This document shows positions 1-64,000 of a stretch of DNA of 64,000 nucleotides, one piece after another. Position 1 is the first letter of the stretch. Each line of letters begins with the position of its first letter. The position numbers and the translations under genes are program-made. This DNA comes from Rheinheimera sp. (GTDB lineage Bacteria; Pseudomonadota; Gammaproteobacteria; Enterobacterales; Alteromonadaceae). The stretch is taken from the NCBI RefSeq assembly GCF_030824435.1, contig NZ_JAVBXS010000095.1, forward strand, positions 1 through 64,000, read 5' to 3'. The notes under the pieces were generated by a model. The model saw nothing but the letters and a program-made list of their open reading frames with translations. It did not search any database and was not told the DNA's origin.

Positions 1-66
1 CGAACCCCCACGCCGCGAAGCGCTAACACCTGAAGCTAGTGTGTCTACCAATTCCACCACCGAGGC
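1..66 (-). tRNA. tRNA-Leu (CAG), 3' end off the window
   Basis: Read on the minus strand from position 66, the sequence starts GCCTCGG, followed by a leucine-type D arm (GGTGGTGGAATTGGTAGACA), an anticodon stem CTAGC/GTTAG enclosing the loop TTCAGGT (anticodon CAG), a long class II variable arm and the start of the T arm (GGGGGTTCG). The last part of the T arm and the acceptor 3' side lie outside the window. The long variable arm and the D-arm sequence are typical of bacterial tRNA-Leu. Confidence 0.93.
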
Positions 67-285
67 ATATGCCGCCGACGCCGTGCATATTATGCGCCGG
101 CTGCATTTACGTCAACCTGCCATTGCAAAAAATCCTACATTTTTAAGCTGATCGTTTAAATGTTCAGCAAAAAGAAAAAGGTGCCTCCTAAATTCTGGCA
201 GATATCACTATGGAAAAACCCGGAAGCGTCCTTGTCGCGGATAAAGCACCGGACAATCCGGATTTGCAGAAAACCGCCCTTTGCT

Positions 286-1221
286 TCATGTACCTTTAGC
301 TATATCCAGCTGAAATAAGCTGCCTTCTATTGTCGCCAAACGCACCAGTTCATCAATAATGACACGCATTTTTGGCTGAAGATAAGGTGTTTTTAACCAA
401 ATCAGATGGATGGGTGTATGCTCTGCTACCTGATCATCAAATACAGACACCAGAGCCCCGGTTGTTAAATGTTCAGCAACTAACCAGAATGGCACCTGCA
501 CCAAACCAAGCCCGGCCAGTGCTGCTGCCAACATGGCTTCACAATCGGCAATTTCGTGGCGCACCGGAATATCAAATGCCTCTGTGATGCCATCGTCGTT
601 TTTCAGCCGCCACTGCCGTTGCTGCCGCAAAGGCCAGCCGACAATACACTGATGCTGTGTCAGCTCTTTTTTATGTGTTGGCATGCCGTGGCGCTCAAAA
701 TAGCCAGGAGATGCACAAATCACTCTTTTTTGTTCGCCTAAACGGCGCGCCACCAAATCGAGACTGTCATCCAGCTGCCCTACCCTGATGGCGAGATCGA
801 TGCCATCTGCACTTAAATCCACCGGTCTGTCATTAAAAGTGATGACTAAGTCCAGTTGTGGATGTTGCTGCGCCAAATGAAGCAAAGCAGGCAATATAAA
901 TCTGCGGCCAAAAACGACAGGTAATTCGATACGCACCCTTCCGCTGGGAACTTGCTGCTCGTTGCCAAGCCTACTTTGTGCTTGCTGCAGAATGGCCAGG
1001 GCTCTTTGGCAATCTTGCAGGTATGAATCGCCACTGTTGGTTAAACTCACCTTTCTGGTGGTTCTGTGTAATAGCTTGGTACCAAGACTGTTTTCCAACC
1101 GTGCAATACTTTTGCTTAAGGCAGAGCCCGTCATGCCTAATGCCTGGGCAGCTAAAGTAAAACTGCCCAGCTCTGCCACCTGCACAAAATGACGGATCTC
1201 AACAAATTGCTGATTAACCAT
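286..1221 (-). CDS. LysR-family transcriptional regulator
   Basis: A 311-residue protein of normal LysR length. Residues about 8-66 form the winged helix-turn-helix (FTLAAQALGMTGSALSKSIA, then LHRTTRKVSLT). Residues about 95-300 match the LysR effector-binding fold, with the usual SPGYF and AALAGLGLVQVP segments. It resembles the large YhjC/DmlR-like subgroup. It is transcribed divergently from an SDR oxidoreductase 194 bp away, the classic arrangement for a LysR activator or repressor of its neighbour. The effector cannot be read from the sequence. Start: ATG at 1221, with the divergent promoter region immediately upstream. Confidence 0.9.
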   Translation of the reverse strand: MVNQQFVEIRHFVQVAELGSFTLAAQALGMTGSALSKSIARLENSLGTKLLHRTTRKVSLTNSGDSYLQDCQRALAILQQAQSRLGNEQQVPSGRVRIELPVVFGRRFILPALLHLAQQHPQLDLVITFNDRPVDLSADGIDLAIRVGQLDDSLDLVARRLGEQKRVICASPGYFERHGMPTHKKELTQHQCIVGWPLRQQRQWRLKNDDGITEAFDIPVRHEIADCEAMLAAALAGLGLVQVPFWLVAEHLTTGALVSVFDDQVAEHTPIHLIWLKTPYLQPKMRVIIDELVRLATIEGSLFQLDIAKGT

Positions 1222-1415
1222 AAATATTAATTCCTATTGAGACTTACTATAGTGAACCATAAAGACTTAATCAGGTGATGTAAATCATTTATGCTGGTTT
1301 CACTCAGGCAGTATGTCTGCCACAACAACCGGATAACATCTGTGTGCTTTTCAGGCTGAACAACGCCAATATGCAAAACAGCCAGCGGAATTTCCCAACC
1401 CGAGGTAAATGAATA
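1222..1415. promoter_or_regulatory. Divergent promoter region of lysR and SDR gene
   Basis: This 194-bp AT-rich spacer separates the divergent LysR regulator and SDR gene, so both promoters and the LysR operator should lie in it. Short T-N11-A-like dyads occur around 1230-1275, but I cannot single out one operator. The SDR ribosome binding site (GAGG, about 1402-1405) lies at the right edge. Confidence 0.4.
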
Positions 1416-2165
1416 ATGACATCATCTAAAGAACTGCAAAATAAAGTGGCCTTTGTACAGGGCGGTAGCCGTGGTATAGGTGCTGCTATTGTAAAACGTC
1501 TGGCTCGTGACGGCGCCGCAGTAGCATTTACTTATGTTTCTTCTGATGCACAGGCTGAATTGCTGGTGCATGACATTGTGACTGCCGGTGGTAAAGCTAT
1601 TGCCATTAAAGCTGACAGCACAGATCCTGAAGCCATCCGCCGTGCTGTCCGCGACACAGTGCAACAATTAGGGCGTCTGGATATAGTGGTAAATAATGCC
1701 GGTGCTTTGATCTGGGAGCCTATTGAAAATCTTACGCTGGAGCATTGGGAACGCACTATTAATACTAATGTGCGAAGTGCTTTTATTGCCAGTCAGGAAG
1801 CCGCAATGCACATGCAAGATGGCGGAAGGATCATTCATATTGGCAGTACAAACGCAGAAAGGGTGCCTTTTGCCGGCGGCAGTATTTACAGCATGAGTAA
1901 AGCCGCGCTTGTGGGTTTAACCAAAGGTTTGGCACGTGACCTGGGCGCAAGGGCTATTACGGTGAATAATATTCAACCTGGGCCAGTAGATACAGATATG
2001 AACCCGGCCGACATTGATGCAGCAGCACCGGTCAAAGCCATAGGTGCTTTGGGTCGCTACGGTACTCCAGACGAAATTGCCGCTTTTGTTGCTTTTATTG
2101 CCGGTCCGCAAGCAGGTTATATCACTGGGGCCAGCCTGATGATTGATGGTGGTTTTTCAATATAA
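1416..2165 (+). CDS. Short-chain dehydrogenase/reductase (SDR) family oxidoreductase
   Basis: A 249-residue classical SDR, a cytosolic NAD(P)(H)-dependent oxidoreductase. The N-terminal nucleotide loop reads GGSRGIG (around residues 16-22). NNAG follows near residue 92, then the catalytic YxxxK as YSMSK near 157-161, the catalytic Ser in HIGSTNAE, and a C-terminal GASLMIDGGFSI typical of FabG/3-oxoacyl-ACP-reductase-like SDRs. The Arg after the glycine-rich Ser suggests NADP(H) preference. The substrate is unknown. The gene is single and divergent from lysR, with a rho-independent terminator just downstream. A FabG-like annotation would be possible, but nothing here links it to fatty acid synthesis. 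Confidence 0.9.
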   Translation: MTSSKELQNKVAFVQGGSRGIGAAIVKRLARDGAAVAFTYVSSDAQAELLVHDIVTAGGKAIAIKADSTDPEAIRRAVRDTVQQLGRLDIVVNNAGALIWEPIENLTLEHWERTINTNVRSAFIASQEAAMHMQDGGRIIHIGSTNAERVPFAGGSIYSMSKAALVGLTKGLARDLGARAITVNNIQPGPVDTDMNPADIDAAAPVKAIGALGRYGTPDEIAAFVAFIAGPQAGYITGASLMIDGGFSI

Positions 2166-2198
2166 CAACCACCATCAGTGGTATCCGGATAAAAAAGA

Positions 2199-2225
2199 AC
2201 GCCGGGCATTTGCCCGGCGTTTTTC
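2199..2225 (+). terminator. Rho-independent terminator after SDR gene
   Basis: A perfect GC-rich stem (ACGCCGGGCA / TGCCCGGCGT) with a 2-nt centre is followed by TTTTT. It lies 33 bp past the SDR stop and also faces the 3' end of the convergent oxygenase gene. Confidence 0.85.
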
Positions 2226-2262
2226 TGATAAACAGTGACACGGCGTGAACCGCGCTATCTGC

Positions 2263-3216
2263 TTAATATTTGGCTTTTTTAATTAAACCAATTTCTTCCA
2301 GACGCTGCATCAGGTAGTCGTTGGAATTAATAGGCTCAGGGTAACGATTTGGGTTTTCTGAGCTGATACAAGAATCCAGCGTTTCAATCACATAATCCGG
2401 GTTCGGATGCATAAAAAACGGAATTGAATACCTTGGCTGACCAGCAGCCGCGCCTGCCGGATTAACCACACGATGTGTGGTTGACGGCAACACATGGTTG
2501 GTCAGGCGCTGCAACATATCACCGATATTCACCACAATAGTGCCTTCAATAGTCGTGACTGGTAACCAGCTGCCGTCACGGCGCAGAATTTCCAGCCCAG
2601 ACTCATGCGAGCCCACTAATAAAGTGATGAGGTTAATATCTTCATGCTGACCAGCGCGGATAGACTGGGTTGAGGTATCCGCAATTGGCGGATAGTGAAT
2701 TGGCCGCAAAATAGAGTTGCCATAATTCACTTTGTCAGCAAAGTATTTTTGATCTTGTTTTAAGAACAAAGCCAAAGCTTCCAGCACCTGACAACCCAAG
2801 GCTTCTAACGCTGAATACAGCGCATAAGTGGCCTGCTTAAACCCTGGTACTTCAGCAGGCCATACGTTTGGATACAAACTAGGGTGTGGCGCCGGGCCGT
2901 TTAACTCACGGCCAACATGCCAGAACTCTTTTAAGTCCGGATGTTTGCTGTCTTTGGCTTTTTCAACACCAAATCCGGTGTAACCACGCGCACCACCCTG
3001 CCCAGGCTGATGGTATTGCGCTTTGACTTCAGTCGGTAAAGCGAAAAATTGTTTAATCGCTTGATAGGTGTTAGCAACCACTTCGTCCGGAATACCGTGG
3101 CCACTAATGCCACAGAATCCAAACTCAGTGTAAGCTTTGCCAATTTCGGCAACAAAGTTTTCTTTGTCGGTGGCAAACCGTCTGATATCTAAGGTTGGGA
3201 CTTGTTGTTGAGTCAT
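2263..3216 (-). CDS. Isopenicillin-N-synthase-like 2-oxoglutarate/Fe(II) oxygenase
   Basis: A 317-residue non-haem iron oxygenase. The N-terminal DIOX_N domain (about residues 8-130) contains GFCGISGHGIP. The C-terminal 2OG-FeII_Oxy domain carries the iron ligands HxD (in QHEDINLITLL) and a distal His (STTHRVVNP), followed by RYSIPFF, whose Arg-x-Ser binds the 2-oxoglutarate carboxylate. The family includes IPNS, ACC oxidase and bacterial oxygenases of unknown substrate. It lies 18 bp downstream of nupC on the same strand and is probably co-transcribed, so a nucleoside- or base-linked substrate is conceivable but only an inference. The ribosome binding site is weak. Confidence 0.88.
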   Translation of the reverse strand: MTQQQVPTLDIRRFATDKENFVAEIGKAYTEFGFCGISGHGIPDEVVANTYQAIKQFFALPTEVKAQYHQPGQGGARGYTGFGVEKAKDSKHPDLKEFWHVGRELNGPAPHPSLYPNVWPAEVPGFKQATYALYSALEALGCQVLEALALFLKQDQKYFADKVNYGNSILRPIHYPPIADTSTQSIRAGQHEDINLITLLVGSHESGLEILRRDGSWLPVTTIEGTIVVNIGDMLQRLTNHVLPSTTHRVVNPAGAAAGQPRYSIPFFMHPNPDYVIETLDSCISSENPNRYPEPINSNDYLMQRLEEIGLIKKAKY

Positions 3217-3234
3217 AGAACAGACCTGTTTTTC

Positions 3235-4446
3235 TTAGGTTGATGAGCTTAAATAAAAGAAAAAGCCTGCAATTGCTGCCGACATTAAATTAGCCAATGT
3301 CGCGGCAAACAGTGCTTTTAAACCCAGCTGTGCAATATCAGGCCGACGACTTGGCGCCATGCTGCCAAGACCACCCAACAGGATGGCAATCGACGAGAAG
3401 TTTGCAAAGCCACATAACGCAAAGGTTACGATTATTTGCGTGTGCTCAGAGAGCTTGCCTTCCTGCACATACTTAACAAAGTCCAGGTAGGCCACGAATT
3501 CATTAATCACCAGCTTTTGGCCGATAAAACTACCGGCTAACCGTGCTTCTTCCCAGGTTACGCCCAGGATAAAAGCCAAAGGCTGGAAGATATAACCAAA
3601 AATCAGTTGTAAGGTTAAACCTTCCATCCCCACTGCCGCGCCAGCCCAGCCGACGATGCCATTAATTAAAGCAATCAAACCAACAAATGCCAAAAGCATA
3701 GCGCCAACGTTTAAAGCCAGCATTAAACCACTGGCTGCGCCAGAAGCGGCGGCATCAATCACATTGGTACTTCTTTCGACAGTCTCAATTTCAGTCAGGT
3801 GGTTTTTTGGCGTATCAGTTTCCGGGATCAACATTTTTGCCATTAACAAACCACCTGGGGCGGCCATAAAGCTGGCAGCAATCAGATATTTCATCTCTAT
3901 CCCTAATAAGGCATAACCAGCAAGTACCGAGCCTGCAACCGAAGCCAGACCACCCACCATCACAGCAAATAACTCGGAGCGGGTCATGGTTGGAATAAAT
4001 GGTTTAACAATCAGTGGTGCTTCGGTTTGGCCAACAAAAATATTACCTGCCGCACTCATCGATTCAGGACGGCTGGTGCCGAGTAATTTCTGTAAACCAC
4101 CACCGATAATACCAATGACAAATTTCATCACACCGATGTGGTACAACACGGCGATTAACGAAGAGAAGAAAATGATGACGGTCAAGACGTTGATCGCAAA
4201 AACAAAACGTCCCATATCACCGAATAGAAATTTAATACCTTCATTGGCGTATGCAATCACATTGCTCACAGCAGCTGACACATTAATCAGCACATCTTTG
4301 CCAAAAGGGATGTACAGTACAAAAGCGCCAATAGCCAGCTGAATGGCAAAAGCGCCACCCACGGTGCGCCATTTAATCTGGCTTTTGTGTGCAGACGCCA
4401 AATAGGCGACTAATAAGATGGCAAAGATGCCAACTAAACTCATCAT
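3235..4446 (-). CDS. nupC: NupC-family concentrative nucleoside transporter
   Basis: A 403-residue hydrophobic inner-membrane protein of the CNT family, which imports nucleosides by H+ or Na+ symport. Family signatures include GQTEAPL (around residue 138) and NEFVAYLDF with [12 protein letters not shown] in the C-terminal half. About nine membrane segments and re-entrant loops are evident. It starts MMSLVG; the first ATG (4446) has AAGGAAT at proper spacing. The downstream oxygenase gene follows at 18 bp. Nucleoside import fits the udk and deo salvage genes nearby. Whether it is the E. coli NupC orthologue or another CNT paralogue cannot be decided from the sequence alone. Confidence 0.9.
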
Positions 4447-4803
4447 ATTGATATTCCTTGGATCTAGATCCGCAAAAGCTGCAGAATTATTGTTCTAGTG
4501 ATGCCGGATTCCTAGGATAGCACCAAAAGATCAAGTAGTTACAGTTTCGAAGCGGGAGGCCGCCAGCTGAGTTGCCGGAGCTTGAGATTGCTTGTCTGGG
4601 GTTGTCTAAACTTGAAGTTTTGCCGGTCGATTATAACAGAAAAGAAACAGTTGAAAAGAGCCGGAGCATTAGTGTGTTCATAGACAAGTTTTGCTGAGAA
4701 TTAAGCTTTATATCATCAACTTAGCTGCAGCTTATTCACAAATAACCCCGGATACCGAAACAAAAAAACCGCTATAACAGCGGTTTTTTTCGGCTTTGCA
4801 GCT
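4447..4803. other. Intergenic region upstream of nupC
   Basis: A 357-bp non-coding stretch. The left part must hold the nupC promoter (minus strand) and the right end holds the udk terminator at 4761-4790. I see no convincing riboswitch, tRNA or small gene in it. Confidence 0.5.
4761..4790 (-). terminator. Rho-independent terminator after udk
   Basis: The hairpin AACCGCT-ataac-AGCGGTT is flanked by seven A and seven T residues, so it can act in both directions. It lies just past the udk stop on the minus strand. Confidence 0.85.
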
Positions 4804-5436
4804 TTAGACTGCCAGTAAAGAGCGTATTTTTGTTTTGATAATATCAATGGCTATTTCGTTTTTGCCACCGCGCGTCACCACCAAATCAGCATATTGTTTG
4901 GATGGGGAAATAAACTCAAAAAAGGCCGGACGCACGTAGTTTTCATATTGTTCGGTAATAGAACTTAAAGTACGGCCCCTGTCTTCCATATCTCTTTTAA
5001 TACGGCGTAATAAACACACGTCCAGTGGTGTATCCATAAACACAGTGATATTAAATTGCTCACGCAGACGGGCATCTGTTAACAACAAAATACCTTCCAC
5101 CAGAATCACTTTGGCTGGTTGCACCTTAATGGTTTCGGTTTTACGGGTATGGGTTTTATAACAATATTGCGGCATTTCTACCGCCTGACCTTCACGCAAT
5201 TGTTGTAAATGCGCCGCCAGCAATTCATGCTCAAAAGCGGCCGGATGGTCGTAATTGGTCAGCACCCGCTGATCCATCGATAAGTGGTCCTGATTACGGT
5301 AATAGGCGTCCTCTGCCAACACTGAAATACGTTCACCGCCAAATTCAGCAACAAGTTCCTGATAAACGGTTGAAGCGAAAAGACTTTTGCCTGACGCAGA
5401 AGCACCGGCAATTGCAATAATGGTAGGTTTGGCCAC
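4804..5436 (-). CDS. udk: Uridine kinase
   Basis: A 210-residue protein close to the usual length of about 213. It phosphorylates uridine and cytidine to UMP and CMP in pyrimidine salvage. The Walker A motif GASASGKS is at residues 10-17. [17 protein letters not shown] and the Arg-rich lid [13 protein letters not shown] are all typical of Udk. The start is GTG at 5436, directly before the conserved [10 protein letters not shown] beginning; no better ATG lies upstream in frame. The gene is transcribed alone with terminators on both sides. Confidence 0.95.
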
Positions 5437-5562
5437 GGTTCTGTTCTTATAAGTGTGAAATAAGCGTAATTATCGCGAATTTATGCAAAATTAGAAATAA
5501 TTAATGTCTTGTTAGCGCAAAGCTTTGTGCTGCATCTGCAACTGAACTTATGCAAAAAAGAA

Positions 5563-5590
5563 AACGCCGGTCAGTTGACCGGCGTTTTTA
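5563..5590 (-). terminator. Rho-independent terminator after TonB receptor gene
   Basis: The hairpin AACGCCGGTCA-gt-TGACCGGCGTT is flanked by A and T tracts. It is 20 bp past the stop of the receptor gene on the minus strand. Confidence 0.85.
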
Positions 5591-5607
5591 TGTGCTCTGA
5601 ATGGTTA

Positions 5608-8600
5608 TCAGAAGTTGTAGCTTACGCCAACTTTCATACGCCAGGTCGACTTTTCTGTGTAGAACTTGTCCCAGTTGCGCTGGTTCGACGTAATGTTGTT
5701 GTAAACATAATGGTAAGTGTTTTGGTCCAACGTGAAGTTAGCCAGAGTGACGTCACCGAAGTCATCGCCGTACACTTTACCTTTGCTGCTGTCGATCAGG
5801 TTCAGCAAGTTTTCGATATTAAAATATACCGAGCCTTTATGACCTTCAGCAAAACCAGGGATTTCCTGACGTAACGACAGATCCAGTGTGGTTACCCACG
5901 GAGTTGTTGCTACACCTTTTGGCAGGTATTGACCCTGGTACTGATCCAGACCTAACTGAGTCACACGTTCCCAGAACGTTGCTTCTGCAGCAGGGTTAGC
6001 AAATTTAACTACTGAATAATCGCCTTTTACCGGAATAAACGGCAGGAAGTAGTTGTTGGTTGTGCCAGGGCTTAACTGTACGTACGGGTTGGTCGCTTGT
6101 GGGCCGTTGAAGTCAGTTACACCTAACAGATAGTTAATTGGCTTGCCTGAACGACGCTCGTAGAACATGCTGACGTTAGTTGCATAACCAGAGAACAGTT
6201 CGGTTTCATAACCAAAGTTCACCACAAAACGGTGTTCAGTTTCGAAAGTAGAACGACCTAACAACATTTCGTTACGGTTGATTACCGGGTTATTACCATA
6301 GTTACTGCCTGCAGTAGAACTGGTTGCCGGTGCACCTTCAGTAATGTCCTGGTTGGTGTATGAAGTTACAACACTGATACCGTTGTCCCAGTTCTTGCTC
6401 AGCATAGTGCTGATAATTTTAGAACGGCCATCGTCTTCAGCATTGGTCAACATGATGTCAACAACACCATCGGTGTCGCGGTAAATCTTACGCTGACCAT
6501 CAGGCGTGGTAGCAATTTGCTCAGAAGGCAGAATGCTGACATCTTGCCATACAACGCTGTCTTGTTTCTGCACATACAACAACTCTGTAGTCCAGTTGAT
6601 GTCATCACCAATCACTGGCAGGCTGAACACATAGTCAGCAGCCAACTGATAACGCCAGTCAGACGGCAGGTTGAAGTTAGGATCAACCAGGTTAGTGTTA
6701 CCACCCGTAGTAACACCAGCAACAGCATCTTTTAACGCCTGAGGAATTTGATCAAGCTTCACGCCAGTCAGGTTGCTTAAGGTACGGTCGCCGGTACCTA
6801 TACCCACGTTTGAGTAGCTGTTTGAAATCCACACTGTTGGCTGACCACCAGAGAAGCGGCCTACACCACCACGTAAAGTCAGATCTTCAGTTGCTGTGTA
6901 AGTGAAACCCAGACGCGGCAGGAAAATATCGATGCCATCTAAGTTTTCGCTGTTGTCATAGCCGGTACGGGCCAGAGAGAAAGCGTTAAAGGCAGGCTCG
7001 TCGTTTGAACCTAAGCGCTCATAACGTAAACCCATATCCAAAGTCAGCTCGTCAGTTGCAGCCCACTCGTCATTGATATACAGCGCATGCTCGTCACGGA
7101 TGAAGTCTGCCGCTGCATCATTTGGATTGTGGCTGATGGCGTTCTGATAACGGATGTTGGCAATCTGGTTCTGGAAGTTCGCCAGGCTGCTGAAGGTGTA
7201 TTGACCTTTAGTGCGTTGTAAGAACAGGTTAAAAATATCTAAACGTTTAAACTGGTAACCGAAGCTTAAACGGTGATCGTCCATCAGGTAATCACCATCA
7301 GCAGCCAGGATCCAGGTTTTCTTCTGCAGGTCATTTGAATGACGTGACAAGTCGCTACCAATGGCAATAGTGGCTGTCTGGCCTGGGTTGCCAGCAAAAC
7401 GCGGCACTGTGATTGATACATCACCAAACTCTGACAAAGATTTTTGTACAGTGGCAACGTCCATATAAGTTGCGCTTAACTGGGTTGAAAAATCAGAGTT
7501 CCAGTCAGAGTACAATTTAAAGGCGTGGTTATTCAGGGTTTCTTCTTTGTTGTACCAGTTAGAAGACAAACGCATTGTGGTTGAGCTTGACTGGTTGCCC
7601 TGAGTCTGGTTGCCTTTGTTGTACTGGTAGGTATAAGCAGCACGGTGTAAGTCGCTGATGTTCCAGTCCAGTTTAAACAACAGTTTTTCGTCAGTTTCTT
7701 CCGGAACTACATTCCAGTCACCTGCGTCAACGCCATATACAGTGCGGGCGATGTTCACAACCTGATCAATTTGTTCCTGTGATACAGCGCTGGCGTTTGA
7801 TAAACCAGAGCCGGCAGGACCCCATTCCAGTGGTGGTGTTGCATCATAACTTTCAGCAGAAACGAAATAGAACAACTTGTCCTGTACTACTGCACCACCT
7901 AAGGTAGCAGCCCAGTTTTTGTTGTCATATTTCAGTGGCACTTCACCATTCGGGTTTTGAGCAGTGGCAGCAAAACGGTTTTCAGGCGTACCGGCTAAGC
8001 TGTCGTTTTTAATTTCATATTTAAATGAACCAAAAGTGTCGTTTGCGCCAGACTTGGTCACAGCGTTGATTTTACCACCCTGGAAACCACCGTCTTTGGC
8101 GTTAAAAGGTGATACATCAATAGTGATCTGATCAATGGCATCAAAAGAAATTGGTGAGCGTGTAGTTGGGTAACCGTTAGCATTCAGACCAAAGTCGTCG
8201 TTTTGTGAAATGCCGTCAACGCTGATGCTGTTATAACGTGGGTTAGTACCAGCAACACTTAACTCACCGTCTTTAGGTGATAATACGGCTAACGGGTTGT
8301 TTTTAACGATATCTTTCAGATCGTTGTTCAGGCTTGGTGCGTTTCTGATGTCATCTTCACCAAAGTAGCTGCTGCTGCCGTTGTTAGAAGCAGCAATTAC
8401 AGCACCTGTTACCGCAATACGTTCAACGTCGTTGGCTTGTAATTGTTTGTTCAGCTGATAAGTGTCGCCCAGTTGCAGGAACACGTCACTCACAGTTTCA
8501 TCAGCATAAGTGTCTGAATCAACGATAATTTTGTATGGACCACCAACACGTAAACCAGAGGCAACAAAACTACCGCCTTCGTTGGTGATTACAGTGCGGC

Positions 8601-8760
8601 TGGTGCCTGATGGTACGTGCAGAATAATAACTTTGGTACCTGCGGCAGCTGCGCCTTCAGGATTAGAAATACGACCGCGGATTGCTGAAGAAGTATCAGC
8701 CATGGCGTAGCTTGAACTTAAGGCCACGGCAACTGCCATAGCAATATGTCTCATTTTCAT
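5608..8760 (-). CDS. TonB-dependent receptor, Oar-like, with carboxypeptidase-regulatory-like domain
   Basis: About 1050 residues, an outer-membrane receptor. A signal peptide (HIAMAVAVALSSSYAMA) precedes a CarboxypepD_reg-like beta-sandwich (about residues 25-105, IRGRISNPEGAAAAGTKV). A plug domain follows (VTGAVIAASNN onward, about 115-240), then a long beta-barrel ending in the terminal aromatic VGVSYNF. This architecture matches the Oar/OmpA-related TonB receptors common in Alteromonadales and Xanthomonadales. The substrate is unknown. A GTG 12 bases further upstream is possible, but the ATG at 8760 lies behind GGGTGAAA and gives a better signal peptide. No exbB/exbD/tonB or transport partner is adjacent, so the gene appears monocistronic. 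Confidence 0.9.
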   Translation of the reverse strand: MKMRHIAMAVAVALSSSYAMADTSSAIRGRISNPEGAAAAGTKVIILHVPSGTSRTVITNEGGSFVASGLRVGGPYKIIVDSDTYADETVSDVFLQLGDTYQLNKQLQANDVERIAVTGAVIAASNNGSSSYFGEDDIRNAPSLNNDLKDIVKNNPLAVLSPKDGELSVAGTNPRYNSISVDGISQNDDFGLNANGYPTTRSPISFDAIDQITIDVSPFNAKDGGFQGGKINAVTKSGANDTFGSFKYEIKNDSLAGTPENRFAATAQNPNGEVPLKYDNKNWAATLGGAVVQDKLFYFVSAESYDATPPLEWGPAGSGLSNASAVSQEQIDQVVNIARTVYGVDAGDWNVVPEETDEKLLFKLDWNISDLHRAAYTYQYNKGNQTQGNQSSSTTMRLSSNWYNKEETLNNHAFKLYSDWNSDFSTQLSATYMDVATVQKSLSEFGDVSITVPRFAGNPGQTATIAIGSDLSRHSNDLQKKTWILAADGDYLMDDHRLSFGYQFKRLDIFNLFLQRTKGQYTFSSLANFQNQIANIRYQNAISHNPNDAAADFIRDEHALYINDEWAATDELTLDMGLRYERLGSNDEPAFNAFSLARTGYDNSENLDGIDIFLPRLGFTYTATEDLTLRGGVGRFSGGQPTVWISNSYSNVGIGTGDRTLSNLTGVKLDQIPQALKDAVAGVTTGGNTNLVDPNFNLPSDWRYQLAADYVFSLPVIGDDINWTTELLYVQKQDSVVWQDVSILPSEQIATTPDGQRKIYRDTDGVVDIMLTNAEDDGRSKIISTMLSKNWDNGISVVTSYTNQDITEGAPATSSTAGSNYGNNPVINRNEMLLGRSTFETEHRFVVNFGYETELFSGYATNVSMFYERRSGKPINYLLGVTDFNGPQATNPYVQLSPGTTNNYFLPFIPVKGDYSVVKFANPAAEATFWERVTQLGLDQYQGQYLPKGVATTPWVTTLDLSLRQEIPGFAEGHKGSVYFNIENLLNLIDSSKGKVYGDDFGDVTLANFTLDQNTYHYVYNNITSNQRNWDKFYTEKSTWRMKVGVSYNF

Positions 8761-9118
8761 ATCTGTTTTCACCCGGTAGTTGTAGGTTTTATCGAACCCT
8801 GATTAAAGCAAATCGTTGTTTAATTTTGGGAGACAAGCTTAACGCAGTATCATTACGTTTTTCTTACAGCCCTGTTTGACCTTTAAATTTATGCAGATTA
8901 AGGGAACTAATCTAATTTCTAGCGGTCAAAACGCGCCTGTTGTCAAATCAGTGTAACATATCAGACCAGAAATATGCAGAGTCGCTAATAACTTTGCTTA
9001 ATATTTCGCAGAAATTTGCTGCAAAATTCAGCATTCTAGCCATCTAATTGCAATATTTCTGGGTTAAAACCACATTTCTGGTTATGTTGTCTGCCAATTT
9101 ACTGAATGGACCTTATCA
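8761..9118. promoter_or_regulatory. Divergent intergenic region, TonB receptor / EEP gene
   Basis: About 358 AT-rich bases between two divergent genes for exported proteins. Both promoters must be here. I see no Fur-box-like palindrome and no cobalamin or other riboswitch signature, so the inducing condition of the receptor cannot be read. Confidence 0.4.
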
Positions 9119-10291
9119 ATGAAAAAGACGGCTGTTTTGCTGACTTTATTTTGCTTTTTTGCTGGAGGTGCTCCGGTGACGGCCACTGAACTTACTATCG
9201 CTACTTTTAACGTCAGTATGGAAGCGGAAAACTATGTGGAAAAAGGCCAGCCTTTGGGACCACAAGTGTTGTCAACACGCCTGCAACAAGGCGACAATCC
9301 ACAAATCAAAAATATCGCCGCTATTATTCAGCAGGTGCGGCCAGATGTTATTTTGCTAAACGAATTTGACTACATTCAAGATCCCAAAGCCGGTGTGCAG
9401 CTGTTTATTGACAATTACCTTGCCAAACCACAACAAGGCGGCAAACCGCTGAATTATCCTTATTTTTATTACAACACCGTCAATACCGGCCAGCCCAGCG
9501 GTTTTGATTTAAATAACGATGGCAAAATAAATACGCCTGGTGAAGACGCCTGGGGTTTTGGCAAATATCCCGGCCAATATGGCATGGTGCTGCTGTCGCG
9601 TTTTCCAATAAACGCGCAACAAGTGCGTACTTTTCAGCATTTTAAATGGAAAGATATGCCAGGCCACAAAACCACGGTAAAAGCCGATGGCAGCCCCTGG
9701 TTTAGTAAAGATGCCTGGCAACAGATGCCACTTTCCAGTAAATCCCATTGGGATATACCGCTGAACGTTAACGGTAAAACTTTGCATATTCTGGCCAGTC
9801 ATCCTACTCCGCCGGTATTTGACGGCGCAGAAAACCGCAATGGCCACCGCAACCATGACGAAGTGCGTTTTTGGGTTGATTATCTGTCGGGTGAGGACTA
9901 CATCTATGACGATAAGGGCCATAAAGGTGGTTATCAAACCAAAGCACCTTTTGTGATTCTGGGTGATTTAAACTCATCTCCAGCAGAAGGTGATGCCTTT
10001 CGTGATGCCATTCAAGCGCTTATCCAGCACCCGCTGGTGAACGGCGCGCCCACTCCCACCAGCAAAGGTGGCGAGCTTCACAGTCCAACAAATCCCCATG
10101 CCGCCTCACACACAGCAGGCTGGCGGATGAGAGCCGATTATGTGTTGCCTTCCAAAGCCGGTATCAGCGTCAAACTGAAACAAAGTGGCGTGTTCTGGCC
10201 AGCGCCTGGCGAGCCTTTACATGAAGTGGTGAATAGCCGCGGTGCCAGCTCTGATCATCGTTTGGTCTGGCTAAAACTAAGTCTGGACTAA
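9119..10291 (+). CDS. Secreted endonuclease/exonuclease/phosphatase-family protein
   Basis: A 390-residue exported protein. A signal peptide (VLLTLFCFFAGGAPVTA) precedes an EEP-fold domain. Visible family motifs are the N-terminal TIATFNVSMEAE, metal-binding NEFD (PDVILLNEFDY), HILASHPTPP, ILGDLNSSP (the catalytic DxN) and the C-terminal SSDHRLVWL (catalytic DH). The fold covers DNase I-like nucleases and phosphodiesterases or phosphatases; an exported member may act on extracellular nucleic acid or phosphate esters, which is an inference. The gene is monocistronic, with a terminator 90 bp downstream. Confidence 0.88.
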   Translation: MKKTAVLLTLFCFFAGGAPVTATELTIATFNVSMEAENYVEKGQPLGPQVLSTRLQQGDNPQIKNIAAIIQQVRPDVILLNEFDYIQDPKAGVQLFIDNYLAKPQQGGKPLNYPYFYYNTVNTGQPSGFDLNNDGKINTPGEDAWGFGKYPGQYGMVLLSRFPINAQQVRTFQHFKWKDMPGHKTTVKADGSPWFSKDAWQQMPLSSKSHWDIPLNVNGKTLHILASHPTPPVFDGAENRNGHRNHDEVRFWVDYLSGEDYIYDDKGHKGGYQTKAPFVILGDLNSSPAEGDAFRDAIQALIQHPLVNGAPTPTSKGGELHSPTNPHAASHTAGWRMRADYVLPSKAGISVKLKQSGVFWPAPGEPLHEVVNSRGASSDHRLVWLKLSLD

Positions 10292-10380
10292 CAATGCCGG
10301 GCTTGTTGGGTCTCTGAAGCAGAGGCTGCTTTTTACATCAGCGAAGTTTCAGCCTGAATAAACAAAGTTTATCAGCAATA

Positions 10381-10408
10381 AAAAAGCGCCAAAAAAGGCG
10401 CTTTTTTA
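10381..10408 (+). terminator. Bidirectional rho-independent terminator
   Basis: The stem AGCGCC-aaaaaa-GGCGCT is flanked by an A tract and TTTTTT. It lies between the convergent EEP gene and gpt and can serve both. Confidence 0.8.
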
Positions 10409-10433
10409 TTATTTTAGCTTTCACCCTGCCGGC

Positions 10434-10904
10434 TTATTGCTCTGCCAGCGGCTGGCTATAAGCCAGCTCCATATCCCATGGCAACTGGATCCAGGTGTCC
10501 TGCTCTATGTCAGTGACGTATTTGTCTACCAAAGGTTTGCCTTGTGGTTTGGCATACACAGTGACAAAACAGGCTTGCGGGAAATGTTCACGCAGTGCTT
10601 TGGCCGTTTCGCCTGTGTCGACTAAATCGTCGACAATCAGCAGCTTAGGGCTGTCTTTTAACGCAGCGTCTTTTAAAATTTTCAGTTCACGCTGCTGGTC
10701 ATGGTCGTAGCTCGACACACAAATGCTGTCTACTACCCGGATATTCAGCTCACGCGCCAGAATAGCAGCTGGCACCAGGCCACCACGACTCACCGCCACT
10801 ATGCTGTCAAAACCACCATCCAGACATAACTTGGCCAGCTCTTTGGTGGCACGGTGAAAAGCTTCCCATGACACATAAAACATTTTATTGCTGCAAAGTG
10901 ACAT
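10434..10904 (-). CDS. gpt: Xanthine phosphoribosyltransferase
   Basis: A 156-residue protein, near the 152 of E. coli Gpt, which converts xanthine, guanine and hypoxanthine plus PRPP to nucleotides. The type I PRTase motif VVDSICVSSYDHDQQRELK and the PRPP loop LLIVDDLVDTGETAKA are present, as is AVSRGGLVPAAILARELNI. The ATG at 10904 has AAGGA at good spacing, and the sequence from there aligns with Gpt; residues upstream in the same frame have no counterpart. That AAGGA overlaps the deoD stop, so translation is probably coupled. It is the last gene of deoB-deoD-gpt. Confidence 0.93.
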   Translation of the reverse strand: MSLCSNKMFYVSWEAFHRATKELAKLCLDGGFDSIVAVSRGGLVPAAILARELNIRVVDSICVSSYDHDQQRELKILKDAALKDSPKLLIVDDLVDTGETAKALREHFPQACFVTVYAKPQGKPLVDKYVTDIEQDTWIQLPWDMELAYSQPLAEQ

Positions 10905-10914
10905 ACAAAGTTCC

Positions 10915-11616
10915 TTATGCCAGCGCCAAAGCGATTTCAACCATCTCGTTAAAGCTGGTCTGACGCTCATCCGGGCTTAATGACTCGCCGGTACGGATAT
11001 GATCAGACACTGTCATAATGGCCAGAGCATTGATGCCATATTCAGCAGCAACACCGTATAAACCGGCCGCTTCCATTTCCACCCCTAAAATGCCGTATTT
11101 TTCCAGCGTATCAAACAGCGTGGCATCCGGGTTATAAAATAAATCAGAGGTAAAAACGTTACCTACTTTGACACCGATGTTTTTGGCGCGCGCTGCAGTG
11201 ACAGCACGTTCCAGCAAATCAAAACTGGCTAAAGCGGCAAAATCCATACCTTGCAGACGGTTGCGGTTCACTGCTGAGTCTGTGCTGGCGCCCATCGCAA
11301 TCACAACTTCACGCACTTTGACCGACAGTGGTAAACCACCACAAGAGCCAATACGGATAATGTTTTTAACACCATAAAACTTCACCAGTTCAGTGGCATA
11401 AATAGACATCGAAGGCACGCCCATGCCAGAGCCCATCACGCTGACGTCTTTGCCGTTATATTTGCCGGTAAAACCGTACATGTTACGTACTGTGTTCACA
11501 CATTTTACGTCGGTTAAAAATGTGTCGGCGATATGTTTGGCACGCAGCGGATCGCCCGGCATTAAAACTGTGGCTGCAAAAGCGTCTACATCAGCGTGGA
11601 TATGTGGAGTGGTCAT
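10915..11616 (-). CDS. deoD: Purine-nucleoside phosphorylase DeoD-type
   Basis: A 233-residue protein of the hexameric PNP-I family (E. coli DeoD is 239). It phosphorolyses purine (deoxy)nucleosides to base and (deoxy)ribose-1-phosphate. Motifs include [25 protein letters not shown] at the N-terminus (phosphate-binding Arg in GDPLR), [19 protein letters not shown] with the catalytic region, and [10 protein letters not shown] with the acid that protonates N7. It sits 17 bp after deoB and 10 bp before gpt on the same strand. The operon funnels nucleosides to pentose phosphates and rescued bases. Confidence 0.96.
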
Positions 11617-11633
11617 CAGTTATCTCTTATTTG

Positions 11634-12851
11634 TTAGATTTTAATGCGGGTCTGGGCTAAAAAGGACTCACCATAAGCCAGTTTTTCCAGACCAAAAAAT
11701 TCGGCCAGCGTCTGGCCCATATCAGCAAAACTTTGCCTTTCTGCCAGATTTACCGGCGCTACCTGCGGGCCGCTAAATAACACAGGCACATATTCGCGGG
11801 TATGTTCGGTGCCAACCCAGGTTGGATCACAACCATGATCGGCAGTCATTAACAACACTGAATTTTCATCAAGCGCAGCCGTTATTTCCGGCAGGCGGCT
11901 GTCAAAATATTCCAGCGCTTCACCATAACCAATTGGGTCGCGGCGATGGCCATAGTTCTGATCAAAATCCACCAGATTGGTAAATATCAGGCTGCGATCC
12001 GGCGCTTTGGCGTATTCTTGCAAAGTGGTATCCACCAGCGCCGCCAAACCATTGGCTTTGACTGCTTTGCTGATGCCCTGATGGGCATAAATATCGGCAA
12101 TTTTACCAATGCTAATCACAGTGCCACCGGCTTGTGTCAGCTTATCCAGCAGCGTTGGCGCCGGAGGTAACACCGAATAATCTTTACGGTTGCCGGTACG
12201 GGCGTAATTTTGTGCGTTGTCGCCTAAAAAGGGACGTGCTATCACCCGTCCTATATTGTAAGGGTCCAGCAACTCTCTGGCGACTTCACAAAAGTGGTAG
12301 AGTTTGTCTAAGCCAAAATGTTCTTCATGCGCCGCTACCTGAAACACACTGTCGGCCGAGGTGTAACAAATTGGCATGCCGCTTTGTACATGTTCATCAC
12401 CAAGTTTTACCAGAATATCTGTGCCTGAAGCGTGGCAATTACCCAAAATACCGGCAACGCCTGTACGCAGGCATAACTCGTCGATTAACTCTTGTGGGAA
12501 ACTCTGTTGTTTGTTGTGAAAATAACCCCAGTCAAACAACACAGGCACACCGGCAATTTCCCAGTGCCCACTTGGGGTGTCTTTACCACTGGAGAGTTCT
12601 GCTGCAAAACCATAAGCGCCTTGTACCGGCTCCAGATCGGCCACAGCGGCAATTTCAGAAGAAGCGGCAAAAGCGGCTTTAACTAAGCCTAATCTGGCCA
12701 GGTTAGGCAACGCCAGTTGCCGGCCTTTGGCATTGGCAAAGGCGCGGGCTATGCTGCTAAAGGTATTGGCGCCGGCATCCCCAAATTTTTCGGCGTCCGG
12801 TGCACTGCCAATACCAAAACTATCCAGCACCAGAATAATTGCTTTTGTCAT
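11634..12851 (-). CDS. deoB: Phosphopentomutase
   Basis: A 405-residue protein (E. coli DeoB is 407), an alkaline-phosphatase-superfamily enzyme with two Mn2+ ions that interconverts (deoxy)ribose-1- and -5-phosphate. [17 protein letters not shown] carries the N-terminal metal Asp, [12 protein letters not shown] the phosphorylated Thr region, and [13 protein letters not shown] and [11 protein letters not shown] the C-terminal metal ligands. The ATG at 12851 follows GAGG at ideal spacing and begins [12 protein letters not shown]; the 31 in-frame codons upstream have no family counterpart. It is the first gene of deoB-deoD-gpt. No deoC or deoA is present here. Confidence 0.95.
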
Positions 12852-13189
12852 CGTTATTACCTCGGTTGACTCTGTACCACAGCAGTTGCAACAGCAACGC
12901 CAGAATATAAGGGTAAGAACATCAGTCCATACTGCAGCAGCCATCCTTAAAGATAGCCCAGAGTCCTTCGCTTATGCATCTGGCCTGAGCTTCAGATAGA
13001 AAATAGTCGGATGGAGAAAAACCATCCGCAGATCCGGCCAGTCAGAGCACAAAAATAAAAAGGGCACGCAGCTTAGAACGAAACAAAAATTTTAGCAATC
13101 CCTGCAGAAATGCCGGCGCTCAGACCGTTGTTTTTACCACAAAATCAGCAAACAACAACCCGTGGTTTTGTCACAGTCTTGCCCTTCTG
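12852..13189. other. Intergenic region, deoB promoter side
   Basis: About 340 bases between the divergent deoB and the moa operon leader. The left half should hold the deoB promoter on the minus strand. No ORF with a credible start and no recognisable RNA is seen here. The moa regulatory elements begin at 13190. Confidence 0.4.
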
Positions 13190-13205
13190 TACCCCCAAGG
13201 GAGTA
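13190..13205 (+). promoter_or_regulatory. Candidate NarL/NarP 7-2-7 site upstream of moaA
   Basis: TACCCCCAAGGGAGTA is an inverted pair of heptamers separated by 2 bp. Against the NarL/NarP consensus TACYYMT-N2-AKRRGTA it matches at 12 of 14 positions, differing only at the inner base of each half. It lies about 216 bp before moaA, upstream of the candidate riboswitch. Nitrate control of cofactor synthesis would fit a cell that also encodes NarX/NarL and NarG. Confidence 0.6.
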
Positions 13206-13249
13206 GCCAATGACCCCCTTCAAGGTCATAACAATCGGTGGTCTTGCGC

Positions 13250-13402
13250 TCTAACATAAGCACAACGCCGAGCTGTGTAAGCTAAGTCCTGATGTTCAGG
13301 ATAAGTGATTACCCTTTGTAATCCGCCTGCAGCAGCCGTGGCAATTGGGCCACCGGGCCTGACGGGAAACGGTCAGACCTCCCCACTCTGGAAAGGTGTG
13401 TT
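13250..13402 (+). ncRNA. Candidate molybdenum-cofactor (Moco) riboswitch
   Basis: The leader directly before moaA is rich in nested stems. GATTAC/GTAATC lies around 13307-13323, GTGGC/GCCAC around 13339-13354, and CTGAC/GTCAG around 13360-13377. Next come the single-stranded-looking GACCTCCCC and GGAAAGG segments close to the start codon. A CCUCCC...GAAAGG 3' core immediately before moaA resembles the Moco RNA motif of gammaproteobacterial moaA leaders, as I remember it. GAAAGG also serves as the ribosome binding site, suggesting translational control. The identification is by pattern and context; no covariance search was run and the 5' boundary is approximate. Confidence 0.55.
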
Positions 13403-13405
13403 GTG

Positions 13406-14377
13406 ATGCTTCAAGATCAATTTAACCGTCGTTTCAGCTACTTAAGGCTGTCGCTGACGGAAAGTTGCAACTTTCGTTGCAGCTACTGCCTGCCAGATGG
13501 CAACGAATGCCAAAGCCGCAGTGAAGAACTGACGCTACCGGAAATTAAACGGCTGGTCACCGCCTTTGCCCTTTGTGGCACCCGCAAAATTCGCCTGACC
13601 GGCGGTGAACCCAGTTTGCGTCGCGATTTAACTGAAATTATTGCCACCTGCAAAGCAGTGCCTGGCATTGAACAGGTGGCGATGACCACCAATGGTTACC
13701 GGCTGAAACGGGATATTCAAAGTTGGCTGGACGCCGGACTGGATGCACTGAATGTCAGTGTCGACAGTCTGGACCCCGCCACTTTTGCGCTGGTGACAGG
13801 TCAGGACAAACTGCCGGATATTCTCGAAGGCATTGAATTGGCAAGTAGCCTCGGCATTAAAAAACTTAAACTCAATACAGTGCTGCTGCGCCAGCATAAC
13901 GCCGGTGCATTGCCCGACTTTATGGCTTTTGTCAAAAACCGTGCTGTCACTTTACGTTTTATTGAACTGATGCAAACCGGCGACAACAATGCTTTTTTTG
14001 CCCGTCAGCACTTATCAGGTGACAACATCAAACAGCAACTGCTCGCTGCCGGCTGGTTATTGGGGGTGAAAGACGCCCACGCCGGGCCTGCACAGGAGTT
14101 TTTCCATCCAGCACATCAAGGCGGCATTGGACTTATCATGCCGTACAGCAAAGACTTTTGTGCCGACTGCAACAGACTCAGGGTATCGAGTCTTGGCGAG
14201 TTATTTCTTTGTCTTTTTACCGAACAACACCGCAGTTTACGCCATTTGCTGGCGCAGGATGAACCCGAACAAATCCGGCAGTTTTTACAGCACAGCCTGC
14301 TCTTTAAAAGCAGCAGTCATTCACTTGCTGAACAAAAAACCGGAGCCACCCGTCATCTGGCGATGATTGGCGGTTAA
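13406..14377 (+). CDS. moaA: GTP 3',8-cyclase MoaA
   Basis: A 323-residue radical SAM enzyme that makes 3',8-cH2GTP, the first step of Moco synthesis. The N-terminal [4Fe-4S] cluster motif is CNFRCSYC (C21, C25, C28), with the SAM-binding LTGGEPSLRRD after it. The C-terminal cluster is CADCNRLRVSSLGELFLC, and the chain ends with the conserved GG needed with MoaC. GTG at 13403 and ATG at 13406 are adjacent; ATG is chosen, with GAAAGG upstream. It is the first gene of the Moco/mod operon. Confidence 0.96.
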   Translation: MLQDQFNRRFSYLRLSLTESCNFRCSYCLPDGNECQSRSEELTLPEIKRLVTAFALCGTRKIRLTGGEPSLRRDLTEIIATCKAVPGIEQVAMTTNGYRLKRDIQSWLDAGLDALNVSVDSLDPATFALVTGQDKLPDILEGIELASSLGIKKLKLNTVLLRQHNAGALPDFMAFVKNRAVTLRFIELMQTGDNNAFFARQHLSGDNIKQQLLAAGWLLGVKDAHAGPAQEFFHPAHQGGIGLIMPYSKDFCADCNRLRVSSLGELFLCLFTEQHRSLRHLLAQDEPEQIRQFLQHSLLFKSSSHSLAEQKTGATRHLAMIGG

Positions 14378-14487
14378 CCCCTTGCGGGTTCATACACAAA
14401 GCGCAAAAGCAACAATCAGGCCGGGGTTTGACAGTGTTTCAGCACAGGCTGAACTCAGCAAAAACACCGGTTTATGGCAGGTAGTTT

Positions 14488-15138
14488 ATGACAAATCAAC
14501 ACCAGCTCAGTGCAACAGCACAACAGCAAAAACCAACAACACAGCTGCAAAGCGCCATTATTCTGGCCGGCGGCCGCTCCAGCCGGATGGGCCAGGATAA
14601 AGCGCTGCTGAAACTGGACGGTGACAGCCAGCTCTGCCGAACCGTTGCACTGGCCAAAGCTGCAGGCTGCGATCAAATTCTGATTAGCCGCAACCAGCCC
14701 GGTTTTATTAACGACCTTTATCCGGATGCCGGCCCGCTGGCTGGTATTCAGGCTGCTTTGCTGCAGGTACATGCCAGCCAGTGCCTGATTTTACCTGTCG
14801 ACACGCCGCTGCTAAACGCAGCGCTGTTAACTTTGCTGCTGCAATATCCTTGTGCTTGTTTTGCCGGTTCACCTTTACCTGCAGTGATCCCAACGAATCA
14901 GCAGGTGAAACACTGGCTGGCCAAAACGCTGCAACACAACACAAGCGCGGCAAAAAACAACAACACCACATCGGGCTTGTCAGTCACTGCATTGCTTCAG
15001 CAATTTGGGGTACAACAACTGCCTTGCCCTACCCCTGCTGCGTTGTTGAATACCAATACACCTGGTGAGTGGCAACTTGCCTTGCAACAACATCAGCACC
15101 TGAACCCGGAGGCAAGCCGTTATGGCCAAAATACCTAA
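14488..15138 (+). CDS. mobA: Molybdenum cofactor guanylyltransferase MobA
   Basis: A 216-residue nucleotidyltransferase that joins GMP to Mo-molybdopterin, giving the bis-MGD needed by NarG-type enzymes. After a Gln/Thr-rich extension of about 21 residues comes the signature LAGGRSSRMGQDKALLKL, then the metal-binding PVDTPLL and a MobA C-terminus (LLNTNTPGEW). It lies 110 bp after moaA; the 3' end overlaps moaB by 17 bases. A second low-complexity insert (HNTSAAKNNNTTSG) interrupts the C-terminal half. mobB is not nearby. Confidence 0.92.
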   Translation: MTNQHQLSATAQQQKPTTQLQSAIILAGGRSSRMGQDKALLKLDGDSQLCRTVALAKAAGCDQILISRNQPGFINDLYPDAGPLAGIQAALLQVHASQCLILPVDTPLLNAALLTLLLQYPCACFAGSPLPAVIPTNQQVKHWLAKTLQHNTSAAKNNNTTSGLSVTALLQQFGVQQLPCPTPAALLNTNTPGEWQLALQQHQHLNPEASRYGQNT

Positions 15139-15709
15139 AGTTTTCCAGCCGCTGACTGTTGCAGTGCTGACTATTTCCAACCGCCATACCGCAGAAAGTG
15201 ACAGCAGCGGCGATTTGTTGTGTCAGCTGTTATCGGATGCCGGTCATCTGCCGCAGCACCGTGCCATAGTGCCATCAGCGCTGTATCAAATCCGCGCTGC
15301 GGTGTCGCAACTTATTTGTGATAACAACCATCAGGTGATACTGCTAAGCGGCGGTACCGGCTTTGCGCCAGACAACTGTACTGTCGCCGCCATCAGCGTG
15401 TTATTTGACCAAAAAATTGAAGGTTTTGGTGAACTGTTCCGCCAGCTGTCTTTTGCCGACATTGGCAGCGCCGCCCTGCAATCCAACGCAGTGGCCGGCC
15501 TTGCCAACCATAAACTGCTGGTGGCGATGCCGGGTTCACCTGCGGCCTGCCAACTGGCGATGCAACAGCTGGTGTTGCCCCAGCTCGACGCCCGGCAAGG
15601 GCCTTGTAATTTTGTGCCACAACTGGGGCCAGCACAGCATCAACCAGCCGCAGGCAAGCAACTGCCAGAGCAACAATTCTGTTGCCAACACAACTCACAA
15701 CAGGAGTGA
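15122..15709 (+). CDS. moaB: Molybdenum cofactor biosynthesis protein MoaB
   Basis: A 195-residue MoaB/Mog-superfamily protein. In E. coli MoaB is dispensable because Mog does the adenylylation of molybdopterin. Visible are LTISNRHTAESDSSGDLL, the phosphate-binding SGGTGFAPDNCTVAAI, GFGELFRQLSF, and VAMPGSPAACQLA. The Gln-rich C-terminal 25 residues exceed the usual length of about 170. It overlaps mobA by 17 bases, and its stop lies within the Shine-Dalgarno of moaC. A separate mog gene at 56429-56962 more likely provides the adenylyltransferase activity. Confidence 0.9.
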   Translation: MAKIPKVFQPLTVAVLTISNRHTAESDSSGDLLCQLLSDAGHLPQHRAIVPSALYQIRAAVSQLICDNNHQVILLSGGTGFAPDNCTVAAISVLFDQKIEGFGELFRQLSFADIGSAALQSNAVAGLANHKLLVAMPGSPAACQLAMQQLVLPQLDARQGPCNFVPQLGPAQHQPAAGKQLPEQQFCCQHNSQQE

Positions 15710-15714
15710 TACAG

Positions 15715-16305
15715 ATGAAAGATTATGCAGGGCTGACTCATCTGAACCAGGACGGCAGCGCCCGGATGGTTGATGTTGGCGCTAAAAACCACAGTCAGCG
15801 TCAGGCTGTGGCTTCGGCACTGGTGCAAACCACACCAGAAGTGATTGATTTATTGTTATCTGCCAGCTTAAAAAAAGGTGATGCTCTGGCCTGCGCCCGC
15901 ATTGCCGGCATTATGGCAGCAAAAAAAACCAGTGATCTGATCCCGTTATGTCATCCGCTGGCACTTAGCAAAGTAGCCATTGAATTTAGCCCCGACATCA
16001 AACTGGGCACGCTTCGGATCAGCGCCACCTGCGCCGTCAACGGCAATACCGGCGTGGAAATGGAAGCTTTAACAGCAGCAGCCGTTGCCGCTCTGACTAT
16101 TCACGATATGTGTAAAGCGCTGGATCCGGCGCTGGTGGTCAGCAATATTCAGCTGGAAGAAAAAACCGGTGGTAAATCAGGGCATTGGCAAAGAGCGGTT
16201 TATTTACAACAGCGCGCCGAACTTGTGCAAAACACGCAGCAATACCAGAGCCAGACCCACCATAACCAACCGGCCTCAGCCGCCAGGGAGCACATTGATG
16301 ATTAA
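15715..16305 (+). CDS. moaC: Cyclic pyranopterin monophosphate synthase MoaC
   Basis: A 196-residue protein that turns the MoaA product into cPMP. Motifs: HLNQDGSARMVDVG at the N-terminus, ARIAGIMAAKKTSDLIPLCHPL (active-site His), GNTGVEMEALTAAAVAALTI and DMCKALDP with the catalytic Lys and Asp, and EKTGGKSG. The ATG at 15715 has AGGAG at good spacing. About 35 extra residues beyond the usual C-terminus are polar (NTQQYQSQTHHNQPAS) and lack similarity to the family. It overlaps moaD by 8 bases. Confidence 0.95.
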   Translation: MKDYAGLTHLNQDGSARMVDVGAKNHSQRQAVASALVQTTPEVIDLLLSASLKKGDALACARIAGIMAAKKTSDLIPLCHPLALSKVAIEFSPDIKLGTLRISATCAVNGNTGVEMEALTAAAVAALTIHDMCKALDPALVVSNIQLEEKTGGKSGHWQRAVYLQQRAELVQNTQQYQSQTHHNQPASAAREHIDD

Positions 16306-16546
16306 AATCCTGTTTTTTGGTGCACTGCGCGAAAGACTACAATGTGCCAATCTGAGTTTCGAGCTCAACAGCCCCTGCACAGTGGCCGATGTAATGGCTC
16401 AACTGCGTCAGCGCTCACCGTTATTTGCCGATGCTTTGCTGGACGCCAATCTGCTTTATGCACTGAATCAGCAGCTGTGTGATGTGCAGACTCAGGTGCA
16501 AAGCGGTGATGAAGTGGCGTTTTTCCCGCCTGTCACCGGAGGTTAA
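16298..16546 (+). CDS. moaD: Molybdopterin synthase small subunit MoaD
   Basis: An 82-residue ubiquitin-fold sulfur carrier ending in the obligatory GG (FFPPVTGG), whose thiocarboxylate feeds MoaE. The ATG at 16298 follows AGGGAG and overlaps the moaC stop region. The N-terminus IKILFFGALRERL is typical. Activation requires a MoeB-like adenylyltransferase, which is not in this window. It is separated from moaE by one base. Confidence 0.95.
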   Translation: MIKILFFGALRERLQCANLSFELNSPCTVADVMAQLRQRSPLFADALLDANLLYALNQQLCDVQTQVQSGDEVAFFPPVTGG

Positions 16547-16547
16547 G

Positions 16548-17117
16548 ATGACCGCAGTCTTTTTGCCACAACAGGGCAGTACCACCATTGAACCAGCAAC
16601 AACGGCAGATTCAAACCCAGAGCACCTTGCTGCTGCGGCAGACAAGGTTGCCAATCACCACAACAGCGCTATTTATATCAAAGTGCAGATGCAGGATTTT
16701 TCACAACAAGTGCTGTATCAACAACTTGCTGCCACACCTTATTGTGGCGCCGTGGTAACCTTTACCGGGCTGGTACGGGATCACCCGGAGCTGCAGTTAC
16801 AAGCGCTGGAGCTGGAACATTACCCGGGCATGACAGAAAAAGCGCTGCAGCAAATTGCAACAGAAGCAGCGCAAAGATTTGAATTAAAAGCTATTTCAAT
16901 CATTCACCGCGTTGGTTTATTAACTGAAAGGGAACAAATAGTGTTTGTTGGTGTGGCCTCGGCGCACAGAAGCAGCGCTTTTGCCGGCGCCGAATTTATT
17001 ATGGATTATTTAAAAACCCGGGCGCCTATCTGGAAAAAACAACACGACAGTCAGGGTTCGGCCTGGGTCGAAGCCAAAGCCTCAGATACAGTGCAACAGC
17101 AGCGGTGGCAACCATGA
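16548..17117 (+). CDS. moaE: Molybdopterin synthase catalytic subunit MoaE
   Basis: A 189-residue protein that inserts two sulfurs into cPMP with MoaD. The conserved core starts near VQMQDFSQQVLYQQL (around residue 45) and includes GAVVTFTGLVRD, LELEHYPGMTEKAL, HRVGLL, VASAHRSSAF and the catalytic lysine segment MDYLKTRAPIWKK. The ATG at 16548 follows GGAGG and gives an N-terminal extension of about 40 residues absent from E. coli MoaE (about 150 residues). An internal start is possible but has no better ribosome site. The stop overlaps the modA ATG. Confidence 0.93.
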   Translation: MTAVFLPQQGSTTIEPATTADSNPEHLAAAADKVANHHNSAIYIKVQMQDFSQQVLYQQLAATPYCGAVVTFTGLVRDHPELQLQALELEHYPGMTEKALQQIATEAAQRFELKAISIIHRVGLLTEREQIVFVGVASAHRSSAFAGAEFIMDYLKTRAPIWKKQHDSQGSAWVEAKASDTVQQQRWQP

Positions 17118-17905
17118 CATCCCCGTCGCTGTTGCGTTTACCTGCAGTGTTGCGGCTCTGTGTGGTTATTGCCTGTTGCATCTGGCTGCTGCTGAACACC
17201 ACTGTCAAAGCTGCAACACCAGGCAGCCTGGTGCGCATTGCAGCTGCGTCCGATTTACGCGACGCTTTAACGGCCATCAGCCAGCAATTTCAGCAGCACC
17301 ACCCCGACAGCCAACTGGAGCTGGTGTTTGGCTCGTCCGGCAAACTGCAACAACAAATTATGCATGGGGCACCTTTTGACCTTTATCTTGCCGCCGATTT
17401 AAGTTATGCCAATAACTTATGGCAACAAGGTTTTGCGCTGCAGGCGCCTGTGGTACTTGGCAAAGGCCATCTGGTGCTGGTGACCAGAGCTGGTCTTGCT
17501 GCTGCAACTTTGTTAAGCGATCTACAGTCTGCCCGGTTTCGTTTTATTGCCATCGCCGAACCACAACATGCCCCTTATGGCGACAGAGCCAGACAAAGCA
17601 TGAAAAATAGCGGCTTATGGCAGCAGTTAGCCCCCAAAATAGTGTATGGCGAAAATGTCGCCAAAACCTTTGCGCTGGTACAAAGTGGTGCTGCCGATGC
17701 AGCACTGGTGGCCTTGTCATTGCTAAAAAAACCGGGCAATAAACCAAAGTTCCCGGTGATTGACAGCAGCCTGCACCAGCCACTGCAAGCAGCGCTGCTC
17801 AGGCTAAAACATGCCCAAACACCACAGGCTGCACAGTTTTACCATTATCTGCAATCGGCGCAGGCTCAGGCACTGCTGCAACAATATGGTTTTAGTGCAC
17901 CATGA
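17114..17905 (+). CDS. modA: Molybdate ABC transporter substrate-binding protein
   Basis: A 263-residue periplasmic binding protein for molybdate. A signal peptide spans about the first 33 residues (LCVVIACCIWLLLNTTVKAA). The mature part begins VRIAAASDLRDAL, with FGSSGKLQQQI, DLYLAADLSYA and APYGDRARQSM, all ModA hallmarks of oxyanion binding. The ATG at 17114 forms an ATGA overlap with the moaE stop and follows GGTGG; a GTG nine bases upstream is less likely. modB overlaps its stop by 4 bases. Confidence 0.94.
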   Translation: MTSPSLLRLPAVLRLCVVIACCIWLLLNTTVKAATPGSLVRIAAASDLRDALTAISQQFQQHHPDSQLELVFGSSGKLQQQIMHGAPFDLYLAADLSYANNLWQQGFALQAPVVLGKGHLVLVTRAGLAAATLLSDLQSARFRFIAIAEPQHAPYGDRARQSMKNSGLWQQLAPKIVYGENVAKTFALVQSGAADAALVALSLLKKPGNKPKFPVIDSSLHQPLQAALLRLKHAQTPQAAQFYHYLQSAQAQALLQQYGFSAP

Positions 17906-18582
17906 ACCTGCTGCAACTCAGTCCGGCCGACTGGCAAGCCTTGTGGCTGACACTCAAACTCTGTGCTGTTACCACTTTACTGCTGCTGTTGATTGCCACA
18001 CCACTCGCCTGGTGGCTGGCCTTTGGCAAACAAAAAAGACACAGTTTAGTGGAAGCCGTAGTAACTTTGCCGCTGGTGTTACCGCCTACAGTGTTGGGTT
18101 TTTATTTGTTGTTGTTATTCAGTCCACAACAAGGCATAGGCCTGTGGCTTTCCAGTCTCGGTTTGCCGCCGCTGTTATTTAGTTTTGAAGGTCTGGTGCT
18201 GGGCTCGGTAATTTATTCGTTACCTTTTGCTGTGCAACCGCTCAAACAATGTTTTCGAACTGTCGGCAAACAACCGCTGGAAACCGCAGCTTTATTGGGC
18301 GCCGGCCGCTTTGACCGTTTTGTACATGTCTTATTGCCGCTGACCAGACCAGGTTTTATTGCCGCAGCCAGCTTAACCTTTGCCCATACCCTGGGCGAAT
18401 TTGGCATGATTATGATGATAGGTGGCAGTATTGCCGGCGAAACCAAAGTGTTGTCGGTGTTGATTTATGACCATACCGAAGCCATGAATTACGGCGCCGC
18501 CCATCAGTTATCTTTGTTGATAGTGCTGATGTCTATGGTGTTGTTATTTGGTCTGAACCGCTGGCAACAGGAGCGCCGTTAA
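17902..18582 (+). CDS. modB: Molybdate ABC transporter permease
   Basis: A 226-residue inner-membrane permease of the binding-protein-dependent transport family, with about five or six membrane segments. Typical ModB segments are LTLKLCAVTTLLLLL, TLPLVLPPTVLGFYLL, SLPFAVQPL, and the EAA loop ETAALLGAGRFDRF followed by LPLTRPGF, which contacts ModC. It is coupled to modA by ATGA and to modC by TAATG. Confidence 0.95.
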   Translation: MNLLQLSPADWQALWLTLKLCAVTTLLLLLIATPLAWWLAFGKQKRHSLVEAVVTLPLVLPPTVLGFYLLLLFSPQQGIGLWLSSLGLPPLLFSFEGLVLGSVIYSLPFAVQPLKQCFRTVGKQPLETAALLGAGRFDRFVHVLLPLTRPGFIAAASLTFAHTLGEFGMIMMIGGSIAGETKVLSVLIYDHTEAMNYGAAHQLSLLIVLMSMVLLFGLNRWQQERR

Positions 18583-19733
18583 TGACAGCAACAGCAACGG
18601 CAATACCAGCGGCTGCGCCCGGCGCTGAAGCCCAGACCCAACAACAACGGCCATCACAACAGCCAGGCTTAAAAATTGATATTCAGCTCAGCAGAGCAGG
18701 TTTTCAGCTGGCCATTTGTACTGACATTCCTTTCGAAGGCGTCACCGCCATCTTTGGCCGCTCCGGTTGTGGTAAAACCAGCCTGCTGCGCGCCATTGCC
18801 GGACTGGAACCTGCTGTACAGGGACAAATCAGTTTTGCCGGACAACAATGGCTTGATGGCAAACAACAATATCCGGTGCAGCAACGCCGTATTGGCCTGG
18901 TCAGTCAGCATGACACTTTGTTGCCTCACTTAACGGTTCAACAAAATCTGCTGTTTGGCTACGAGCGGGTGCCGGCCGCCTTACGCCGGCTGCAGCCTGC
19001 TGAGCTTTATCAGCGCCTTGATTTAACCTTGTTGCTGGATCGCAAAGTACAGCAGCTGTCGGGCGGGCAGAAACAACGGGTCGCGCTTGGCCGCGCTTTA
19101 TTAGCACAACCGCAACTGTTGTTATTGGATGAACCTTTTAGCGCTTTAGACAAACAAGGCCGGCAGGAAATTTTGCCTTATCTGCAACAACTGCTGCTGG
19201 ATATTAAAATACCGGTGCTTTTTGTCAGCCATCAGCTGGAAGATGTGGTGCAGCTGGCTGATCAGCTGTTGTTGTTAACTGACGGCAACATAACAGCACA
19301 GGGCCCGCTGGCCAACCTGTTACATCAAGAAGTTGATTTGCAACATGAAGCTTTAAGCCTGTTATATGGTCGTTTGCAACAACACGGCAGCACAGCTGCT
19401 GGTTATTGTCAGATTTTGCTTGGTGACACTCTGGTGTTATTACCGGTCCAGGCTGGCCACCAAGGGCGCCAGGACTTATGCCGGTTAAAAATAAGAGCCC
19501 GTGATGTCAGCGTCAGCCTGCAGCCACTGCAACAAAGTTCGATTCAGCTGCAACTAAGCGCACGCGTCAGCCATTGGCGAGCGGCTAGCCAGCCGACAGA
19601 ATTATTGTTGTTTCTGACGCTGAACGATGGCCAGCAACTGACAGCACAAATCAGTAGCCTGGCCTTTTCACAACTGGCGCTGCAACAAGGCAGCGCCTTA
19701 TACGCCAATATCAAAGCAGCAGCTTTAAGTTAA
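18582..19733 (+). CDS. modC: Molybdate ABC transporter ATP-binding protein
   Basis: A 383-residue ATPase. Walker A GRSGCGKTS lies near residue 61. The ABC signature is LSGGQKQRVALGRALL, Walker B is LLLLDEPFSALD, and the H-loop is VSHQLEDV. The C-terminal part (about residues 290-383) matches the Mop/TOBE domain of ModC that binds molybdate and can trans-inhibit the transporter. The N-terminal 28 residues form an Ala/Gln-rich extension. It is the last gene of the operon; its 3' end overlaps the convergent decarboxylase gene by 4 bases, and no hairpin terminator is seen. Confidence 0.94.
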   Translation: MTATATAIPAAAPGAEAQTQQQRPSQQPGLKIDIQLSRAGFQLAICTDIPFEGVTAIFGRSGCGKTSLLRAIAGLEPAVQGQISFAGQQWLDGKQQYPVQQRRIGLVSQHDTLLPHLTVQQNLLFGYERVPAALRRLQPAELYQRLDLTLLLDRKVQQLSGGQKQRVALGRALLAQPQLLLLDEPFSALDKQGRQEILPYLQQLLLDIKIPVLFVSHQLEDVVQLADQLLLLTDGNITAQGPLANLLHQEVDLQHEALSLLYGRLQQHGSTAAGYCQILLGDTLVLLPVQAGHQGRQDLCRLKIRARDVSVSLQPLQQSSIQLQLSARVSHWRAASQPTELLLFLTLNDGQQLTAQISSLAFSQLALQQGSALYANIKAAALS

Positions 19734-21397
19734 CAACCAGCCAGCGCCTTGTGCTGCGCCGATAAAAAACCGGCAGCAAATTGTTGCAAACGTTCACTGC
19801 TGCTGCCTTGCGGCAACATTACTTCAATCAGTGAAAAACGCTTGTCATCTTGCATCGCATAAGCAAAAGCAGTTTCCAGCTGTGACAAACTCCAGACCTG
19901 ATAAGCACCGCCCCCCATGCCACGGGCAATAGCGGAATAATTCCAGCCTTGCAGCGAGGTCGAGGTCAGCTCTGGCGAAAACGCTTTGATCATTTGCCAG
20001 CCACTGTTATTGAGCAACAACACAATAGGGGCAAAACCATAACGGGCACAATGCCCCAACTCCAGCCCTGTCATCTGAAAAGCACCATCCCCAACCAGCA
20101 CCAGCGGCCTTAAACCACTGGCTGCCTGCACCCCAAGCGCGGCCGGCACTGCATAACCCATAGACGCATAAAAAGCCGGCGCCAGCAGATAAGTAGGTTT
20201 CACCTGCAAGGATGCAAAAAGGCAATCACCAATATCACTGACCACTGGCACCAGCGTATTTTGCTGGCTAAGTAGCTGATCAATCAGTGTTAATACACTG
20301 GCCGAATTTAGTTTGCGATCCTCAGTGGCCTGAAGCTGTGGTGTTGGCGCCGGTTTCACATCACGGTTGGCAAAACAAGGCAGCGGTGCCAGCAGCAGCT
20401 GTTCCAGCAGTTCTTTGATGGCCAGATCATGAAAAATCACGCCGGCCATTTTTAGTTCACCCTGCTGTATCAGCAGCAGTTTTTCGGCCGGAAACAACGC
20501 CTGATGGGCAGCAAAGTTGCTGTCATTCTGAATCACCCCCAGCTGAATTATTAAATCTGCGTCCTGCAGTAGTGTCAGTGCTGCCTGGTCCTGCTTATCG
20601 ACAAAAACACCGGCATATTGCGGATGCTGCTGATCAACACAAGCCCGTCCAAGCAAAGTGGTCAGCATAGGCACATTCAGCACAGTGGCCAGTTGTTCCA
20701 CCAATGCCACAGCGCCAAAACGCCGCACGCCAATACCACATAACAACACGGGTTTTTTCGCCTGATGTAGCCTTTTGACTATGGCGTCGCTCGCCAGCTG
20801 CAGCTCCTGCTGATGCAAAGGATCCTGCCCTTGTTGCTGGCAATGCAAAGCCGCCAGCGCCTGCGATACCGCCGCTGTGGATAATTGCCAATTTGCGGCA
20901 TCACGCGGAATTTCAATAAATACCGGCCGGGATTCACGTTGACAGCTGGCAATAGCCCGGCACAATTCGGCGGCAGCAGTACGCTCATCATCCAGCCGCA
21001 CCTGAGCACAGGTGATTTCACGGTAAATATCACGTTGTGAATCCAGATGCCGCGCCTGATGGTGGATCAGCAGGTTACGCTGAATTTCTGCTTCGGATGG
21101 AAAACCGGCAATAATCACCAGCGGCACCTGCTCGACATAAGCCTGTGCCACTGCATTCACTGCATTCAGGGCGCCGGCGCCATAAGTTAATACCACGGCG
21201 CTGGGTTTATTGGCCATACGGGCGGCAGCGTCGGCGGCAAACACAGCTGAAGGTTCATGGCTGACATAATAAAGCGGAATTTTACCGGCTTGTTCTAATC
21301 CGGCAAAAAGTGGCAACACAAAGTCACCGGGAATACCAAATATCTGTTGTACCCCCGCCTGTTGCAACTGCTGCAACAACAAATCCACTAAACGCAT
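19730..21397 (-). CDS. ThDP-dependent decarboxylase (indolepyruvate/phenylpyruvate decarboxylase-like)
   Basis: A 555-residue thiamine-diphosphate enzyme of the pyruvate/indolepyruvate decarboxylase group. The N-terminal Pyr domain contains GIPGDFVLPLF and the catalytic Glu in VSHEPSAVFAADAAAR, and YGAGALNAVNAVAQAYVE follows. The central domain includes LLCGIGVRRFGA. The C-terminal PP domain carries the ThDP/Mg motif VGDGAFQMTGLELG...NNSGW. Substrates could be indolepyruvate, phenylpyruvate or other 2-oxo acids; the sequence does not decide. It lies 120 bp after the sensor kinase gene on the minus strand and has no evident link to molybdenum metabolism. Confidence 0.85.
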   Translation of the reverse strand: MRLVDLLLQQLQQAGVQQIFGIPGDFVLPLFAGLEQAGKIPLYYVSHEPSAVFAADAAARMANKPSAVVLTYGAGALNAVNAVAQAYVEQVPLVIIAGFPSEAEIQRNLLIHHQARHLDSQRDIYREITCAQVRLDDERTAAAELCRAIASCQRESRPVFIEIPRDAANWQLSTAAVSQALAALHCQQQGQDPLHQQELQLASDAIVKRLHQAKKPVLLCGIGVRRFGAVALVEQLATVLNVPMLTTLLGRACVDQQHPQYAGVFVDKQDQAALTLLQDADLIIQLGVIQNDSNFAAHQALFPAEKLLLIQQGELKMAGVIFHDLAIKELLEQLLLAPLPCFANRDVKPAPTPQLQATEDRKLNSASVLTLIDQLLSQQNTLVPVVSDIGDCLFASLQVKPTYLLAPAFYASMGYAVPAALGVQAASGLRPLVLVGDGAFQMTGLELGHCARYGFAPIVLLLNNSGWQMIKAFSPELTSTSLQGWNYSAIARGMGGGAYQVWSLSQLETAFAYAMQDDKRFSLIEVMLPQGSSSERLQQFAAGFLSAQHKALAGC

Positions 21398-21517
21398 TTT
21401 TTACACCTCAGTCTTTGTAGTTGCGTTAGTGTGCGACGGGGTGAAGCTGTGCTTGTTGACCTGGATCAAGCAAGCCACTGCCATCAGACGGGGCAAAGGG
21501 GGTACTGCCGTTGCTCC

Positions 21518-23674
21518 TCAGGCTTTGGGTAAATCCACATAAAAACAGCTGCCGTGTCCTTCTTCGGAGCTAAAGCTGATGCGGCCGTTCATCCGTTCGA
21601 CCAGTTCTTTACAAATGGCCAGGCCAAGACCAGTGCCTTGTTGTTGCCTGCTGCTTGACGCATCCGCCTGACTAAATTTCTGAAAAATCATGGGCCTGAA
21701 TTGTTGTGGAATACCGCTGCCGTGATCACAAACGCTGATCCGCATAAAACCCGGCAAGGACTGCAGTTTCAGTTGTACCACAGCACCATCCGGCGAAAAC
21801 TTGATGGCATTGGATAATAAATTCGACAAAATCTGCGCTAAACGTTGTGCATCAACCAACACCGGCTGATCCTCGCTTGTAGTGGCAGCTTCAATACGGA
21901 TTGACCTTTTGGCGCCATACACCTGGTTGGCTTCGACACTTTGCATCAGCAAAGGCCATAACAACTGGGCTTCAAGATGAAAAACCATACCGCCGGCGGC
22001 AATTTTTTCCAGATCCAGCAAATCATTGATCAACATCGTTAATCTTTTGCTGTTGTCATGCGCCACTTTCAGCATATGTTGTTTCAGCTGCGCATGGCCC
22101 TCATCTTCCAGCACCTGATGACAAAGCAAATCCAAAGCGCCGGAAATCGAGGTGAGTGGTGTACGCAATTCATGGCTGACGGTGGCAACAAATTCATCTT
22201 TCATCTGGGCAATACGTTTACGTTCGGTAATATCACTGAGCACCAGATAAAGTTTTTCTACCTGTTGCTGACCGTCACGAAATTGCGGATAAAGATCCAG
22301 ATTGCACCACAAATACGCCTGTATTTCTGCATGCCAGAAGCCAAGTTCATACCCTGTCACAGCTTCACCTGTTAACAAGGCATTTAATACCGGCTGCAAC
22401 GGCGCAGGCGGCAATGCTTGGGGCGGCATAATTTGCCAGTCTGGCGCCAAAGGTAAGTTCCCCTGCAGCTGCGCCATGCTCAAAGCCATCAGTTTTAACG
22501 CCGCCGGATTGGCATCCAGCAATTGAGCATTGGCACCATAAATCAACACCCCCTGCCCCATATGCAAAAACAACTGATGAAATCTCGCTTCAGATTCGGC
22601 CCGTTTTTTTGCCATCCGATCCGCCAGTTGCAGCGCTTGTTGTTGCCGGCTTAATAACTCCAGCACCAGCAAAAATAACAAAGAGCTGATGGCAAAACCA
22701 AGCAAGGGTATAGACCAGTTCAGCTGGGAGCTAAACTGGCGCTCAAAATTATTACGGCTGGTTAAGGTTAATAACCACTGATGGCCATAAGCCGGTAGCT
22801 GATAACGGGTGCTGAATAAGGCTTTGGTGTCAGGCTCAGCCTCATGCCAGAGCGCCGAGTTGTACATTAAGTTTGTGTCAGCACTACTGTGGCCATCGTG
22901 AATAGTAAAGTCGACCATTAAGTCTCTGTTGCCAAGCAGGCCGTGCATCAGGTCGTCCATCCGGTAAGGGCTGTAGACAAAACCAAATAAGGCCGCCCAG
23001 CGTTCGGCTGCAGTGCCAAGCGGCCGGCTTTTATCATACACAGGCACATACATTAAAAAACCGGCCTGCTGCGGGCCTTTAATTTCCTGTTTTAAGGTGA
23101 CTTTGCCTGAAATGGTGGTGCTATTGTTGTCAACGGCATCTTGCATGGCTTTGCGCCGCACCGGCTCAGAAAACATGTCATAACCAAGAGCTGCCCTGTT
23201 CCTTTCATTGTCAGGTTCAAGATACATAATGACAGTGTAAAAATCGCGTTCACCTTCAGGTGTCACTTGTTGTGGCGGCAAATTTTCTGTGGTTAACATG
23301 GCATGATAAGCAGCTATCTCTGCAGCCGGAATAGCTTTTACCACGCCAACCCCCTGAATACCCGGGAAATTGACTTTGAGATTTAATCTGTTGGCAAAAG
23401 CCCGCCACTCTTCAGAACTAACATGGTCACTGGCATCAAAAAAACCGGCACCACTTAATAAAATCTGTTCGTGATCCTGCAGCCGTTTTTGAATAGAAGC
23501 CAACACTTCACGGTTATGCAGTTCAAATTCGGCTTTGGCACGTTGATGTTGGTTGCTGAGCAGGCTTTGCCATAAAACGGCTGTTGCCAATAACCCAAGC
23601 AGCAGAATAAGCCAGGCGGCTATTCCTCTTGGGCTAAAAGCGGTATGAACCAATAATTTCATTAGTGATGACAA
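21518..23674 (-). CDS. Membrane sensor histidine kinase, CHASE-PAS-HisKA-HATPase
   Basis: A 718-residue orphan kinase. The first membrane segment is about residues 19-36. A periplasmic CHASE domain spans about 70-260 (GAGFFDASDHVSSEEW, FPGIQGVGVV). The second membrane segment is about 320-341, followed by a coiled linker and a PAS domain at about 364-470. HisKA has the phospho-acceptor His at 501 in VSHELRTPLTSISG. The ATPase domain reaches the end, with N box NLLSNAIKFSPDG, G1 DHGSGIP and G2 GTGLGLAI. No receiver domain and no adjacent response regulator except the NarL-type one beyond moeA, which belongs with NarX. CHASE ligands are small organic molecules in known cases; the ligand here is unknown. 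Confidence 0.9.
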   Translation of the reverse strand: MSSLMKLLVHTAFSPRGIAAWLILLLGLLATAVLWQSLLSNQHQRAKAEFELHNREVLASIQKRLQDHEQILLSGAGFFDASDHVSSEEWRAFANRLNLKVNFPGIQGVGVVKAIPAAEIAAYHAMLTTENLPPQQVTPEGERDFYTVIMYLEPDNERNRAALGYDMFSEPVRRKAMQDAVDNNSTTISGKVTLKQEIKGPQQAGFLMYVPVYDKSRPLGTAAERWAALFGFVYSPYRMDDLMHGLLGNRDLMVDFTIHDGHSSADTNLMYNSALWHEAEPDTKALFSTRYQLPAYGHQWLLTLTSRNNFERQFSSQLNWSIPLLGFAISSLLFLLVLELLSRQQQALQLADRMAKKRAESEARFHQLFLHMGQGVLIYGANAQLLDANPAALKLMALSMAQLQGNLPLAPDWQIMPPQALPPAPLQPVLNALLTGEAVTGYELGFWHAEIQAYLWCNLDLYPQFRDGQQQVEKLYLVLSDITERKRIAQMKDEFVATVSHELRTPLTSISGALDLLCHQVLEDEGHAQLKQHMLKVAHDNSKRLTMLINDLLDLEKIAAGGMVFHLEAQLLWPLLMQSVEANQVYGAKRSIRIEAATTSEDQPVLVDAQRLAQILSNLLSNAIKFSPDGAVVQLKLQSLPGFMRISVCDHGSGIPQQFRPMIFQKFSQADASSSRQQQGTGLGLAICKELVERMNGRISFSSEEGHGSCFYVDLPKA

Positions 23675-23768
23675 GCTGTTAGAACAACAATGTGGTTAAT
23701 CTTAGCGTTAATTCTGCAGTCTGAATATGCGGCTAAAGTTTTAGATTCAAAGCCAGGCAATGCCAGGT

Positions 23769-25016
23769 TCAGCGCAACCAGTCAGACAACAACTGCAGCT
23801 CCAGCAGCTCACCACTGGCAATATCGGCTTTTTCCAGCGCCAAAGGCACCAGACAATTAGCGGCCAACAAAGATGACAACATGCCAGAGCTGTCCATCAT
23901 CACAGGCTCCAGCTGCAGCTGGCCATTTTGCTGGCTGAGGACAGCCCGCTGAAAATCCAACCGGCCCGGTTTTTTTGGAAACTTTGTTTTGGCTGTGGCC
24001 TGCAACCGCAATGCTGGCGTGGCTTGTTCACCGGCAAGTTTTCTCAGTGCTGGTTGGGCCAGTTGATCAAGAGTTAACACCGCAGACACCGGGTTGCCTG
24101 GTAAACCAAAAAACCAGCAATTGCCGAGTTTGCCAAAAGCAAAAGGTTTACCTGGTTTAATAGCCACCTGCCAGAAACTTACCTGACCCAGCTCTTCCAG
24201 CACCTGACGGGTGTAATCGGCGTCTCCTACTGACACACCACCGCTGGTCACCAGCACATCCACTTCAGTGGCGGCTTGGGCAAAAGCCGCTTTGAGCAGC
24301 GCTGGCTCGTCCGCCACCCAACCATAATCAGTCAGACCAACGCCAAGCCGCGCTAACATGGCCCCCAGCACAAATCTGTTGCTGTCATACAGCTGACCTT
24401 CGGCCAGCGGCAAGCCTGGTGCCACCAGCTCGTCGCCAGTGGAAATAATGCCTACTTTTAACTGCTGATACACGGGGAGCTTTGCATAACCCAAAGTGGC
24501 AGCAAGACCAAGCTGCAAAGGGCCAAGCCTTTGGCCCTGTTTCAGCACCACTGCACCTTGTTGAATTTCACTGCCGGCTAGCCGCACATGCTCACCACGT
24601 TTGGGCTGGCAACACAAACGTATATTATCCGCGCCTTGTTGCTCCACCTGCTCCTGCATCACCACAGTATCAAGTTCTGCCGGCAATTTGGCGCCTGTCA
24701 TAATGCGGATACAACAACCTGGTGGCAGCGGCCCCTGATACGGATGTCCGGCCAGACTTTGCCCGACCAGAGTCAACAATGGTTGTGCTATAGCGTCTGA
24801 ATACCGGAAGGCATAACCGTCCATCGCTGCATTGGTATAAGCCGGAATTTGCAAAGGCGACAGCACATCTTCAGCCAATACCCAACCCAATGCCTGCGCC
24901 AGAGGTTGCTGCTGCACTTTTTGTTGGCAGCTGACGGCCTCCAGCAGCTGCGACAACGCCTGCTGAAATGACAACATTGGTTTTTTTCCCTGCGGCAAAG
25001 CTGCTGTGGCGGCCAT
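23769..25016 (-). CDS. moeA: Molybdopterin molybdenumtransferase MoeA
   Basis: A 415-residue protein (E. coli MoeA is 411) that inserts molybdate into adenylylated molybdopterin. Conserved stretches are IPAYTNAAMDGYAF, IRIMTGAKLPAELDTVVMQE, VGIISTGDELVAPG, LVTSGGVSVGDADYT, KPGKPFAFGKL and FGLPGNPVSAVLT. The ATG at 25016 follows GGAG. It lies 112 bp downstream of narL on the same strand, physically separate from the main moa cluster but only 4 kb from modC. Confidence 0.95.
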   Translation of the reverse strand: MAATAALPQGKKPMLSFQQALSQLLEAVSCQQKVQQQPLAQALGWVLAEDVLSPLQIPAYTNAAMDGYAFRYSDAIAQPLLTLVGQSLAGHPYQGPLPPGCCIRIMTGAKLPAELDTVVMQEQVEQQGADNIRLCCQPKRGEHVRLAGSEIQQGAVVLKQGQRLGPLQLGLAATLGYAKLPVYQQLKVGIISTGDELVAPGLPLAEGQLYDSNRFVLGAMLARLGVGLTDYGWVADEPALLKAAFAQAATEVDVLVTSGGVSVGDADYTRQVLEELGQVSFWQVAIKPGKPFAFGKLGNCWFFGLPGNPVSAVLTLDQLAQPALRKLAGEQATPALRLQATAKTKFPKKPGRLDFQRAVLSQQNGQLQLEPVMMDSSGMLSSLLAANCLVPLALEKADIASGELLELQLLSDWLR

Positions 25017-25128
25017 GAGTGTGCTCCGTTAAATTATGTGTTGCTGACAACCAGGGCGCGCGCCGCTAAAAGCCACGCGCTGTTATTGCCTGCTGTCAGA
25101 AACTGCGCGCGTCGTTAAACAAGTGCTG

Positions 25129-25782
25129 TTAAGCGTTTCGGCCCTGGTGATTTACCATCCAGACAGCGGCTTCAACCCTGGAGCGCAAATTAAGTTTTTT
25201 CAACAGATGCTTTACATGCACCTTCACAGTGCCGTCGGAAATATCCAGCTCGCGGGCAATCAGTTTATTGCTTTGACCTTTAGCTATCAGGCTGAGAATT
25301 TCATATTCGCGGTTGGTCAGGCTGTTAATGTCGGCCGCTGGTTTTTCCGCCGGCCGGCGAATCGCAGTGGCAAGGGCGGCATTAACGGCGTCACTTAACA
25401 CCATTTTGCCACTGGCAGCTTTTTTAATTTGCTCCAGCAGTTCATCCGGATCCGAGTCTTTTAATAAATAACCGTCAGCGCCCAGGCCAATGGCTTTGAT
25501 CACATCTTCGTTGCTGTCCGACACTGTCAGCATCACAATACGTGAGGTCACCCCTTCATCGCGCAGCCTTTTCAGCGTTTCCAGCCCGTCCATGCCCTGC
25601 ATATTTAAATCGAGAATAATCAAATCAGGGTCAAGCTCGGGTGCGCTCGCCAGCGCTTCAGCACCAGAGCCGGCTTCGGCCACCACTTCAAATTCGGCTT
25701 CAAAAGCCAATAACTGCCGTAAGCCTTTGCGTAACAGCGGATGGTCATCAACCAGCATCACTGTGGTTTTACAATCTGACAT
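25129..25782 (-). CDS. narL: Nitrate/nitrite response regulator NarL
   Basis: A 217-residue FixJ/NarL-type regulator, nearly the length of E. coli NarL (216). The receiver domain has VDDHPLLRKG and the phospho-acceptor Asp58 in LIILDLNMQGMDGLETL, followed by GADGYLLKD. The C-terminal LuxR-type HTH reads LTNREYEILSLIAKGQSNK, then DGTVKVHVKHLLKKLNLRSRVEAAVWM, nearly identical to NarL. The ATG at 25782 has GGAGC upstream; an ATG 18 bases earlier overlaps that ribosome site. Its partner NarX is 13 kb away at 38445-40250. NarP is the closest alternative name. Confidence 0.92.
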   Translation of the reverse strand: MSDCKTTVMLVDDHPLLRKGLRQLLAFEAEFEVVAEAGSGAEALASAPELDPDLIILDLNMQGMDGLETLKRLRDEGVTSRIVMLTVSDSNEDVIKAIGLGADGYLLKDSDPDELLEQIKKAASGKMVLSDAVNAALATAIRRPAEKPAADINSLTNREYEILSLIAKGQSNKLIARELDISDGTVKVHVKHLLKKLNLRSRVEAAVWMVNHQGRNA

Positions 25783-25844
25783 TTTTTGCTCCAACACCAT
25801 TCAGGTTTATGCGCTTATGCTGCATGCTTGCTTGGCCGATAAAG

Positions 25845-25858
25845 TTGATTTATATCAT
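25845..25858 (-). promoter_or_regulatory. FNR-like box upstream of narL
   Basis: TTGATTTATATCAT matches the FNR consensus TTGAT-N4-ATCAA at 9 of 10 bases. It lies 63 bp before the narL start and 238 bp before narK, so it most plausibly serves narL. The spacing to a -10 was not unambiguous. The rest of 25783-26095 (313 bp, divergent narL/narK) shows no NarL 7-2-7 pair. Confidence 0.55.
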
Positions 25859-26095
25859 GTCAGACGCAAAGTCTGACCCGCTGCATTTTTACGCCTAAAG
25901 TTTGCCTTTAAACTTCACGGTTATAAATCATTGTTTATAAACTAAAAAACTGACAGCACCTGCAAAACTACCACTTTATAGGTATCCATTCTGCGCAGTA
26001 TGGCTGTTGTAACTAACTCCTCAGTCTCATTGTGGCCTTGCTGCTGTGCCTGCATAGTTTCAGCGCACCTTTTGTGGGTTAGCTCGGAGTGGACT

Positions 26096-27712
26096 ATGTC
26101 GAATTTAAAACGTTGGGAGCCGGAAAACGAGACGTTCTGGCAACAGCAAGGCAGTAAAATTGCAAACCGGAACCTGTGGATCTCCATTCCCAGCCTGTTA
26201 TGTGGTTTTGGCGTCTGGATGCTGTGGAGTATTGTCACAGTACAAATGTTAAATGTGGGTTTTCCTTTTACCACCAGTGAGTTATTTACCTTAACCGCCA
26301 TTGCTGGTTTAACGGGCGCCACCTTACGTATTCCATCAAGCTTTTTTGTCCGGCTTTGTGGTGGCCGTTATACGCTGTTTTTAACCACAACTTTGTTGAT
26401 GATCCCGGCTGTGGGCACGGGTTTGGCGTTGCAGGATAAAAGCACCCCGCTGTGGGTATTTCAGCTGATGGCGTTGTTATCCGGTATTGGTGGTGGCAAT
26501 TTTGCTTCTTCCATGTCGAATATCAGCTTCTTTTTCCCGAAAAAACAACAAGGTTTGGCGTTGGGTTTAAATGCTGGCCTTGGCAATTTTGGTGTCACCA
26601 CAGTGCAGATTGCGGTGCCACTATTTATGTCTTATGGCGTGTTTTCACTGTTTGGCGCCGGTGACCCTATGGTGCTGGAAAAAGCCAGTGGTACTGTGAT
26701 TGGCACCATTGCTGCCGGCACTCAAACCTGGATCCAGAACTCCGGTTTTTCCTGGTTGATTACCTTAGTGCCGCTGGCGTTTTTATTGTGGTTTGGCACC
26801 AATAACCTAAACACTGAAGAAGTCACCCCCAAGCTGCCGGCAGCCCCGGTTTCTTTTGCCATTATTTTGTCGATGCTCGGTATTGGTTTTTTAACTTCTA
26901 TTGTTGGCCTCTGGCTGATGCTGCCACAAAATGCCAATGGTTCTGGTTTTGGCATTCCCAAAGAAATTGTCATTATTCTGGTGTTATTCAGCACTGTGAT
27001 GTTGTTAAAACTGCTGCCGGGCGCTATCCGCACCAGTTTAGACCGGCAATACAAAATTTTTAATAATAAACACACCTGGGTGATGAGTGTGTTGTACGTG
27101 ATGACCTTTGGCTCTTTTATCGGCTTTTCGGCGGCCTTTCCACTGTCGATTCAGGTGATTTTTGGCTATAGCCATATCATGGTGGACGGTGTGATGACCC
27201 ACACTACACCAAACCCTAATGGCCCAAGCGCGTTAACTTATGCCTGGATAGCACCTTTTATTGGCGCTTTAATCCGCCCTGTGGGTGGCTGGGTTGCCGA
27301 TAAAGTGGGTGGTGCTTTTGTCACCCAAATCTGTTCAGTGATCATGATTGTTTGTGCTTTAGGCGCGGCTTATTACATGCAGCTGGCTTATCAAAGCGCA
27401 ACACCAGAGCAATATTTTGTGCCTTGTTTCCTGATTTTCTTGGGTTTATTTGCCGCCAGCGGTATTGGCAACGGTTCCACCTTCAGAACCATAGCTGTGG
27501 TATTCCCTAAAGAACAGGCAGGCCCTGTGCTTGGCTGGACATCGGCAGTCGCAGCCTACGGTGCTTTTTATATTCCACAGGTTCTGGGTGAACAAATTAA
27601 AGCCGCCACGCCGGAATATGCCATGGTTGGTTTTGCCGCGTTTTACGCTTTATGTCTGGTATTAAACTGGTTCTTTTACCTGCGTAAATCAGGTGAGTTT
27701 TATAACCCATAA
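26096..27712 (+). CDS. narK: Nitrate/nitrite transporter NarK (E. coli-like subgroup)
   Basis: A 538-residue major facilitator of the nitrate/nitrite porter family. The N-terminus (RWEPENETFWQQQGSKIANR, NLWISIPSLL) closely follows E. coli NarK. Nitrate signature 1 is GLNAGLGNFGVTTVQ, and signature 2 is GWTSAVAAYGAFYIP. The substrate arginines of TM2 and TM8 are represented in ATLRIPSSF and ALIRPVGGW. It is longer than E. coli NarK (463), with extra loop sequence between TM5 and TM8. The ATG at 26096 has CGGAG upstream and begins the conserved part. Divergent from narL; a terminator follows. Confidence 0.93.
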   Translation: MSNLKRWEPENETFWQQQGSKIANRNLWISIPSLLCGFGVWMLWSIVTVQMLNVGFPFTTSELFTLTAIAGLTGATLRIPSSFFVRLCGGRYTLFLTTTLLMIPAVGTGLALQDKSTPLWVFQLMALLSGIGGGNFASSMSNISFFFPKKQQGLALGLNAGLGNFGVTTVQIAVPLFMSYGVFSLFGAGDPMVLEKASGTVIGTIAAGTQTWIQNSGFSWLITLVPLAFLLWFGTNNLNTEEVTPKLPAAPVSFAIILSMLGIGFLTSIVGLWLMLPQNANGSGFGIPKEIVIILVLFSTVMLLKLLPGAIRTSLDRQYKIFNNKHTWVMSVLYVMTFGSFIGFSAAFPLSIQVIFGYSHIMVDGVMTHTTPNPNGPSALTYAWIAPFIGALIRPVGGWVADKVGGAFVTQICSVIMIVCALGAAYYMQLAYQSATPEQYFVPCFLIFLGLFAASGIGNGSTFRTIAVVFPKEQAGPVLGWTSAVAAYGAFYIPQVLGEQIKAATPEYAMVGFAAFYALCLVLNWFFYLRKSGEFYNP

Positions 27713-27736
27713 CAAAAAATACCAGCGCAAAACCAC

Positions 27737-27770
27737 AAAAATGCCAGTCAGCTTTGACTGGCATTTTTTT
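27737..27770 (+). terminator. Bidirectional terminator between narK and arsP-like gene
   Basis: A long stem AAAAATGCCAGTCA-gctt-TGACTGGCATTTTTTT lies between the two convergent genes, with poly-A and poly-T flanks. Confidence 0.88.
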
Positions 27771-27835
27771 GCGTTCTGGTCATTGCTCTGATCTGGCTCA
27801 AAGGTTGATAAGGCTTGGCTTCAGCTAAATGTTCG

Positions 27836-28840
27836 TCAGATAAACATATGGGCAAAGGCATTAAACAACAAGCCAATCACAACAATGCCGCAGACCACAA
27901 TGCCAACAAACAACAGTAACAACGGCAGTTTAATCACTTTTTTCAGCATGATTAACGATGGCAAAGATAAAGCGGTCACCGACATCATAAAAGCCAGTGC
28001 AGTGCCAAGCCCTACCCCTTTACTGACCAAAGCTTCAGCAACAGGTAAGGTACCAAAGATATCGGCATACATAGGCACACCAATCAAAGTTGCCACAAAA
28101 ACCGACCACCAGTTGTCCTGCCCCAGCACCGAAGTCACCCAGGCTTGTGGCAGCCAGTTATGAATAGCTGCGCCAATAGCCACACCAAGCAGCACATAAA
28201 ACCAAACCCGCTGAAAAATATCGGCCACCTGGGCTTTGGCATAATCAAAACGGTCTTTGCGGCTAAGCTCTGCCTGCGGTATATCCAGCACAGGGCTGTG
28301 CAGTACAAAAGATTCTACATAACGACTCATATTGGCTTTGCTGATCAAAGTGCCGCCAATCACCGCCAGCACTATACCCACCAGCACATAAGCAATGGCA
28401 ATAGACCAGTTAAAAATGCTGGCCAATAAAATCACCGACGCCAGATCAACCAAAGGTGACGAAATTAAAAACGAAAAAGTCACCCCAAGCGGCAAACCCG
28501 CGCTGCTAAAACCAATAAAAAGCGGAATGGAAGAACAAGAGCAAAATGGTGTGATAGTGCCCATCAAAGCGCCGGTGAGATTTGCTTTAAAACCACGCAT
28601 ACCACCCAGAATTTTTCTGGTGCGCTGTGGTGGAAAATAACTTTGTAGCCAGGATACAGTAAAAATAAGCACAGCCAACAATATAAAAATTTTGATCACG
28701 TCATAAATAAAAAAATGCAGACTGGCGCCCCAACGCGACTGCATCGACAAACCAAAAACATCTTCCACCAGCATTTTGACTACATCAGCTAACCACTGCA
28801 TTTTCAGCAGCTGGTTATTCAGCCAGCTCCAAACCTCCAT
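27836..28840 (-). CDS. ArsP/DUF318-family permease
   Basis: A 334-residue membrane protein of the permease family PF03773, with about eight to ten membrane segments. The hallmark GTITPFCSCSSIPLFIGF contains the CSCSS cysteine cluster. PSLIMLKKVIKLPLLLLF lies near the end. Members such as ArsP export trivalent organoarsenicals; others have unknown metal(loid) substrates. The ATG at 28840 has AAGGGG at good spacing; an ATG eight codons upstream has none. The gene is divergent from the ars operon and shares the palindromic regulatory region at 28884-28939, so co-regulation by the ArsR domain is likely. Confidence 0.87.
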   Translation of the reverse strand: MEVWSWLNNQLLKMQWLADVVKMLVEDVFGLSMQSRWGASLHFFIYDVIKIFILLAVLIFTVSWLQSYFPPQRTRKILGGMRGFKANLTGALMGTITPFCSCSSIPLFIGFSSAGLPLGVTFSFLISSPLVDLASVILLASIFNWSIAIAYVLVGIVLAVIGGTLISKANMSRYVESFVLHSPVLDIPQAELSRKDRFDYAKAQVADIFQRVWFYVLLGVAIGAAIHNWLPQAWVTSVLGQDNWWSVFVATLIGVPMYADIFGTLPVAEALVSKGVGLGTALAFMMSVTALSLPSLIMLKKVIKLPLLLLFVGIVVCGIVVIGLLFNAFAHMFI

Positions 28841-28882
28841 TTGTATCCCCTTATGTTGCCGCATGCAGTTTTAAGCATAGCA

Positions 28883-28910
28883 TTGACATATGAAAAAACA
28901 TATATATCAT
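28883..28910 (+). promoter_or_regulatory. Sigma70-type promoter of the ars operon
   Basis: A consensus -35 TTGACA (28883-28888), a 16-bp spacer and a -10 TATCAT (28905-28910) stand just before the ArsC-ArsR fusion gene. Both elements lie inside the left arm of the palindromic operator, as expected for ArsR-type repression. Confidence 0.75.
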
Positions 28911-28939
28911 AAATGATATATATGGAGAAACATATGTTA
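28884..28939. promoter_or_regulatory. 56-bp near-perfect palindrome, putative ArsR operator
   Basis: Two 27-bp arms (28884-28910 and 28913-28939) around a 2-bp centre are complementary except for an inner 6-bp block and one outer base. Each arm holds ACATATG and CATATATATCAT elements, so the palindrome can also be read as two nested dyads. It covers the ars promoter and the Shine-Dalgarno of the first gene and lies 44 bp from the divergent permease start. Confidence 0.75.
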
Positions 28940-29725
28940 TCTATGCCTACTCTGATTTTTATTTGTACAGAAAACTCGGCCCGCTCGCTGATGGCTCAAG
29001 CCATTGCCCGCAGCCAGTATGCCAACAGGTTCGAGGTTTTTAGTGCGGGCAGTCAGCCAACTTACCCGGATCTCAGAGCGTTAGATGCTATAAAACGACA
29101 TGGTCTCTCCAGCGAAGGTTTAGCCTCAAAACCGTTGTCTGCTTTTGAAGAGACTGAGTTTGATTACGCCATAGTGTTATGCAGCAAAGCCCGGCAGGAG
29201 TGTCAGAAGGCGTTAAAAGCGCGGCATATTCTGGCATGGGATTTTCCGGATCCAAAAGAAACCGGCACCGCCAAAGCTTACGACACCACAATGAATGAGC
29301 TCAGCGAGCGGCTCAAGATGTTTGTGTTGCTCTATGATAAGTCTCAACACAACAATGCAATAAAGGTGGCAACTGACATGTCCCCCGTTGAATTTTTTAA
29401 ATTACTGGCCGACGAAACCCGCTTGTTTTCACTGTTACTGATTGCGCAGGAAGGTGAACTTTGTGTCTGTGAGTTGATGTCGGCATTGAGTGAATCACAA
29501 CCGAAAATTTCCCGGCACCTTGCCATGCTCAGAAGTGCCAGAGTATTGCTGGACCGCCGCCAGGGCCAATGGGTATTTTACCGGCTGAATCCGGAATTGC
29601 CTCAATGGGCCAGAGACACGCTGGAACAAACCAGAGCTCAGAATAGCGGATTGCTCACCCCCTTATTGAATAACCTTTGTGCCATGGGCGAAAGACCGGA
29701 GCGGGCAAAAGCCTGCTGCGCCTGA
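28934..29725 (+). CDS. Fusion of thioredoxin-type arsenate reductase (ArsC) and ArsR regulator
   Basis: A 263-residue two-domain protein. Residues 1-140 are a low-molecular-weight phosphatase/ArsC domain. The P-loop is C11-TENSA-R17, the resolving pair is C83 and C90 (LCSKARQEC, the spacing of S. aureus ArsC), and the general acid is D106 in FPDP. Residues 150-263 are an ArsR winged helix with the As(III)-binding motif ELCVCEL (C177, C179), the recognition helix QPKISRHLAML and a C-terminal CC. The ATG at 28934 follows GGAG; earlier ATGs lack a site. It heads the ars operon and probably autoregulates through the overlapping palindrome. Confidence 0.9.
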   Translation: MLSMPTLIFICTENSARSLMAQAIARSQYANRFEVFSAGSQPTYPDLRALDAIKRHGLSSEGLASKPLSAFEETEFDYAIVLCSKARQECQKALKARHILAWDFPDPKETGTAKAYDTTMNELSERLKMFVLLYDKSQHNNAIKVATDMSPVEFFKLLADETRLFSLLLIAQEGELCVCELMSALSESQPKISRHLAMLRSARVLLDRRQGQWVFYRLNPELPQWARDTLEQTRAQNSGLLTPLLNNLCAMGERPERAKACCA

Positions 29726-29760
29726 ATAAGTCAATAAAGGGAGTCAGCGCGGAGCACAGC

Positions 29761-30261
29761 ATGAAAATTTTGTTTTTGTGTACCCATAACGCCTGTCGCA
29801 GCATTCTGGCAGAGGCGATTTTTCGCGCTGAAGCCCTTACAGCAGGGATGGATATCAAAGTGCAAAGTGCCGGCTCTGCGCCACGTGGTCAGGTGCATCC
29901 GTTAACACTGCAATATCTGAGCGCCAGCCATATCGACACCACAGAGCTTTACAGCAAAAGCTGGGATGATTTGGCAGATTATGCACCGGATCTGGTGATC
30001 ACTGTTTGTGATCAAGCCGCCGGAGAGTCCTGCCCGGTTTGGTTTGGTAACGCAGTGAAAGCACACTGGTCGCTGCCAGACCCCAGCCGGGCCACCCTGA
30101 GTCCAGGTGCACAACAACAAGAATTTGCAGCTTTGCACCAGGCGCTGCAACAACGTGCCAAAGCATTGTTTCAGGCGACAACAACCCCTGACAGCACAAT
30201 GTTATCGGCCATAGCTACAAGTTTTCCGTTGCAACTTGCCGGTTCTTTCCCGTCAAACTGA
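29761..30261 (+). CDS. arsC: Arsenate reductase, thioredoxin-coupled ArsC
   Basis: A 166-residue LMW-phosphatase-fold arsenate reductase. P-loop C7-THNAC-R13, redox pair C83 and C91 (VCDQAAGESC), and HWSLPDPS with the general acid D107. It reduces As(V) to As(III) using thioredoxin. The ATG at 29761 follows GGAG and starts MKILFLCTHNACRS; upstream codons in frame overlap the preceding gene and have no counterpart. It is the second ArsC module of the operon. The C-terminal about 25 residues extend beyond the usual domain. Confidence 0.93.
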   Translation: MKILFLCTHNACRSILAEAIFRAEALTAGMDIKVQSAGSAPRGQVHPLTLQYLSASHIDTTELYSKSWDDLADYAPDLVITVCDQAAGESCPVWFGNAVKAHWSLPDPSRATLSPGAQQQEFAALHQALQQRAKALFQATTTPDSTMLSAIATSFPLQLAGSFPSN

Positions 30262-30282
30262 AGCTGTAACCAAGGAGTTTAT

Positions 30283-31311
30283 GTGGGCATTTTTGAACGT
30301 TATTTATCTATTTGGGTTGCGCTGGCGATGGCCATGGGTGTGCTGGCCGGCTTGTGGCAGCCGGCCTGGTTTAGCCTGGTGGCGTCTTTTGAATATGCAC
30401 AGGTGAATGGTGTCATTGCGCTACTGATTTGGCTGATGATTTACCCCATGATGGTGCAGGTTGATTTTGCCGCTATCCGCGACGTTGGCAAAAAGCCAGC
30501 TGGTTTGCTGCTGACGCTGGTGATCAATTGGCTGATAAAACCCTTTACCATGGCGCTGCTGGGCTGGTTGTTTTTCCGGCTGTTGTTTGCCGATTGGGTT
30601 GACCCACAGACCGCCACTGAATATATCGCCGGGATGATTTTATTGGGTGTTGCACCTTGCACCGCTATGGTGTTTGTCTGGAGCCAGCTGACCAAAGGTG
30701 ACGCTAATTACACCCTGGTGCAGGTGTCGGTGAATGATCTGATCATGATTTTTGCGTTTGCCCCTATCAGCGCCTGGCTGCTTGGGGTGTCCGATATCAC
30801 AGTGCCCTGGTCGACTTTATTGTTGTCCGTTGTACTTTATGTGGTATTGCCGCTGCTGGCTGGGGTGCTGACCCGCCGTTATCTGGCAAACCGCTCTTTG
30901 TCCGGCGAAGACGCTATCCGCTCTTTTGCGGCACAGATTAAACCCTGGTCGGTCTTTGGTTTATTGGCAACAGTGGTGCTGTTATTTGGCTTTCAGGCAC
31001 AAACCATTCTCAGTCAGCCGCTGGCAATAGTGCTGATTGCCATCCCGTTATTGCTGCAAACCTATGGCATTTTTGCCCTGAGTTATTTTGTTGGCTGCAA
31101 ACTCAAACTGCCACACAACATTGCCGCCCCTGCCGGCATGATTGGCGCCAGTAACTTCTTTGAACTGGCTGTTGCTGTGGCTATTTCATTGTTTGGCCTG
31201 CATTCAGGGGCTGCACTTGCCACAGTAGTGGGTGTACTGGTCGAAGTGCCGGTTATGTTGTCGCTGGTGTGGTTTGCCAATCGCACCCGTCACTGGTTTG
31301 CCAATGCATAA
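30283..31311 (+). CDS. acr3: Arsenite efflux transporter Acr3
   Basis: A 342-residue inner-membrane arsenite antiporter of the Acr3/BART family with ten membrane segments. Family signatures include [15 protein letters not shown], with the essential Cys in TM4, [12 protein letters not shown], and [21 protein letters not shown]. The start is GTG at 30283 with AAGGAG upstream; the overlapping ATG two bases earlier is in another frame. It exports the arsenite produced by the two ArsC modules. Confidence 0.95.
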
Positions 31312-31341
31312 AGCTTTCACTGAGCTGATAAAGGAATTGTG

Positions 31342-31848
31342 ATGACCCATCCGTATAACCTGTTACCACTGGAGCCGCACAAGCCTGCCGGCCTTATTTT
31401 TACGCCCTGCCCCGGCACTAAAGGCACATCGGTGGACGATGCCCTGACCACACTGCAACAAGCGGGTGCAACGGCGCTTATCACACTGATGCCTCAAGCC
31501 GAGCTGGAAGCGCATCAGGCTGCCACTTTGGCTGAACATTGCGCCGCCAAAGGCTTATGGTGGTTTCACTGCCCTATTGCTGACGACGAAGCACCGGCGG
31601 CGGATTTTACCAAAACCTGGCAACAGGCTGGTGCGCAGGTGCATCAGCTGTTGTCAGCAGGGAAAACAGTAGCAATCCACTGTAAAGGTGGTTCGGGTCG
31701 TACCGGCTTAATAGCGGCGCAAATTCTGTTGGAGCGTGGTGAACCACAAGATGTTGTACAACACAAAGTGCAGGCGATTAGGCCTTATGCCTTAACCTTG
31801 CCTGCACATGTCGCTTATTTTCAACAAGTTGCGGAGACTCAATCATGA
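31342..31848 (+). CDS. CX5R protein-tyrosine/dual-specificity-like phosphatase in ars operon
   Basis: A 168-residue cysteine-dependent phosphatase fold with signature HCKGGSGRTG (C114 to R120) and a candidate general acid in PIADDEAPA (residues 79-86). It resembles small bacterial dual-specificity/CDKN3-like phosphatases rather than ArsC. It has no second conserved Cys pair placed like ArsC. The ATG at 31342 has AAGGA; its stop overlaps the next start (ATGA), so it is clearly part of the ars operon. The role is unknown: dephosphorylation of an operon-related metabolite, a third reductase activity, or a regulatory phosphatase are all open. Confidence 0.85.
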   Translation: MTHPYNLLPLEPHKPAGLIFTPCPGTKGTSVDDALTTLQQAGATALITLMPQAELEAHQAATLAEHCAAKGLWWFHCPIADDEAPAADFTKTWQQAGAQVHQLLSAGKTVAIHCKGGSGRTGLIAAQILLERGEPQDVVQHKVQAIRPYALTLPAHVAYFQQVAETQS

Positions 31849-32081
31849 AAGAATTTAAAGTGTTAGGTATGGGTTGTAGTAAATGTGCCAAAACCGTTGA
31901 ATCCATTGAGCGTATTGCTGCCGAGCTTGGCATCGAGGTTCAGATAGAAAAGATTGAAGACATGCAGCAAATCATTGGCTTTGGTGTGATGAGCACCCCA
32001 GCCGTTGTATTAAATAACCTTGTGGTGCATACGGGCTCCATCCCGCACCGGGAACAGATTGAACAGTGGCTGAAAAGCTAA
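31845..32081 (+). CDS. Small thioredoxin-fold (redox-active disulfide) protein
   Basis: A 78-residue mini-thioredoxin of the Thioredoxin_3/TM0996 family. CxxC is C11-SKC14 directly after the first strand ([12 protein letters not shown]), and the cis-proline segment STPAVVLN lies near residue 50. Small size and position in the ars operon suggest it supplies electrons to one of the ArsC modules; that is an inference. ATGA overlap with the phosphatase gene. Confidence 0.9.
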
Positions 32082-32097
32082 AACAGAGGATAATTTG

Positions 32098-33117
32098 ATG
32101 AGCATTAAAGTAGGTATTAACGGTTTTGGCCGTATCGGCCGGTTAGCTTTGCGCGCCGCTTTTGACTGGCCTGAATTTGAGTTTGTACAAATTAACGACC
32201 CGGCCGGCGACGCCGCCACTTTTGCCCATCTGCTGAATTTTGACTCAGTGCATGGCCGCTGGCTGCATCAGGCAGAAGCTCTGGGTAATCAAGTCGTTAT
32301 CAACGGCAAAATGATTGCGGTTAGCCATCACAAAAATATCAATGACACCGACTGGTCAGGTTGTGATCTGGTGCTTGAATGTTCCGGCAAAATGAAAAGC
32401 AAAGCCGTGTTGCAGGCGTATCTGACTCAGGGCGTCAAACGGGTGGTGGTCAGTGCGCCGGTAAAAGAGCTTGGTGTGCTGAATGTGGTGATGGGCGTGA
32501 ATCATCAGCTTTTTGATGCAGCAAAACACCAGATAGTGACAGCCGCCAGCTGCACCACCAACTGTTTAGCCCCTGTGGTCAAAGTAATTCATGAAAACCT
32601 CGGCATTAAACATGGTGCTATCACCACTATTCACGACTTAACCAACACCCAGTCGATTTTGGATACCCCGCACAAAGATTTACGTCGCGCCCGCGCCTGT
32701 GGCAGCAGTTTAATTCCAACCACCACGGGTTCAGCCACAGCTATTACCGAAATTTTCCCAGAGCTTAAAGGCCGGTTAAATGGCCATGCGGTGCGGGTGC
32801 CGCTGGCCAATGCCTCCCTCACCGACTGTGTGTTTGAAGTGGAACGCGCCACCACAGCCGAAGAAGTCAATGCTTTACTCAAAGCCGCGGCTGAAGGTGA
32901 ACTGAAAAACATCTTAGGTTATGAAGAGCGGCCTTTGGTGTCGGTGGATTATAAAACTGACCCACGCTCCAGCGTTATTGATGCTTTGTCGACCATGGTG
33001 GTGAACGGCACCCAGGTTAAAATTTACGCCTGGTACGACAACGAATGGGGTTACGCCAACCGCACTGTGGAACTGGCGCTGCTGGTGGGCCGGGCAGGTG
33101 AAGGCTTTCCGGTTTAA
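32098..33117 (+). CDS. ars-operon glyceraldehyde-3-phosphate dehydrogenase
   Basis: A 339-residue GAPDH. The NAD-binding [17 protein letters not shown] stands at the N-terminus, the catalytic Cys152 in [11 protein letters not shown], and [15 protein letters not shown] near the C-terminus. In ars operons carrying arsJ, this enzyme adds arsenate to glyceraldehyde-3-phosphate, giving unstable 1-arseno-3-phosphoglycerate that ArsJ exports. The position directly before arsJ supports that role rather than glycolysis. ATG at 32098 with AGAGGA; an in-frame TTG just before is unlikely. Confidence 0.92.
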
Positions 33118-33180
33118 AAAAGGCTTTATCGCTCAACGAACTCTTTATCCTTTAATCAACTTTGTGTAGTTCAAACAATT

Positions 33181-33255
33181 GCGGGGCAAACGCCGATTAA
33201 GGTTGCGTCAGGCTGATTCAAACAGCAATAAAGACCTGCCCCGCTGGTGCCTGAC
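33181..33255 (+). other. Structured spacer before arsJ
   Basis: Within the 188-bp gap between gapdh and arsJ an 8-bp stem GCGGGGCA (33181-33188) can pair with TGCCCCGC (33237-33244). GTCAGGC (33207-33213) can pair with GCCTGAC (33249-33255), a mutually exclusive or pseudoknot-like arrangement. There is no T tract. It could be an attenuator, a processing site or a separate promoter region for arsJ; function unknown. Confidence 0.35.
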
Positions 33256-33305
33256 AGAATAACGGCTGTGGTATCGCAGCCTTATTGCTTCATTTGGGAA
33301 TAATC

Positions 33306-34547
33306 ATGTCTGCATTAGCGGCCAACGCTGGCCTGAAACAATATCTGCTGGTCACCGGCAATTATTGGGCTTTTACTCTGACCGACGGCGCTTTGCGCAT
33401 GCTAATAGTGCTGCATTTTTATACGCTGGGTTATAGCCCGCTCGCCATTGCTTCGTTGTTTTTGTTTTATGAGTTTTTTGGTGTCGTCACCAACTTAGTG
33501 GGCGGCTGGCTGGGTGCCCGTATTGGCCTGAATAAAACCATGCATATTGGCCTGCTGCTGCAGGTGCTGGCGCTTGCCATGTTGCTGGTGCCAGCCTCTA
33601 TGTTGACAGTGGTTTGGGTGATGGCAGCGCAGGCGCTGTCTGGTATTGCCAAAGACCTCAACAAAATGAGTGCCAAAAGTTCACTCAAACTGCTGTTGCC
33701 AGACAATGCCCAGAGCGCTTTGTATCAATGGGTAGCGATTTTAACCGGCTCTAAAAATGCACTGAAAGGCGTTGGTTTTTTCCTCGGCGGCTTATTACTC
33801 AGCCTTTGGGGTTTTCAGGGCGCTGTTGCTGCCATGGCCGGCGCACTGGCGCTTATCTGGCTGCTGAGCTTGGTGCTTTTGAAAAAAGACTTGGGCAAAA
33901 GTAGTTTTAAACCCAAATTTAAAGACTTGCTCTCCAAAAGTACCGCCATAAACAAACTGTCGGCAGCACGGCTGTTGTTATTTGGCGCCCGTGATGTCTG
34001 GTTTGTGATTGCATTGCCGCTGTATTTATCCAGCCATTTTTCCTGGAGCCAGGCCGAAGTGGGCGCTTTTCTGGCGTTTTGGGTGATAGCTTATGGCGCT
34101 GTACAGGCTTTTGCCCCGGCCATTACCGGCCGCAGCTCTGGCCGTCAAAGTGGCAACAACAGCACACCGGATGCCACCACGGCTTTGCACTGGGCCTTAT
34201 TACTTTGTGTTATTCCGGCACTGCTAAGCTTTGCTCTGGTGTACAGCAACAGTGCAATCTGGGTGTTGATTGTTGGCCTGTTGTTATTTGGCGCTGTTTT
34301 TGCGGTGAATTCGTCTTTGCACAGTTATCTGATTGTAAGCATGGCCGGCCGTGATGGCGTATCGCTTGATGTAGGTTTTTATTATATGGCCAACGCCATG
34401 GGCCGGCTGATTGGCACGCTGTTATCGGGCTGGGTCTATCAGGCTTATGGGTTTTACGCTTGCCTCTGGGTGTCCAGCGCTTTTTTACTTGGCACAGTGC
34501 TGGTGACCTGGCGTTTAAACAGCGCAGCAAAGGCCGCCGGGCAGTAA
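33306..34547 (+). CDS. arsJ: Organoarsenical (1-arseno-3-phosphoglycerate) exporter ArsJ
   Basis: A 413-residue major facilitator with 12 membrane segments matching the ArsJ subgroup: GNYWAFTLTDGALRMLIVLH at the N-terminus, EFFGVVTNLVGGWLGARIGL, and SGIAKDLNKMSAKSS. Paired with the upstream GAPDH it completes arsenate detoxification through 1-arseno-3-phosphoglycerate. ATG at 33306 follows GGGAA; the seven codons upstream in frame are not conserved. It is separated from gapdh by 188 bp with possible RNA structure. Confidence 0.93.
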   Translation: MSALAANAGLKQYLLVTGNYWAFTLTDGALRMLIVLHFYTLGYSPLAIASLFLFYEFFGVVTNLVGGWLGARIGLNKTMHIGLLLQVLALAMLLVPASMLTVVWVMAAQALSGIAKDLNKMSAKSSLKLLLPDNAQSALYQWVAILTGSKNALKGVGFFLGGLLLSLWGFQGAVAAMAGALALIWLLSLVLLKKDLGKSSFKPKFKDLLSKSTAINKLSAARLLLFGARDVWFVIALPLYLSSHFSWSQAEVGAFLAFWVIAYGAVQAFAPAITGRSSGRQSGNNSTPDATTALHWALLLCVIPALLSFALVYSNSAIWVLIVGLLLFGAVFAVNSSLHSYLIVSMAGRDGVSLDVGFYYMANAMGRLIGTLLSGWVYQAYGFYACLWVSSAFLLGTVLVTWRLNSAAKAAGQ

Positions 34548-34651
34548 AACAGACCAGCTGCAGTTGCGAAAAGTCTGACAGATTGGCTATAGTCGCGACG
34601 CAATCAAAGGCGCCGCAAAACCGCGGCCTTAGTACCACATGGATGTTCCTG

Positions 34652-35830
34652 ATGAAATTTTGCTTCGGCTTTCAAGTTGCCGCAGTCAGTTGTTTATTCG
34701 TTTCAGTTGCGGCGCAGAGCGCCGCTTTGCCGGTCAATCTTGTGGCCACTGAGCTTTTGACCACTACCCTGCCCGAAGCTGAGCCTGTTGCCAGTGTGAT
34801 AGTGCCGCCGGCACTGGCGACACAATATCGAAGTGCCGAGCCTATTGGTTTATTGGCATTTTCCCCCGACAACCAGCAGCTGGCTTTTAGCAGCAGCCAT
34901 CACAGCAAACAACAAAGTGCGCTTGGCGATATCTGGCTTAGCGAACTTTATGTATGGTCTTTTACCGCAAGCGGCAGCCCACAGAAACTGATTGATGCCC
35001 CCACCACCAACAAATTTGCTTATTATGGTGCCCCTGCGCTCAGCCTGGAGTGGCAGCACCACAACATCTTATTGGTGATTGGTAATGGTGATGATGCAGC
35101 CACAGAGCTGACTTATTTAACCGCCCAAAAACGGCTGAAAAACCCCAATATTGGTGAAAAAACGCTGGATGAAGCCCCTTCCCTGACCGAAGCCGAACGT
35201 CTGGTGCAGCAGTGTTTTACCGACTGGCCCGCAGAGGTGGTTGAACACAGCAACAATCACTGGCTGCAGCCAGATAAAACTCTGTTATATCAGGCTAATT
35301 ATGCGGGAGTAGCACGCGATCTCTGGCTGATTGATATTGCCAATTGCCAGCGCAACTTATTACCTTTACCCAAGGGGCTCGGGCAGCAGCAGATCTGGGC
35401 TTTAGGCGGTGCGCTTTATCAAAACCAGCTGGTGTTGGCTTTACGGCAGCATCACAAAAAGCGCAGCCAAACCCTGTTATTGCAAACCGATGTCAGTACC
35501 CTTGGCACCACACAACAACAATGGCTGAACTGGAGTTATGGTCTTGGTGGCTCGTTCGAATTTACCGCCCTGACGTCGACCGACAAACAAAGTTTATTTT
35601 TGCTCACTGACAACTACCAGCCTTGTCGTAGCCGGCTTTATAGCCTGAATCAGCAGCAGCTCAGTGCTATTGCCGTGGATGGGCACTGGCTTTGTAATGC
35701 AACAGTCAACCACCACGGCCTGCTTGGCCTGACACTGACAGCCACTAAGCCTGACAATAAAACCGGCGAAGTAGCCAGCACCAATACTATCTGGGTGGTC
35801 AAACCTGAATTTTTACAGGCATTCAGATAA
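34652..35830 (+). CDS. Secreted protein of unknown function, propeller-like
   Basis: A 392-residue exported protein I do not recognise. A signal peptide covers about residues 1-24 (FQVAAVSCLFVSVAAQSAA). The rest is soluble, with blade-like repeats resembling TolB/WD40-type propellers, for instance PIGLLAFSPDNQQLAFSSS, then DLWLIDIANCQRN and LLTDNYQPCRSRLYSLN. Four Cys in the second half could form disulfides. It may be periplasmic. ATG at 34652 chosen because it gives the signal peptide; codons upstream overlap arsJ. Not obviously part of the ars operon, though only 104 bp separates them. Confidence 0.7.
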   Translation: MKFCFGFQVAAVSCLFVSVAAQSAALPVNLVATELLTTTLPEAEPVASVIVPPALATQYRSAEPIGLLAFSPDNQQLAFSSSHHSKQQSALGDIWLSELYVWSFTASGSPQKLIDAPTTNKFAYYGAPALSLEWQHHNILLVIGNGDDAATELTYLTAQKRLKNPNIGEKTLDEAPSLTEAERLVQQCFTDWPAEVVEHSNNHWLQPDKTLLYQANYAGVARDLWLIDIANCQRNLLPLPKGLGQQQIWALGGALYQNQLVLALRQHHKKRSQTLLLQTDVSTLGTTQQQWLNWSYGLGGSFEFTALTSTDKQSLFLLTDNYQPCRSRLYSLNQQQLSAIAVDGHWLCNATVNHHGLLGLTLTATKPDNKTGEVASTNTIWVVKPEFLQAFR

Positions 35831-35861
35831 AAAACAGCAGCCTGAAGTCGCTTCAAACCAC

Positions 35862-35890
35862 AAAACCCGGCCTTAAGGTCCGGGTTTTGT
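35862..35890. terminator. Bidirectional terminator
   Basis: The stem AAAACCCGG ... CCGGGTTTT, with an inner CCTT/AAGG pairing, sits between two convergent genes and overlaps the last codons of the minus-strand repeat-protein gene. Confidence 0.75.
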
Positions 35891-36268
35891 TTTATCTGCT
35901 GTTTGCGGCAGTTCCAGCTGCAATATAGCCAGCTGGCGTTTTAACTGCTGCAGGTTATCAAGCAGCCGCTGCTCAATAAATTGCAGTTTTGCGTTGGGGT
36001 CTGTGATGGCGGCCAGCTCAGAGGCCAGACGGCGTAATCTTTGTTGTTGCAGTTCGTTTTGATAACTATTGCTCTGAACACCAAGGCTCTGAACCGAAGG
36101 ACTCTGAACACCGGGGTTTTGAACCGCAGAGCTCTGAGCACCGGAGTTCTGAACTGCAGGACTCTGAACCGCAGAACTCTCAGTACCTGGACTTTGCCCA
36201 TCAGGCTGCAAAATAGCAGAGTTTTGGGCTGTAGCCGGGTTGTTGTGTTCAATAGTGGAGTAAGGCAT
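35873..36268 (-). CDS. Small protein with pentapeptide tandem repeats, unknown function
   Basis: A 131-residue protein with three parts. The N-terminal 32 residues are polar. Residues 33-67 are seven tandem pentapeptides of pattern [AGS]-[VA]-Q-[SN]-x. Residues about 70-125 are a Leu/Gln-rich segment with heptad character (LQQQRLRRLASELAAI, LLDNLQQLKRQLAIL) predicted to form a coiled coil. No signal peptide or membrane segment. ATG at 36268 follows GGAG at good spacing. A NarL-like inverted heptamer pair lies about 100 bp upstream. I do not recognise the family; the base composition resembles its neighbours. Confidence 0.6.
   Translation of the reverse strand: MPYSTIEHNNPATAQNSAILQPDGQSPGTESSAVQSPAVQNSGAQSSAVQNPGVQSPSVQSLGVQSNSYQNELQQQRLRRLASELAAITDPNAKLQFIEQRLLDNLQQLKRQLAILQLELPQTADKTKPGP
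36068..36172 (-). repeat. Seven-copy 15-bp coding minisatellite
   Basis: Seven imperfect 15-bp units encode the pentapeptides AVQSP, AVQNS, GAQSS, AVQNP, GVQSP, SVQSL and GVQSN. In-frame copy number could vary without breaking the gene. Confidence 0.8.
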
Positions 36269-36362
36269 TAAAACACTCCGCACAAACAAGCTAAGGCCCA
36301 TAACAGCAGTTAGCTTGTGGTTATTGTTAACCCAGTGTCGGCGATACTGCTGTAGCTGCCAA

Positions 36363-36378
36363 TGCCCAAAAAGAGGTA
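36363..36378 (-). promoter_or_regulatory. Weak NarL-like 7-2-7 site
   Basis: TGCCCAAAAAGAGGTA: the right half AGAGGTA is a full consensus heptamer, the left half matches at five of seven positions, spacing is 2. It lies 95 bp before the repeat-protein gene and 63 bp past the chemoreceptor stop. Confidence 0.35.
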
Positions 36379-36440
36379 GCCGCTTGCACCAGCCAATGAT
36401 ACAAAACGGCTTCTGTGGTTAGCGCCTGTCCGGGCTGGCT

Positions 36441-38399
36441 TCAGGCCAGTCTGAACCTGGCCACCATATCCTGCAAAGAACCGGCAAGCCTTGCCAGCTC
36501 GCGGGCTGTTGCCGCTGTTTGTTCAGCGCCGGCGCTGGTTTGTACTGACACATCGCTGATACGGATAATATTCTGGTTTATCTCCTCCGCCACTGTACTT
36601 TGTTCTTCAGCAGCCGAAGCAATCTGGGTCGTTTTGTCGTTGATGGTGACAATACCTTCCAGCACAGCTTCCAGTAAGTGGCCGGTAGAATTGATATTTT
36701 CCGCACCTTGTTGCGCTTGTTGCAGGCTAAGCTGCATATCGGCAGACGCCTGCTCTGTGCTTTGTTGCAGGGTTTCAATCATGCTGCGGATATCCACTGT
36801 CGATTGTTGGGTGCGCTGGGCTAAATGCCGTACTTCATCGGCCACCACTGCAAAACCGCGCCCCTGATCGCCAGCCCTGGCCGCTTCAATAGCGGCATTC
36901 AGTGCCAGCAGGTTGGTTTGATCAGCAATACCGCGGATCACCTCCAGCACCGTATTAATCGACTGACTATGGGTTTTTACCTGCAAAATAGTGCTGTTGG
37001 TTTCCTGCACCTGATTCGATAATTTGCTTATTAACTCAATAGTTTGCTGCAGCTCGTTTAAACCTTTACCGGCATGCTGGTGTACAGTATTGGCTTCATC
37101 AGCCGCTTCTGCTGTACTGCTGGCCACATCACGCACTGTTGCACTCATTTCATGCATGGCGGTAGCAGCAAGTTCGGTGTCCTGTTGTTGTTGCAATACA
37201 CCACGGCTGGTTTGAATAGTGACAGCTGATGCCTGCTCGGCCGCTGCCGCCACCTGATGTACGGCAGAATCTATTTGTTGCAGCACCTGTTGCAGCTCGT
37301 CGGCCACCGAATTAATACCCCGGGCAATATGGCCAAATTCGTCATGACTTTGGTATTGCACCCTGGCGGTTAAATCACGGGCGGCCAACCTGGCCATGGC
37401 AACATCAATTTTGGCCACGGCATTTTTAATATTTTTAATAACACCAAAAGCCAGCCAAAGTACAAACACCAATACCAGCAGGTTCGACAACAAAGCCCAC
37501 CATAACGCTTGTTGGCTGTTTTTATACACCAGCGCTGCGGCGGTGGCTGTTTCAGCCAGTAGCTGATTTTGCAGCACCACCAGTTTATCGATACGGCTGC
37601 TGGCTAAATCAAACCAGCGGGCGCTGTCGACATCTAACTTGGTATGAATTGGGGTTTGAAATACCAACTGCTGCAGGGTTTTAAATTCTGCACTGTCAGC
37701 CTCTGCCAATGCTGTTTTAAGTCTGTCTTGTTGCCCGCCGCTTTGGCGTAATACATTTTCCTGAAAAGCCAAAAAGGCGCCCAGATTGGTGCTGACCCGG
37801 CTTAACAGTTCGCTGTCGAGTTGCTGCTGATTAAACACCAGCCCTAATAAAGCGCGCTCCCGACCTGCCCTTTCTATCATTTCCATCAGCTGGTTCATTA
37901 CACCTAACTGCCGCGCCATCTCAAGGTGCGACAACTGCTGCTCAGCCTGATGACTTAAAGCCAATAACTGGCTAATTAAACCGGTATAACGGGCAGCGGA
38001 TTCGGTGTTTTTGATACGCTGCTGGTCAACATCCTGTCGCAGTACTGACAGTTCCGACAACTTTTGCTGCACTGCAGTTAATTTGTCATCTTTTAACAAT
38101 AAAAACTGCGTCAGCCGCTGGTCAGTATCAGCACGGGCCTGACGCATTTTGTCGGCAAACTTATTGCCTTTGCTACCCAAAAACACCCCGCTGCTGCCAC
38201 GTTCAGCCTGCAGGCCATTGACCAGAGCGCCCAGCACCAGACTTTGCTGCACCCGCAGTTCAACCTCGGCCGCCACTTTCAGCTCAGCATATTGGGACCA
38301 CATATGCTGACCCACAAACCAGCATAAAAACAACAAAGGTAAAGCCAGCAGCAACAGCAGTTTATGTTGCATAGGCCAGTTGCGAATCATCGCTTGCAT
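36441..38399 (-). CDS. Methyl-accepting chemotaxis protein with nitrate-sensing NIT domain
   Basis: A 652-residue chemoreceptor. TM1 is about residues 13-28. The periplasmic part (about 45-290) carries NIT-domain marks: [20 protein letters not shown] and [18 protein letters not shown]2 is about 294-316, then HAMP. The cytoplasmic signalling hairpin has the tip [23 protein letters not shown] domains sense nitrate/nitrite in other proteins. It lies 45 bp downstream of narX on the same strand, so it is very likely co-transcribed, giving nitrate taxis alongside nitrate gene control. AAGGAG precedes the ATG. No C-terminal CheR tether is seen. Confidence 0.92.
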
Positions 38400-38444
38400 T
38401 CAACTCTCCTTGAGAAAACCGCTGACAGGCGGCAAAGGGGTAGG

Positions 38445-40250
38445 TTATTCAACCTGAGCAGGTTGTTGTTGCAGGTATTCCGGGGTAAAACTGAAATACA
38501 CCCCGGTGCCGCCCTGCTCGCGACGGCGGATTTGAATGGCGCCACCCAGCTGTTTACTGCGCTCCTGCATAATAGCCAAACCATAATGGTTCAGTTTTTC
38601 CGCATGTTGCGCTATGCCAATACCATTATCTTCAATGGCCAGTTCAATGGCCTGGCCCTGCTGCTGCGCCAGTCGGATCACCACTTCAGACCCCTGACTG
38701 TGATGTACCGCATTCTGGCTGGCTTCACGCACTATCTGCAGTAAATGAATTTCTTCCTGTGGCTGTAACGGGGTGTTTGTCAGCTGATAATCCAGTGAAA
38801 ATTTCATGCCGGATTGTTCTGACAGCTGGGTTGCTGTCAGTTGCAGTGCCTGTTGCAAACCGCCGCCGTCCACTTTTAACCTGAAGGTGGTGAGCAATTC
38901 ACGCAGCTGGCGGTAAGCGGCATCCAAACCATGTTTCAGTTCCAGCGACACGTCCTGCATACTGGCTTTGTCGTCGAGACTGATGGCTTTATTCAGCCGG
39001 CTGACCTGAATTTTTAAATAAGAAAGTGCCTGGGCTAAAGAGTCATGCAGTTCACGGGCAATCACAGTGCGCTCCTGCATCAAAGCCAGTCTTCTGGACT
39101 GCTCAGCTTCTGATTTTAAACTCATCGCAATAGCCAGCTGATCGGCCACTGTACTCAGCAATTGTTGTTGCCATTCGGCTAATTTTTTATCGGCGCTGCT
39201 TCGAGCCACCAGCACGCCATATTGCTGATGATCCCTTTTAAGCTGATAACGGTATAACAGCTGCTCATCCCGGCGTATACCATGGGTCGGCGCTTCAATA
39301 CATTCTTCACAACTGTTACGACTGCAAGGGTCTTGATCCACGTCAGCCGGTTGCAGCTGTAAATAAGGTGCACTGCCCTGCTCAGTGATCAAACAAAGTT
39401 CAATATCACGAATGTGTGTCACCTGCTGTAGCCGCTCGACCAGCATATTCAGCTGCTGGCGATCCGGCACCTGCTGGTTAAAACTGCGCGCCATGTCATA
39501 TAAAAACTGCAACTTGGTATTACTTTGTTGCAGCGCTGCGGTTTGTTCATCCACCCGTTTTTCCAGATTGCCATACATATAAGCAATGGCGTCACTCATT
39601 TTGTTTAAGGTACCGGCCAATACACCAAGTTCATCCGGCTGTTCGGCGCTAAGGCGCGAGGTAAAATCACCCTGACCAATACGCCGTGCCGCGCGGGTCA
39701 GCTCTGACAAAGGTTGTTCTACTCTGGATTTAAGCCAGTACATCACCACCATGGCCAAAATCACGGTTAAAAACAGCGCCACCACCTGCACTAAACGCAG
39801 AGCCCGTACTTTTTGTTCGGCATCTTGTTGAATACTGCCCACCAGCCCTTCCAGCAAAGCCACATGGCTGGCAATTTGCCGGGCTAAATCTTCACCGGCA
39901 AGCTCACCACTGCTGATCTGCGGACTGAGTTCAAGCCAGTTGTGGCGCGCCTGCCGAAAAGACTCACTGAGTGCACGTTTTTCGTGTTTCATGCGGTAAA
40001 ACACCGGATGTTGCCAGCTATTCAGTAACTTCTGCTGTGCTTCTGCCAACTCTTGTGGTTTTTGTTGTTGGCTCAGCAGCGCCACTTTATAAGTTTGCAT
40101 CCGCAGTGAACCGGCCACGTTAATGGCCAAAGCGTCACTGTCGGCTTTTTCTGATAACCAGTATGAAATCAGCATGGTACTGAGTGCCATTGCCACTATG
40201 CAGGATAGAGCAACGCCAATCCGCGTCACAATTGAAAATTTTTTCATCAT
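38445..40250 (-). CDS. narX: Nitrate/nitrite sensor histidine kinase NarX
   Basis: A 601-residue sensor (E. coli NarX is 598). After TM1 (about residues 12-32) comes the periplasmic P box DALAINVAGSLRMQTYK (residues 39-55), which binds nitrate. TM2 is about 153-173, HAMP about 174-230. A central signalling module has Cys309, Cys314 and Cys317, as in NarX. The HisKA_3 phospho-acceptor is His402 in ARELHDSLAQALSYLK, followed by the HATPase. Its partner is the NarL at 25129-25782. Divergent from narG, with the NIT chemoreceptor gene 45 bp downstream. The first of two adjacent ATGs is used. Confidence 0.93.
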   Translation of the reverse strand: MMKKFSIVTRIGVALSCIVAMALSTMLISYWLSEKADSDALAINVAGSLRMQTYKVALLSQQQKPQELAEAQQKLLNSWQHPVFYRMKHEKRALSESFRQARHNWLELSPQISSGELAGEDLARQIASHVALLEGLVGSIQQDAEQKVRALRLVQVVALFLTVILAMVVMYWLKSRVEQPLSELTRAARRIGQGDFTSRLSAEQPDELGVLAGTLNKMSDAIAYMYGNLEKRVDEQTAALQQSNTKLQFLYDMARSFNQQVPDRQQLNMLVERLQQVTHIRDIELCLITEQGSAPYLQLQPADVDQDPCSRNSCEECIEAPTHGIRRDEQLLYRYQLKRDHQQYGVLVARSSADKKLAEWQQQLLSTVADQLAIAMSLKSEAEQSRRLALMQERTVIARELHDSLAQALSYLKIQVSRLNKAISLDDKASMQDVSLELKHGLDAAYRQLRELLTTFRLKVDGGGLQQALQLTATQLSEQSGMKFSLDYQLTNTPLQPQEEIHLLQIVREASQNAVHHSQGSEVVIRLAQQQGQAIELAIEDNGIGIAQHAEKLNHYGLAIMQERSKQLGGAIQIRRREQGGTGVYFSFTPEYLQQQPAQVE

Positions 40251-40316
40251 TCAATCCAAAATGAAGCCAGGCACAGAATAAGCGATTTTGCCCCGCCAGA
40301 AGCTGCGCAAGTGAGC

Positions 40317-40332
40317 TACCCCTTTTACCCCG
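40317..40332 (+). promoter_or_regulatory. NarL heptamers, distal cluster upstream of narG
   Basis: TACCCCT (40317-40323) is a full match to the heptamer TACYYMT. A second copy, TACCCCG (40326-40332), lies 9 bp later in the same orientation. With transcription starting near 40517, the first is at about -197, the region where E. coli narG also has an upstream group of NarL heptamers. Confidence 0.5.
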
Positions 40333-40413
40333 CCAGCCAGAACTTGTTGTTTTTACATTGGAGCTGGCGGCGAAGTTTACATTTTTATTCAAACACTTAC
40401 CGAAAATTCATCC

Positions 40414-40429
40414 TACCTCTTTTGGGGTA
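40414..40429 (+). promoter_or_regulatory. NarL 7-2-7 site upstream of narG
   Basis: TACCTCTTTTGGGGTA is an inverted heptamer pair with 2-bp spacing matching 13 of 14 consensus positions. It is centred about 95 bp before the predicted narG transcription start, comparable with the promoter-proximal NarL sites of E. coli narG. It can also act on divergent narX. Confidence 0.7.
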
Positions 40430-40468
40430 GATAACAACAATTTTACCCATTTTCATGCCATAGCAAGC

Positions 40469-40509
40469 TTGTGCCAGATCAATCATCATTCGCCCAACAT
40501 TCTTATAGT
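40469..40509 (+). promoter_or_regulatory. FNR-dependent narG promoter
   Basis: TTGTGCCAGATCAA (40469-40482) has a perfect ATCAA half and a TTGTG half of the FNR consensus. A -10 TATAGT lies at 40504-40509. The centre of the FNR-like box is 31 bp from the centre of the -10, which places FNR at about -41.5, the position of a class II FNR activator. Confidence 0.65.
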
Positions 40510-40576
40510 GTTCAGAAGTTAAGCAGACAAGGTTGTTGCAGATGCAACAGCAGCAACCAGCGCCAGGAGTAAACCG

Positions 40577-43500
40577 ATGAGTCATCTTCTCGACAAATTG
40601 CGGTTTTTTAAAACCCGCAAAACGCCATTCTCCGACGGACATGGCATCACTACTAATGAAGACAGAACCTGGGAGCAGGGTTACCGGCAACGTTGGCAAC
40701 ACGACAAAATTGTACGTTCTACCCATGGGGTGAACTGTACCGGCTCTTGTAGCTGGAAAATTTATGTCAAAGATGGTCTGGTGACCTGGGAAACCCAACA
40801 AACCGACTATCCGCGCACCAGACCCGACTTGCCCAACCACGAACCCCGTGGTTGCCCTCGTGGCGCCAGTTATTCCTGGTATATCTATAGCGCGAACCGG
40901 CTGAAATATCCAAAAGTACGCCAGAGCTTAATGAAGTTATGGCGTGAAGCCAAAGCCATTCATAAAGATCCGGTGCTCGCCTGGCAATCTATTATCAACG
41001 ACCCGGTAAAAGCCAAAAGTTACAAAGAACGCCGTGGTTTAGGTGGTTTTATCCGCGCCAGCTGGGATGAAGTGAACGAACTGATTGCCGCAGCCAACGT
41101 ACATACCGCCAAAACATATGGTCCGGACCGTGTTACCGGCTTTTCGCCTATTCCGGCCATGTCGATGGTGTCTTATGCCGCCGGTGCCCGTTATTTATCG
41201 TTAATTGGTGGCAACTGTTTAAGTTTCTACGACTGGTACTGCGATTTACCACCTTCTTCCCCTCAGGTGTGGGGTGAACAAACCGACGTGCCTGAATCGG
41301 CCGACTGGTACAACTCCAACTACATTATCGTTTGGGGTTCGAACGTGCCACAAACCCGTACCCCGGACGCCCACTTTTTAACTGAAGTCCGTTACAAAGG
41401 CACCAAAACCTGTGTCATCACCTCAGATTATTCTGAAGCATCGAAGTTTGGTGATACCTGGCTGGCACCGCGTCAGGGCACAGATGCCGCCCTTGCCATG
41501 GCCTTTGGGCATGTGATTTTAAAAGAATTCCATGTCAATAACCCAAGCGCGTATTTTACCGACTACGTGCGCCGTTATACCGATATGCCGATGCTGGTTA
41601 TTTTAGAAGATCAGAATGGCAAATTAGGCCAAGGCCGATTCCTGCGCGCCGCCGATTTGGTTGACAACTTAGGTGAGCAAAATAACCCGGACTGGAAAAC
41701 CATTGCTTTAGATAACAACAGCGGCAAACTGACCAGCCCGAACGGCGCTATTGGTTATCGCTGGGGCCAGAATACCGACCAGATTGGTAAATGGAACTTA
41801 GAGCAAAAAGACAAAAACGGTGACATTGAACTGGCATTAAGCCTAAAAGACAACCATGACGGTTTAGTCGATGTCGCTTTCCCGTATTTTGGTGGTGCGC
41901 CACACGAATACAAATACTTCCAGCACACAGCGCATGACGATATTCAGCTGCGTAAAGTGCCGGCGAAAAAAGTACAGCTCGCTGACGGTACTGAAGCGCT
42001 GGTGGCCACAGTCTATGACTTAACGTTGGCGCATTATGGCGTGGATAACGGTATTGGCGATGCCAACCGTGCTTCCTCTTACAACGACAATGTGCCTTAT
42101 ACCCCGGCCTGGCAAGAAGCCATTACCGGCGTTAAACCAGAAGATGTGATTCGGGTGGCCACTGAATTTGGCCGCAACGCCGACAAAACCCGTGGCCGTT
42201 CTATGGTGATTGTGGGTGCTGCACTGAACCACTGGTATCACATGGATATGAACTACCGCGGCCTGATCAACATGCTGATGATGTGTGGTTGTATCGGTCA
42301 GAGTGGTGGCGGCTGGGCGCATTATGTCGGTCAGGAAAAACTGCGGCCACAAACCGGCTGGGCACCGCTGGCTTTTGCCACCGACTGGCAAAAACCACCC
42401 CGTCATATGAACGGTACTTCGTTCTTCTACAACCATTCCAGCCAGTGGCGTTATGAAAAACTGGATATGGCAGAAGTGGTATCGCCTCTTGCCAATAAAG
42501 AAAAGTGGACTGGCTCTATTATCGACTTTAACGCCCGCGCCGAACGCATGGGCTGGTTACCTTCTGCACCACAGCTTGGCGTGAACCCGCTACATATTGC
42601 CGGTAAAGCCAAAGCAGCCGGTATGGAAATTAAAGATTATCTGCTGAATGAACTCACCAGCCACAACATTAAATTTGCCTGTGAAGAGCCGGAAAATCCG
42701 CAGAACTTCCCACGTAATATGTTTGTCTGGCGCTCAAACTTATTGGGTTCCTCAGGCAAAGGCCATGAATATATGCTGCGCCATTTACTCGGCACCAAAC
42801 ATGGTTTGCTGGGTAAAGATTTAGGCGGTTTTGGCGGTAAAAAACCAGAAGATGTTCAGTGGACCGACAGCCCGGCCGAAGGCAAAGTAGATTTATGGGT
42901 GACCTTAGATTTCCGTATGTCGACCACCTGTCTGTATTCCGACATCGTTTTACCAACAGCCACCTGGTATGAAAAAGACGATATGAATACTTCGGATATG
43001 CATCCATTTATTCATCCGTTGTCAGCCGCTATTGACCCTGTGTGGGAAGCACGCAGCGACTGGGAAATTTTTAAAGGCATTGCCAAAGAGTTCTCCCGCG
43101 TTTGTGTGGGCCACTTAGGTGTTGAAACCGATGTGGTGACCACGCCAATGCACCACGACACCCCGGCCGAATTAGCCCAACCTTATGGCGTAAAAGCCTG
43201 GTGGAAAGGTGAATGTGCCGCTGTACCTGGCATCAGCATGCCCCATTTAAATGTGGTGGAACGTGATTATCCCAATACTTATCAGCGCTTTACATCTTTA
43301 GGCCCATTGCTGGAAAAAACCGGCAACGGCGGTAAAGGCATCGGCTGGGATACCAAAAATGAGGTGCATTTCCTTAAAGAGCTGAACCGTACTCATACCG
43401 CTGAAGGCGCCAACAAAGGCATGGCGAAAATTGAGTCGGCCATTGACGCCTGTGAAGTGATTTTAAGTTTAGCGCCTGAAACCAATGGTCAGGTGGCGGT

Positions 43501-44308
43501 AAAAGCCTGGGCTGCCCTTGGCAAAATTACCGGCCGTGACCATCGCCATCTGGCACTGAATAAAGAAGATGAAAAAATCCGCTGGCGCGACATTGTGGCC
43601 CAGCCACGCAAAATCATCTCCTCACCCACCTGGTCGGGTCTGGAAGACGAACATGTGTCTTACAACGCCGGTTACACCAACGTGCATGAGCTTATTCCAT
43701 GGCGCACCATCACGGGCCGTCAGCAGTTTTATCAGGATCACGAGTGGATGCGCGACTTTGGCGAACAGCAATGTGTGTACAAACCGCCGATCAACTTAAA
43801 AACTGTGGCCCCTGTGCTGAATAAAAAGCCCAATGGCAACACCGAAATAGTCCTGAACTGGATCACCCCTCACCAAAAATGGGGCATTCACAGTACTTAT
43901 TCCGACAACCTGCTGATGCTGACCTTGTCACGTGGTGGCCCTATCGTCTGGCTTAGTGAAATTGACGCCAAAGCGGCGGGCATTGAAGACAACGACTGGA
44001 TTGAAATTTTTAACGTCAACGGTGCCATAGCGGCCCGTGCCGTGGTGTCACAGCGGGTGCCTGAAGGCATGAGCATGATGTACCACGCACAGGAACGTAT
44101 TGTGAACGTGCCAGGTAGTGAACAAACCGGTACCCGCGGTGGTATCCACAACTCTGTGACCCGCGCTGTGATGAAACCCACCCATATGATCGGCGGTTAT
44201 GCCCAGCAATCTTATGGCTTTAACTATTACGGCACTGTCGGGTGTAACCGCGATGAGTTTGTCATCGTCCGTAAGATGAACAAAGTCGACTGGCTGGACA
44301 CCCAATAG
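40577..44308 (+). CDS. narG: Respiratory nitrate reductase alpha subunit
   Basis: A 1243-residue bis-MGD molybdoenzyme (E. coli NarG is 1247), cytoplasmic face, reducing nitrate to nitrite with electrons from NarH. The FS0 cluster ligands appear as His50, Cys54, Cys58 and Cys92 (HGVNCTGSC, PRGCPRG). The segment GGNCLSFYDWYCDLPPSSP holds the Asp that ligates Mo. The C-terminal molybdopterin domain contains HQKWGIHSTYSDNLLMLTL. There is no Tat signal, as usual for membrane-anchored NarG. ATG at 40577 follows CAGGAG. First gene of narGHJI-ppi. Confidence 0.98.
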   Translation: MSHLLDKLRFFKTRKTPFSDGHGITTNEDRTWEQGYRQRWQHDKIVRSTHGVNCTGSCSWKIYVKDGLVTWETQQTDYPRTRPDLPNHEPRGCPRGASYSWYIYSANRLKYPKVRQSLMKLWREAKAIHKDPVLAWQSIINDPVKAKSYKERRGLGGFIRASWDEVNELIAAANVHTAKTYGPDRVTGFSPIPAMSMVSYAAGARYLSLIGGNCLSFYDWYCDLPPSSPQVWGEQTDVPESADWYNSNYIIVWGSNVPQTRTPDAHFLTEVRYKGTKTCVITSDYSEASKFGDTWLAPRQGTDAALAMAFGHVILKEFHVNNPSAYFTDYVRRYTDMPMLVILEDQNGKLGQGRFLRAADLVDNLGEQNNPDWKTIALDNNSGKLTSPNGAIGYRWGQNTDQIGKWNLEQKDKNGDIELALSLKDNHDGLVDVAFPYFGGAPHEYKYFQHTAHDDIQLRKVPAKKVQLADGTEALVATVYDLTLAHYGVDNGIGDANRASSYNDNVPYTPAWQEAITGVKPEDVIRVATEFGRNADKTRGRSMVIVGAALNHWYHMDMNYRGLINMLMMCGCIGQSGGGWAHYVGQEKLRPQTGWAPLAFATDWQKPPRHMNGTSFFYNHSSQWRYEKLDMAEVVSPLANKEKWTGSIIDFNARAERMGWLPSAPQLGVNPLHIAGKAKAAGMEIKDYLLNELTSHNIKFACEEPENPQNFPRNMFVWRSNLLGSSGKGHEYMLRHLLGTKHGLLGKDLGGFGGKKPEDVQWTDSPAEGKVDLWVTLDFRMSTTCLYSDIVLPTATWYEKDDMNTSDMHPFIHPLSAAIDPVWEARSDWEIFKGIAKEFSRVCVGHLGVETDVVTTPMHHDTPAELAQPYGVKAWWKGECAAVPGISMPHLNVVERDYPNTYQRFTSLGPLLEKTGNGGKGIGWDTKNEVHFLKELNRTHTAEGANKGMAKIESAIDACEVILSLAPETNGQVAVKAWAALGKITGRDHRHLALNKEDEKIRWRDIVAQPRKIISSPTWSGLEDEHVSYNAGYTNVHELIPWRTITGRQQFYQDHEWMRDFGEQQCVYKPPINLKTVAPVLNKKPNGNTEIVLNWITPHQKWGIHSTYSDNLLMLTLSRGGPIVWLSEIDAKAAGIEDNDWIEIFNVNGAIAARAVVSQRVPEGMSMMYHAQERIVNVPGSEQTGTRGGIHNSVTRAVMKPTHMIGGYAQQSYGFNYYGTVGCNRDEFVIVRKMNKVDWLDTQ

Positions 44309-44315
44309 GAGTAGC

Positions 44316-45854
44316 ATGATGAAAGTACGCGCACAAATAGGCATGGTATTAAATCTCGACAAGTGCATAGGCTGTCATACCTGCTCCATTACCTGTAAAA
44401 ACGTCTGGACCTCGCGTGAAGGTGTGGAATACGCCTGGTTTAACAACGTCGAAACCAAACCTGGTATTGGTTTTCCGAAAGAATGGGAAAACCAGCAAAA
44501 ATGGAACGGCGGCTGGGTGAAAAACGCCAAAGGCGAGCTGGAGTTAAAAATTGGCGGCAAACGCCGGGTGCTGGCGAATATTTTCGCCAACCCGGATTTA
44601 CCGGAAATTGACGACTACTACGAACCTTTTGATTTTGACTATCAACATTTACACAACGCGCCGGACAGCAAACACCAGCCAGTGGCCCGGCCGCGCTCGC
44701 TGATCAGCGGTCAGCGCATGGAAAAAATTGAATGGGGCCCAAACTGGGAAGAAATTCTCGGTACTGAGTTTGCCAAACGCAAAAAAGATCAGAACTTCAA
44801 TGAAGTAGTGCAAAAAGACATCTACGGCCAGTTTGAAAAAACTTTCATGATGTATTTACCAAGGCTTTGCGAACACTGTCTGAATCCGGCTTGTGTGGCA
44901 GCTTGCCCAAGTGGTGCTATCTACAAACGCGAAGAAGACGGCATCGTGCTGATTGACCAGGACAAATGTCGTGGCTGGCGCATGTGTGTCTCGGCCTGCC
45001 CCTACAAAAAAATCTATTACAACTGGAAAACCGGTAAATCAGAAAAATGTACTTTCTGCTTCCCGCGCATTGAAGCCGGTCAGCCGACTGTTTGCTCTGA
45101 AACCTGTGTTGGCCGTATCCGTTATTTAGGTGTGCTGCTTTACGACGCCGACAAAATTTCGGCCGCAGCCAGTGTCGCCAACGAGCAGGATTTATATCAG
45201 GCCCAGTTGGATATTTTCCTGGATCCAAAAGATCCACAAGTGATAGCCGCAGCCCGCGCCGAAGGCATTCCGGATAACTGGATCAATGCCGCCCAGCAAA
45301 GCCCGGTTTATATGATGGCGATGGAATGGAAAGTGGCGCTGCCACTGCACCCTGAGTACCGCACCCTGCCAATGGTTTGGTATGTGCCGCCACTGTCACC
45401 TATTCAAAGTGCAGTGCAGGCCGGCCATGTTGGTATGAATGGCGAAATTCCGGATCTGAAATCCTTGCGGATTCCACTGCGGTATCTGGCCAATATGCTA
45501 ACCGCCGGTGATGAAAAACCTGTAGTCAGAGCACTGGAGCGCATGATTGCAATGCGCGCTTTTAAACGCTCACAACAAGTGGATGGTGTGGAAGATTTAG
45601 CGGTCTTAAAAACTGTGGGCCTGACGGCGCTGCAGGTGGAAGAAATGTACCGTTATATGGCACTTGCCAACTACGAAGACAGGTTTGTGATCCCAACCAG
45701 TCACCGTGCTTATGCCGAAAACGCTTATGACTTAAAAAGCAGCTGTGGTTTTAGCTTTGGCAATGGTTGTGGTGATGGCAATAACGACGTCAGCCTGTTT
45801 GGCACCAAAGCCAAAGGTGTACGTCAGGTGATTCCGGTTGAGCTGAAGGATTAA
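44316..45854 (+). CDS. narH: Respiratory nitrate reductase beta subunit
   Basis: A 512-residue iron-sulfur subunit (E. coli 512) passing electrons from NarI haem to NarG. Four clusters are indicated: CIGCHTCSITCK; CEHCLNPACVAACP; CRGWRMCVSACP, in which Trp replaces a Cys so that the cluster is [3Fe-4S]; and CTFCFPRIEAG with CSETC. The C-terminal part includes PLHPEYRTLPMVWYVPPLSP. It starts 7 bp after narG with AGGAG. The second Met is an equally possible start. Confidence 0.98.
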   Translation: MMKVRAQIGMVLNLDKCIGCHTCSITCKNVWTSREGVEYAWFNNVETKPGIGFPKEWENQQKWNGGWVKNAKGELELKIGGKRRVLANIFANPDLPEIDDYYEPFDFDYQHLHNAPDSKHQPVARPRSLISGQRMEKIEWGPNWEEILGTEFAKRKKDQNFNEVVQKDIYGQFEKTFMMYLPRLCEHCLNPACVAACPSGAIYKREEDGIVLIDQDKCRGWRMCVSACPYKKIYYNWKTGKSEKCTFCFPRIEAGQPTVCSETCVGRIRYLGVLLYDADKISAAASVANEQDLYQAQLDIFLDPKDPQVIAAARAEGIPDNWINAAQQSPVYMMAMEWKVALPLHPEYRTLPMVWYVPPLSPIQSAVQAGHVGMNGEIPDLKSLRIPLRYLANMLTAGDEKPVVRALERMIAMRAFKRSQQVDGVEDLAVLKTVGLTALQVEEMYRYMALANYEDRFVIPTSHRAYAENAYDLKSSCGFSFGNGCGDGNNDVSLFGTKAKGVRQVIPVELKD

Positions 45855-45857
45855 CAG

Positions 45858-46694
45858 ATGAAAATTTTACAGGTTTTATCCTTATTACTGGATTACCCCA
45901 CCGAACTTTTGCATGACAGCAAAGAAGAATTGCTGGCGCTTATTCAAAGCGCCGGCCTGTCGGCTGCCAACCAACAAGCGCTCTGTGACTTTGTCACAGC
46001 GCGCCTGAGCGGCGATTTAATGGACTGGCAGGCCGATTATGACGGTCTGTTTGAACGTGGCCGTTCTTTATCTTTGTTGTTGTTTGAACATGTGCATGGT
46101 GAGTCACGCGACCGCGGTCAGGCCATGGTCAATCTGCAAAACCAATATAAAGAAGCGGGTTTGGACATTGGCTTAAAAGAGCTGCCGGATTATCTGCCGC
46201 TTTATTTAGAGTTTTTGTCGACCCAGGGTGATGACAACGCCCGTTTTGGTTTGCAGGAAGTAGCGCCAGTGCTGGCGCTGCTGGCAGCCCGCTTGCAAAA
46301 ACGCCAGTGTAACTATGCAGCGGTGTTTATTGCCCTGTTGGAGCTGTCAGATACCGACATCGATTTATCGGATATTCAGACACAAATTGCCACTGAAGAA
46401 CGGGATGACACGCCTAAAGCGCTCGACAAAGTCTGGGAAGAAGAAATGGTGACTTTCCTTGGCAATGAACAGCAAAACGGTGCTTGTGCCAGCAGTGTGA
46501 TACGTCCAAGCGAACAACAACGCAAAGACCAGTTTGTGCCGCTGAATACCGAGCTGCTAGCCACTGACGCCGGCGCTTTGGCGCCAGAGGCCCATGTTGT
46601 AGATAAAGATTCGCTGGCTGCGGAAATTTTTGCCCATGCCGCCGCGAATAAAAGAGCTGCAGCTGCAACAGCAGCTTCAGTAAAAGGAGTGTGA
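45858..46694 (+). CDS. narJ: Nitrate reductase molybdenum cofactor assembly chaperone NarJ
   Basis: A 278-residue TorD/NarJ-type chaperone needed for cofactor insertion and folding of NarG, not part of the final enzyme. N-terminal KILQVLSLLLDYPTELL and the core SLLLFEHVHGESRDRGQAMVNL are conserved. The C-terminal about 50 residues are an Ala-rich extension (AAEIFAHAAANKRAAAATAA), making it longer than E. coli NarJ (236). Three bases separate it from narH and one from narI. Confidence 0.95.
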   Translation: MKILQVLSLLLDYPTELLHDSKEELLALIQSAGLSAANQQALCDFVTARLSGDLMDWQADYDGLFERGRSLSLLLFEHVHGESRDRGQAMVNLQNQYKEAGLDIGLKELPDYLPLYLEFLSTQGDDNARFGLQEVAPVLALLAARLQKRQCNYAAVFIALLELSDTDIDLSDIQTQIATEERDDTPKALDKVWEEEMVTFLGNEQQNGACASSVIRPSEQQRKDQFVPLNTELLATDAGALAPEAHVVDKDSLAAEIFAHAAANKRAAAATAASVKGV

Positions 46695-46695
46695 T

Positions 46696-47400
46696 ATGAC
46701 CGCCTTTACCCCTTCAATTTTTGACAGTTTTGCTTTTGGCATTTACCCCTACATTGCCATGGCCATTATGTTTATCGGCAGCTGGGTGCGCTACGACCGC
46801 GAGCAATACACCTGGAAAACCAGCTCCAGTCAGATCATGGAGAAAAAGCAGCTGCGAAAAGGCAGTATTGCCTTTCACATTGGTGTGATAGCGATCTTTT
46901 TTGGCCATTTTGCCGGTTTGCTGATGCCAAAAGCGGTCTGGCATCTGCTGGGCATCACTGTTGAAATGAAACAACTGATTGCCATGGGTGTCGGTGGTTT
47001 TTTTGGGTTGATTTGTTTTTACGGTCTGACCATTTTAATTATCCGCCGGCTGAATAACCCAAGGGTACGCGCCACTTCCAGCACCATGGACATCGCCATT
47101 TTATTGCTGCTGTACGCACAATTAATTTTGGGTTTGTTGTCGATTTTTGTCTCTATGGGGCATTTAGACGGCGCCGAAATGTTAAAGCTGATGACCTGGG
47201 CGCAAAGCACCATGACCTTCCAGAGCGCTGCTGCGGTAGAAGCAATTTCTGGTGTGCACTGGATTTTTAAAGCCCATGTGTTTTTAGGTATGAGCATTTT
47301 TGTGTTGTTCCCGTTTAGCCGCCTGGTGCATATGCTGAGCGTGCCGGTGCAATATTTCCGCCGCCAGCATCAGATAGTACGCCAGCGTTTTGTCCGTTAA
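46696..47400 (+). CDS. narI: Respiratory nitrate reductase gamma subunit (cytochrome b)
   Basis: A 234-residue membrane subunit with five transmembrane helices, oxidising quinol at the periplasmic side. Haem b ligands correspond to His61, His71, His194 and His212 (AFHIGVIAIFFGHFAG; FKAHVFLGMS; SRLVHMLSVP). It ends the core nar operon; a 90-bp gap leads to a parvulin-type isomerase gene on the same strand. Confidence 0.97.
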   Translation: MTAFTPSIFDSFAFGIYPYIAMAIMFIGSWVRYDREQYTWKTSSSQIMEKKQLRKGSIAFHIGVIAIFFGHFAGLLMPKAVWHLLGITVEMKQLIAMGVGGFFGLICFYGLTILIIRRLNNPRVRATSSTMDIAILLLLYAQLILGLLSIFVSMGHLDGAEMLKLMTWAQSTMTFQSAAAVEAISGVHWIFKAHVFLGMSIFVLFPFSRLVHMLSVPVQYFRRQHQIVRQRFVR

Positions 47401-47490
47401 GCCCTTGCTGTTCTGCCCCGCTTTGGCAGCTGCTGTTTTCCCTGAAAGGAAACTCAGGTTGCTGTCAAAGCGGTTTTTTCGGAGAAAATG

Positions 47491-48267
47491 ATGATTATTG
47501 TGAATGAAAAACAAATTCCGGAAGCTGCCATTATGGCGGAGATGCAATACCATCCGGCCGCTGAAAAACGTGCAGCTATGCTCAAAGCCGCTGAAAGCCT
47601 GATTATTGCTGAACTGCTGAAACAACGTGCGCTGGAACTGGGCCTTGCCGACGAAAACCAGCTGCAGGACCATAGCCCGGCGTCACAGGATTTAGTGCTG
47701 GATAAACTGCTGCAACAGGAAGTGCTTATTCCAACCGCCAGCAGCGCCGAATGCCTGCATTATTATCAGCAAAACCCACAACGTTTTGTCACTTCACCGT
47801 TAATTGAAGTGCGGCATATTTTGTTGCCGGCCGCCCCGGAAAACGACGCTGAACGCGCCAAAGCCAAACAACTGGCTGAATCTATTTTGACTGAACTGCA
47901 ACAAGCCAGCGATTTTGCAAAGCTTGCCGCCAACTATTCGGTGTGCAGCAGCAAAGACAGTGGTGGTCTATTAGGCCAAATCAGCAAAGGCCAGACTGTG
48001 CCTGAATTTGAACGTCAGGTGTTTAAGGCCCAGCCCGGCCTGATGCCCTACCCGGTCGAAAGCCGTTTTGGTTTGCATGTGGTGGATGTGCTGCGCCGGA
48101 TTGAAGGTGACTTGTTGCCTTTTAACGCGGTAGAGCAAAAAATTCAGGATTACCTGAATGAAAAAGTACGCCGTAAAGCCATAGCCCAATATATTCAGAG
48201 CCTGATTGTGGAAGCGCAGATTGAAGGTTATGACTTTGCCGTCAGTAGCTCACCGCTGATGCAATAA
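47491..48267 (+). CDS. Parvulin-type peptidyl-prolyl isomerase, nar-associated
   Basis: A 258-residue protein with an N-terminal helical part (SurA_N/NifM-like, about residues 20-90) and a PPIC domain (about 105-200: EVRHILLP, AKLAANYSVCSSKDSGGLLGQ, FGLHVVDVL). No signal peptide, so cytoplasmic. NifM-like isomerases commonly follow narI in gammaproteobacteria and may help fold the large reductase; that role is inferred from context. GGAG at 47481-47484 fits the second of two adjacent ATGs best. A strong terminator follows. Confidence 0.9.
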   Translation: MIIVNEKQIPEAAIMAEMQYHPAAEKRAAMLKAAESLIIAELLKQRALELGLADENQLQDHSPASQDLVLDKLLQQEVLIPTASSAECLHYYQQNPQRFVTSPLIEVRHILLPAAPENDAERAKAKQLAESILTELQQASDFAKLAANYSVCSSKDSGGLLGQISKGQTVPEFERQVFKAQPGLMPYPVESRFGLHVVDVLRRIEGDLLPFNAVEQKIQDYLNEKVRRKAIAQYIQSLIVEAQIEGYDFAVSSSPLMQ

Positions 48268-48300
48268 AAACCCGTGCCATCGGCATTGTTGCCAATTTAT

Positions 48301-48339
48301 AAAAAAACCGCCCTCTGGCTGCAGTCGGCGGTTTTTTTA
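48301..48339 (+). terminator. Rho-independent terminator of nar operon
   Basis: The stem AAAAAAACCGCC ... GGCGGTTTTTTT with an internal loop lies 33 bp after the isomerase stop. Confidence 0.88.
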
Positions 48340-48415
48340 GTTCTGTGCTTTTTACGACCGGTTATTTGCTTCGGGCTTTTTTACACCGAGCTTTTTGCCA
48401 CAAACTAAAAACAAC

Positions 48416-48516
48416 TACTCCTTTAGTTTTAGCTTGATACCTCCGCTAAATCAGCCTTACCAAAAACTGAGTAACCATTTCATTTTATTCATGTTTTAAC
48501 GTAATGACCTTATAAT
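48416..48516 (+). promoter_or_regulatory. Porin promoter with NarL heptamers
   Basis: A perfect -10 TATAAT is at 48511-48516, 36 bp before the porin ATG. Upstream are TACTCCT (48416-48422, full heptamer match) and TACCTCC (48438-48444, six of seven) as direct repeats. No 7-2-7 pair and no good -35 are seen, suggesting an activator-dependent promoter. Nitrate control is possible but weakly supported. Confidence 0.4.
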
Positions 48517-48551
48517 TTCCGTGCTTTTTAGCCGCCTTGATGAAGGAAATT

Positions 48552-49766
48552 ATGAAAAAAGCCAACTCAGTTTTACTCACCCCTGTGTCTCTGCTCGCCC
48601 TCACTGTCGCCAGCCTCTGCCTGCCAGCTGCCAATGCAGCTTCTTCCGCCGCTGACGCCTTAAAACAAACGACTGTCAGTGCCCAGTTCCGTTACCGGCT
48701 GGAAAATGTCGATGAAGACAAAGCACTACAAAACGCTACTGCCTCTACCTTAAGAAGCCGCCTGACATTAAATACCGGCAGCTGGTTTAATAGCAAAGCC
48801 TTGCTGGAAATTGACAATGTCAGCAGCATCGGCGGCGAAAGATACAACAGCACCGTCAATGGCAATGGCCGTTATTCAGTAGTCGCAGACCCGACAGGCA
48901 CTGATATCAATCAGGCTGCACTAATTATCAGCCCTAACCCCGATGCACAATTTACCCTGGGTCGTCAGCGTATTAACCTGAATAATCAAAGGTTTATCGG
49001 CAGTGTTGGCTGGCGGCAAAATGAACAGACTTTTGATGGGTTACGTTATCAGCAAAAACTCGCTGCCAACTGGCAACTGGACCTTGCAAGCCTGCATAAC
49101 GCCAACAGAGTGTTTGGTCCCAAAGGCAGTGCCGCCGACTTGCACGGTCGTTTTAATCTCGCCACCTTAAACTGGCAACTGCTCACAACGCAGCAGCTCA
49201 GCGCTTTTGTTTATGATTTGGATTTTGACACGCTGCAAGCGCGCGACAGCAGCACCCAGGGGCTTGATTACAGCGGCAATCTGGCTGCCTTGCCCAAATT
49301 AAAATGGCAACTGGCACTGGCCAGCCAAACCGATGCCCATCAGGCGCCGGTCGATTTTAACCATCATTACCATCGTGTTGATTTCAGTTACAACTTTGGC
49401 TTATTCACCGGCAAAGTGTGGCAGGAGCGCATGGCGGGTGACGGCCAAACTGCTTTTCAAACGCCTTTTGCCACCCTGCATGCTTTTGACGGTTTTGCCG
49501 ATTTATTCCTGACAACTCCCAATAGTGGTGTGCGCGACAACGCACTGGAAATCAGCCTGCCGGTGAAAAGCACAAAACTGGCGCTGAGCTATCACCAGTA
49601 CGATAGCGATGCGGGCAGTCAACAGCTTGGTTCTGAAGTGAATGCCACACTGGCCTGGGATCCGACGCCTCAACTGAATCTGCTGGTTAAACTGGCACAA
49701 TACAATGCCGATAGCCATGCCGCTGACACCAACAAAGTCTGGCTAATGGCCAGTTATAACCTTTAA
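48552..49766 (+). CDS. Outer-membrane porin-like beta-barrel protein
   Basis: A 404-residue exported protein. The signal peptide (residues 1-30, LLALTVASLCLPAANA) precedes a chain of amphipathic strands such as VSAQFRYRLENVDEDK, TLRSRLTLNTGSW, AQFTLGRQRINLNNQRFIG and FDGLRYQQKLAANWQLDL, ending VWLMASYNL with a near-terminal aromatic. It resembles alginate-export/OprD-like family barrels. Its place after the nar operon suggests an anion or substrate channel, but the cargo is unknown. ATG at 48552 has AAGGAA. The last 14 codons and the terminator are duplicated downstream. Confidence 0.82.
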   Translation: MKKANSVLLTPVSLLALTVASLCLPAANAASSAADALKQTTVSAQFRYRLENVDEDKALQNATASTLRSRLTLNTGSWFNSKALLEIDNVSSIGGERYNSTVNGNGRYSVVADPTGTDINQAALIISPNPDAQFTLGRQRINLNNQRFIGSVGWRQNEQTFDGLRYQQKLAANWQLDLASLHNANRVFGPKGSAADLHGRFNLATLNWQLLTTQQLSAFVYDLDFDTLQARDSSTQGLDYSGNLAALPKLKWQLALASQTDAHQAPVDFNHHYHRVDFSYNFGLFTGKVWQERMAGDGQTAFQTPFATLHAFDGFADLFLTTPNSGVRDNALEISLPVKSTKLALSYHQYDSDAGSQQLGSEVNATLAWDPTPQLNLLVKLAQYNADSHAADTNKVWLMASYNL

Positions 49767-49811
49767 GTTTCGTCCCGGCCCGACCTCCACGTCGGTTTTT
49801 TGCAACGCCAT
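49725..49811 (+). repeat. Direct repeat copy 1: 3' end of porin gene plus terminator
   Basis: 87 bp from GACACCAACAAAGTCTGGCT to GCAACGCCAT, about 90% identical to 49860-49946. It includes the last 14 porin codons, the stop and the hairpin CCGAC-ctccac-GTCGG with T tract (49780-49802). Confidence 0.9.
49780..49802 (+). terminator. Terminator after porin gene
   Basis: Short stem CCGAC-ctccac-GTCGG followed by TTTTTT, 14 bp past the porin stop. Confidence 0.65.
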
Positions 49812-49847
49812 GCCGCAGTTGCGCCTTGTGATCGTAGAGCGGCCGGA

Positions 49848-49902
49848 TATGCTACCGCAGACACCAACAAAGTCTGGCTGATGGCAAGTTATAAGCTGTA
49901 AG
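49848..49902 (+). pseudogene. Remnant of a second porin 3' end
   Basis: In one frame the sequence reads ATADTNKVWLMASYKL then stop, nearly the same as the end of the intact porin (ADTNKVWLMASYNL). Upstream sequence has no porin-like continuation. It is best explained as the tail of a tandem paralogue lost by deletion, or as a local duplication. Confidence 0.6.
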
Positions 49903-49946
49903 TTTCTTCTCGGCCCGACCTCCACGTCGGTTTTTTGCAACGCCAT
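49860..49946 (+). repeat. Direct repeat copy 2
   Basis: The second 87-bp copy of the porin 3' tail and terminator, with differences concentrated at synonymous-like positions (ATAACCTTTAAG versus ATAAGCTGTAAG). Its own hairpin is at 49915-49936. Confidence 0.9.
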
Positions 49947-49975
49947 CCAGAGGGTTCCGGATGGCGTTTTTTTTA
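49941..49975 (+). terminator. Strong rho-independent terminator
   Basis: The stem CGCCATCC ... GGATGGCG followed by eight T residues. It is the third terminator-like hairpin within 200 bp after the porin. Confidence 0.85.
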
Positions 49976-50028
49976 TAACTGCTCAAACTCCCCCCACTCC
50001 AACCCCCAAAGCACATTGATTTCGCCTT

Positions 50029-50044
50029 TACCTCTGTTGGGGTA
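50029..50044 (+). promoter_or_regulatory. NarL 7-2-7 site upstream of nrdG
   Basis: TACCTCTGTTGGGGTA is an inverted heptamer pair with 2-bp spacing; 13 of 14 consensus positions match. Both halves are identical to those of the narG site at 40414-40429. It is centred 73 bp upstream of a perfect FNR box. Confidence 0.68.
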
Positions 50045-50102
50045 ATAAGCGCAGGCGCCATGCTGCCTGCAGCCAGATGCGCTTTTTAAGCACCCAAAAA
50101 CA

Positions 50103-50116
50103 TTGATCCAGATCAA
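50103..50116 (+). promoter_or_regulatory. FNR box upstream of nrdG-nrdD
   Basis: TTGATCCAGATCAA is a perfect match to TTGAT-N4-ATCAA, 77 bp before the nrdG ATG. If it sits at -41.5, transcription would begin near 50151. Anaerobic induction of a class III ribonucleotide reductase by FNR is well established in enterobacteria. Confidence 0.82.
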
Positions 50117-50193
50117 AGTCTGCCCGGGCGCAGAACCTAAGCTAACACCATATCTAGTGCCAAAAACACACAGCAAACACAAGATACAGGATT

Positions 50194-50781
50194 ATGCCGG
50201 ATTTATATTTTTACGCCGAGCAAGTGGTGTGGCAGGAAGTGCCGGGCGAAACCAGCCTGGCTTTTACTATCAGCGGCTGCACTCTGGGCTGTAAAGGTTG
50301 CCATAGTGCACAAAGTTGGCCTGCCAATGCTGGCATACCGCTCAGCCCGGCGTTGCTTCTGGAAAAACTGCAAAAATACCGCGGCCTGATCAGCTGTGTG
50401 TTGTTTTTAGGCGGTGAGTGGCAACCGAAGCTTTTGCAACAACTGCTGCAACTTTGCAAAAAGCAGGGGCTAAAAACCTGTTTATACACAGGGCTGGATA
50501 GCCCGCCGCCCGGCCTGCTGCCGCTACTGGATTATCTGAAAACCGGCCGCTGGCAGGCTGAACTGGGTCCTTTGGGCCATCCTGGCAGCAATCAGCGTTT
50601 TTACGATTTAAACCTGCTGCAGGAACAAAGCTGGAAGTTCCGTCAGACAGCACAAAACAGCAACAGCAAAAACTCAGTAGCAACACAATCTAGAACAAAC
50701 ACAGCCACAATAAGCACGACCATAACAACGACTGCGACCACAAAAACAACTTCAGAAGGACTTTTACCATGCAACGACTGA
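50194..50781 (+). CDS. nrdG: Anaerobic ribonucleotide reductase activating protein
   Basis: A 195-residue radical SAM activase that generates the glycyl radical on NrdD. The cluster motif is CTLGCKGC (residues 29-36) in FTISGCTLGCKGCHSAQSW; VLFLGGEW follows as the SAM glycine region. The catalytic part ends near SNQRFYDLN (around residue 137). The last about 45 residues are low-complexity Thr/Ser/Asn, unusual for NrdG (about 155 residues). The end overlaps nrdD by 13 bases. The order nrdG-nrdD is the reverse of E. coli. Confidence 0.9.
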   Translation: MPDLYFYAEQVVWQEVPGETSLAFTISGCTLGCKGCHSAQSWPANAGIPLSPALLLEKLQKYRGLISCVLFLGGEWQPKLLQQLLQLCKKQGLKTCLYTGLDSPPPGLLPLLDYLKTGRWQAELGPLGHPGSNQRFYDLNLLQEQSWKFRQTAQNSNSKNSVATQSRTNTATISTTITTTATTKTTSEGLLPCND

Positions 50782-52613
50782 TGAGCCATCAGGTACAACA
50801 AAAACTCGATTTTATTCAGCACTACCTGCACGCCACCAATGCCGCCGATGGCTCCAAAATGGACGCCAACGCCAATGTCACACAAAAAAACATTGCCACT
50901 TTAGAAGCCGAGCTGATGAAAGATTATTTTATTCAGGTGAACCGGGCTCAGGTCAGTCAAAAAATTGCCGAACTGTTTGGCAGCGATTTGGCAGCAGAAT
51001 ATGTGCGGCAAATTGAAGCCCACGAAATTTATGTACACGACGAAACCAGCTTAAAACCTTATTGTGTGTCTGTGACCATGTACCCCTTTTTACGTGACGG
51101 CCTGACCAAACTGGGTGGTGAGTCCAAAGCGCCACAACATTTAGAATCCTTTTGTGGTTGTTTTGTGAACTTTGTTTTTGCCGTCAGCAGCCAGTTTGCC
51201 GGCGCTGTCGCTACCGTCGAATTTTTAACTTATTTTGATTATTTTGCCCGCAAAGACTACGGCGATCACTACCTGACAACCCACAAAAAACAAATTGAAA
51301 ACCATCTGCAGCATGTGGTCTATGCGCTAAACCAACCGGCAGCAGCCCGTGGTTATCAGAGTGTGTTCTGGAATATCTCGGTGTACGACCAATATTATTT
51401 TGACTCTATGTTTGGCAATTTTGTATTCCCGGATTTTGTAAAACCGCAGTGGCAGTCGGTATCCGCCTTACAGGACTTTTTTTTAAGCTGGTTTAATCAG
51501 GAAAGGGAAAAAACCATTTTAACTTTCCCGGTGGTCACAGTTGCCATGCTGACGGAAAAAACGGACAAGCCAGAGCAAAGTTATTGTAAAGACAAAGAAT
51601 TTGCCGAAAAAATGGCGCAACAGCTGGCAGATGGCAGTGCGTTTTTTGTGTATTTGTCCGACAGCGCCGACTCACTGGCCTCTTGCTGCCGTTTACGCAG
51701 TGAAATCAGCGACAACACTTTTTCTTATTCGTTAGGCGCAGGAGGTGTCGCCACCGGCTCTATTAATGTCATTACCATCAATATGAACCGGCTGGTGCAG
51801 GATGGCCGCGATTTAGCGGTAGAAATTGAAAAAATTCAGCAATATCAGGTGGCTTACCGCAAGCTGATGGAAGAATATCAGGCAGCAGGCATGCTTACAG
51901 TGTACGACGCCGGTTTTATCAGCCTGGACAAACAGTTTTTAACCATTGGCATTAACGGCATGGTAGAAGCGGCCGAATCGCAGGGCCTGACCGCCAGCAA
52001 TAATCCGGCTTATATTGCTTTTGTACAACAGCAGTTAAAAACCATTTTTGACGCCAATAAAACCGCCAAAGCAAAATACGGTTATCTGTTTAATACCGAA
52101 TTTGTACCGGCGGAAAACCTGGGTATTAAAAACGCCAAATGGGACAAAGCCGACGGTTATTTTGTGCCAAGAGACTGTTACAACTCGTATTTTTATGTGG
52201 TAGAGGATGAAAGCTGCAACGCCCTGGATAAATTCCAGCTGCATGGCCGTGCCCTGCTGGATTACCTCGATGGTGGCTCAGCTTTGCATTTAAATCTGGA
52301 GGAAAAACTCAGTCAGGATGCTTATTTAAAACTTCTGAATATTGCCGCCGGCACCGGCTGTAATTATTTTTGTGTTAACGTCAAAATTACCATCTGCAAT
52401 AGCTGCGAAGCCATCGACAAACGCACCTTAGCGGCCTGCTCCTGCTGTGGCAGCACAGATATTGACTACGGCACCAGAGTGATAGGTTATTTAAAGCGGG
52501 TCTCGGCTTTTAGCAAAGGCCGGCGTATTGAACATCAGCTGCGCCACTACCATCAAAGCCCGGCGAAACAAACACAACCCCAGAAACCACAACAACAAAC
52601 AATCCCTGCTTAA
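50769..52613 (+). CDS. nrdD: Anaerobic ribonucleoside-triphosphate reductase
   Basis: A 614-residue class III glycyl-radical reductase making dNTPs without oxygen. Recognisable are VTMYPFLRDGLTKLGG, SFCGCFVNFVFA, SLGAGGVATGSINVITINMNRL, and the C-terminal zinc site C-x2-C ... CSCC. The glycyl radical loop is in TRVIGYLKRVSAFSKG. It is shorter than E. coli NrdD (712) because the N-terminal ATP-cone is missing, so activity control by dATP there is absent. ATG at 50769 has AAGGA. Confidence 0.93.
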   Translation: MQRLMSHQVQQKLDFIQHYLHATNAADGSKMDANANVTQKNIATLEAELMKDYFIQVNRAQVSQKIAELFGSDLAAEYVRQIEAHEIYVHDETSLKPYCVSVTMYPFLRDGLTKLGGESKAPQHLESFCGCFVNFVFAVSSQFAGAVATVEFLTYFDYFARKDYGDHYLTTHKKQIENHLQHVVYALNQPAAARGYQSVFWNISVYDQYYFDSMFGNFVFPDFVKPQWQSVSALQDFFLSWFNQEREKTILTFPVVTVAMLTEKTDKPEQSYCKDKEFAEKMAQQLADGSAFFVYLSDSADSLASCCRLRSEISDNTFSYSLGAGGVATGSINVITINMNRLVQDGRDLAVEIEKIQQYQVAYRKLMEEYQAAGMLTVYDAGFISLDKQFLTIGINGMVEAAESQGLTASNNPAYIAFVQQQLKTIFDANKTAKAKYGYLFNTEFVPAENLGIKNAKWDKADGYFVPRDCYNSYFYVVEDESCNALDKFQLHGRALLDYLDGGSALHLNLEEKLSQDAYLKLLNIAAGTGCNYFCVNVKITICNSCEAIDKRTLAACSCCGSTDIDYGTRVIGYLKRVSAFSKGRRIEHQLRHYHQSPAKQTQPQKPQQQTIPA

Positions 52614-52652
52614 AGGCTTTTGCAAACGCCTGGCCAGCGCCAGCTACCCACA

Positions 52653-52675
52653 AAGGGGGAGTTGAACTCCCCCTT
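52653..52675 (+). terminator. Hairpin after nrdD, weak terminator
   Basis: A 9-bp stem AAGGGGGAG / CTCCCCCTT with a 5-nt loop, but only a short T run follows. It overlaps a partial NarL-like motif. Confidence 0.45.
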
Positions 52676-52831
52676 CTGTGCAAACTGCCCTCAGCCTGCT
52701 GTTGTTACACTGACGCCAACCCTTGCTGCGCTTGGTGCATTTTATGCTACCCATACTGGTGTTAGCCTGTGATCAACAAAAAAGTGCAGCAGAACCACAT
52801 TGTTAATGCCAAAAAAGGCCGGGAGTTTCAG

Positions 52832-53236
52832 ATGAATATTGAAAGTTATCAGGATTTAATTACTGCCGCCAAACAACAAAACGAGCCACAGCGGCTGTTG
52901 TTTGTATTTGCCAAAGCCGAACTGCCCAATGGTTACACCCAAAACCAGCACGACAGTTATCAGCAAGGTCATGGCGGAGCTTTAAGTCCGGTGCTTTGTG
53001 TGGATAAACTGCCGGAAGAAATTGCTGAATTTGCCACTTTAACCGCTGAATCTGCCGTCACCGGCATTGACTGGGATATTGCTTTTGTGTCGGCCCTTGG
53101 CGGCCGTGCTGGTTTTGCCCCCAATAGCGACGAAGCCGAACAACCACTGAAAATGATGCTGGCAAAAATTCAGTCCGGCATTATTGCCGACTTCCTGACT
53201 TTTAACCGTCATGGTGAGCTGGTGGCGCTTTATTAA
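52832..53236 (+). CDS. Small conserved protein linked to anaerobic ribonucleotide reductase
   Basis: A 134-residue cytosolic protein: NIESYQDLITAAKQQNEPQR at the N-terminus, LLFVFAKAELPNGYT, GGALSPVLCVDKLPEE, and SGIIADFLTFNRHGELVALY at the C-terminus. I recall such proteins being listed in databases as ribonucleotide reductase subunit alpha, a name the sequence does not justify since no reductase catalytic motif is present. It follows nrdD by 218 bp. ATG at 52832 has GGGAG; in-frame codons upstream are not convincing. Function unknown. Confidence 0.75.
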   Translation: MNIESYQDLITAAKQQNEPQRLLFVFAKAELPNGYTQNQHDSYQQGHGGALSPVLCVDKLPEEIAEFATLTAESAVTGIDWDIAFVSALGGRAGFAPNSDEAEQPLKMMLAKIQSGIIADFLTFNRHGELVALY

Positions 53237-53295
53237 GCGCCACGATAAAACTGCTGCGCTGTATGAAGCGCCACGATAAAACTGCCAGGCTGTAT
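53235..53295 (+). repeat. Tandem 31-bp direct repeat
   Basis: AAGCGCCACGATAAAACTGC occurs at 53235 and again at 53266, each followed by a similar CTGTAT, beginning at the stop codon of the preceding gene. Confidence 0.8.
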
Positions 53296-53495
53296 TCACC
53301 GAAAGTCAGGGGCAAATGAAAAGGCGGCAACAGCTATCCACTGAGTGTCGCTGATAAAAATCAAATAAAACCCAAATAAAACAACAAGTTTTGCTGCACA
53401 ATCAAGATAGTGCTGTTATTGTTTGATGCCAGACGCTGCCTGAGTCAGGTAACACCTGGTTCAGGCATCACCACCATGACAGAAGGCAAACCTGA
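53296..53495. other. Intergenic stretch without recognised elements
   Basis: About 200 bases following the tandem repeat. No promoter motif, binding site or RNA stands out. Confidence 0.4.
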
Positions 53496-53768
53496 TTGAT
53501 ACCACTGCTGCATCGTTTTACAACATGGCTGACCGGCAACAGGGCAAAAACCCGGGCTGAACAGCAGCCGGTACACCCCCCCCTGGATCAGGCGGAAGCT
53601 CAGGTTTGGGCCGATATGCCCACCACTTTTCATGGCACAAATGGCAAACTGATCCCGGCTGATACAGAGGTAAGACGGCAACTGTTTTTATCCTTGCTGG
53701 CAGAAGCCAAAGCGGCCGAAAACCAGCCCGCTCAACCCGCAAAAACAACATCACAAAAATCAAAGTAG
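53496..53768 (+). CDS. Hypothetical 90-residue protein
   Basis: A possible small gene starting at TTG 53496 (AGAAGG upstream). The product is charged and Ala/Gln-rich, with TTFHGTNGKLIPADTEVRRQ in the centre and a Lys-rich end (KTTSQKSK). No known motif. Other frames in this stretch are also open, so evidence for translation is thin. Confidence 0.35.
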   Translation: MIPLLHRFTTWLTGNRAKTRAEQQPVHPPLDQAEAQVWADMPTTFHGTNGKLIPADTEVRRQLFLSLLAEAKAAENQPAQPAKTTSQKSK

Positions 53769-53832
53769 CACTCTTAAAAAGATCAAAGTTAACTGCACAG
53801 CCCAGCCTGCGATGGCTGGCTGCTCGCGTCTT

Positions 53833-54336
53833 TTAGCCTGCTGCAGACAACACTTTTGCCACTTTTTGCTGCAATTGCCAGACAGTTGTTGGTAACTGTG
53901 CCGCACAGTCAAAACTATCGAGGAAGTTTTTTAAATAAAGGCCCAGTTCGGTATCGCCCAGCATGCTTAAACGGCGCTGAAAAAACAGTGTGTCGGGATC
54001 GGCCTGGCTGCTGCATAACAGGAAAAAATCGCTGCTGCTGGCTTTCACCCTTAAGTCGGCTTGTTGTTTTTGTAAATCATCACAAGCGCTGACGCAAAGT
54101 TTGTGTTGGCGCAGCTGCAAACTAAACAAAAAAGCAAAATCTGTGACCTCTATCACCACTGTTTTGTCGGCTAAAAAATCCAGTTCGCCCTGTTGGCAAT
54201 GTGTCAGAAAAAGCCGGTTCAGCACCTGGCTTATCAGGCCAATCTGCAGCTGCAGCGGCAACCATTGATTCAGCTTTTGACCAAAGGCTGGCAAGGCTTT
54301 TATCACTTTGGGAGTAATCATTTTGAGTTGACACAT
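53833..54336 (-). CDS. ubiT: Anaerobic ubiquinone biosynthesis lipid-binding factor UbiT
   Basis: A 167-residue SCP2 sterol-carrier domain protein equivalent to E. coli YhbT/UbiT, which binds ubiquinone intermediates for oxygen-independent synthesis. The N-terminal helix (LPAFGQKLNQWLPLQLQIGL) is typical; the domain ends with DPDTLFFQRRLSMLGDTELGLYLKNFLDS, a UbiT hallmark. ATG at 54336 has GAGGT upstream; GTG three codons earlier is an alternative. It is divergent from ubiU-ubiV by 115 bp. Confidence 0.92.
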   Translation of the reverse strand: MCQLKMITPKVIKALPAFGQKLNQWLPLQLQIGLISQVLNRLFLTHCQQGELDFLADKTVVIEVTDFAFLFSLQLRQHKLCVSACDDLQKQQADLRVKASSSDFFLLCSSQADPDTLFFQRRLSMLGDTELGLYLKNFLDSFDCAAQLPTTVWQLQQKVAKVLSAAG

Positions 54337-54451
54337 TGGGAACACCTCTTTGATTCAACAATTTATACTGAGCTTCAGTGAAATCCTGATTTGTTGGTTA
54401 TGGTGACACAGCCAAAGTCAGGCGCCCATCAGGCAAAAGAGGTAGTGACAG

Positions 54452-55447
54452 ATGGAATTATTGTGCCCTGCCGGCAGTGTGGCGGCGCTTAAAGCAGCAG
54501 TGGAAAACGGTGCTGACGCTGTTTATGTTGGCTTAAAAAACGATACCAATGCCCGTAATTTTGCCGGCCTTAATCTTGATGATTTAAAGCTGGCCGAAGC
54601 TTGTGCTTATGTGCATAAAGCTGGCAAAAAACTGCATGTGGCTATTAACACTTTTGCTCACCCCAATAACTGGCAACGCTGGCAACAAGCGGTAGATCAG
54701 GCAGTTAGCGCGGGTGCAGACGCACTGATTATTGCCGATATGGCGGTGCTGGCTTATGCCGCTGAGCAGTACCCGCACATAGAGCGACATTTGTCGGTGC
54801 AGGCTTCGGCCACCAATATGGCTGCTATTGAATTTTACCGCAAGTTTGGCATCAGCCGCGTGGTGCTGCCAAGGGTGTTGTCCATTCAGCAAGTCAGAGC
54901 CATAGCCCGCAGCAGCGACATAGAACTTGAAGTTTTTGCTTTTGGCAGCCTCTGTATTATGGCCGAAGGTCGTTGTTATTTAAGCTCTTATTTAACCGGC
55001 CAATCCCCCAATACCGCAGGCGCCTGCTCTCCTGCAGCTTTTGTGCGCTGGCAGGAACATAAGGATGGCAGTCTGGAATCGCGTTTAAACGGTGTGTTGA
55101 TAGACAAATTTGCCCCGGGCGAAACCGCAGGTTATCCCACTTTATGTAAAGGCCGCTTTGATGTAGACGGTGAGCTTTACCATACACTGGAAGAGCCGAC
55201 CAGCCTGAATACATTAGCGCTGCTGCCGGAACTACACCGCGAAGGCATTCGTTCGTTAAAAATTGAAGGCCGTCAGCGCAGCCCGGCTTATGTGGCAAGC
55301 CTGACCCGGGTTTGGCGTCAGGCTATCGACACCCTGCTGAAAAACCCGGACGCCTTTAGCGTACAGGCGCATTGGGATCAGGTGCTGGCCTCACTTTCCG
55401 AAGGCAGCCAAACCACCCTTGGCGCTTATCATCGCAGCTGGAAATAA
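54452..55447 (+). CDS. ubiU: Oxygen-independent ubiquinone hydroxylation protein UbiU
   Basis: A 331-residue U32-peptidase-family protein, very close to E. coli YhbU: MELLCPAGSVAALKAAVENG, NARNFAGLNLDDLK, LSVQASATN, and FAFGSLCIMAEGRCYLSSYL. Cys in the latter, in NTAGACSPAAF and in YPTLCKGRF correspond to the [4Fe-4S] ligands. With UbiV it hydroxylates the ubiquinone ring using prephenate instead of O2. ATG follows GAGGT. Three bases separate it from ubiV. Confidence 0.95.
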   Translation: MELLCPAGSVAALKAAVENGADAVYVGLKNDTNARNFAGLNLDDLKLAEACAYVHKAGKKLHVAINTFAHPNNWQRWQQAVDQAVSAGADALIIADMAVLAYAAEQYPHIERHLSVQASATNMAAIEFYRKFGISRVVLPRVLSIQQVRAIARSSDIELEVFAFGSLCIMAEGRCYLSSYLTGQSPNTAGACSPAAFVRWQEHKDGSLESRLNGVLIDKFAPGETAGYPTLCKGRFDVDGELYHTLEEPTSLNTLALLPELHREGIRSLKIEGRQRSPAYVASLTRVWRQAIDTLLKNPDAFSVQAHWDQVLASLSEGSQTTLGAYHRSWK

Positions 55448-55450
55448 CTT

Positions 55451-56416
55451 ATGTCTCTTTTTACACACTCAGTAAACCAGGCCAGCCCGGCAACCTCAGC
55501 AAGCCCAGCTGCGCCACTAAAACTGGCCTTGGGGCCGGTGCAATATTATTGGCCCAAAGCGCAGATCCTGGATTTTTATCAGCAAGCGGCAAGTTCAAAA
55601 GCTCAGGTGGTGTATTTGGGCGAAACCGTCTGCAGCAAAAGGCGCGAACTGAAATTCAGCGATTATTTTGCCATTGCCCAGATGCTGCGCGAAGCCGGTA
55701 AAGAAGTGGTGTTATCGACCCTGACCATGCTGGAATCCCCTTCTGAGCTCAAAGAGCTGCGCCGTTATTGTGACAATGGCGATTTTTGGATTGAAGCCAA
55801 CGATGTGGGTGCTATTCAGATGGTGCAGGAGCAACAACTGCCTTTTGTGGCCGGTGCTGCCATTAGTGTTTATAACCACAAGGCGCTGCGCCAGTTAGTA
55901 CAGCTGGGCATGAAACGTTGGGTCATGCCGGTGGAGCTGTCGCGCGACTGGTTACTGGATATTTTGCAGCAACCGTTAATTGCCGACGTGCGCGACTGTT
56001 TTGAAGTGGAAGTATTTGGCTTTGGCCATTTGCCACTGGCCTGGTCGGGCCGTTGTTTTACCGCCCGCTCGGAAAACCGCGCTAAAGATCAGTGTGAACT
56101 TTGTTGCCTCAATTACCCCAAAGGCCGCATTGCCAAATCGCAGGAAGGCGAAGCGGTGTTTTTACTCAACGGCATTCAAACCCAGTCGGGCGAAAGGTAT
56201 AACCTGCTCAACGATTTGCCTTCAATGCAAGGGCTGGTGGATGTGGTACGGTTAAGCCCTGAGCCTGAACACAGTTTTGAATGGCTTGATAAATTTCAGC
56301 AAGTACTTGAAAGCACTGCAACTTCCCGTCAACCTTTACCGGCAAACGACTGCAACGGTTATTGGCATCAGTTGGCTGGTTTACAGCAGGCTCGTTTACA
56401 GCAGACTGACGAATAA
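55451..56416 (+). CDS. ubiV: Oxygen-independent ubiquinone hydroxylation protein UbiV
   Basis: A 321-residue partner of UbiU (E. coli YhbV). After about 25 Ala/Ser/Pro-rich residues the core begins LALGPVQYYWPKAQILDFYQ. Cluster ligands are in YLGETVCSKRRELKF, SGRCFTARSENRAKDQCELC and the following Cys. AGAAISVYNHKALRQL and MPVELSRDWL are typical. It is translated 3 bp after ubiU; mog follows after 12 bp on the same strand. Confidence 0.94.
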   Translation: MSLFTHSVNQASPATSASPAAPLKLALGPVQYYWPKAQILDFYQQAASSKAQVVYLGETVCSKRRELKFSDYFAIAQMLREAGKEVVLSTLTMLESPSELKELRRYCDNGDFWIEANDVGAIQMVQEQQLPFVAGAAISVYNHKALRQLVQLGMKRWVMPVELSRDWLLDILQQPLIADVRDCFEVEVFGFGHLPLAWSGRCFTARSENRAKDQCELCCLNYPKGRIAKSQEGEAVFLLNGIQTQSGERYNLLNDLPSMQGLVDVVRLSPEPEHSFEWLDKFQQVLESTATSRQPLPANDCNGYWHQLAGLQQARLQQTDE

Positions 56417-56428
56417 AAGGATACAAAG

Positions 56429-56962
56429 ATGCAAACAGCCAAAATTGGCATTCTGACCGTCAGCGACCGCGCTTTTGCCGGTATTTATGACGATATTTCC
56501 GGCAAAGCCATTATCGACACTTTAAATCAGTATTTATTAAGCCCATGGCAGGCCGAATACAAAGTGATCCCAGACGAACAGCCGCTGATTGAACAAACTT
56601 TATGTCAGCTGGTAGATGAGCTGGGCTGTTGCCTGGTGGTGACAACCGGCGGCACGGGCCCTGCCAAAAGGGATGTTACCCCGGAAGCCACAGAAGCGGT
56701 ATGCGACAGAATGATGCCGGGTTTTGGTGAGCTGATGCGCGCTGAATCACTAAAATATGTGCCGACCGCTATTTTGTCACGCCAAACCGCCGGCCTTCGT
56801 GGCAGCAGTTTAATTATTAATTTACCAGGCAAACCCAGTGCTATCCGCCAATGCCTGGACGCAGTATTTCCGGCCGTGCCTTATTGTATCGATTTGATGG
56901 AAGGGCCTTATCTGGAATGTAACGACGAGGTGATCAAGATATTCAGGCCGAAAAAAGGCTAA
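56429..56962 (+). CDS. mog: Molybdopterin adenylyltransferase Mog
   Basis: A 177-residue protein that adenylylates molybdopterin before Mo insertion by MoeA. Motifs: IGILTVSDRAFAGIYDDISG, TTGGTGPAKRDVTPEATEAV, MPGFGELMRAESL and LIINLPGKPSAIRQCLDAVFPAVPYCIDL, all Mog rather than MoaB. AGGA precedes the ATG. It is placed in the ubiUV transcription unit, away from the main moa operon. Confidence 0.95.
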   Translation: MQTAKIGILTVSDRAFAGIYDDISGKAIIDTLNQYLLSPWQAEYKVIPDEQPLIEQTLCQLVDELGCCLVVTTGGTGPAKRDVTPEATEAVCDRMMPGFGELMRAESLKYVPTAILSRQTAGLRGSSLIINLPGKPSAIRQCLDAVFPAVPYCIDLMEGPYLECNDEVIKIFRPKKG

Positions 56963-57251
56963 GGGTTTTGTGCTGCTCCCTTGTGTGACAAACTATCTGG
57001 CCGGATTGTCACTCCCGCTGTTGGTTTTATGTCGACACTATCAATAGTGAGCGCGGGAGGCGCGAACGGGCGAACGGCGTAGTTGCCGCTGGTGGTTTAA
57101 GTTAAATCGATGCTGCCACTCCGGCGCTAAAACACTGCAACCACTTCCTCCCAACATACTGAATCAAAAAAGAATATTCACTTTTATCTACTTTGCTAAA
57201 AAACAACACCGACCTAAACAACCTTATTTTGCCGACAAGGCAAAAGCCCCA
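56963..57251. other. Intergenic region between convergent mog and kinase gene
   Basis: 289 bases with no credible ORF. Two GC-rich blocks (57048-57092) have weak dyads but no terminator with a T tract. Nothing else is supported. Confidence 0.4.
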
Positions 57252-59042
57252 CTACCCCTTCTTGATTAAAAACAACCAAATCACCAGCAATAAAGTGGCA
57301 AACCAGAAGCCGGACATCAGTTGCCAGAATAACAGCCGGTTGGTTTTGTGTTTGGCTACTACTTGTTGTTGTAAAAACAGAGGGTTGGGGTTTTGTAAGT
57401 CTTTCATCAGCAAGCTGACTGAACTGTAGCGCTGGCTTAAATCCAGGCTGACGCCTAGTTCCAGTGCGCGGTCGAACCAGGGTGGAATGACGGGGTTGTG
57501 CTGATCACTGTGCTGATACCGCAGTTTTTGGTAGTCACGCATACTTTGGCAATCTTCTACTTTGGGGCCGTACGGCAGCTGGCCGGTAAACAGCTCGTAG
57601 CAAATGGTAGCCAGCGCATACACATCACCCTGCACGCCGGAGTTATGGCCCAGCAAATAATGCGGGTCTGAATAACTGGCGGTGCCAAGGGCAATATCTT
57701 GTGGTAGCGGCGAAAATATTTCGGCAAGGCCGGCCACATACACAGAGCCAAAATCGACCAGCACTAAGCTGCCGTCGGAGCGGCGCATAATATTGCCGGG
57801 TTTTAAATCCTGATGCACAGCACCCAGCTTGTGAAAGGCCTGCAAGCCATCCGCTATCTGCTTTACCAGCGCTATGGCTTTGGCCGGTTTCAGTGGTTTA
57901 TCAGCGCGGGCAAACCACTGCTCCAGGGTTTCACCTTCCACATAAGCCAATAAATAATATAAAAAAGTGCGGGGGCGCTGCTGACGGTGCACCTGCACCA
58001 CATTGGGGTGGGCAATACGAAGCCCTATCCATTCTTCGCGGATAAAACGCTCGATATAAGCATGATCGTCGGCAAAATTTACCGACGGTGTTTTTAACAC
58101 CCATTGTTTGTCAGTGGCTAAATCCCGCACCAGATATAAATGGCTGCGGCTGCTGGCAAAAATCTCTTTTTCTACCTGATAACCATCCACTTTCATGCCG
58201 GGCACCAACACAGGTAAAAACGGTAAGCGGGTCAGCCTTTCGCTGTAGTCATCCAGGGTTTCAGCGCTTAAGCCCTGCACTTCTACAATCACAACGCTGA
58301 TATTGTCATCACTGCCGTTTTCAAGCGCCAGCTGGCATAACCGCTCAGCCAGCTGGGTTAAATCTTGCTGCGTGCTTACATCCTTTGTGCTCAGCTCAGG
58401 TTGTAACAGCGCTGAAAGTTTATGGTCGTCAATAAAATCCGACAGGCCGTCACTGCAAAGTAAAAACCTGTCGTCTTGCTCAAGTGCCACAGTGCCGGCT
58501 TGCCATTGCACCTGCTCGTCCATGCCAAGGGCACGACCTAAAAACTGGCGGTTTTCACTGAGTTTAGTGGTGTGGTCCTGCGTCAGCTGAGTAATACCCC
58601 CCTGACGCCACAGGTAAATACGGCTGTCGCCAATATGAAAAAAATAAGCAGTATGAGATTTAATGATCAGGCTGCTAAAGGTGCATAAAAGGCCTTTTTC
58701 ATCCGAAACATAAGCATGGCTTTGTTGATAAAGTGCGGTGTTAATACTGGCCAGCAACTGACTGGCGCTATGGTTTACCGACCAGCTATCGGGGGTATTT
58801 ATGTATTCCTGGGCAAAATGTTGCACCGCATATTCGCTGGCTTGTTGCCCTGCTTCGGCCGAACTGACCCCATCCGCCAGACAAAAACAGCCGCCTTTAT
58901 AAGTTAATAAATGGGCATCTTCTGGCAGTTGCCAGCCAATGGCATCTTCATTTTTTGCTTTTTGGCCAGCCAGAGTGCAACCGCCCACCGCCAGTTTTAG
59001 TTGTAATAAAGACGCTGCTTCATTGCCTTGCGCTGGCACCAT
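57252..59042 (-). CDS. Bifunctional PP2C phosphatase / Ser-Thr protein kinase, membrane-anchored
   Basis: A 596-residue fusion. Residues about 15-255 are a PP2C-type phosphatase with metal motifs KNEDAIGW, CLADGVSSAEAG, HIGDSR, CSDGLSD and GSDDNISVV. Residues about 285-545 are a Hanks-type kinase: VLKTP lysine, HQDLKPGN catalytic loop (HQD in place of HRD), VDFGS, GTASYSDPHYLLG, and GDVYALATICYELFTGQLPYG. The glycine loop is degenerate (EIFASSRSHLYLV). A C-terminal membrane helix (about 573-592) anchors it. AAGGGG precedes the ATG. It lies 117 bp downstream of a narK-type gene. Similar fusions neighbour nitrate transporters in other gammaproteobacteria, as far as I recall; the substrate is unknown. 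Confidence 0.92.
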   Translation of the reverse strand: MVPAQGNEAASLLQLKLAVGGCTLAGQKAKNEDAIGWQLPEDAHLLTYKGGCFCLADGVSSAEAGQQASEYAVQHFAQEYINTPDSWSVNHSASQLLASINTALYQQSHAYVSDEKGLLCTFSSLIIKSHTAYFFHIGDSRIYLWRQGGITQLTQDHTTKLSENRQFLGRALGMDEQVQWQAGTVALEQDDRFLLCSDGLSDFIDDHKLSALLQPELSTKDVSTQQDLTQLAERLCQLALENGSDDNISVVIVEVQGLSAETLDDYSERLTRLPFLPVLVPGMKVDGYQVEKEIFASSRSHLYLVRDLATDKQWVLKTPSVNFADDHAYIERFIREEWIGLRIAHPNVVQVHRQQRPRTFLYYLLAYVEGETLEQWFARADKPLKPAKAIALVKQIADGLQAFHKLGAVHQDLKPGNIMRRSDGSLVLVDFGSVYVAGLAEIFSPLPQDIALGTASYSDPHYLLGHNSGVQGDVYALATICYELFTGQLPYGPKVEDCQSMRDYQKLRYQHSDQHNPVIPPWFDRALELGVSLDLSQRYSSVSLLMKDLQNPNPLFLQQQVVAKHKTNRLLFWQLMSGFWFATLLLVIWLFLIKKG

Positions 59043-59107
59043 CTTTGCCCCTTGCCAGCCGGATAAATAACCCAGGACTGTTTAATTTAAAGCTCACTAC
59101 AGATAAC

Positions 59108-59137
59108 AAAACTGGCTGTTGTCACACAGCCAGTTTT
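59108..59137 (-). terminator. Hairpin terminator after narK-type gene
   Basis: A 12-bp perfect stem AAAACTGGCTGT / ACAGCCAGTTTT between the transporter and the kinase gene. It may limit read-through into the kinase. Confidence 0.7.
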
Positions 59138-59159
59138 ACCGGTTTTTTTAACAATCAGC

Positions 59160-60656
59160 TTAACTTACATGAATATGGTGTACGTTGCCGTCTTCATCCA
59201 CTTCAGTAATGTGGCCTTTAGGGTCATCCAGGAACATCACAGCCACCAGACCAATCAGCGCTGTTGCACCTATGACAAAAAAGAAGGTTTGATAGTCGAC
59301 ATAACTAAATACCGTTAAATACACCACGGCACCCACGTTGCCATAAGCACCGGCCATACCGGCTATCTGGCCTGTCATCCGGCGTTTAATTAACGGCACT
59401 ATGGCAAATACCGCGCCTTCACCACCCTGCACAAAAAAGCTACAGGCCATGCTGACAAATACCGCCAGCGGCAACCACCAGCTGCTGTCCATTAAACCCA
59501 TCATAAAATAACCGGCCGACAAACCGGCAATTAACAGCACCATACTTTTGCGACGGCCAAATTTATCTGAGAACCATCCACCCATAGGTCTGGACACCAG
59601 GTTCATAAAAGCAAAACTCGATGCCAATAAACCTGCGGTAACAGGGTTTAAACCGGAAAAAGTCTCGAGGAAAAACAGCGGCAACATGGACACTACCGCC
59701 AGCTCAGAGCCAAAAGTAGTGAAATAAGCAACGTCCAGAATAGCCACTTGTTTAAACGAATATTTTTCATGCTCTGGCACACCTTTACGCAAATGTTCGG
59801 CATTCACCCGCCATACCTGATGGGTCTGAATGATAAACAGCAGCACCAAACTGGCCTGAATTAAATACATATATTGTTCGGAGAATAAATTCACCCCGGC
59901 AGGTGACATTTTCCAGGCCAACATAGCAAGTGCCAGATGCATCGGAATATTCATCAGGATCAAAAGCCACAAATCGCCCCAGCTGGTGACTTCCATAGCG
60001 CCACTTTTTTTCGGTTTAAAATACACCGAACCTTTAGGCGTATTACGCGCCTGATGGTAAAACAGCAACGCATACACAGCGCTGAACACACCAACGCTAA
60101 TCAGTGAATAACGCCAGCCATCAGCACCACCATACATCAGCGCGATGGTGGGCAAGGTCATGGCAGCTGCTGCCGAACCAAAGTTACCCCAGCCACCATA
60201 AATACCTTCGGCAGTGCCCACCTGATGGCTTGGAAACCACTCGCCCACCAGCCGGATGCCAATCACAAAACCTGCACCAACAAAACCCAGCAAAAAGCGG
60301 AATAACGCCAGAGTTTCAAAACTTTCGGCCAGCGCAAAACCTATACAAAAAAACGACGAAATCAGCAGTAACAGGCTGTACATAATGCGCGGGCCAAACT
60401 TGTCGACCAGAATACCCACCACAATACGGGCCGGTATGGTCAGCGCCACGTTCAGAATTAATAAGGCTTTGACCTGCGCATCCGTCAGGCTCAGCGCCTG
60501 TTTAATTTCGGTGAGTAACGGCGCGTGGTTAAACCACATCACAAAAGTCAGAAAAAATGCAAACCAGGTTAAATGCAGCGTTTTTATTTTTGCATCACCA
60601 AAATTCAGCAAATTGACCTTTCCGGCATCAAGGACGGAAGAGGACAGCTTGGACAT
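59160..60656 (-). CDS. NarK/NasA-family nitrate/nitrite transporter
   Basis: A 498-residue major facilitator. Nitrate signature 1 [16 protein letters not shown] and signature 2 [17 protein letters not shown] mark the NNP family. Substrate Arg positions are in TIPARIVVG and LVSRPMGGW. The N-terminal segment and the long TM6-TM7 loop resemble the NasA/NrtP-like subgroup more than E. coli NarK. The C-terminal tail is acidic, then HHIHVS. ATG at 60656 follows GGAGG; the 24 upstream codons are not conserved. Divergent from another NarK-type gene, with a PP2C-kinase downstream. Uptake for assimilation or respiration cannot be told apart. Confidence 0.9.
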
Positions 60657-60699
60657 ATAAACCTCCAGTGGAACACCCAGTAACAATAAAACTGGCTGA

Positions 60700-60741
60700 A
60701 GCATAGAGAGTCTGTGGCTTAAAAACATTGACTTTAATCAA
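60700..60741 (-). promoter_or_regulatory. FNR-like box and -10 of the NasA-type transporter gene
   Basis: TTGACTTTAATCAA (60728-60741) matches the FNR consensus at 9 of 10 bases. On the minus strand a -10 TATGCT (60700-60705) has its centre 32 bp away, near the class II FNR geometry. Confidence 0.58.
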
Positions 60742-60834
60742 GCAAAATAAGCAATAAACCTTTGTTTTAATAAGGAATATCACTTTGTGGGTAGCGCTTA
60801 AAGCAAGCTTAAAAGCTGCCACACCAGCAACAAC

Positions 60835-60850
60835 TACCCATAAAGAGGTA
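60835..60850 (+). promoter_or_regulatory. Perfect NarL 7-2-7 site between two nitrate transporter genes
   Basis: TACCCATAAAGAGGTA matches TACYYMT-N2-AKRRGTA at all 14 positions. A further single half, GTGGGTA, lies at 60787-60793. The site is in the 339-bp divergent region and could act on either transporter gene. Confidence 0.75.
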
Positions 60851-60995
60851 AGGCTGCAGCACAAGATGGCGACCGCAAAACGAAAGGGATACTCCTGATG
60901 AAAAACCACAACAGCAGCGGCTGGGTTTATCATCAGCTAGCTACAAAACACCAAAGGCAAAACCCGCTATGCCAGACGCTATTGATGGGAGTGAA

Positions 60996-62381
60996 ATGTT
61001 GCTGACGCCTTTACCTCAGGCCCGCCGGGCACTTATTTGTGCCATTGTCACCTTTGCCTGGTGTTTTGCCATCTGGTGTTTATATGCCGCTATTGGGCTG
61101 GAGCTTGCGGAAAAACTGCACTTAAGCGCCACAGATTATGGTTTGTTGTTGTCAGCTCCTGTGCTGACCGGCGCTTTATTAAGGTTTCCGGCAGGTATCC
61201 TGGCGGAAAGAATCAGCCCCCGCACTTTATGGTTGTGGCTGATGTTGCTGCTTATTCCCGCTTTATTGTTATTGCCTTATGCGCAAAGTCTGCTGAGTCT
61301 GGTATTGCTGGGTTTATGGCTTGGTCTGGCCGGTGTGGCTTTTACGCTGGGTATTGCTTATGTGTCGGCGTTTTATCCGCCAGCGCAACAAGGCACCATT
61401 ATGGGGCTTTTTGGCGTTGGTAATGCCGGCGCCGCCTTAAGTTTATTGTTGGTGCCCCTTTTAACCAATATGGCCTTGCCTTTTGGTTTAGGCGCCAGTT
61501 ATGCGTTGCTGACCTTTTTGGTGTTGATTGTTTTTTATTTGTTTGCGCCTTTGCTGCCCGGCAATAAGCCAATCAATCCGGTTGCTGCCAGCAGCAACAC
61601 ACAAAACACCAAGCTAAGTGGTGTTTGGCAACGCAGTTTTTGGCAACGTAGTTTGGTGTTGTTAAAAGATGCCAGGCTGTGGCGTTTTTCGCTTTATTAT
61701 TATTTTGTCTTTGGCAGTTTTCTGGCGCTGCTGCTGTGGTTGCCCCGATATTACATGCAGGCTTATCGGCTGAGTGCCGCTGACGCCATGGCTTTTACCT
61801 TGTTTTTTGTCGCCACCTCCAGCATGGTGCGTGCCCTGGGCGGCTGGCTGGCCGACCGTTATGGTGGCCGGGCTGTGAACTGGAGTGTGTTTTGGATCTG
61901 TCTGATTTGTTTATTTATTTTAAGTTACCCGCCCACCAGTCTGGTGATCCACGGTATTGAAAAAGAAGTGGTGCTGGAAATTAATATTAACCTCTGGCTT
62001 TTTACCTTATTGATTTTTGTGATTGGTATTGCGCAGGGCCTGGGCCGCGCCAGTGTGTTTCGCACCATTTACGATTATTACCCGGACGAACTCAGCGCTG
62101 CCGGTGGTATGGTGGCCGCTATCGGGGCGTTGGGTGGTTGTACTTTGCCGTTGTTGTTTGGTTTATCACAAGACTTATTGGGTATTCATACCGCCTGTTT
62201 TATGTTGCTATACGGCGTGTTGGCTTTTTGTATGATTTTGATGTTTTTTGCCAACCAGCGTGAGTTATATCAACGGGAGCTGGCCGCTGCACGGGCACAT
62301 AATTTTTTATTAACGGATGACGAAACTGCAGAGCAACATCAGCAGCCATTTAAGACGGGAACACATAATGCAAATCACTGA
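60996..62381 (+). CDS. NarK1-type nitrate transporter
   Basis: A 461-residue NNP-family facilitator with 12 membrane segments: ICAIVTFAWCFAIWCLYAAIG (TM1), LLSAPVLTGALLRFPAGILAER with the substrate Arg, signature 1 in MGLFGVGNAGAALSLL, second Arg in SSMVRALGGWLADRYGG, and signature 2 in GMVAAIGALGGCTLPLLFG. It resembles NarK1-type proton/nitrate symporters. ATG at 60996 has GGGAG, although at short spacing; an ATG nine codons upstream lacks one. The 3' end overlaps nnrS by 14 bases, so the two are co-translated. Confidence 0.88.
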   Translation: MLLTPLPQARRALICAIVTFAWCFAIWCLYAAIGLELAEKLHLSATDYGLLLSAPVLTGALLRFPAGILAERISPRTLWLWLMLLLIPALLLLPYAQSLLSLVLLGLWLGLAGVAFTLGIAYVSAFYPPAQQGTIMGLFGVGNAGAALSLLLVPLLTNMALPFGLGASYALLTFLVLIVFYLFAPLLPGNKPINPVAASSNTQNTKLSGVWQRSFWQRSLVLLKDARLWRFSLYYYFVFGSFLALLLWLPRYYMQAYRLSAADAMAFTLFFVATSSMVRALGGWLADRYGGRAVNWSVFWICLICLFILSYPPTSLVIHGIEKEVVLEININLWLFTLLIFVIGIAQGLGRASVFRTIYDYYPDELSAAGGMVAAIGALGGCTLPLLFGLSQDLLGIHTACFMLLYGVLAFCMILMFFANQRELYQRELAAARAHNFLLTDDETAEQHQQPFKTGTHNANH

Positions 62382-63585
62382 TCTCACAACAGAACTTAAA
62401 ATTCCACCACTGCTTCGGCTGGCATTTCGGCCCTTGTTTTTATTGGGTGGCGCTTTTGGTTGTGTTGCCATCTTATTATGGGGGCTGGCGCTGTTTGGCC
62501 AGGTCAAGTTGTCCCCTGTTGGCAATATTCTGTTCTGGCACAGCCATGAAATGATTTTTGGTTTTGGCTGCGCCATAGTGGCCGGTTTTTTATTAACCGC
62601 CATGCAAAACTGGACTGGCCTGCGCGCACCCCACGGCACACCTTTATTGGTACTGGTATTGTGCTGGCTGGCTGCAAGGCTGCTGATGTTATTTGGCGCA
62701 GCTTTGCCGCTTTGGTTAGTGGCGCTGGTGGATTTATTGTTTTTACCTCTGGCGGCGGTGCTGCTGGCCAAACCCATTTTTGCGATAGGCCAGTGGCGCA
62801 ATTTGTTTTTTGTACCAGTGCTGATACTACTGACACTCTGCAATGCCGTCAGCTTCGCCGGTTTGTATTTTAACGACTATATGCTGCAACAACATGGCCT
62901 TTACAGCGCTGTGATGTTACTGACTTTAGTGATGAGCATTATGGGTGGCCGGGTACTGCCAATGTTTACCGCCAATGGCACCCAAACAAAAAAGGTAGAG
63001 CCGTTATTGTGGCTTGACCGCCTGGCGCTTGGGCTTTTGTGGCTGGTGTTTATTCAGCAGTTTTTAAAACTGGAAAATTTTTTACCGCACCCGCTGATTG
63101 CAACTTTGTATGCACTGGCGGCACTGTTTTTAGCCATTCGTTGTTGGCGCTGGAAAATCTGGATCGCGGTCAGAGTGCCACTGCTGTGGTCTTTGCATCT
63201 GGCTTATTGGTTTATTCCAGTTGGTCTTGCTTTATTTGCTTTGCATTACAGTGGCATCAGCCTGTTTGGTCATGTAGTGCTAAAAAGCACCGCTTTACAT
63301 GCGCTGACCGCCGGTGCTATGGGTTCGATGATTATCGCCATGATGGCGCGGGTATCTTTAGGCCACACAGGCCGGCCTTTGCAGGTGTCCGCTCTGATGG
63401 TGCCGGCTTTTGTGCTGGTGGTAGCAGCTGGCATTTGCCGCAGCCTGTTACTGCTGCTGTGGCCTGACAAAACACAAACATTATTGCTACTGGCGATTGG
63501 CTGCTGGGTGCTGGGTTATGGCCTGTTTTGTTATTGTTACGCCCATATTTTAACCAGCGACAGAGCAGATGGCAGACCGGGTTAA
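62368..63585 (+). CDS. nnrS: NnrS-family membrane protein
   Basis: A 405-residue polytopic haem- and copper-containing protein (about 12 membrane segments) of the NnrS family, which protects cells from nitric-oxide-related stress during nitrate or nitrite respiration. Signature stretches are LAFRPLFLLGGAFG, NILFWHSHEMIFGFGCAIVAGFLLTA, MGGRVLPMFTANG, and HALTAGAMGSMIIAMMARVSLGHTGRPL. ATG at 62368 inside the 3' end of the transporter gene, preceded by GGGA. No nitrite or NO reductase is adjacent. A terminator follows. Confidence 0.94.
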   Translation: MQITDLTTELKIPPLLRLAFRPLFLLGGAFGCVAILLWGLALFGQVKLSPVGNILFWHSHEMIFGFGCAIVAGFLLTAMQNWTGLRAPHGTPLLVLVLCWLAARLLMLFGAALPLWLVALVDLLFLPLAAVLLAKPIFAIGQWRNLFFVPVLILLTLCNAVSFAGLYFNDYMLQQHGLYSAVMLLTLVMSIMGGRVLPMFTANGTQTKKVEPLLWLDRLALGLLWLVFIQQFLKLENFLPHPLIATLYALAALFLAIRCWRWKIWIAVRVPLLWSLHLAYWFIPVGLALFALHYSGISLFGHVVLKSTALHALTAGAMGSMIIAMMARVSLGHTGRPLQVSALMVPAFVLVVAAGICRSLLLLLWPDKTQTLLLLAIGCWVLGYGLFCYCYAHILTSDRADGRPG

Positions 63586-63611
63586 AACCAACTTTTGCTA
63601 ATTAGACGGAA

Positions 63612-63636
63612 AAAACCAGCCATACGGCTGGTTTTT
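63612..63636 (+). terminator. Rho-independent terminator after nnrS
   Basis: The stem AAAACCAGCC-atac-GGCTGGTTTT with A and T flanks, 27 bp after the stop. Confidence 0.88.
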
Positions 63637-63855
63637 GCATTTTTGACTTGGCTGAGCCTACTCAGAAGTACCTTAATTTTAGATTTGCAGCGAATAAATA
63701 TAAGCAATGTAAAAGATGTAAATGCGCAGAGGTTAAGTTGCGATTCTTTCTTTAACAAACTGATTTTATTAAAAAAATTGAAGTTTTAATTAGTCCATTC
63801 CCTAAATTCATACTAGCCTTGTTGGATATCTGGAGTAGTATCCAAAGGAGTTAGT
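63637..63855. other. Intergenic region upstream of aer-like gene
   Basis: About 220 AT-rich bases that should carry the promoter of the partial chemoreceptor gene. No FNR or NarL pair is visible. The ribosome site AAAGGAG is at 63844-63850. Confidence 0.4.
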
Positions 63856-64000
63856 GTGAGAAATAATCAACCCATCACCACAAAAGAAAAAACCTTCTCG
63901 GCTGCAACCAAACTTATTTCCGTCACTGATACTCAAGGTAACATTGTGGAATGTAATGATGCTTTTGTGGATGTCAGCGGTTTTGAAAAACACGAACTGA
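63856..64000 (+). CDS. Aer-like PAS-domain chemoreceptor, 5' part only
   Basis: A GTG start behind AAAGGAG gives 48 codons before the window ends. The product begins VRNNQPITTKEKTF, then LISVTDTQGNIVECNDAFVD and VSGFEKHEL, the N-terminus of the FAD-binding PAS domain of aerotaxis receptor Aer (which has VSGY.LQEL at this point). The rest of the gene, including membrane and signalling domains, is outside. Another PAS-containing receptor cannot be excluded. Confidence 0.72.
   Translation, partial: MRNNQPITTKEKTFSAATKLISVTDTQGNIVECNDAFVDVSGFEKHEL

Follow-up and report, generated by a model that had tools for sequence, protein, structure and literature searches.

In the window, the whole 64,000-nucleotide stretch of DNA analyzed here, an ars operon begins with a gene that joins an arsenate reductase (ArsC) to an ArsR repressor. 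This fusion gene (28934–29725, plus strand) encodes 263 amino acids and is delineated by its open reading frame, Pfam, NCBIfam and AlphaFold2. The gene order on this strand is fusion-arsC-acr3-phosphatase-GAPDH-arsJ, with arsP on the opposite strand. The separate ArsC next door (29761–30261, +), mentioned in the preliminary description, is real. It has the LMW fold with a C-X7-C pair and falls in another clade than the fused domain, as judged from Pfam and the ArsC tree. It is followed by the arsenite exporter Acr3 (30283–31311, +; TIGR00832, 408.9 vs 282.8), a dual-specificity-type (DSP) phosphatase (31339–31848, +; Pfam), an ArsJ-associated GAPDH (32098–33117, +; NF033735, 584.6 vs 450) and the ArsJ transporter (33306–34547, +; NF033734, 596.3 vs 400). 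The last two are both above cut-off, which qualifies the operon as one of the GAPDH/ArsJ type. The divergent gene (27836–28864, minus strand) encodes an ArsP-family permease (PF03773, 228.9 bits). A homologue of NarK-type nitrate/nitrite transporters (26000–27712), scoring under the NCBIfam cut-offs, adjoins the ars cluster.

The phosphatase may be called VarH-like, a name that reflects operon position and fold class only; VarH itself is given as a DSP-superfamily PTP in the excerpted text of its report (PMC9601151). The operon phosphatase also matches PF22785, a Pfam model named after polymorphic toxin systems. The operon context points to arsenate resistance and not to a toxin system.

Upstream of the fusion, a promoter-like sequence, TTGACA-16-TATCAT (28883–28910, +), agrees with 11 of 12 consensus positions. 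A perfect palindrome recognized by its arms, CATATATATCAT-AA-ATGATATATATG (28899–28924, no strand assigned), extends across the −10 box and is the likely operator. Its inner arms of 12 nt are perfect, and imperfect arms continue to 25 nt. As a single-strand hairpin the region has a z of −4.9 vs shuffles, a value that here reflects the palindrome itself. Related CATATATGA..CATATATG half-sites after a TTGACA also occur upstream in genomes G083, G045, G097 and G063, whether ArsR is fused or not. An overlapping promoter-like match on the minus strand reaches 9/12, but shuffled sequences yield 0.8 on average. The uninterrupted reading frame of the fusion is 28913–29725 (+). We prefer 28934 as its probable start over the longer start at 28913, because GGAG (28924–28927) sits 6 nt ahead of the former and the latter lies inside the operator palindrome.

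Architecture and conservation of the ArsC-ArsR fusion

The N-terminal ArsC domain covers residues 1–140 (28934–29353, +). Pfam LMWPc matches residues 8–130 with 65.6 bits (cut-off 23.2) and each of 36 aligned fusions matched it with an E of 0.001 or less. A flexible linker, residues 141–148 (29354–29377, +), leads to the C-terminal ArsR domain, residues 149–263 (29378–29722, +) with a core at about 149–248. HTH_5 matches residues 160–203 of this half (40.7 bits, cut-off 22), which also scores above the NCBIfam cut-offs of NF007528 (125.4 vs 97) and NF033788 (88.4 vs 55). The preliminary description had placed ArsC in front of ArsR with both active sites intact. The domain order is borne out by the single frame, the LMWPc and HTH_5 matches and 114 homologous fusions, and the P-loop, the resolving Cys pair, the general acid and the ArsR CxC are all present in the window protein. 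The single open frame and the 114 homologous fusions also rule out an assembly artefact or a frameshift.

The AlphaFold2 model of the fusion has a mean pLDDT of 90.5. Residues 142–146 of the linker are the sole reported stretch below 50, and the final blocks of the model are also low. The pTM is 0.59 and the domain-domain geometry is not fixed by the model. A structure search, whose rows concern the N-domain alone (the identity of the ArsR domain rests on sequence), superposed this domain on pI258 ArsC (1jf8) with a Z of 20.4 and an rmsd of 1.3 over 126 residues. The top phosphotyrosine phosphatase had a Z of 17.5, behind ArsC, and from this ranking we judge a phosphatase instead of ArsC less likely.

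The active-site assignments draw on conservation among the fusions. The P-loop CTENSARS, residues 11–18 (28964–28987, +), contains the nucleophile C11 together with R17 and S18. C83-X6-C90 (29180–29203, +) is the presumed resolving Cys pair, and D106-P107 (29249–29254, +) the presumed general acid. In the alignment with B. subtilis ArsC (1jl3), the Cys spacing is identical and a DP occupies the matching position; the Cys, Arg and DP positions of the fusion align with the ArsC sequences of solved structure. We assume that the CX5RS loop, the C-X6-C pair and the DP have the catalytic roles they have in pI258 ArsC. The ArsC half does not reach the cut-off of the ArsC equivalog TIGR02691 (47.0 vs 174.3, NCBIfam), and judging from its sequence it would be pI258-like in its working and not filed under this equivalog. 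In the ArsR half, C177-V-C179 (29462–29470, +) is the presumed As(III) site, and the CxC begins helix α3 in the model (strand 175–177, helix 178–185). ArsR of the E. coli type has a third Cys that is not essential there; it is absent from the fused ArsR, with Met at 182.

We collected and aligned 114 distinct homologous fusion ORFs, including that of the window, and they are about 41–59% identical to the window protein over the full length. The fusion is present in all of the best 80 of 523 loci of a genome scan, a selection biased to close relatives. All seven key residues are kept in 97 of the 114 fusions. N14 and W102 are found in all 114, R17, S18 and P107 in 113 each, C83 and C90 in 112 each and C11 in 111; at position 106, 102 fusions have D and 7 have E. 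On the ArsR side, C177 is kept in 114/114 and C179 in 113/114. The length of the linker differs widely between fusions. The median dN/dS (NG86, 74 pairs) is 0.087 for the ArsC part (maximum 0.22); the ArsR part has 0.056. Since the residues are conserved and dN/dS is well below 1, catalysis besides the fold is under selection in most fusions. Nine fusions (9/114, with Glu accepted as the acid) are missing one or more of the five catalytic residues, and all nine have an intact ArsR Cys pair. Ser replaces the nucleophile Cys in three fusions (L091, L090 and L208), again with the ArsR CxC intact; in L208 (genome G039), four of the five catalytic residues are gone.

Relatives, gene context and history of the fusion

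A survey of domain order yielded the 114 distinct ArsC-first fusions, and the opposite order in L258. Across 398 genomes sampled from the phylum, all matches spanning both domains, among the matches listed, belong to the class of the window. The ArsR-first fusion of L258 (1404–2390, −) comes from another class of the phylum and has an ArsC of the arsC2 type, so that the two fusion orders look independent. A tree of 65 ArsC domains, built by a quick method with 44 of the 113 other fusions sampled, splits the fused and arsR-adjacent ArsC (N-type) by a branch with a support of 99 from 11 arsC2-type rows. One separate ArsC labelled arsC2 (L260), on a long branch, is placed on the N-type side. The separate ArsC of the window operon (29761–30261) belongs to the non-N-type clade. 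Among eight sampled unfused N-type ArsC, six directly precede arsR (G097, G081, G042, G528, G428 and G554), and the two genes overlap by 4 nt in G528, G428 and G554, as counted from mechanical ORF starts. The unfused N-type L259 and L266 were not seen beside arsR, and L259 is without the second Cys.

Within the window's family, 124 of the 196 genomes surveyed have ArsJ. In the 6 kb upstream, 49 of the 125 arsJ loci have a fusion, 3 a split arsC-arsR pair and 48 a lone ArsR; 25 loci in which no regulator was found, some of them at contig ends, were omitted from the comparison, and the window was added manually to the table. The acr3 gene is present at 31/49 fusion, 2/3 split and 5/48 lone-ArsR loci. 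Fusion and split loci together differ from lone-ArsR loci (33/52 vs 5/48; Fisher p 3e-8, kinship ignored). The link is not significant with kinship considered: there are four independent pairs, two of them agreeing, with a mean of 0.1 against and a median p of 0.5. A separate LMW ArsC occurs at 1/49 fusion arsJ loci, the window itself, and at 1/3 split and 0/48 lone-ArsR loci, which rules it out as a general companion of the fusion (1/49). Where a fusion locus extends 5 kb or more downstream (75 loci), GAPDH/ArsJ follows in 70, acr3 in 45 and a separate LMW ArsC in 2, namely the window and L035; L051 has one too, in a locus too short for the count. Fusion operons keep all five catalytic residues in 42/45 cases with acr3 and in 27/30 without it.

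The gap between the fusion and acr3 contains a gene of one type in seven loci (L034, L035, L041, L049, L051, L052 and L076), which we take by eye to be ArsH-like from a sequence motif. In L035 and L051 the gap also holds an LMW ArsC. A hidden reductase in this gap was rejected, as the seven loci show the ArsH-like gene, with an LMW ArsC in L035 and L051 alone.

An ArsR tree of 99 rows places the window with the lone ArsR of its congeners G083 and G045 (support 99/96), which are 88% and 87% identical to its ArsR part, respectively. Two further congeners, G137 and G176, have fusions with 59% identity to the window. A single origin of the fusion would sit poorly with this tree, which demands at least seven label changes, four of them forced by well-supported branches; having few columns and a bootstrap that is not settled, the tree does not distinguish gain from loss of the fusion. 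The ArsC of G097 is the nearest to the window N-domain (66%). In G097, arsC and arsR are two genes, followed by arsC2-acr3-phosphatase-GAPDH-arsJ, as ordered in the window. The window gene either is a recent joining of a G097-like arsC-arsR pair or goes back to a fusion that was lost in the congeners.

An SD-like site, AAGGTGG followed by 8 nt and ATG (29363–29380, +), marks a possible internal start at Met149. This Met aligns with the starts of the lone ArsR in G083 and G045 (MHPVEFF and MLPVEFF). Met occupies position 149 in 1/114 fusions, which rules out a conserved internal start as a family trait. A second, ArsR-only product from Met149 is possible on the basis of these sequence signals, apparently confined to the window lineage.

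Proposed arsenate sensing and comparison with known systems

We propose that the fusion is a regulator making its own ligand, with arsenate sensed by conversion in cis, and give this reading a probability of roughly one half. The N-terminal ArsC domain would reduce arsenate via a thioredoxin-type Cys relay, from C11 to C83-C90. The resulting arsenite would be taken up by C177/C179 of the attached ArsR dimer, and arsenite-loaded ArsR would come off the operator palindrome spanning the −10 box. This would induce ArsC, Acr3, the phosphatase, GAPDH and ArsJ, and perhaps the divergent arsP. Arsenate would thus be the inducer of an operon that exports arsenate (GAPDH/ArsJ) and arsenite (Acr3).

Arsenite is what most ArsR proteins sense. 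The CVC is kept by all 51 separate ArsR found at arsJ loci, so arsenite is the likely signal throughout, and a lone ArsR presumably responds to arsenite from another source. The genomes of the family all have a glutaredoxin-type ArsC homologue (TIGR00014; 196/196), in 193 of them above the curated cut-off. Its presence in every genome means that a lone ArsR is probably supplied with arsenite and that the fused domain is dispensable in principle. Despite this ubiquity, one glutaredoxin-type ArsC query matched 5 of 204 loci, four times upstream of the fusion, indicating that such genes seldom lie inside the operons themselves.

The exporters bear on the role of the fused enzyme. Acr3 was detected in 115/196 genomes and is missing from 15 fusion genomes. 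For ArsB, TIGR00935 matched none of 18 genomes, the 15 Acr3-free fusion genomes among them, and PF02040 matched 0/196 (strict E of 1e-40); this absence is weakened by the behaviour of the profiles, which are silent in the E. coli control and match B. subtilis or it and two others. In 14 of the 15 fusion genomes where neither exporter was detected, all five catalytic residues are retained. An intact reductase in such genomes favours a signal-making role. The conservation of a reductase whose product is seemingly without a pump, the pumps sought being Acr3 and ArsB, seems to be the best support for signalling; another kind of arsenite exporter in these genomes would weaken it. The separate N-type clade, whose unfused members are mostly found directly before arsR, also supports conversion in cis.

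Several observations weaken conversion in cis. Forty-eight arsJ loci, two congeners included, run on ArsR alone; acr3 accompanies the fusion, as expected of a bulk reductase; and the nine fusions missing one or more catalytic residues, three of them without the nucleophile, keep the ArsR Cys. Nor would arsenite have to pass in cis simply because the two domains are covalently joined. The preliminary description had suggested that arsenate triggers induction through the fused reductase. The conserved sites, the low dN/dS and the 14/15 exporter-poor genomes speak for this suggestion, and the glutaredoxin-type ArsC in 196/196 genomes speaks against it. Its further argument, that the neighbouring ArsC leaves the fused domain to sensing and not to bulk reduction, stands in so far as the different clade of the neighbour fits a division of labour; it loses force with the rarity of such a neighbour (1/49) and the greater frequency of acr3 at fusions.

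Alternatively, the fused domain may be a plain bulk reductase tied to the repressor, in which case the fusion sets dosage and autoregulation, and cytoplasmic As(III) of any source reaches ArsR. We regard this as possible rather than probable. The commoner acr3 at fusion and split than at lone-ArsR loci, the rarity of another LMW-type ArsC at fusion loci (1/49) and the purifying selection upon catalysis agree with it. The acr3 link is not significant once kinship is considered, however, and the window and G097 operons hold a second ArsC of the other clade. Catalysis is also kept in 14 of the 15 fusion genomes without detected Acr3/ArsB, and a repressor is a low-abundance site for a bulk enzyme. 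We prefer conversion in cis, with bulk reduction by the repressor-linked enzyme close behind. Where acr3 is present, the fused domain may add bulk reduction; where it is absent, signal-making would be likelier.

Direct sensing, in which arsenate is a ligand of the N-domain, or As(V) is bound by ArsR itself, and no turnover is required, is improbable. It has precedents in the excerpted reports of TtSmtB of Thermus thermophilus, which answers arsenate better than arsenite (PMC5658604), and of the Vibrio cholerae var operon, arsenate-inducible yet described as non-reducing (PMC9601151). The resolving Cys, superfluous for binding, are nevertheless each kept in 112/114 fusions, and the ArsR CxC is retained in 113/114. 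That the N-domain is a phosphatase or redox switch tuning ArsR has very little to commend it beyond its place in the LMW-phosphatase superfamily, given that ArsC structures outrank phosphatases (Z 20.4 vs 17.5) and that both the C-X6-C pair and the genes of the operon are typical of arsenic resistance.

Conversion in cis, as the preferred reading, leads to a tentative generalization. The fusions may form a gammaproteobacterial family in which an enzyme domain makes the ligand of its fused repressor, for signalling only in genomes without Acr3/ArsB, and with the window lineage perhaps adding a Met149 product. How GAPDH/ArsJ operons notice arsenate would be simply explained by a repressor with a reductase attached. 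If so, arsenate, read as on-site arsenite, controls operons whose ArsJ exporter disposes of arsenate, C11 matters to induction by arsenate and not by arsenite, and the domains may serve as arsenate-selective biosensor parts. The lone, split and fused ArsR forms in one genus and its neighbours, together with the nucleophile-less variants, allow a practical comparison.

The fused domain resembles the thioredoxin-coupled ArsC of pI258 and B. subtilis in its fold, CX5R loop, C-X6-C pair and DP, but it is under the TIGR02691 cut-off and joined to a repressor. The window operon is similar to the V. cholerae var operon, in which an ArsR repressor controls GAPDH, ArsJ and a phosphatase of the DSP type. 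In the excerpted report, the var ArsR is not described as fused, one Cys of its As(III) site is said to be lost and no acr3 is present, unlike in the window; arsenate induces the operon, and how it is sensed is left open by the authors (PMC9601151). The congeners G083 and G045 (L113 and L114) have an arsJ operon with a lone ArsR and no Acr3 or ArsB match in the genome, and these operons pose the same puzzle as the var operon. TtSmtB shares with the fusion an ArsR-family repressor and a response to arsenate, which for the fusion is proposed; according to the same partial account, TtSmtB binds arsenate directly and its reductase gene is separate (PMC5658604).

The closest known proteins are the ArsR-ArsC (ArsRC) fusions. 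The sections of the literature drawn on here report them in Leptospirillum ferriphilum, Microbacterium and Sinorhizobium, where working fusions could aid arsenite sensing and/or detoxification according to a review (PMC6205960), and in the Actinobacteria clusters C4 and C7 (PMC6514093). The arsRC of L. ferriphilum is said to act as both, responding to As(III) shock (PMC4443643). As described there, these proteins share with the window the combination of ArsR and an LMW-type ArsC in a single polypeptide and the ars operon. They differ in that the window has ArsC first, while their names suggest an ArsR-first order. No ArsC-first fusion heading GAPDH/ArsJ operons was recognized in the open-licence literature, subscription papers being mostly outside this scope. 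The ArsR-ArsC fusion is thus known in kind, and what is new here is the ArsC-first order, the clade and the operon context.
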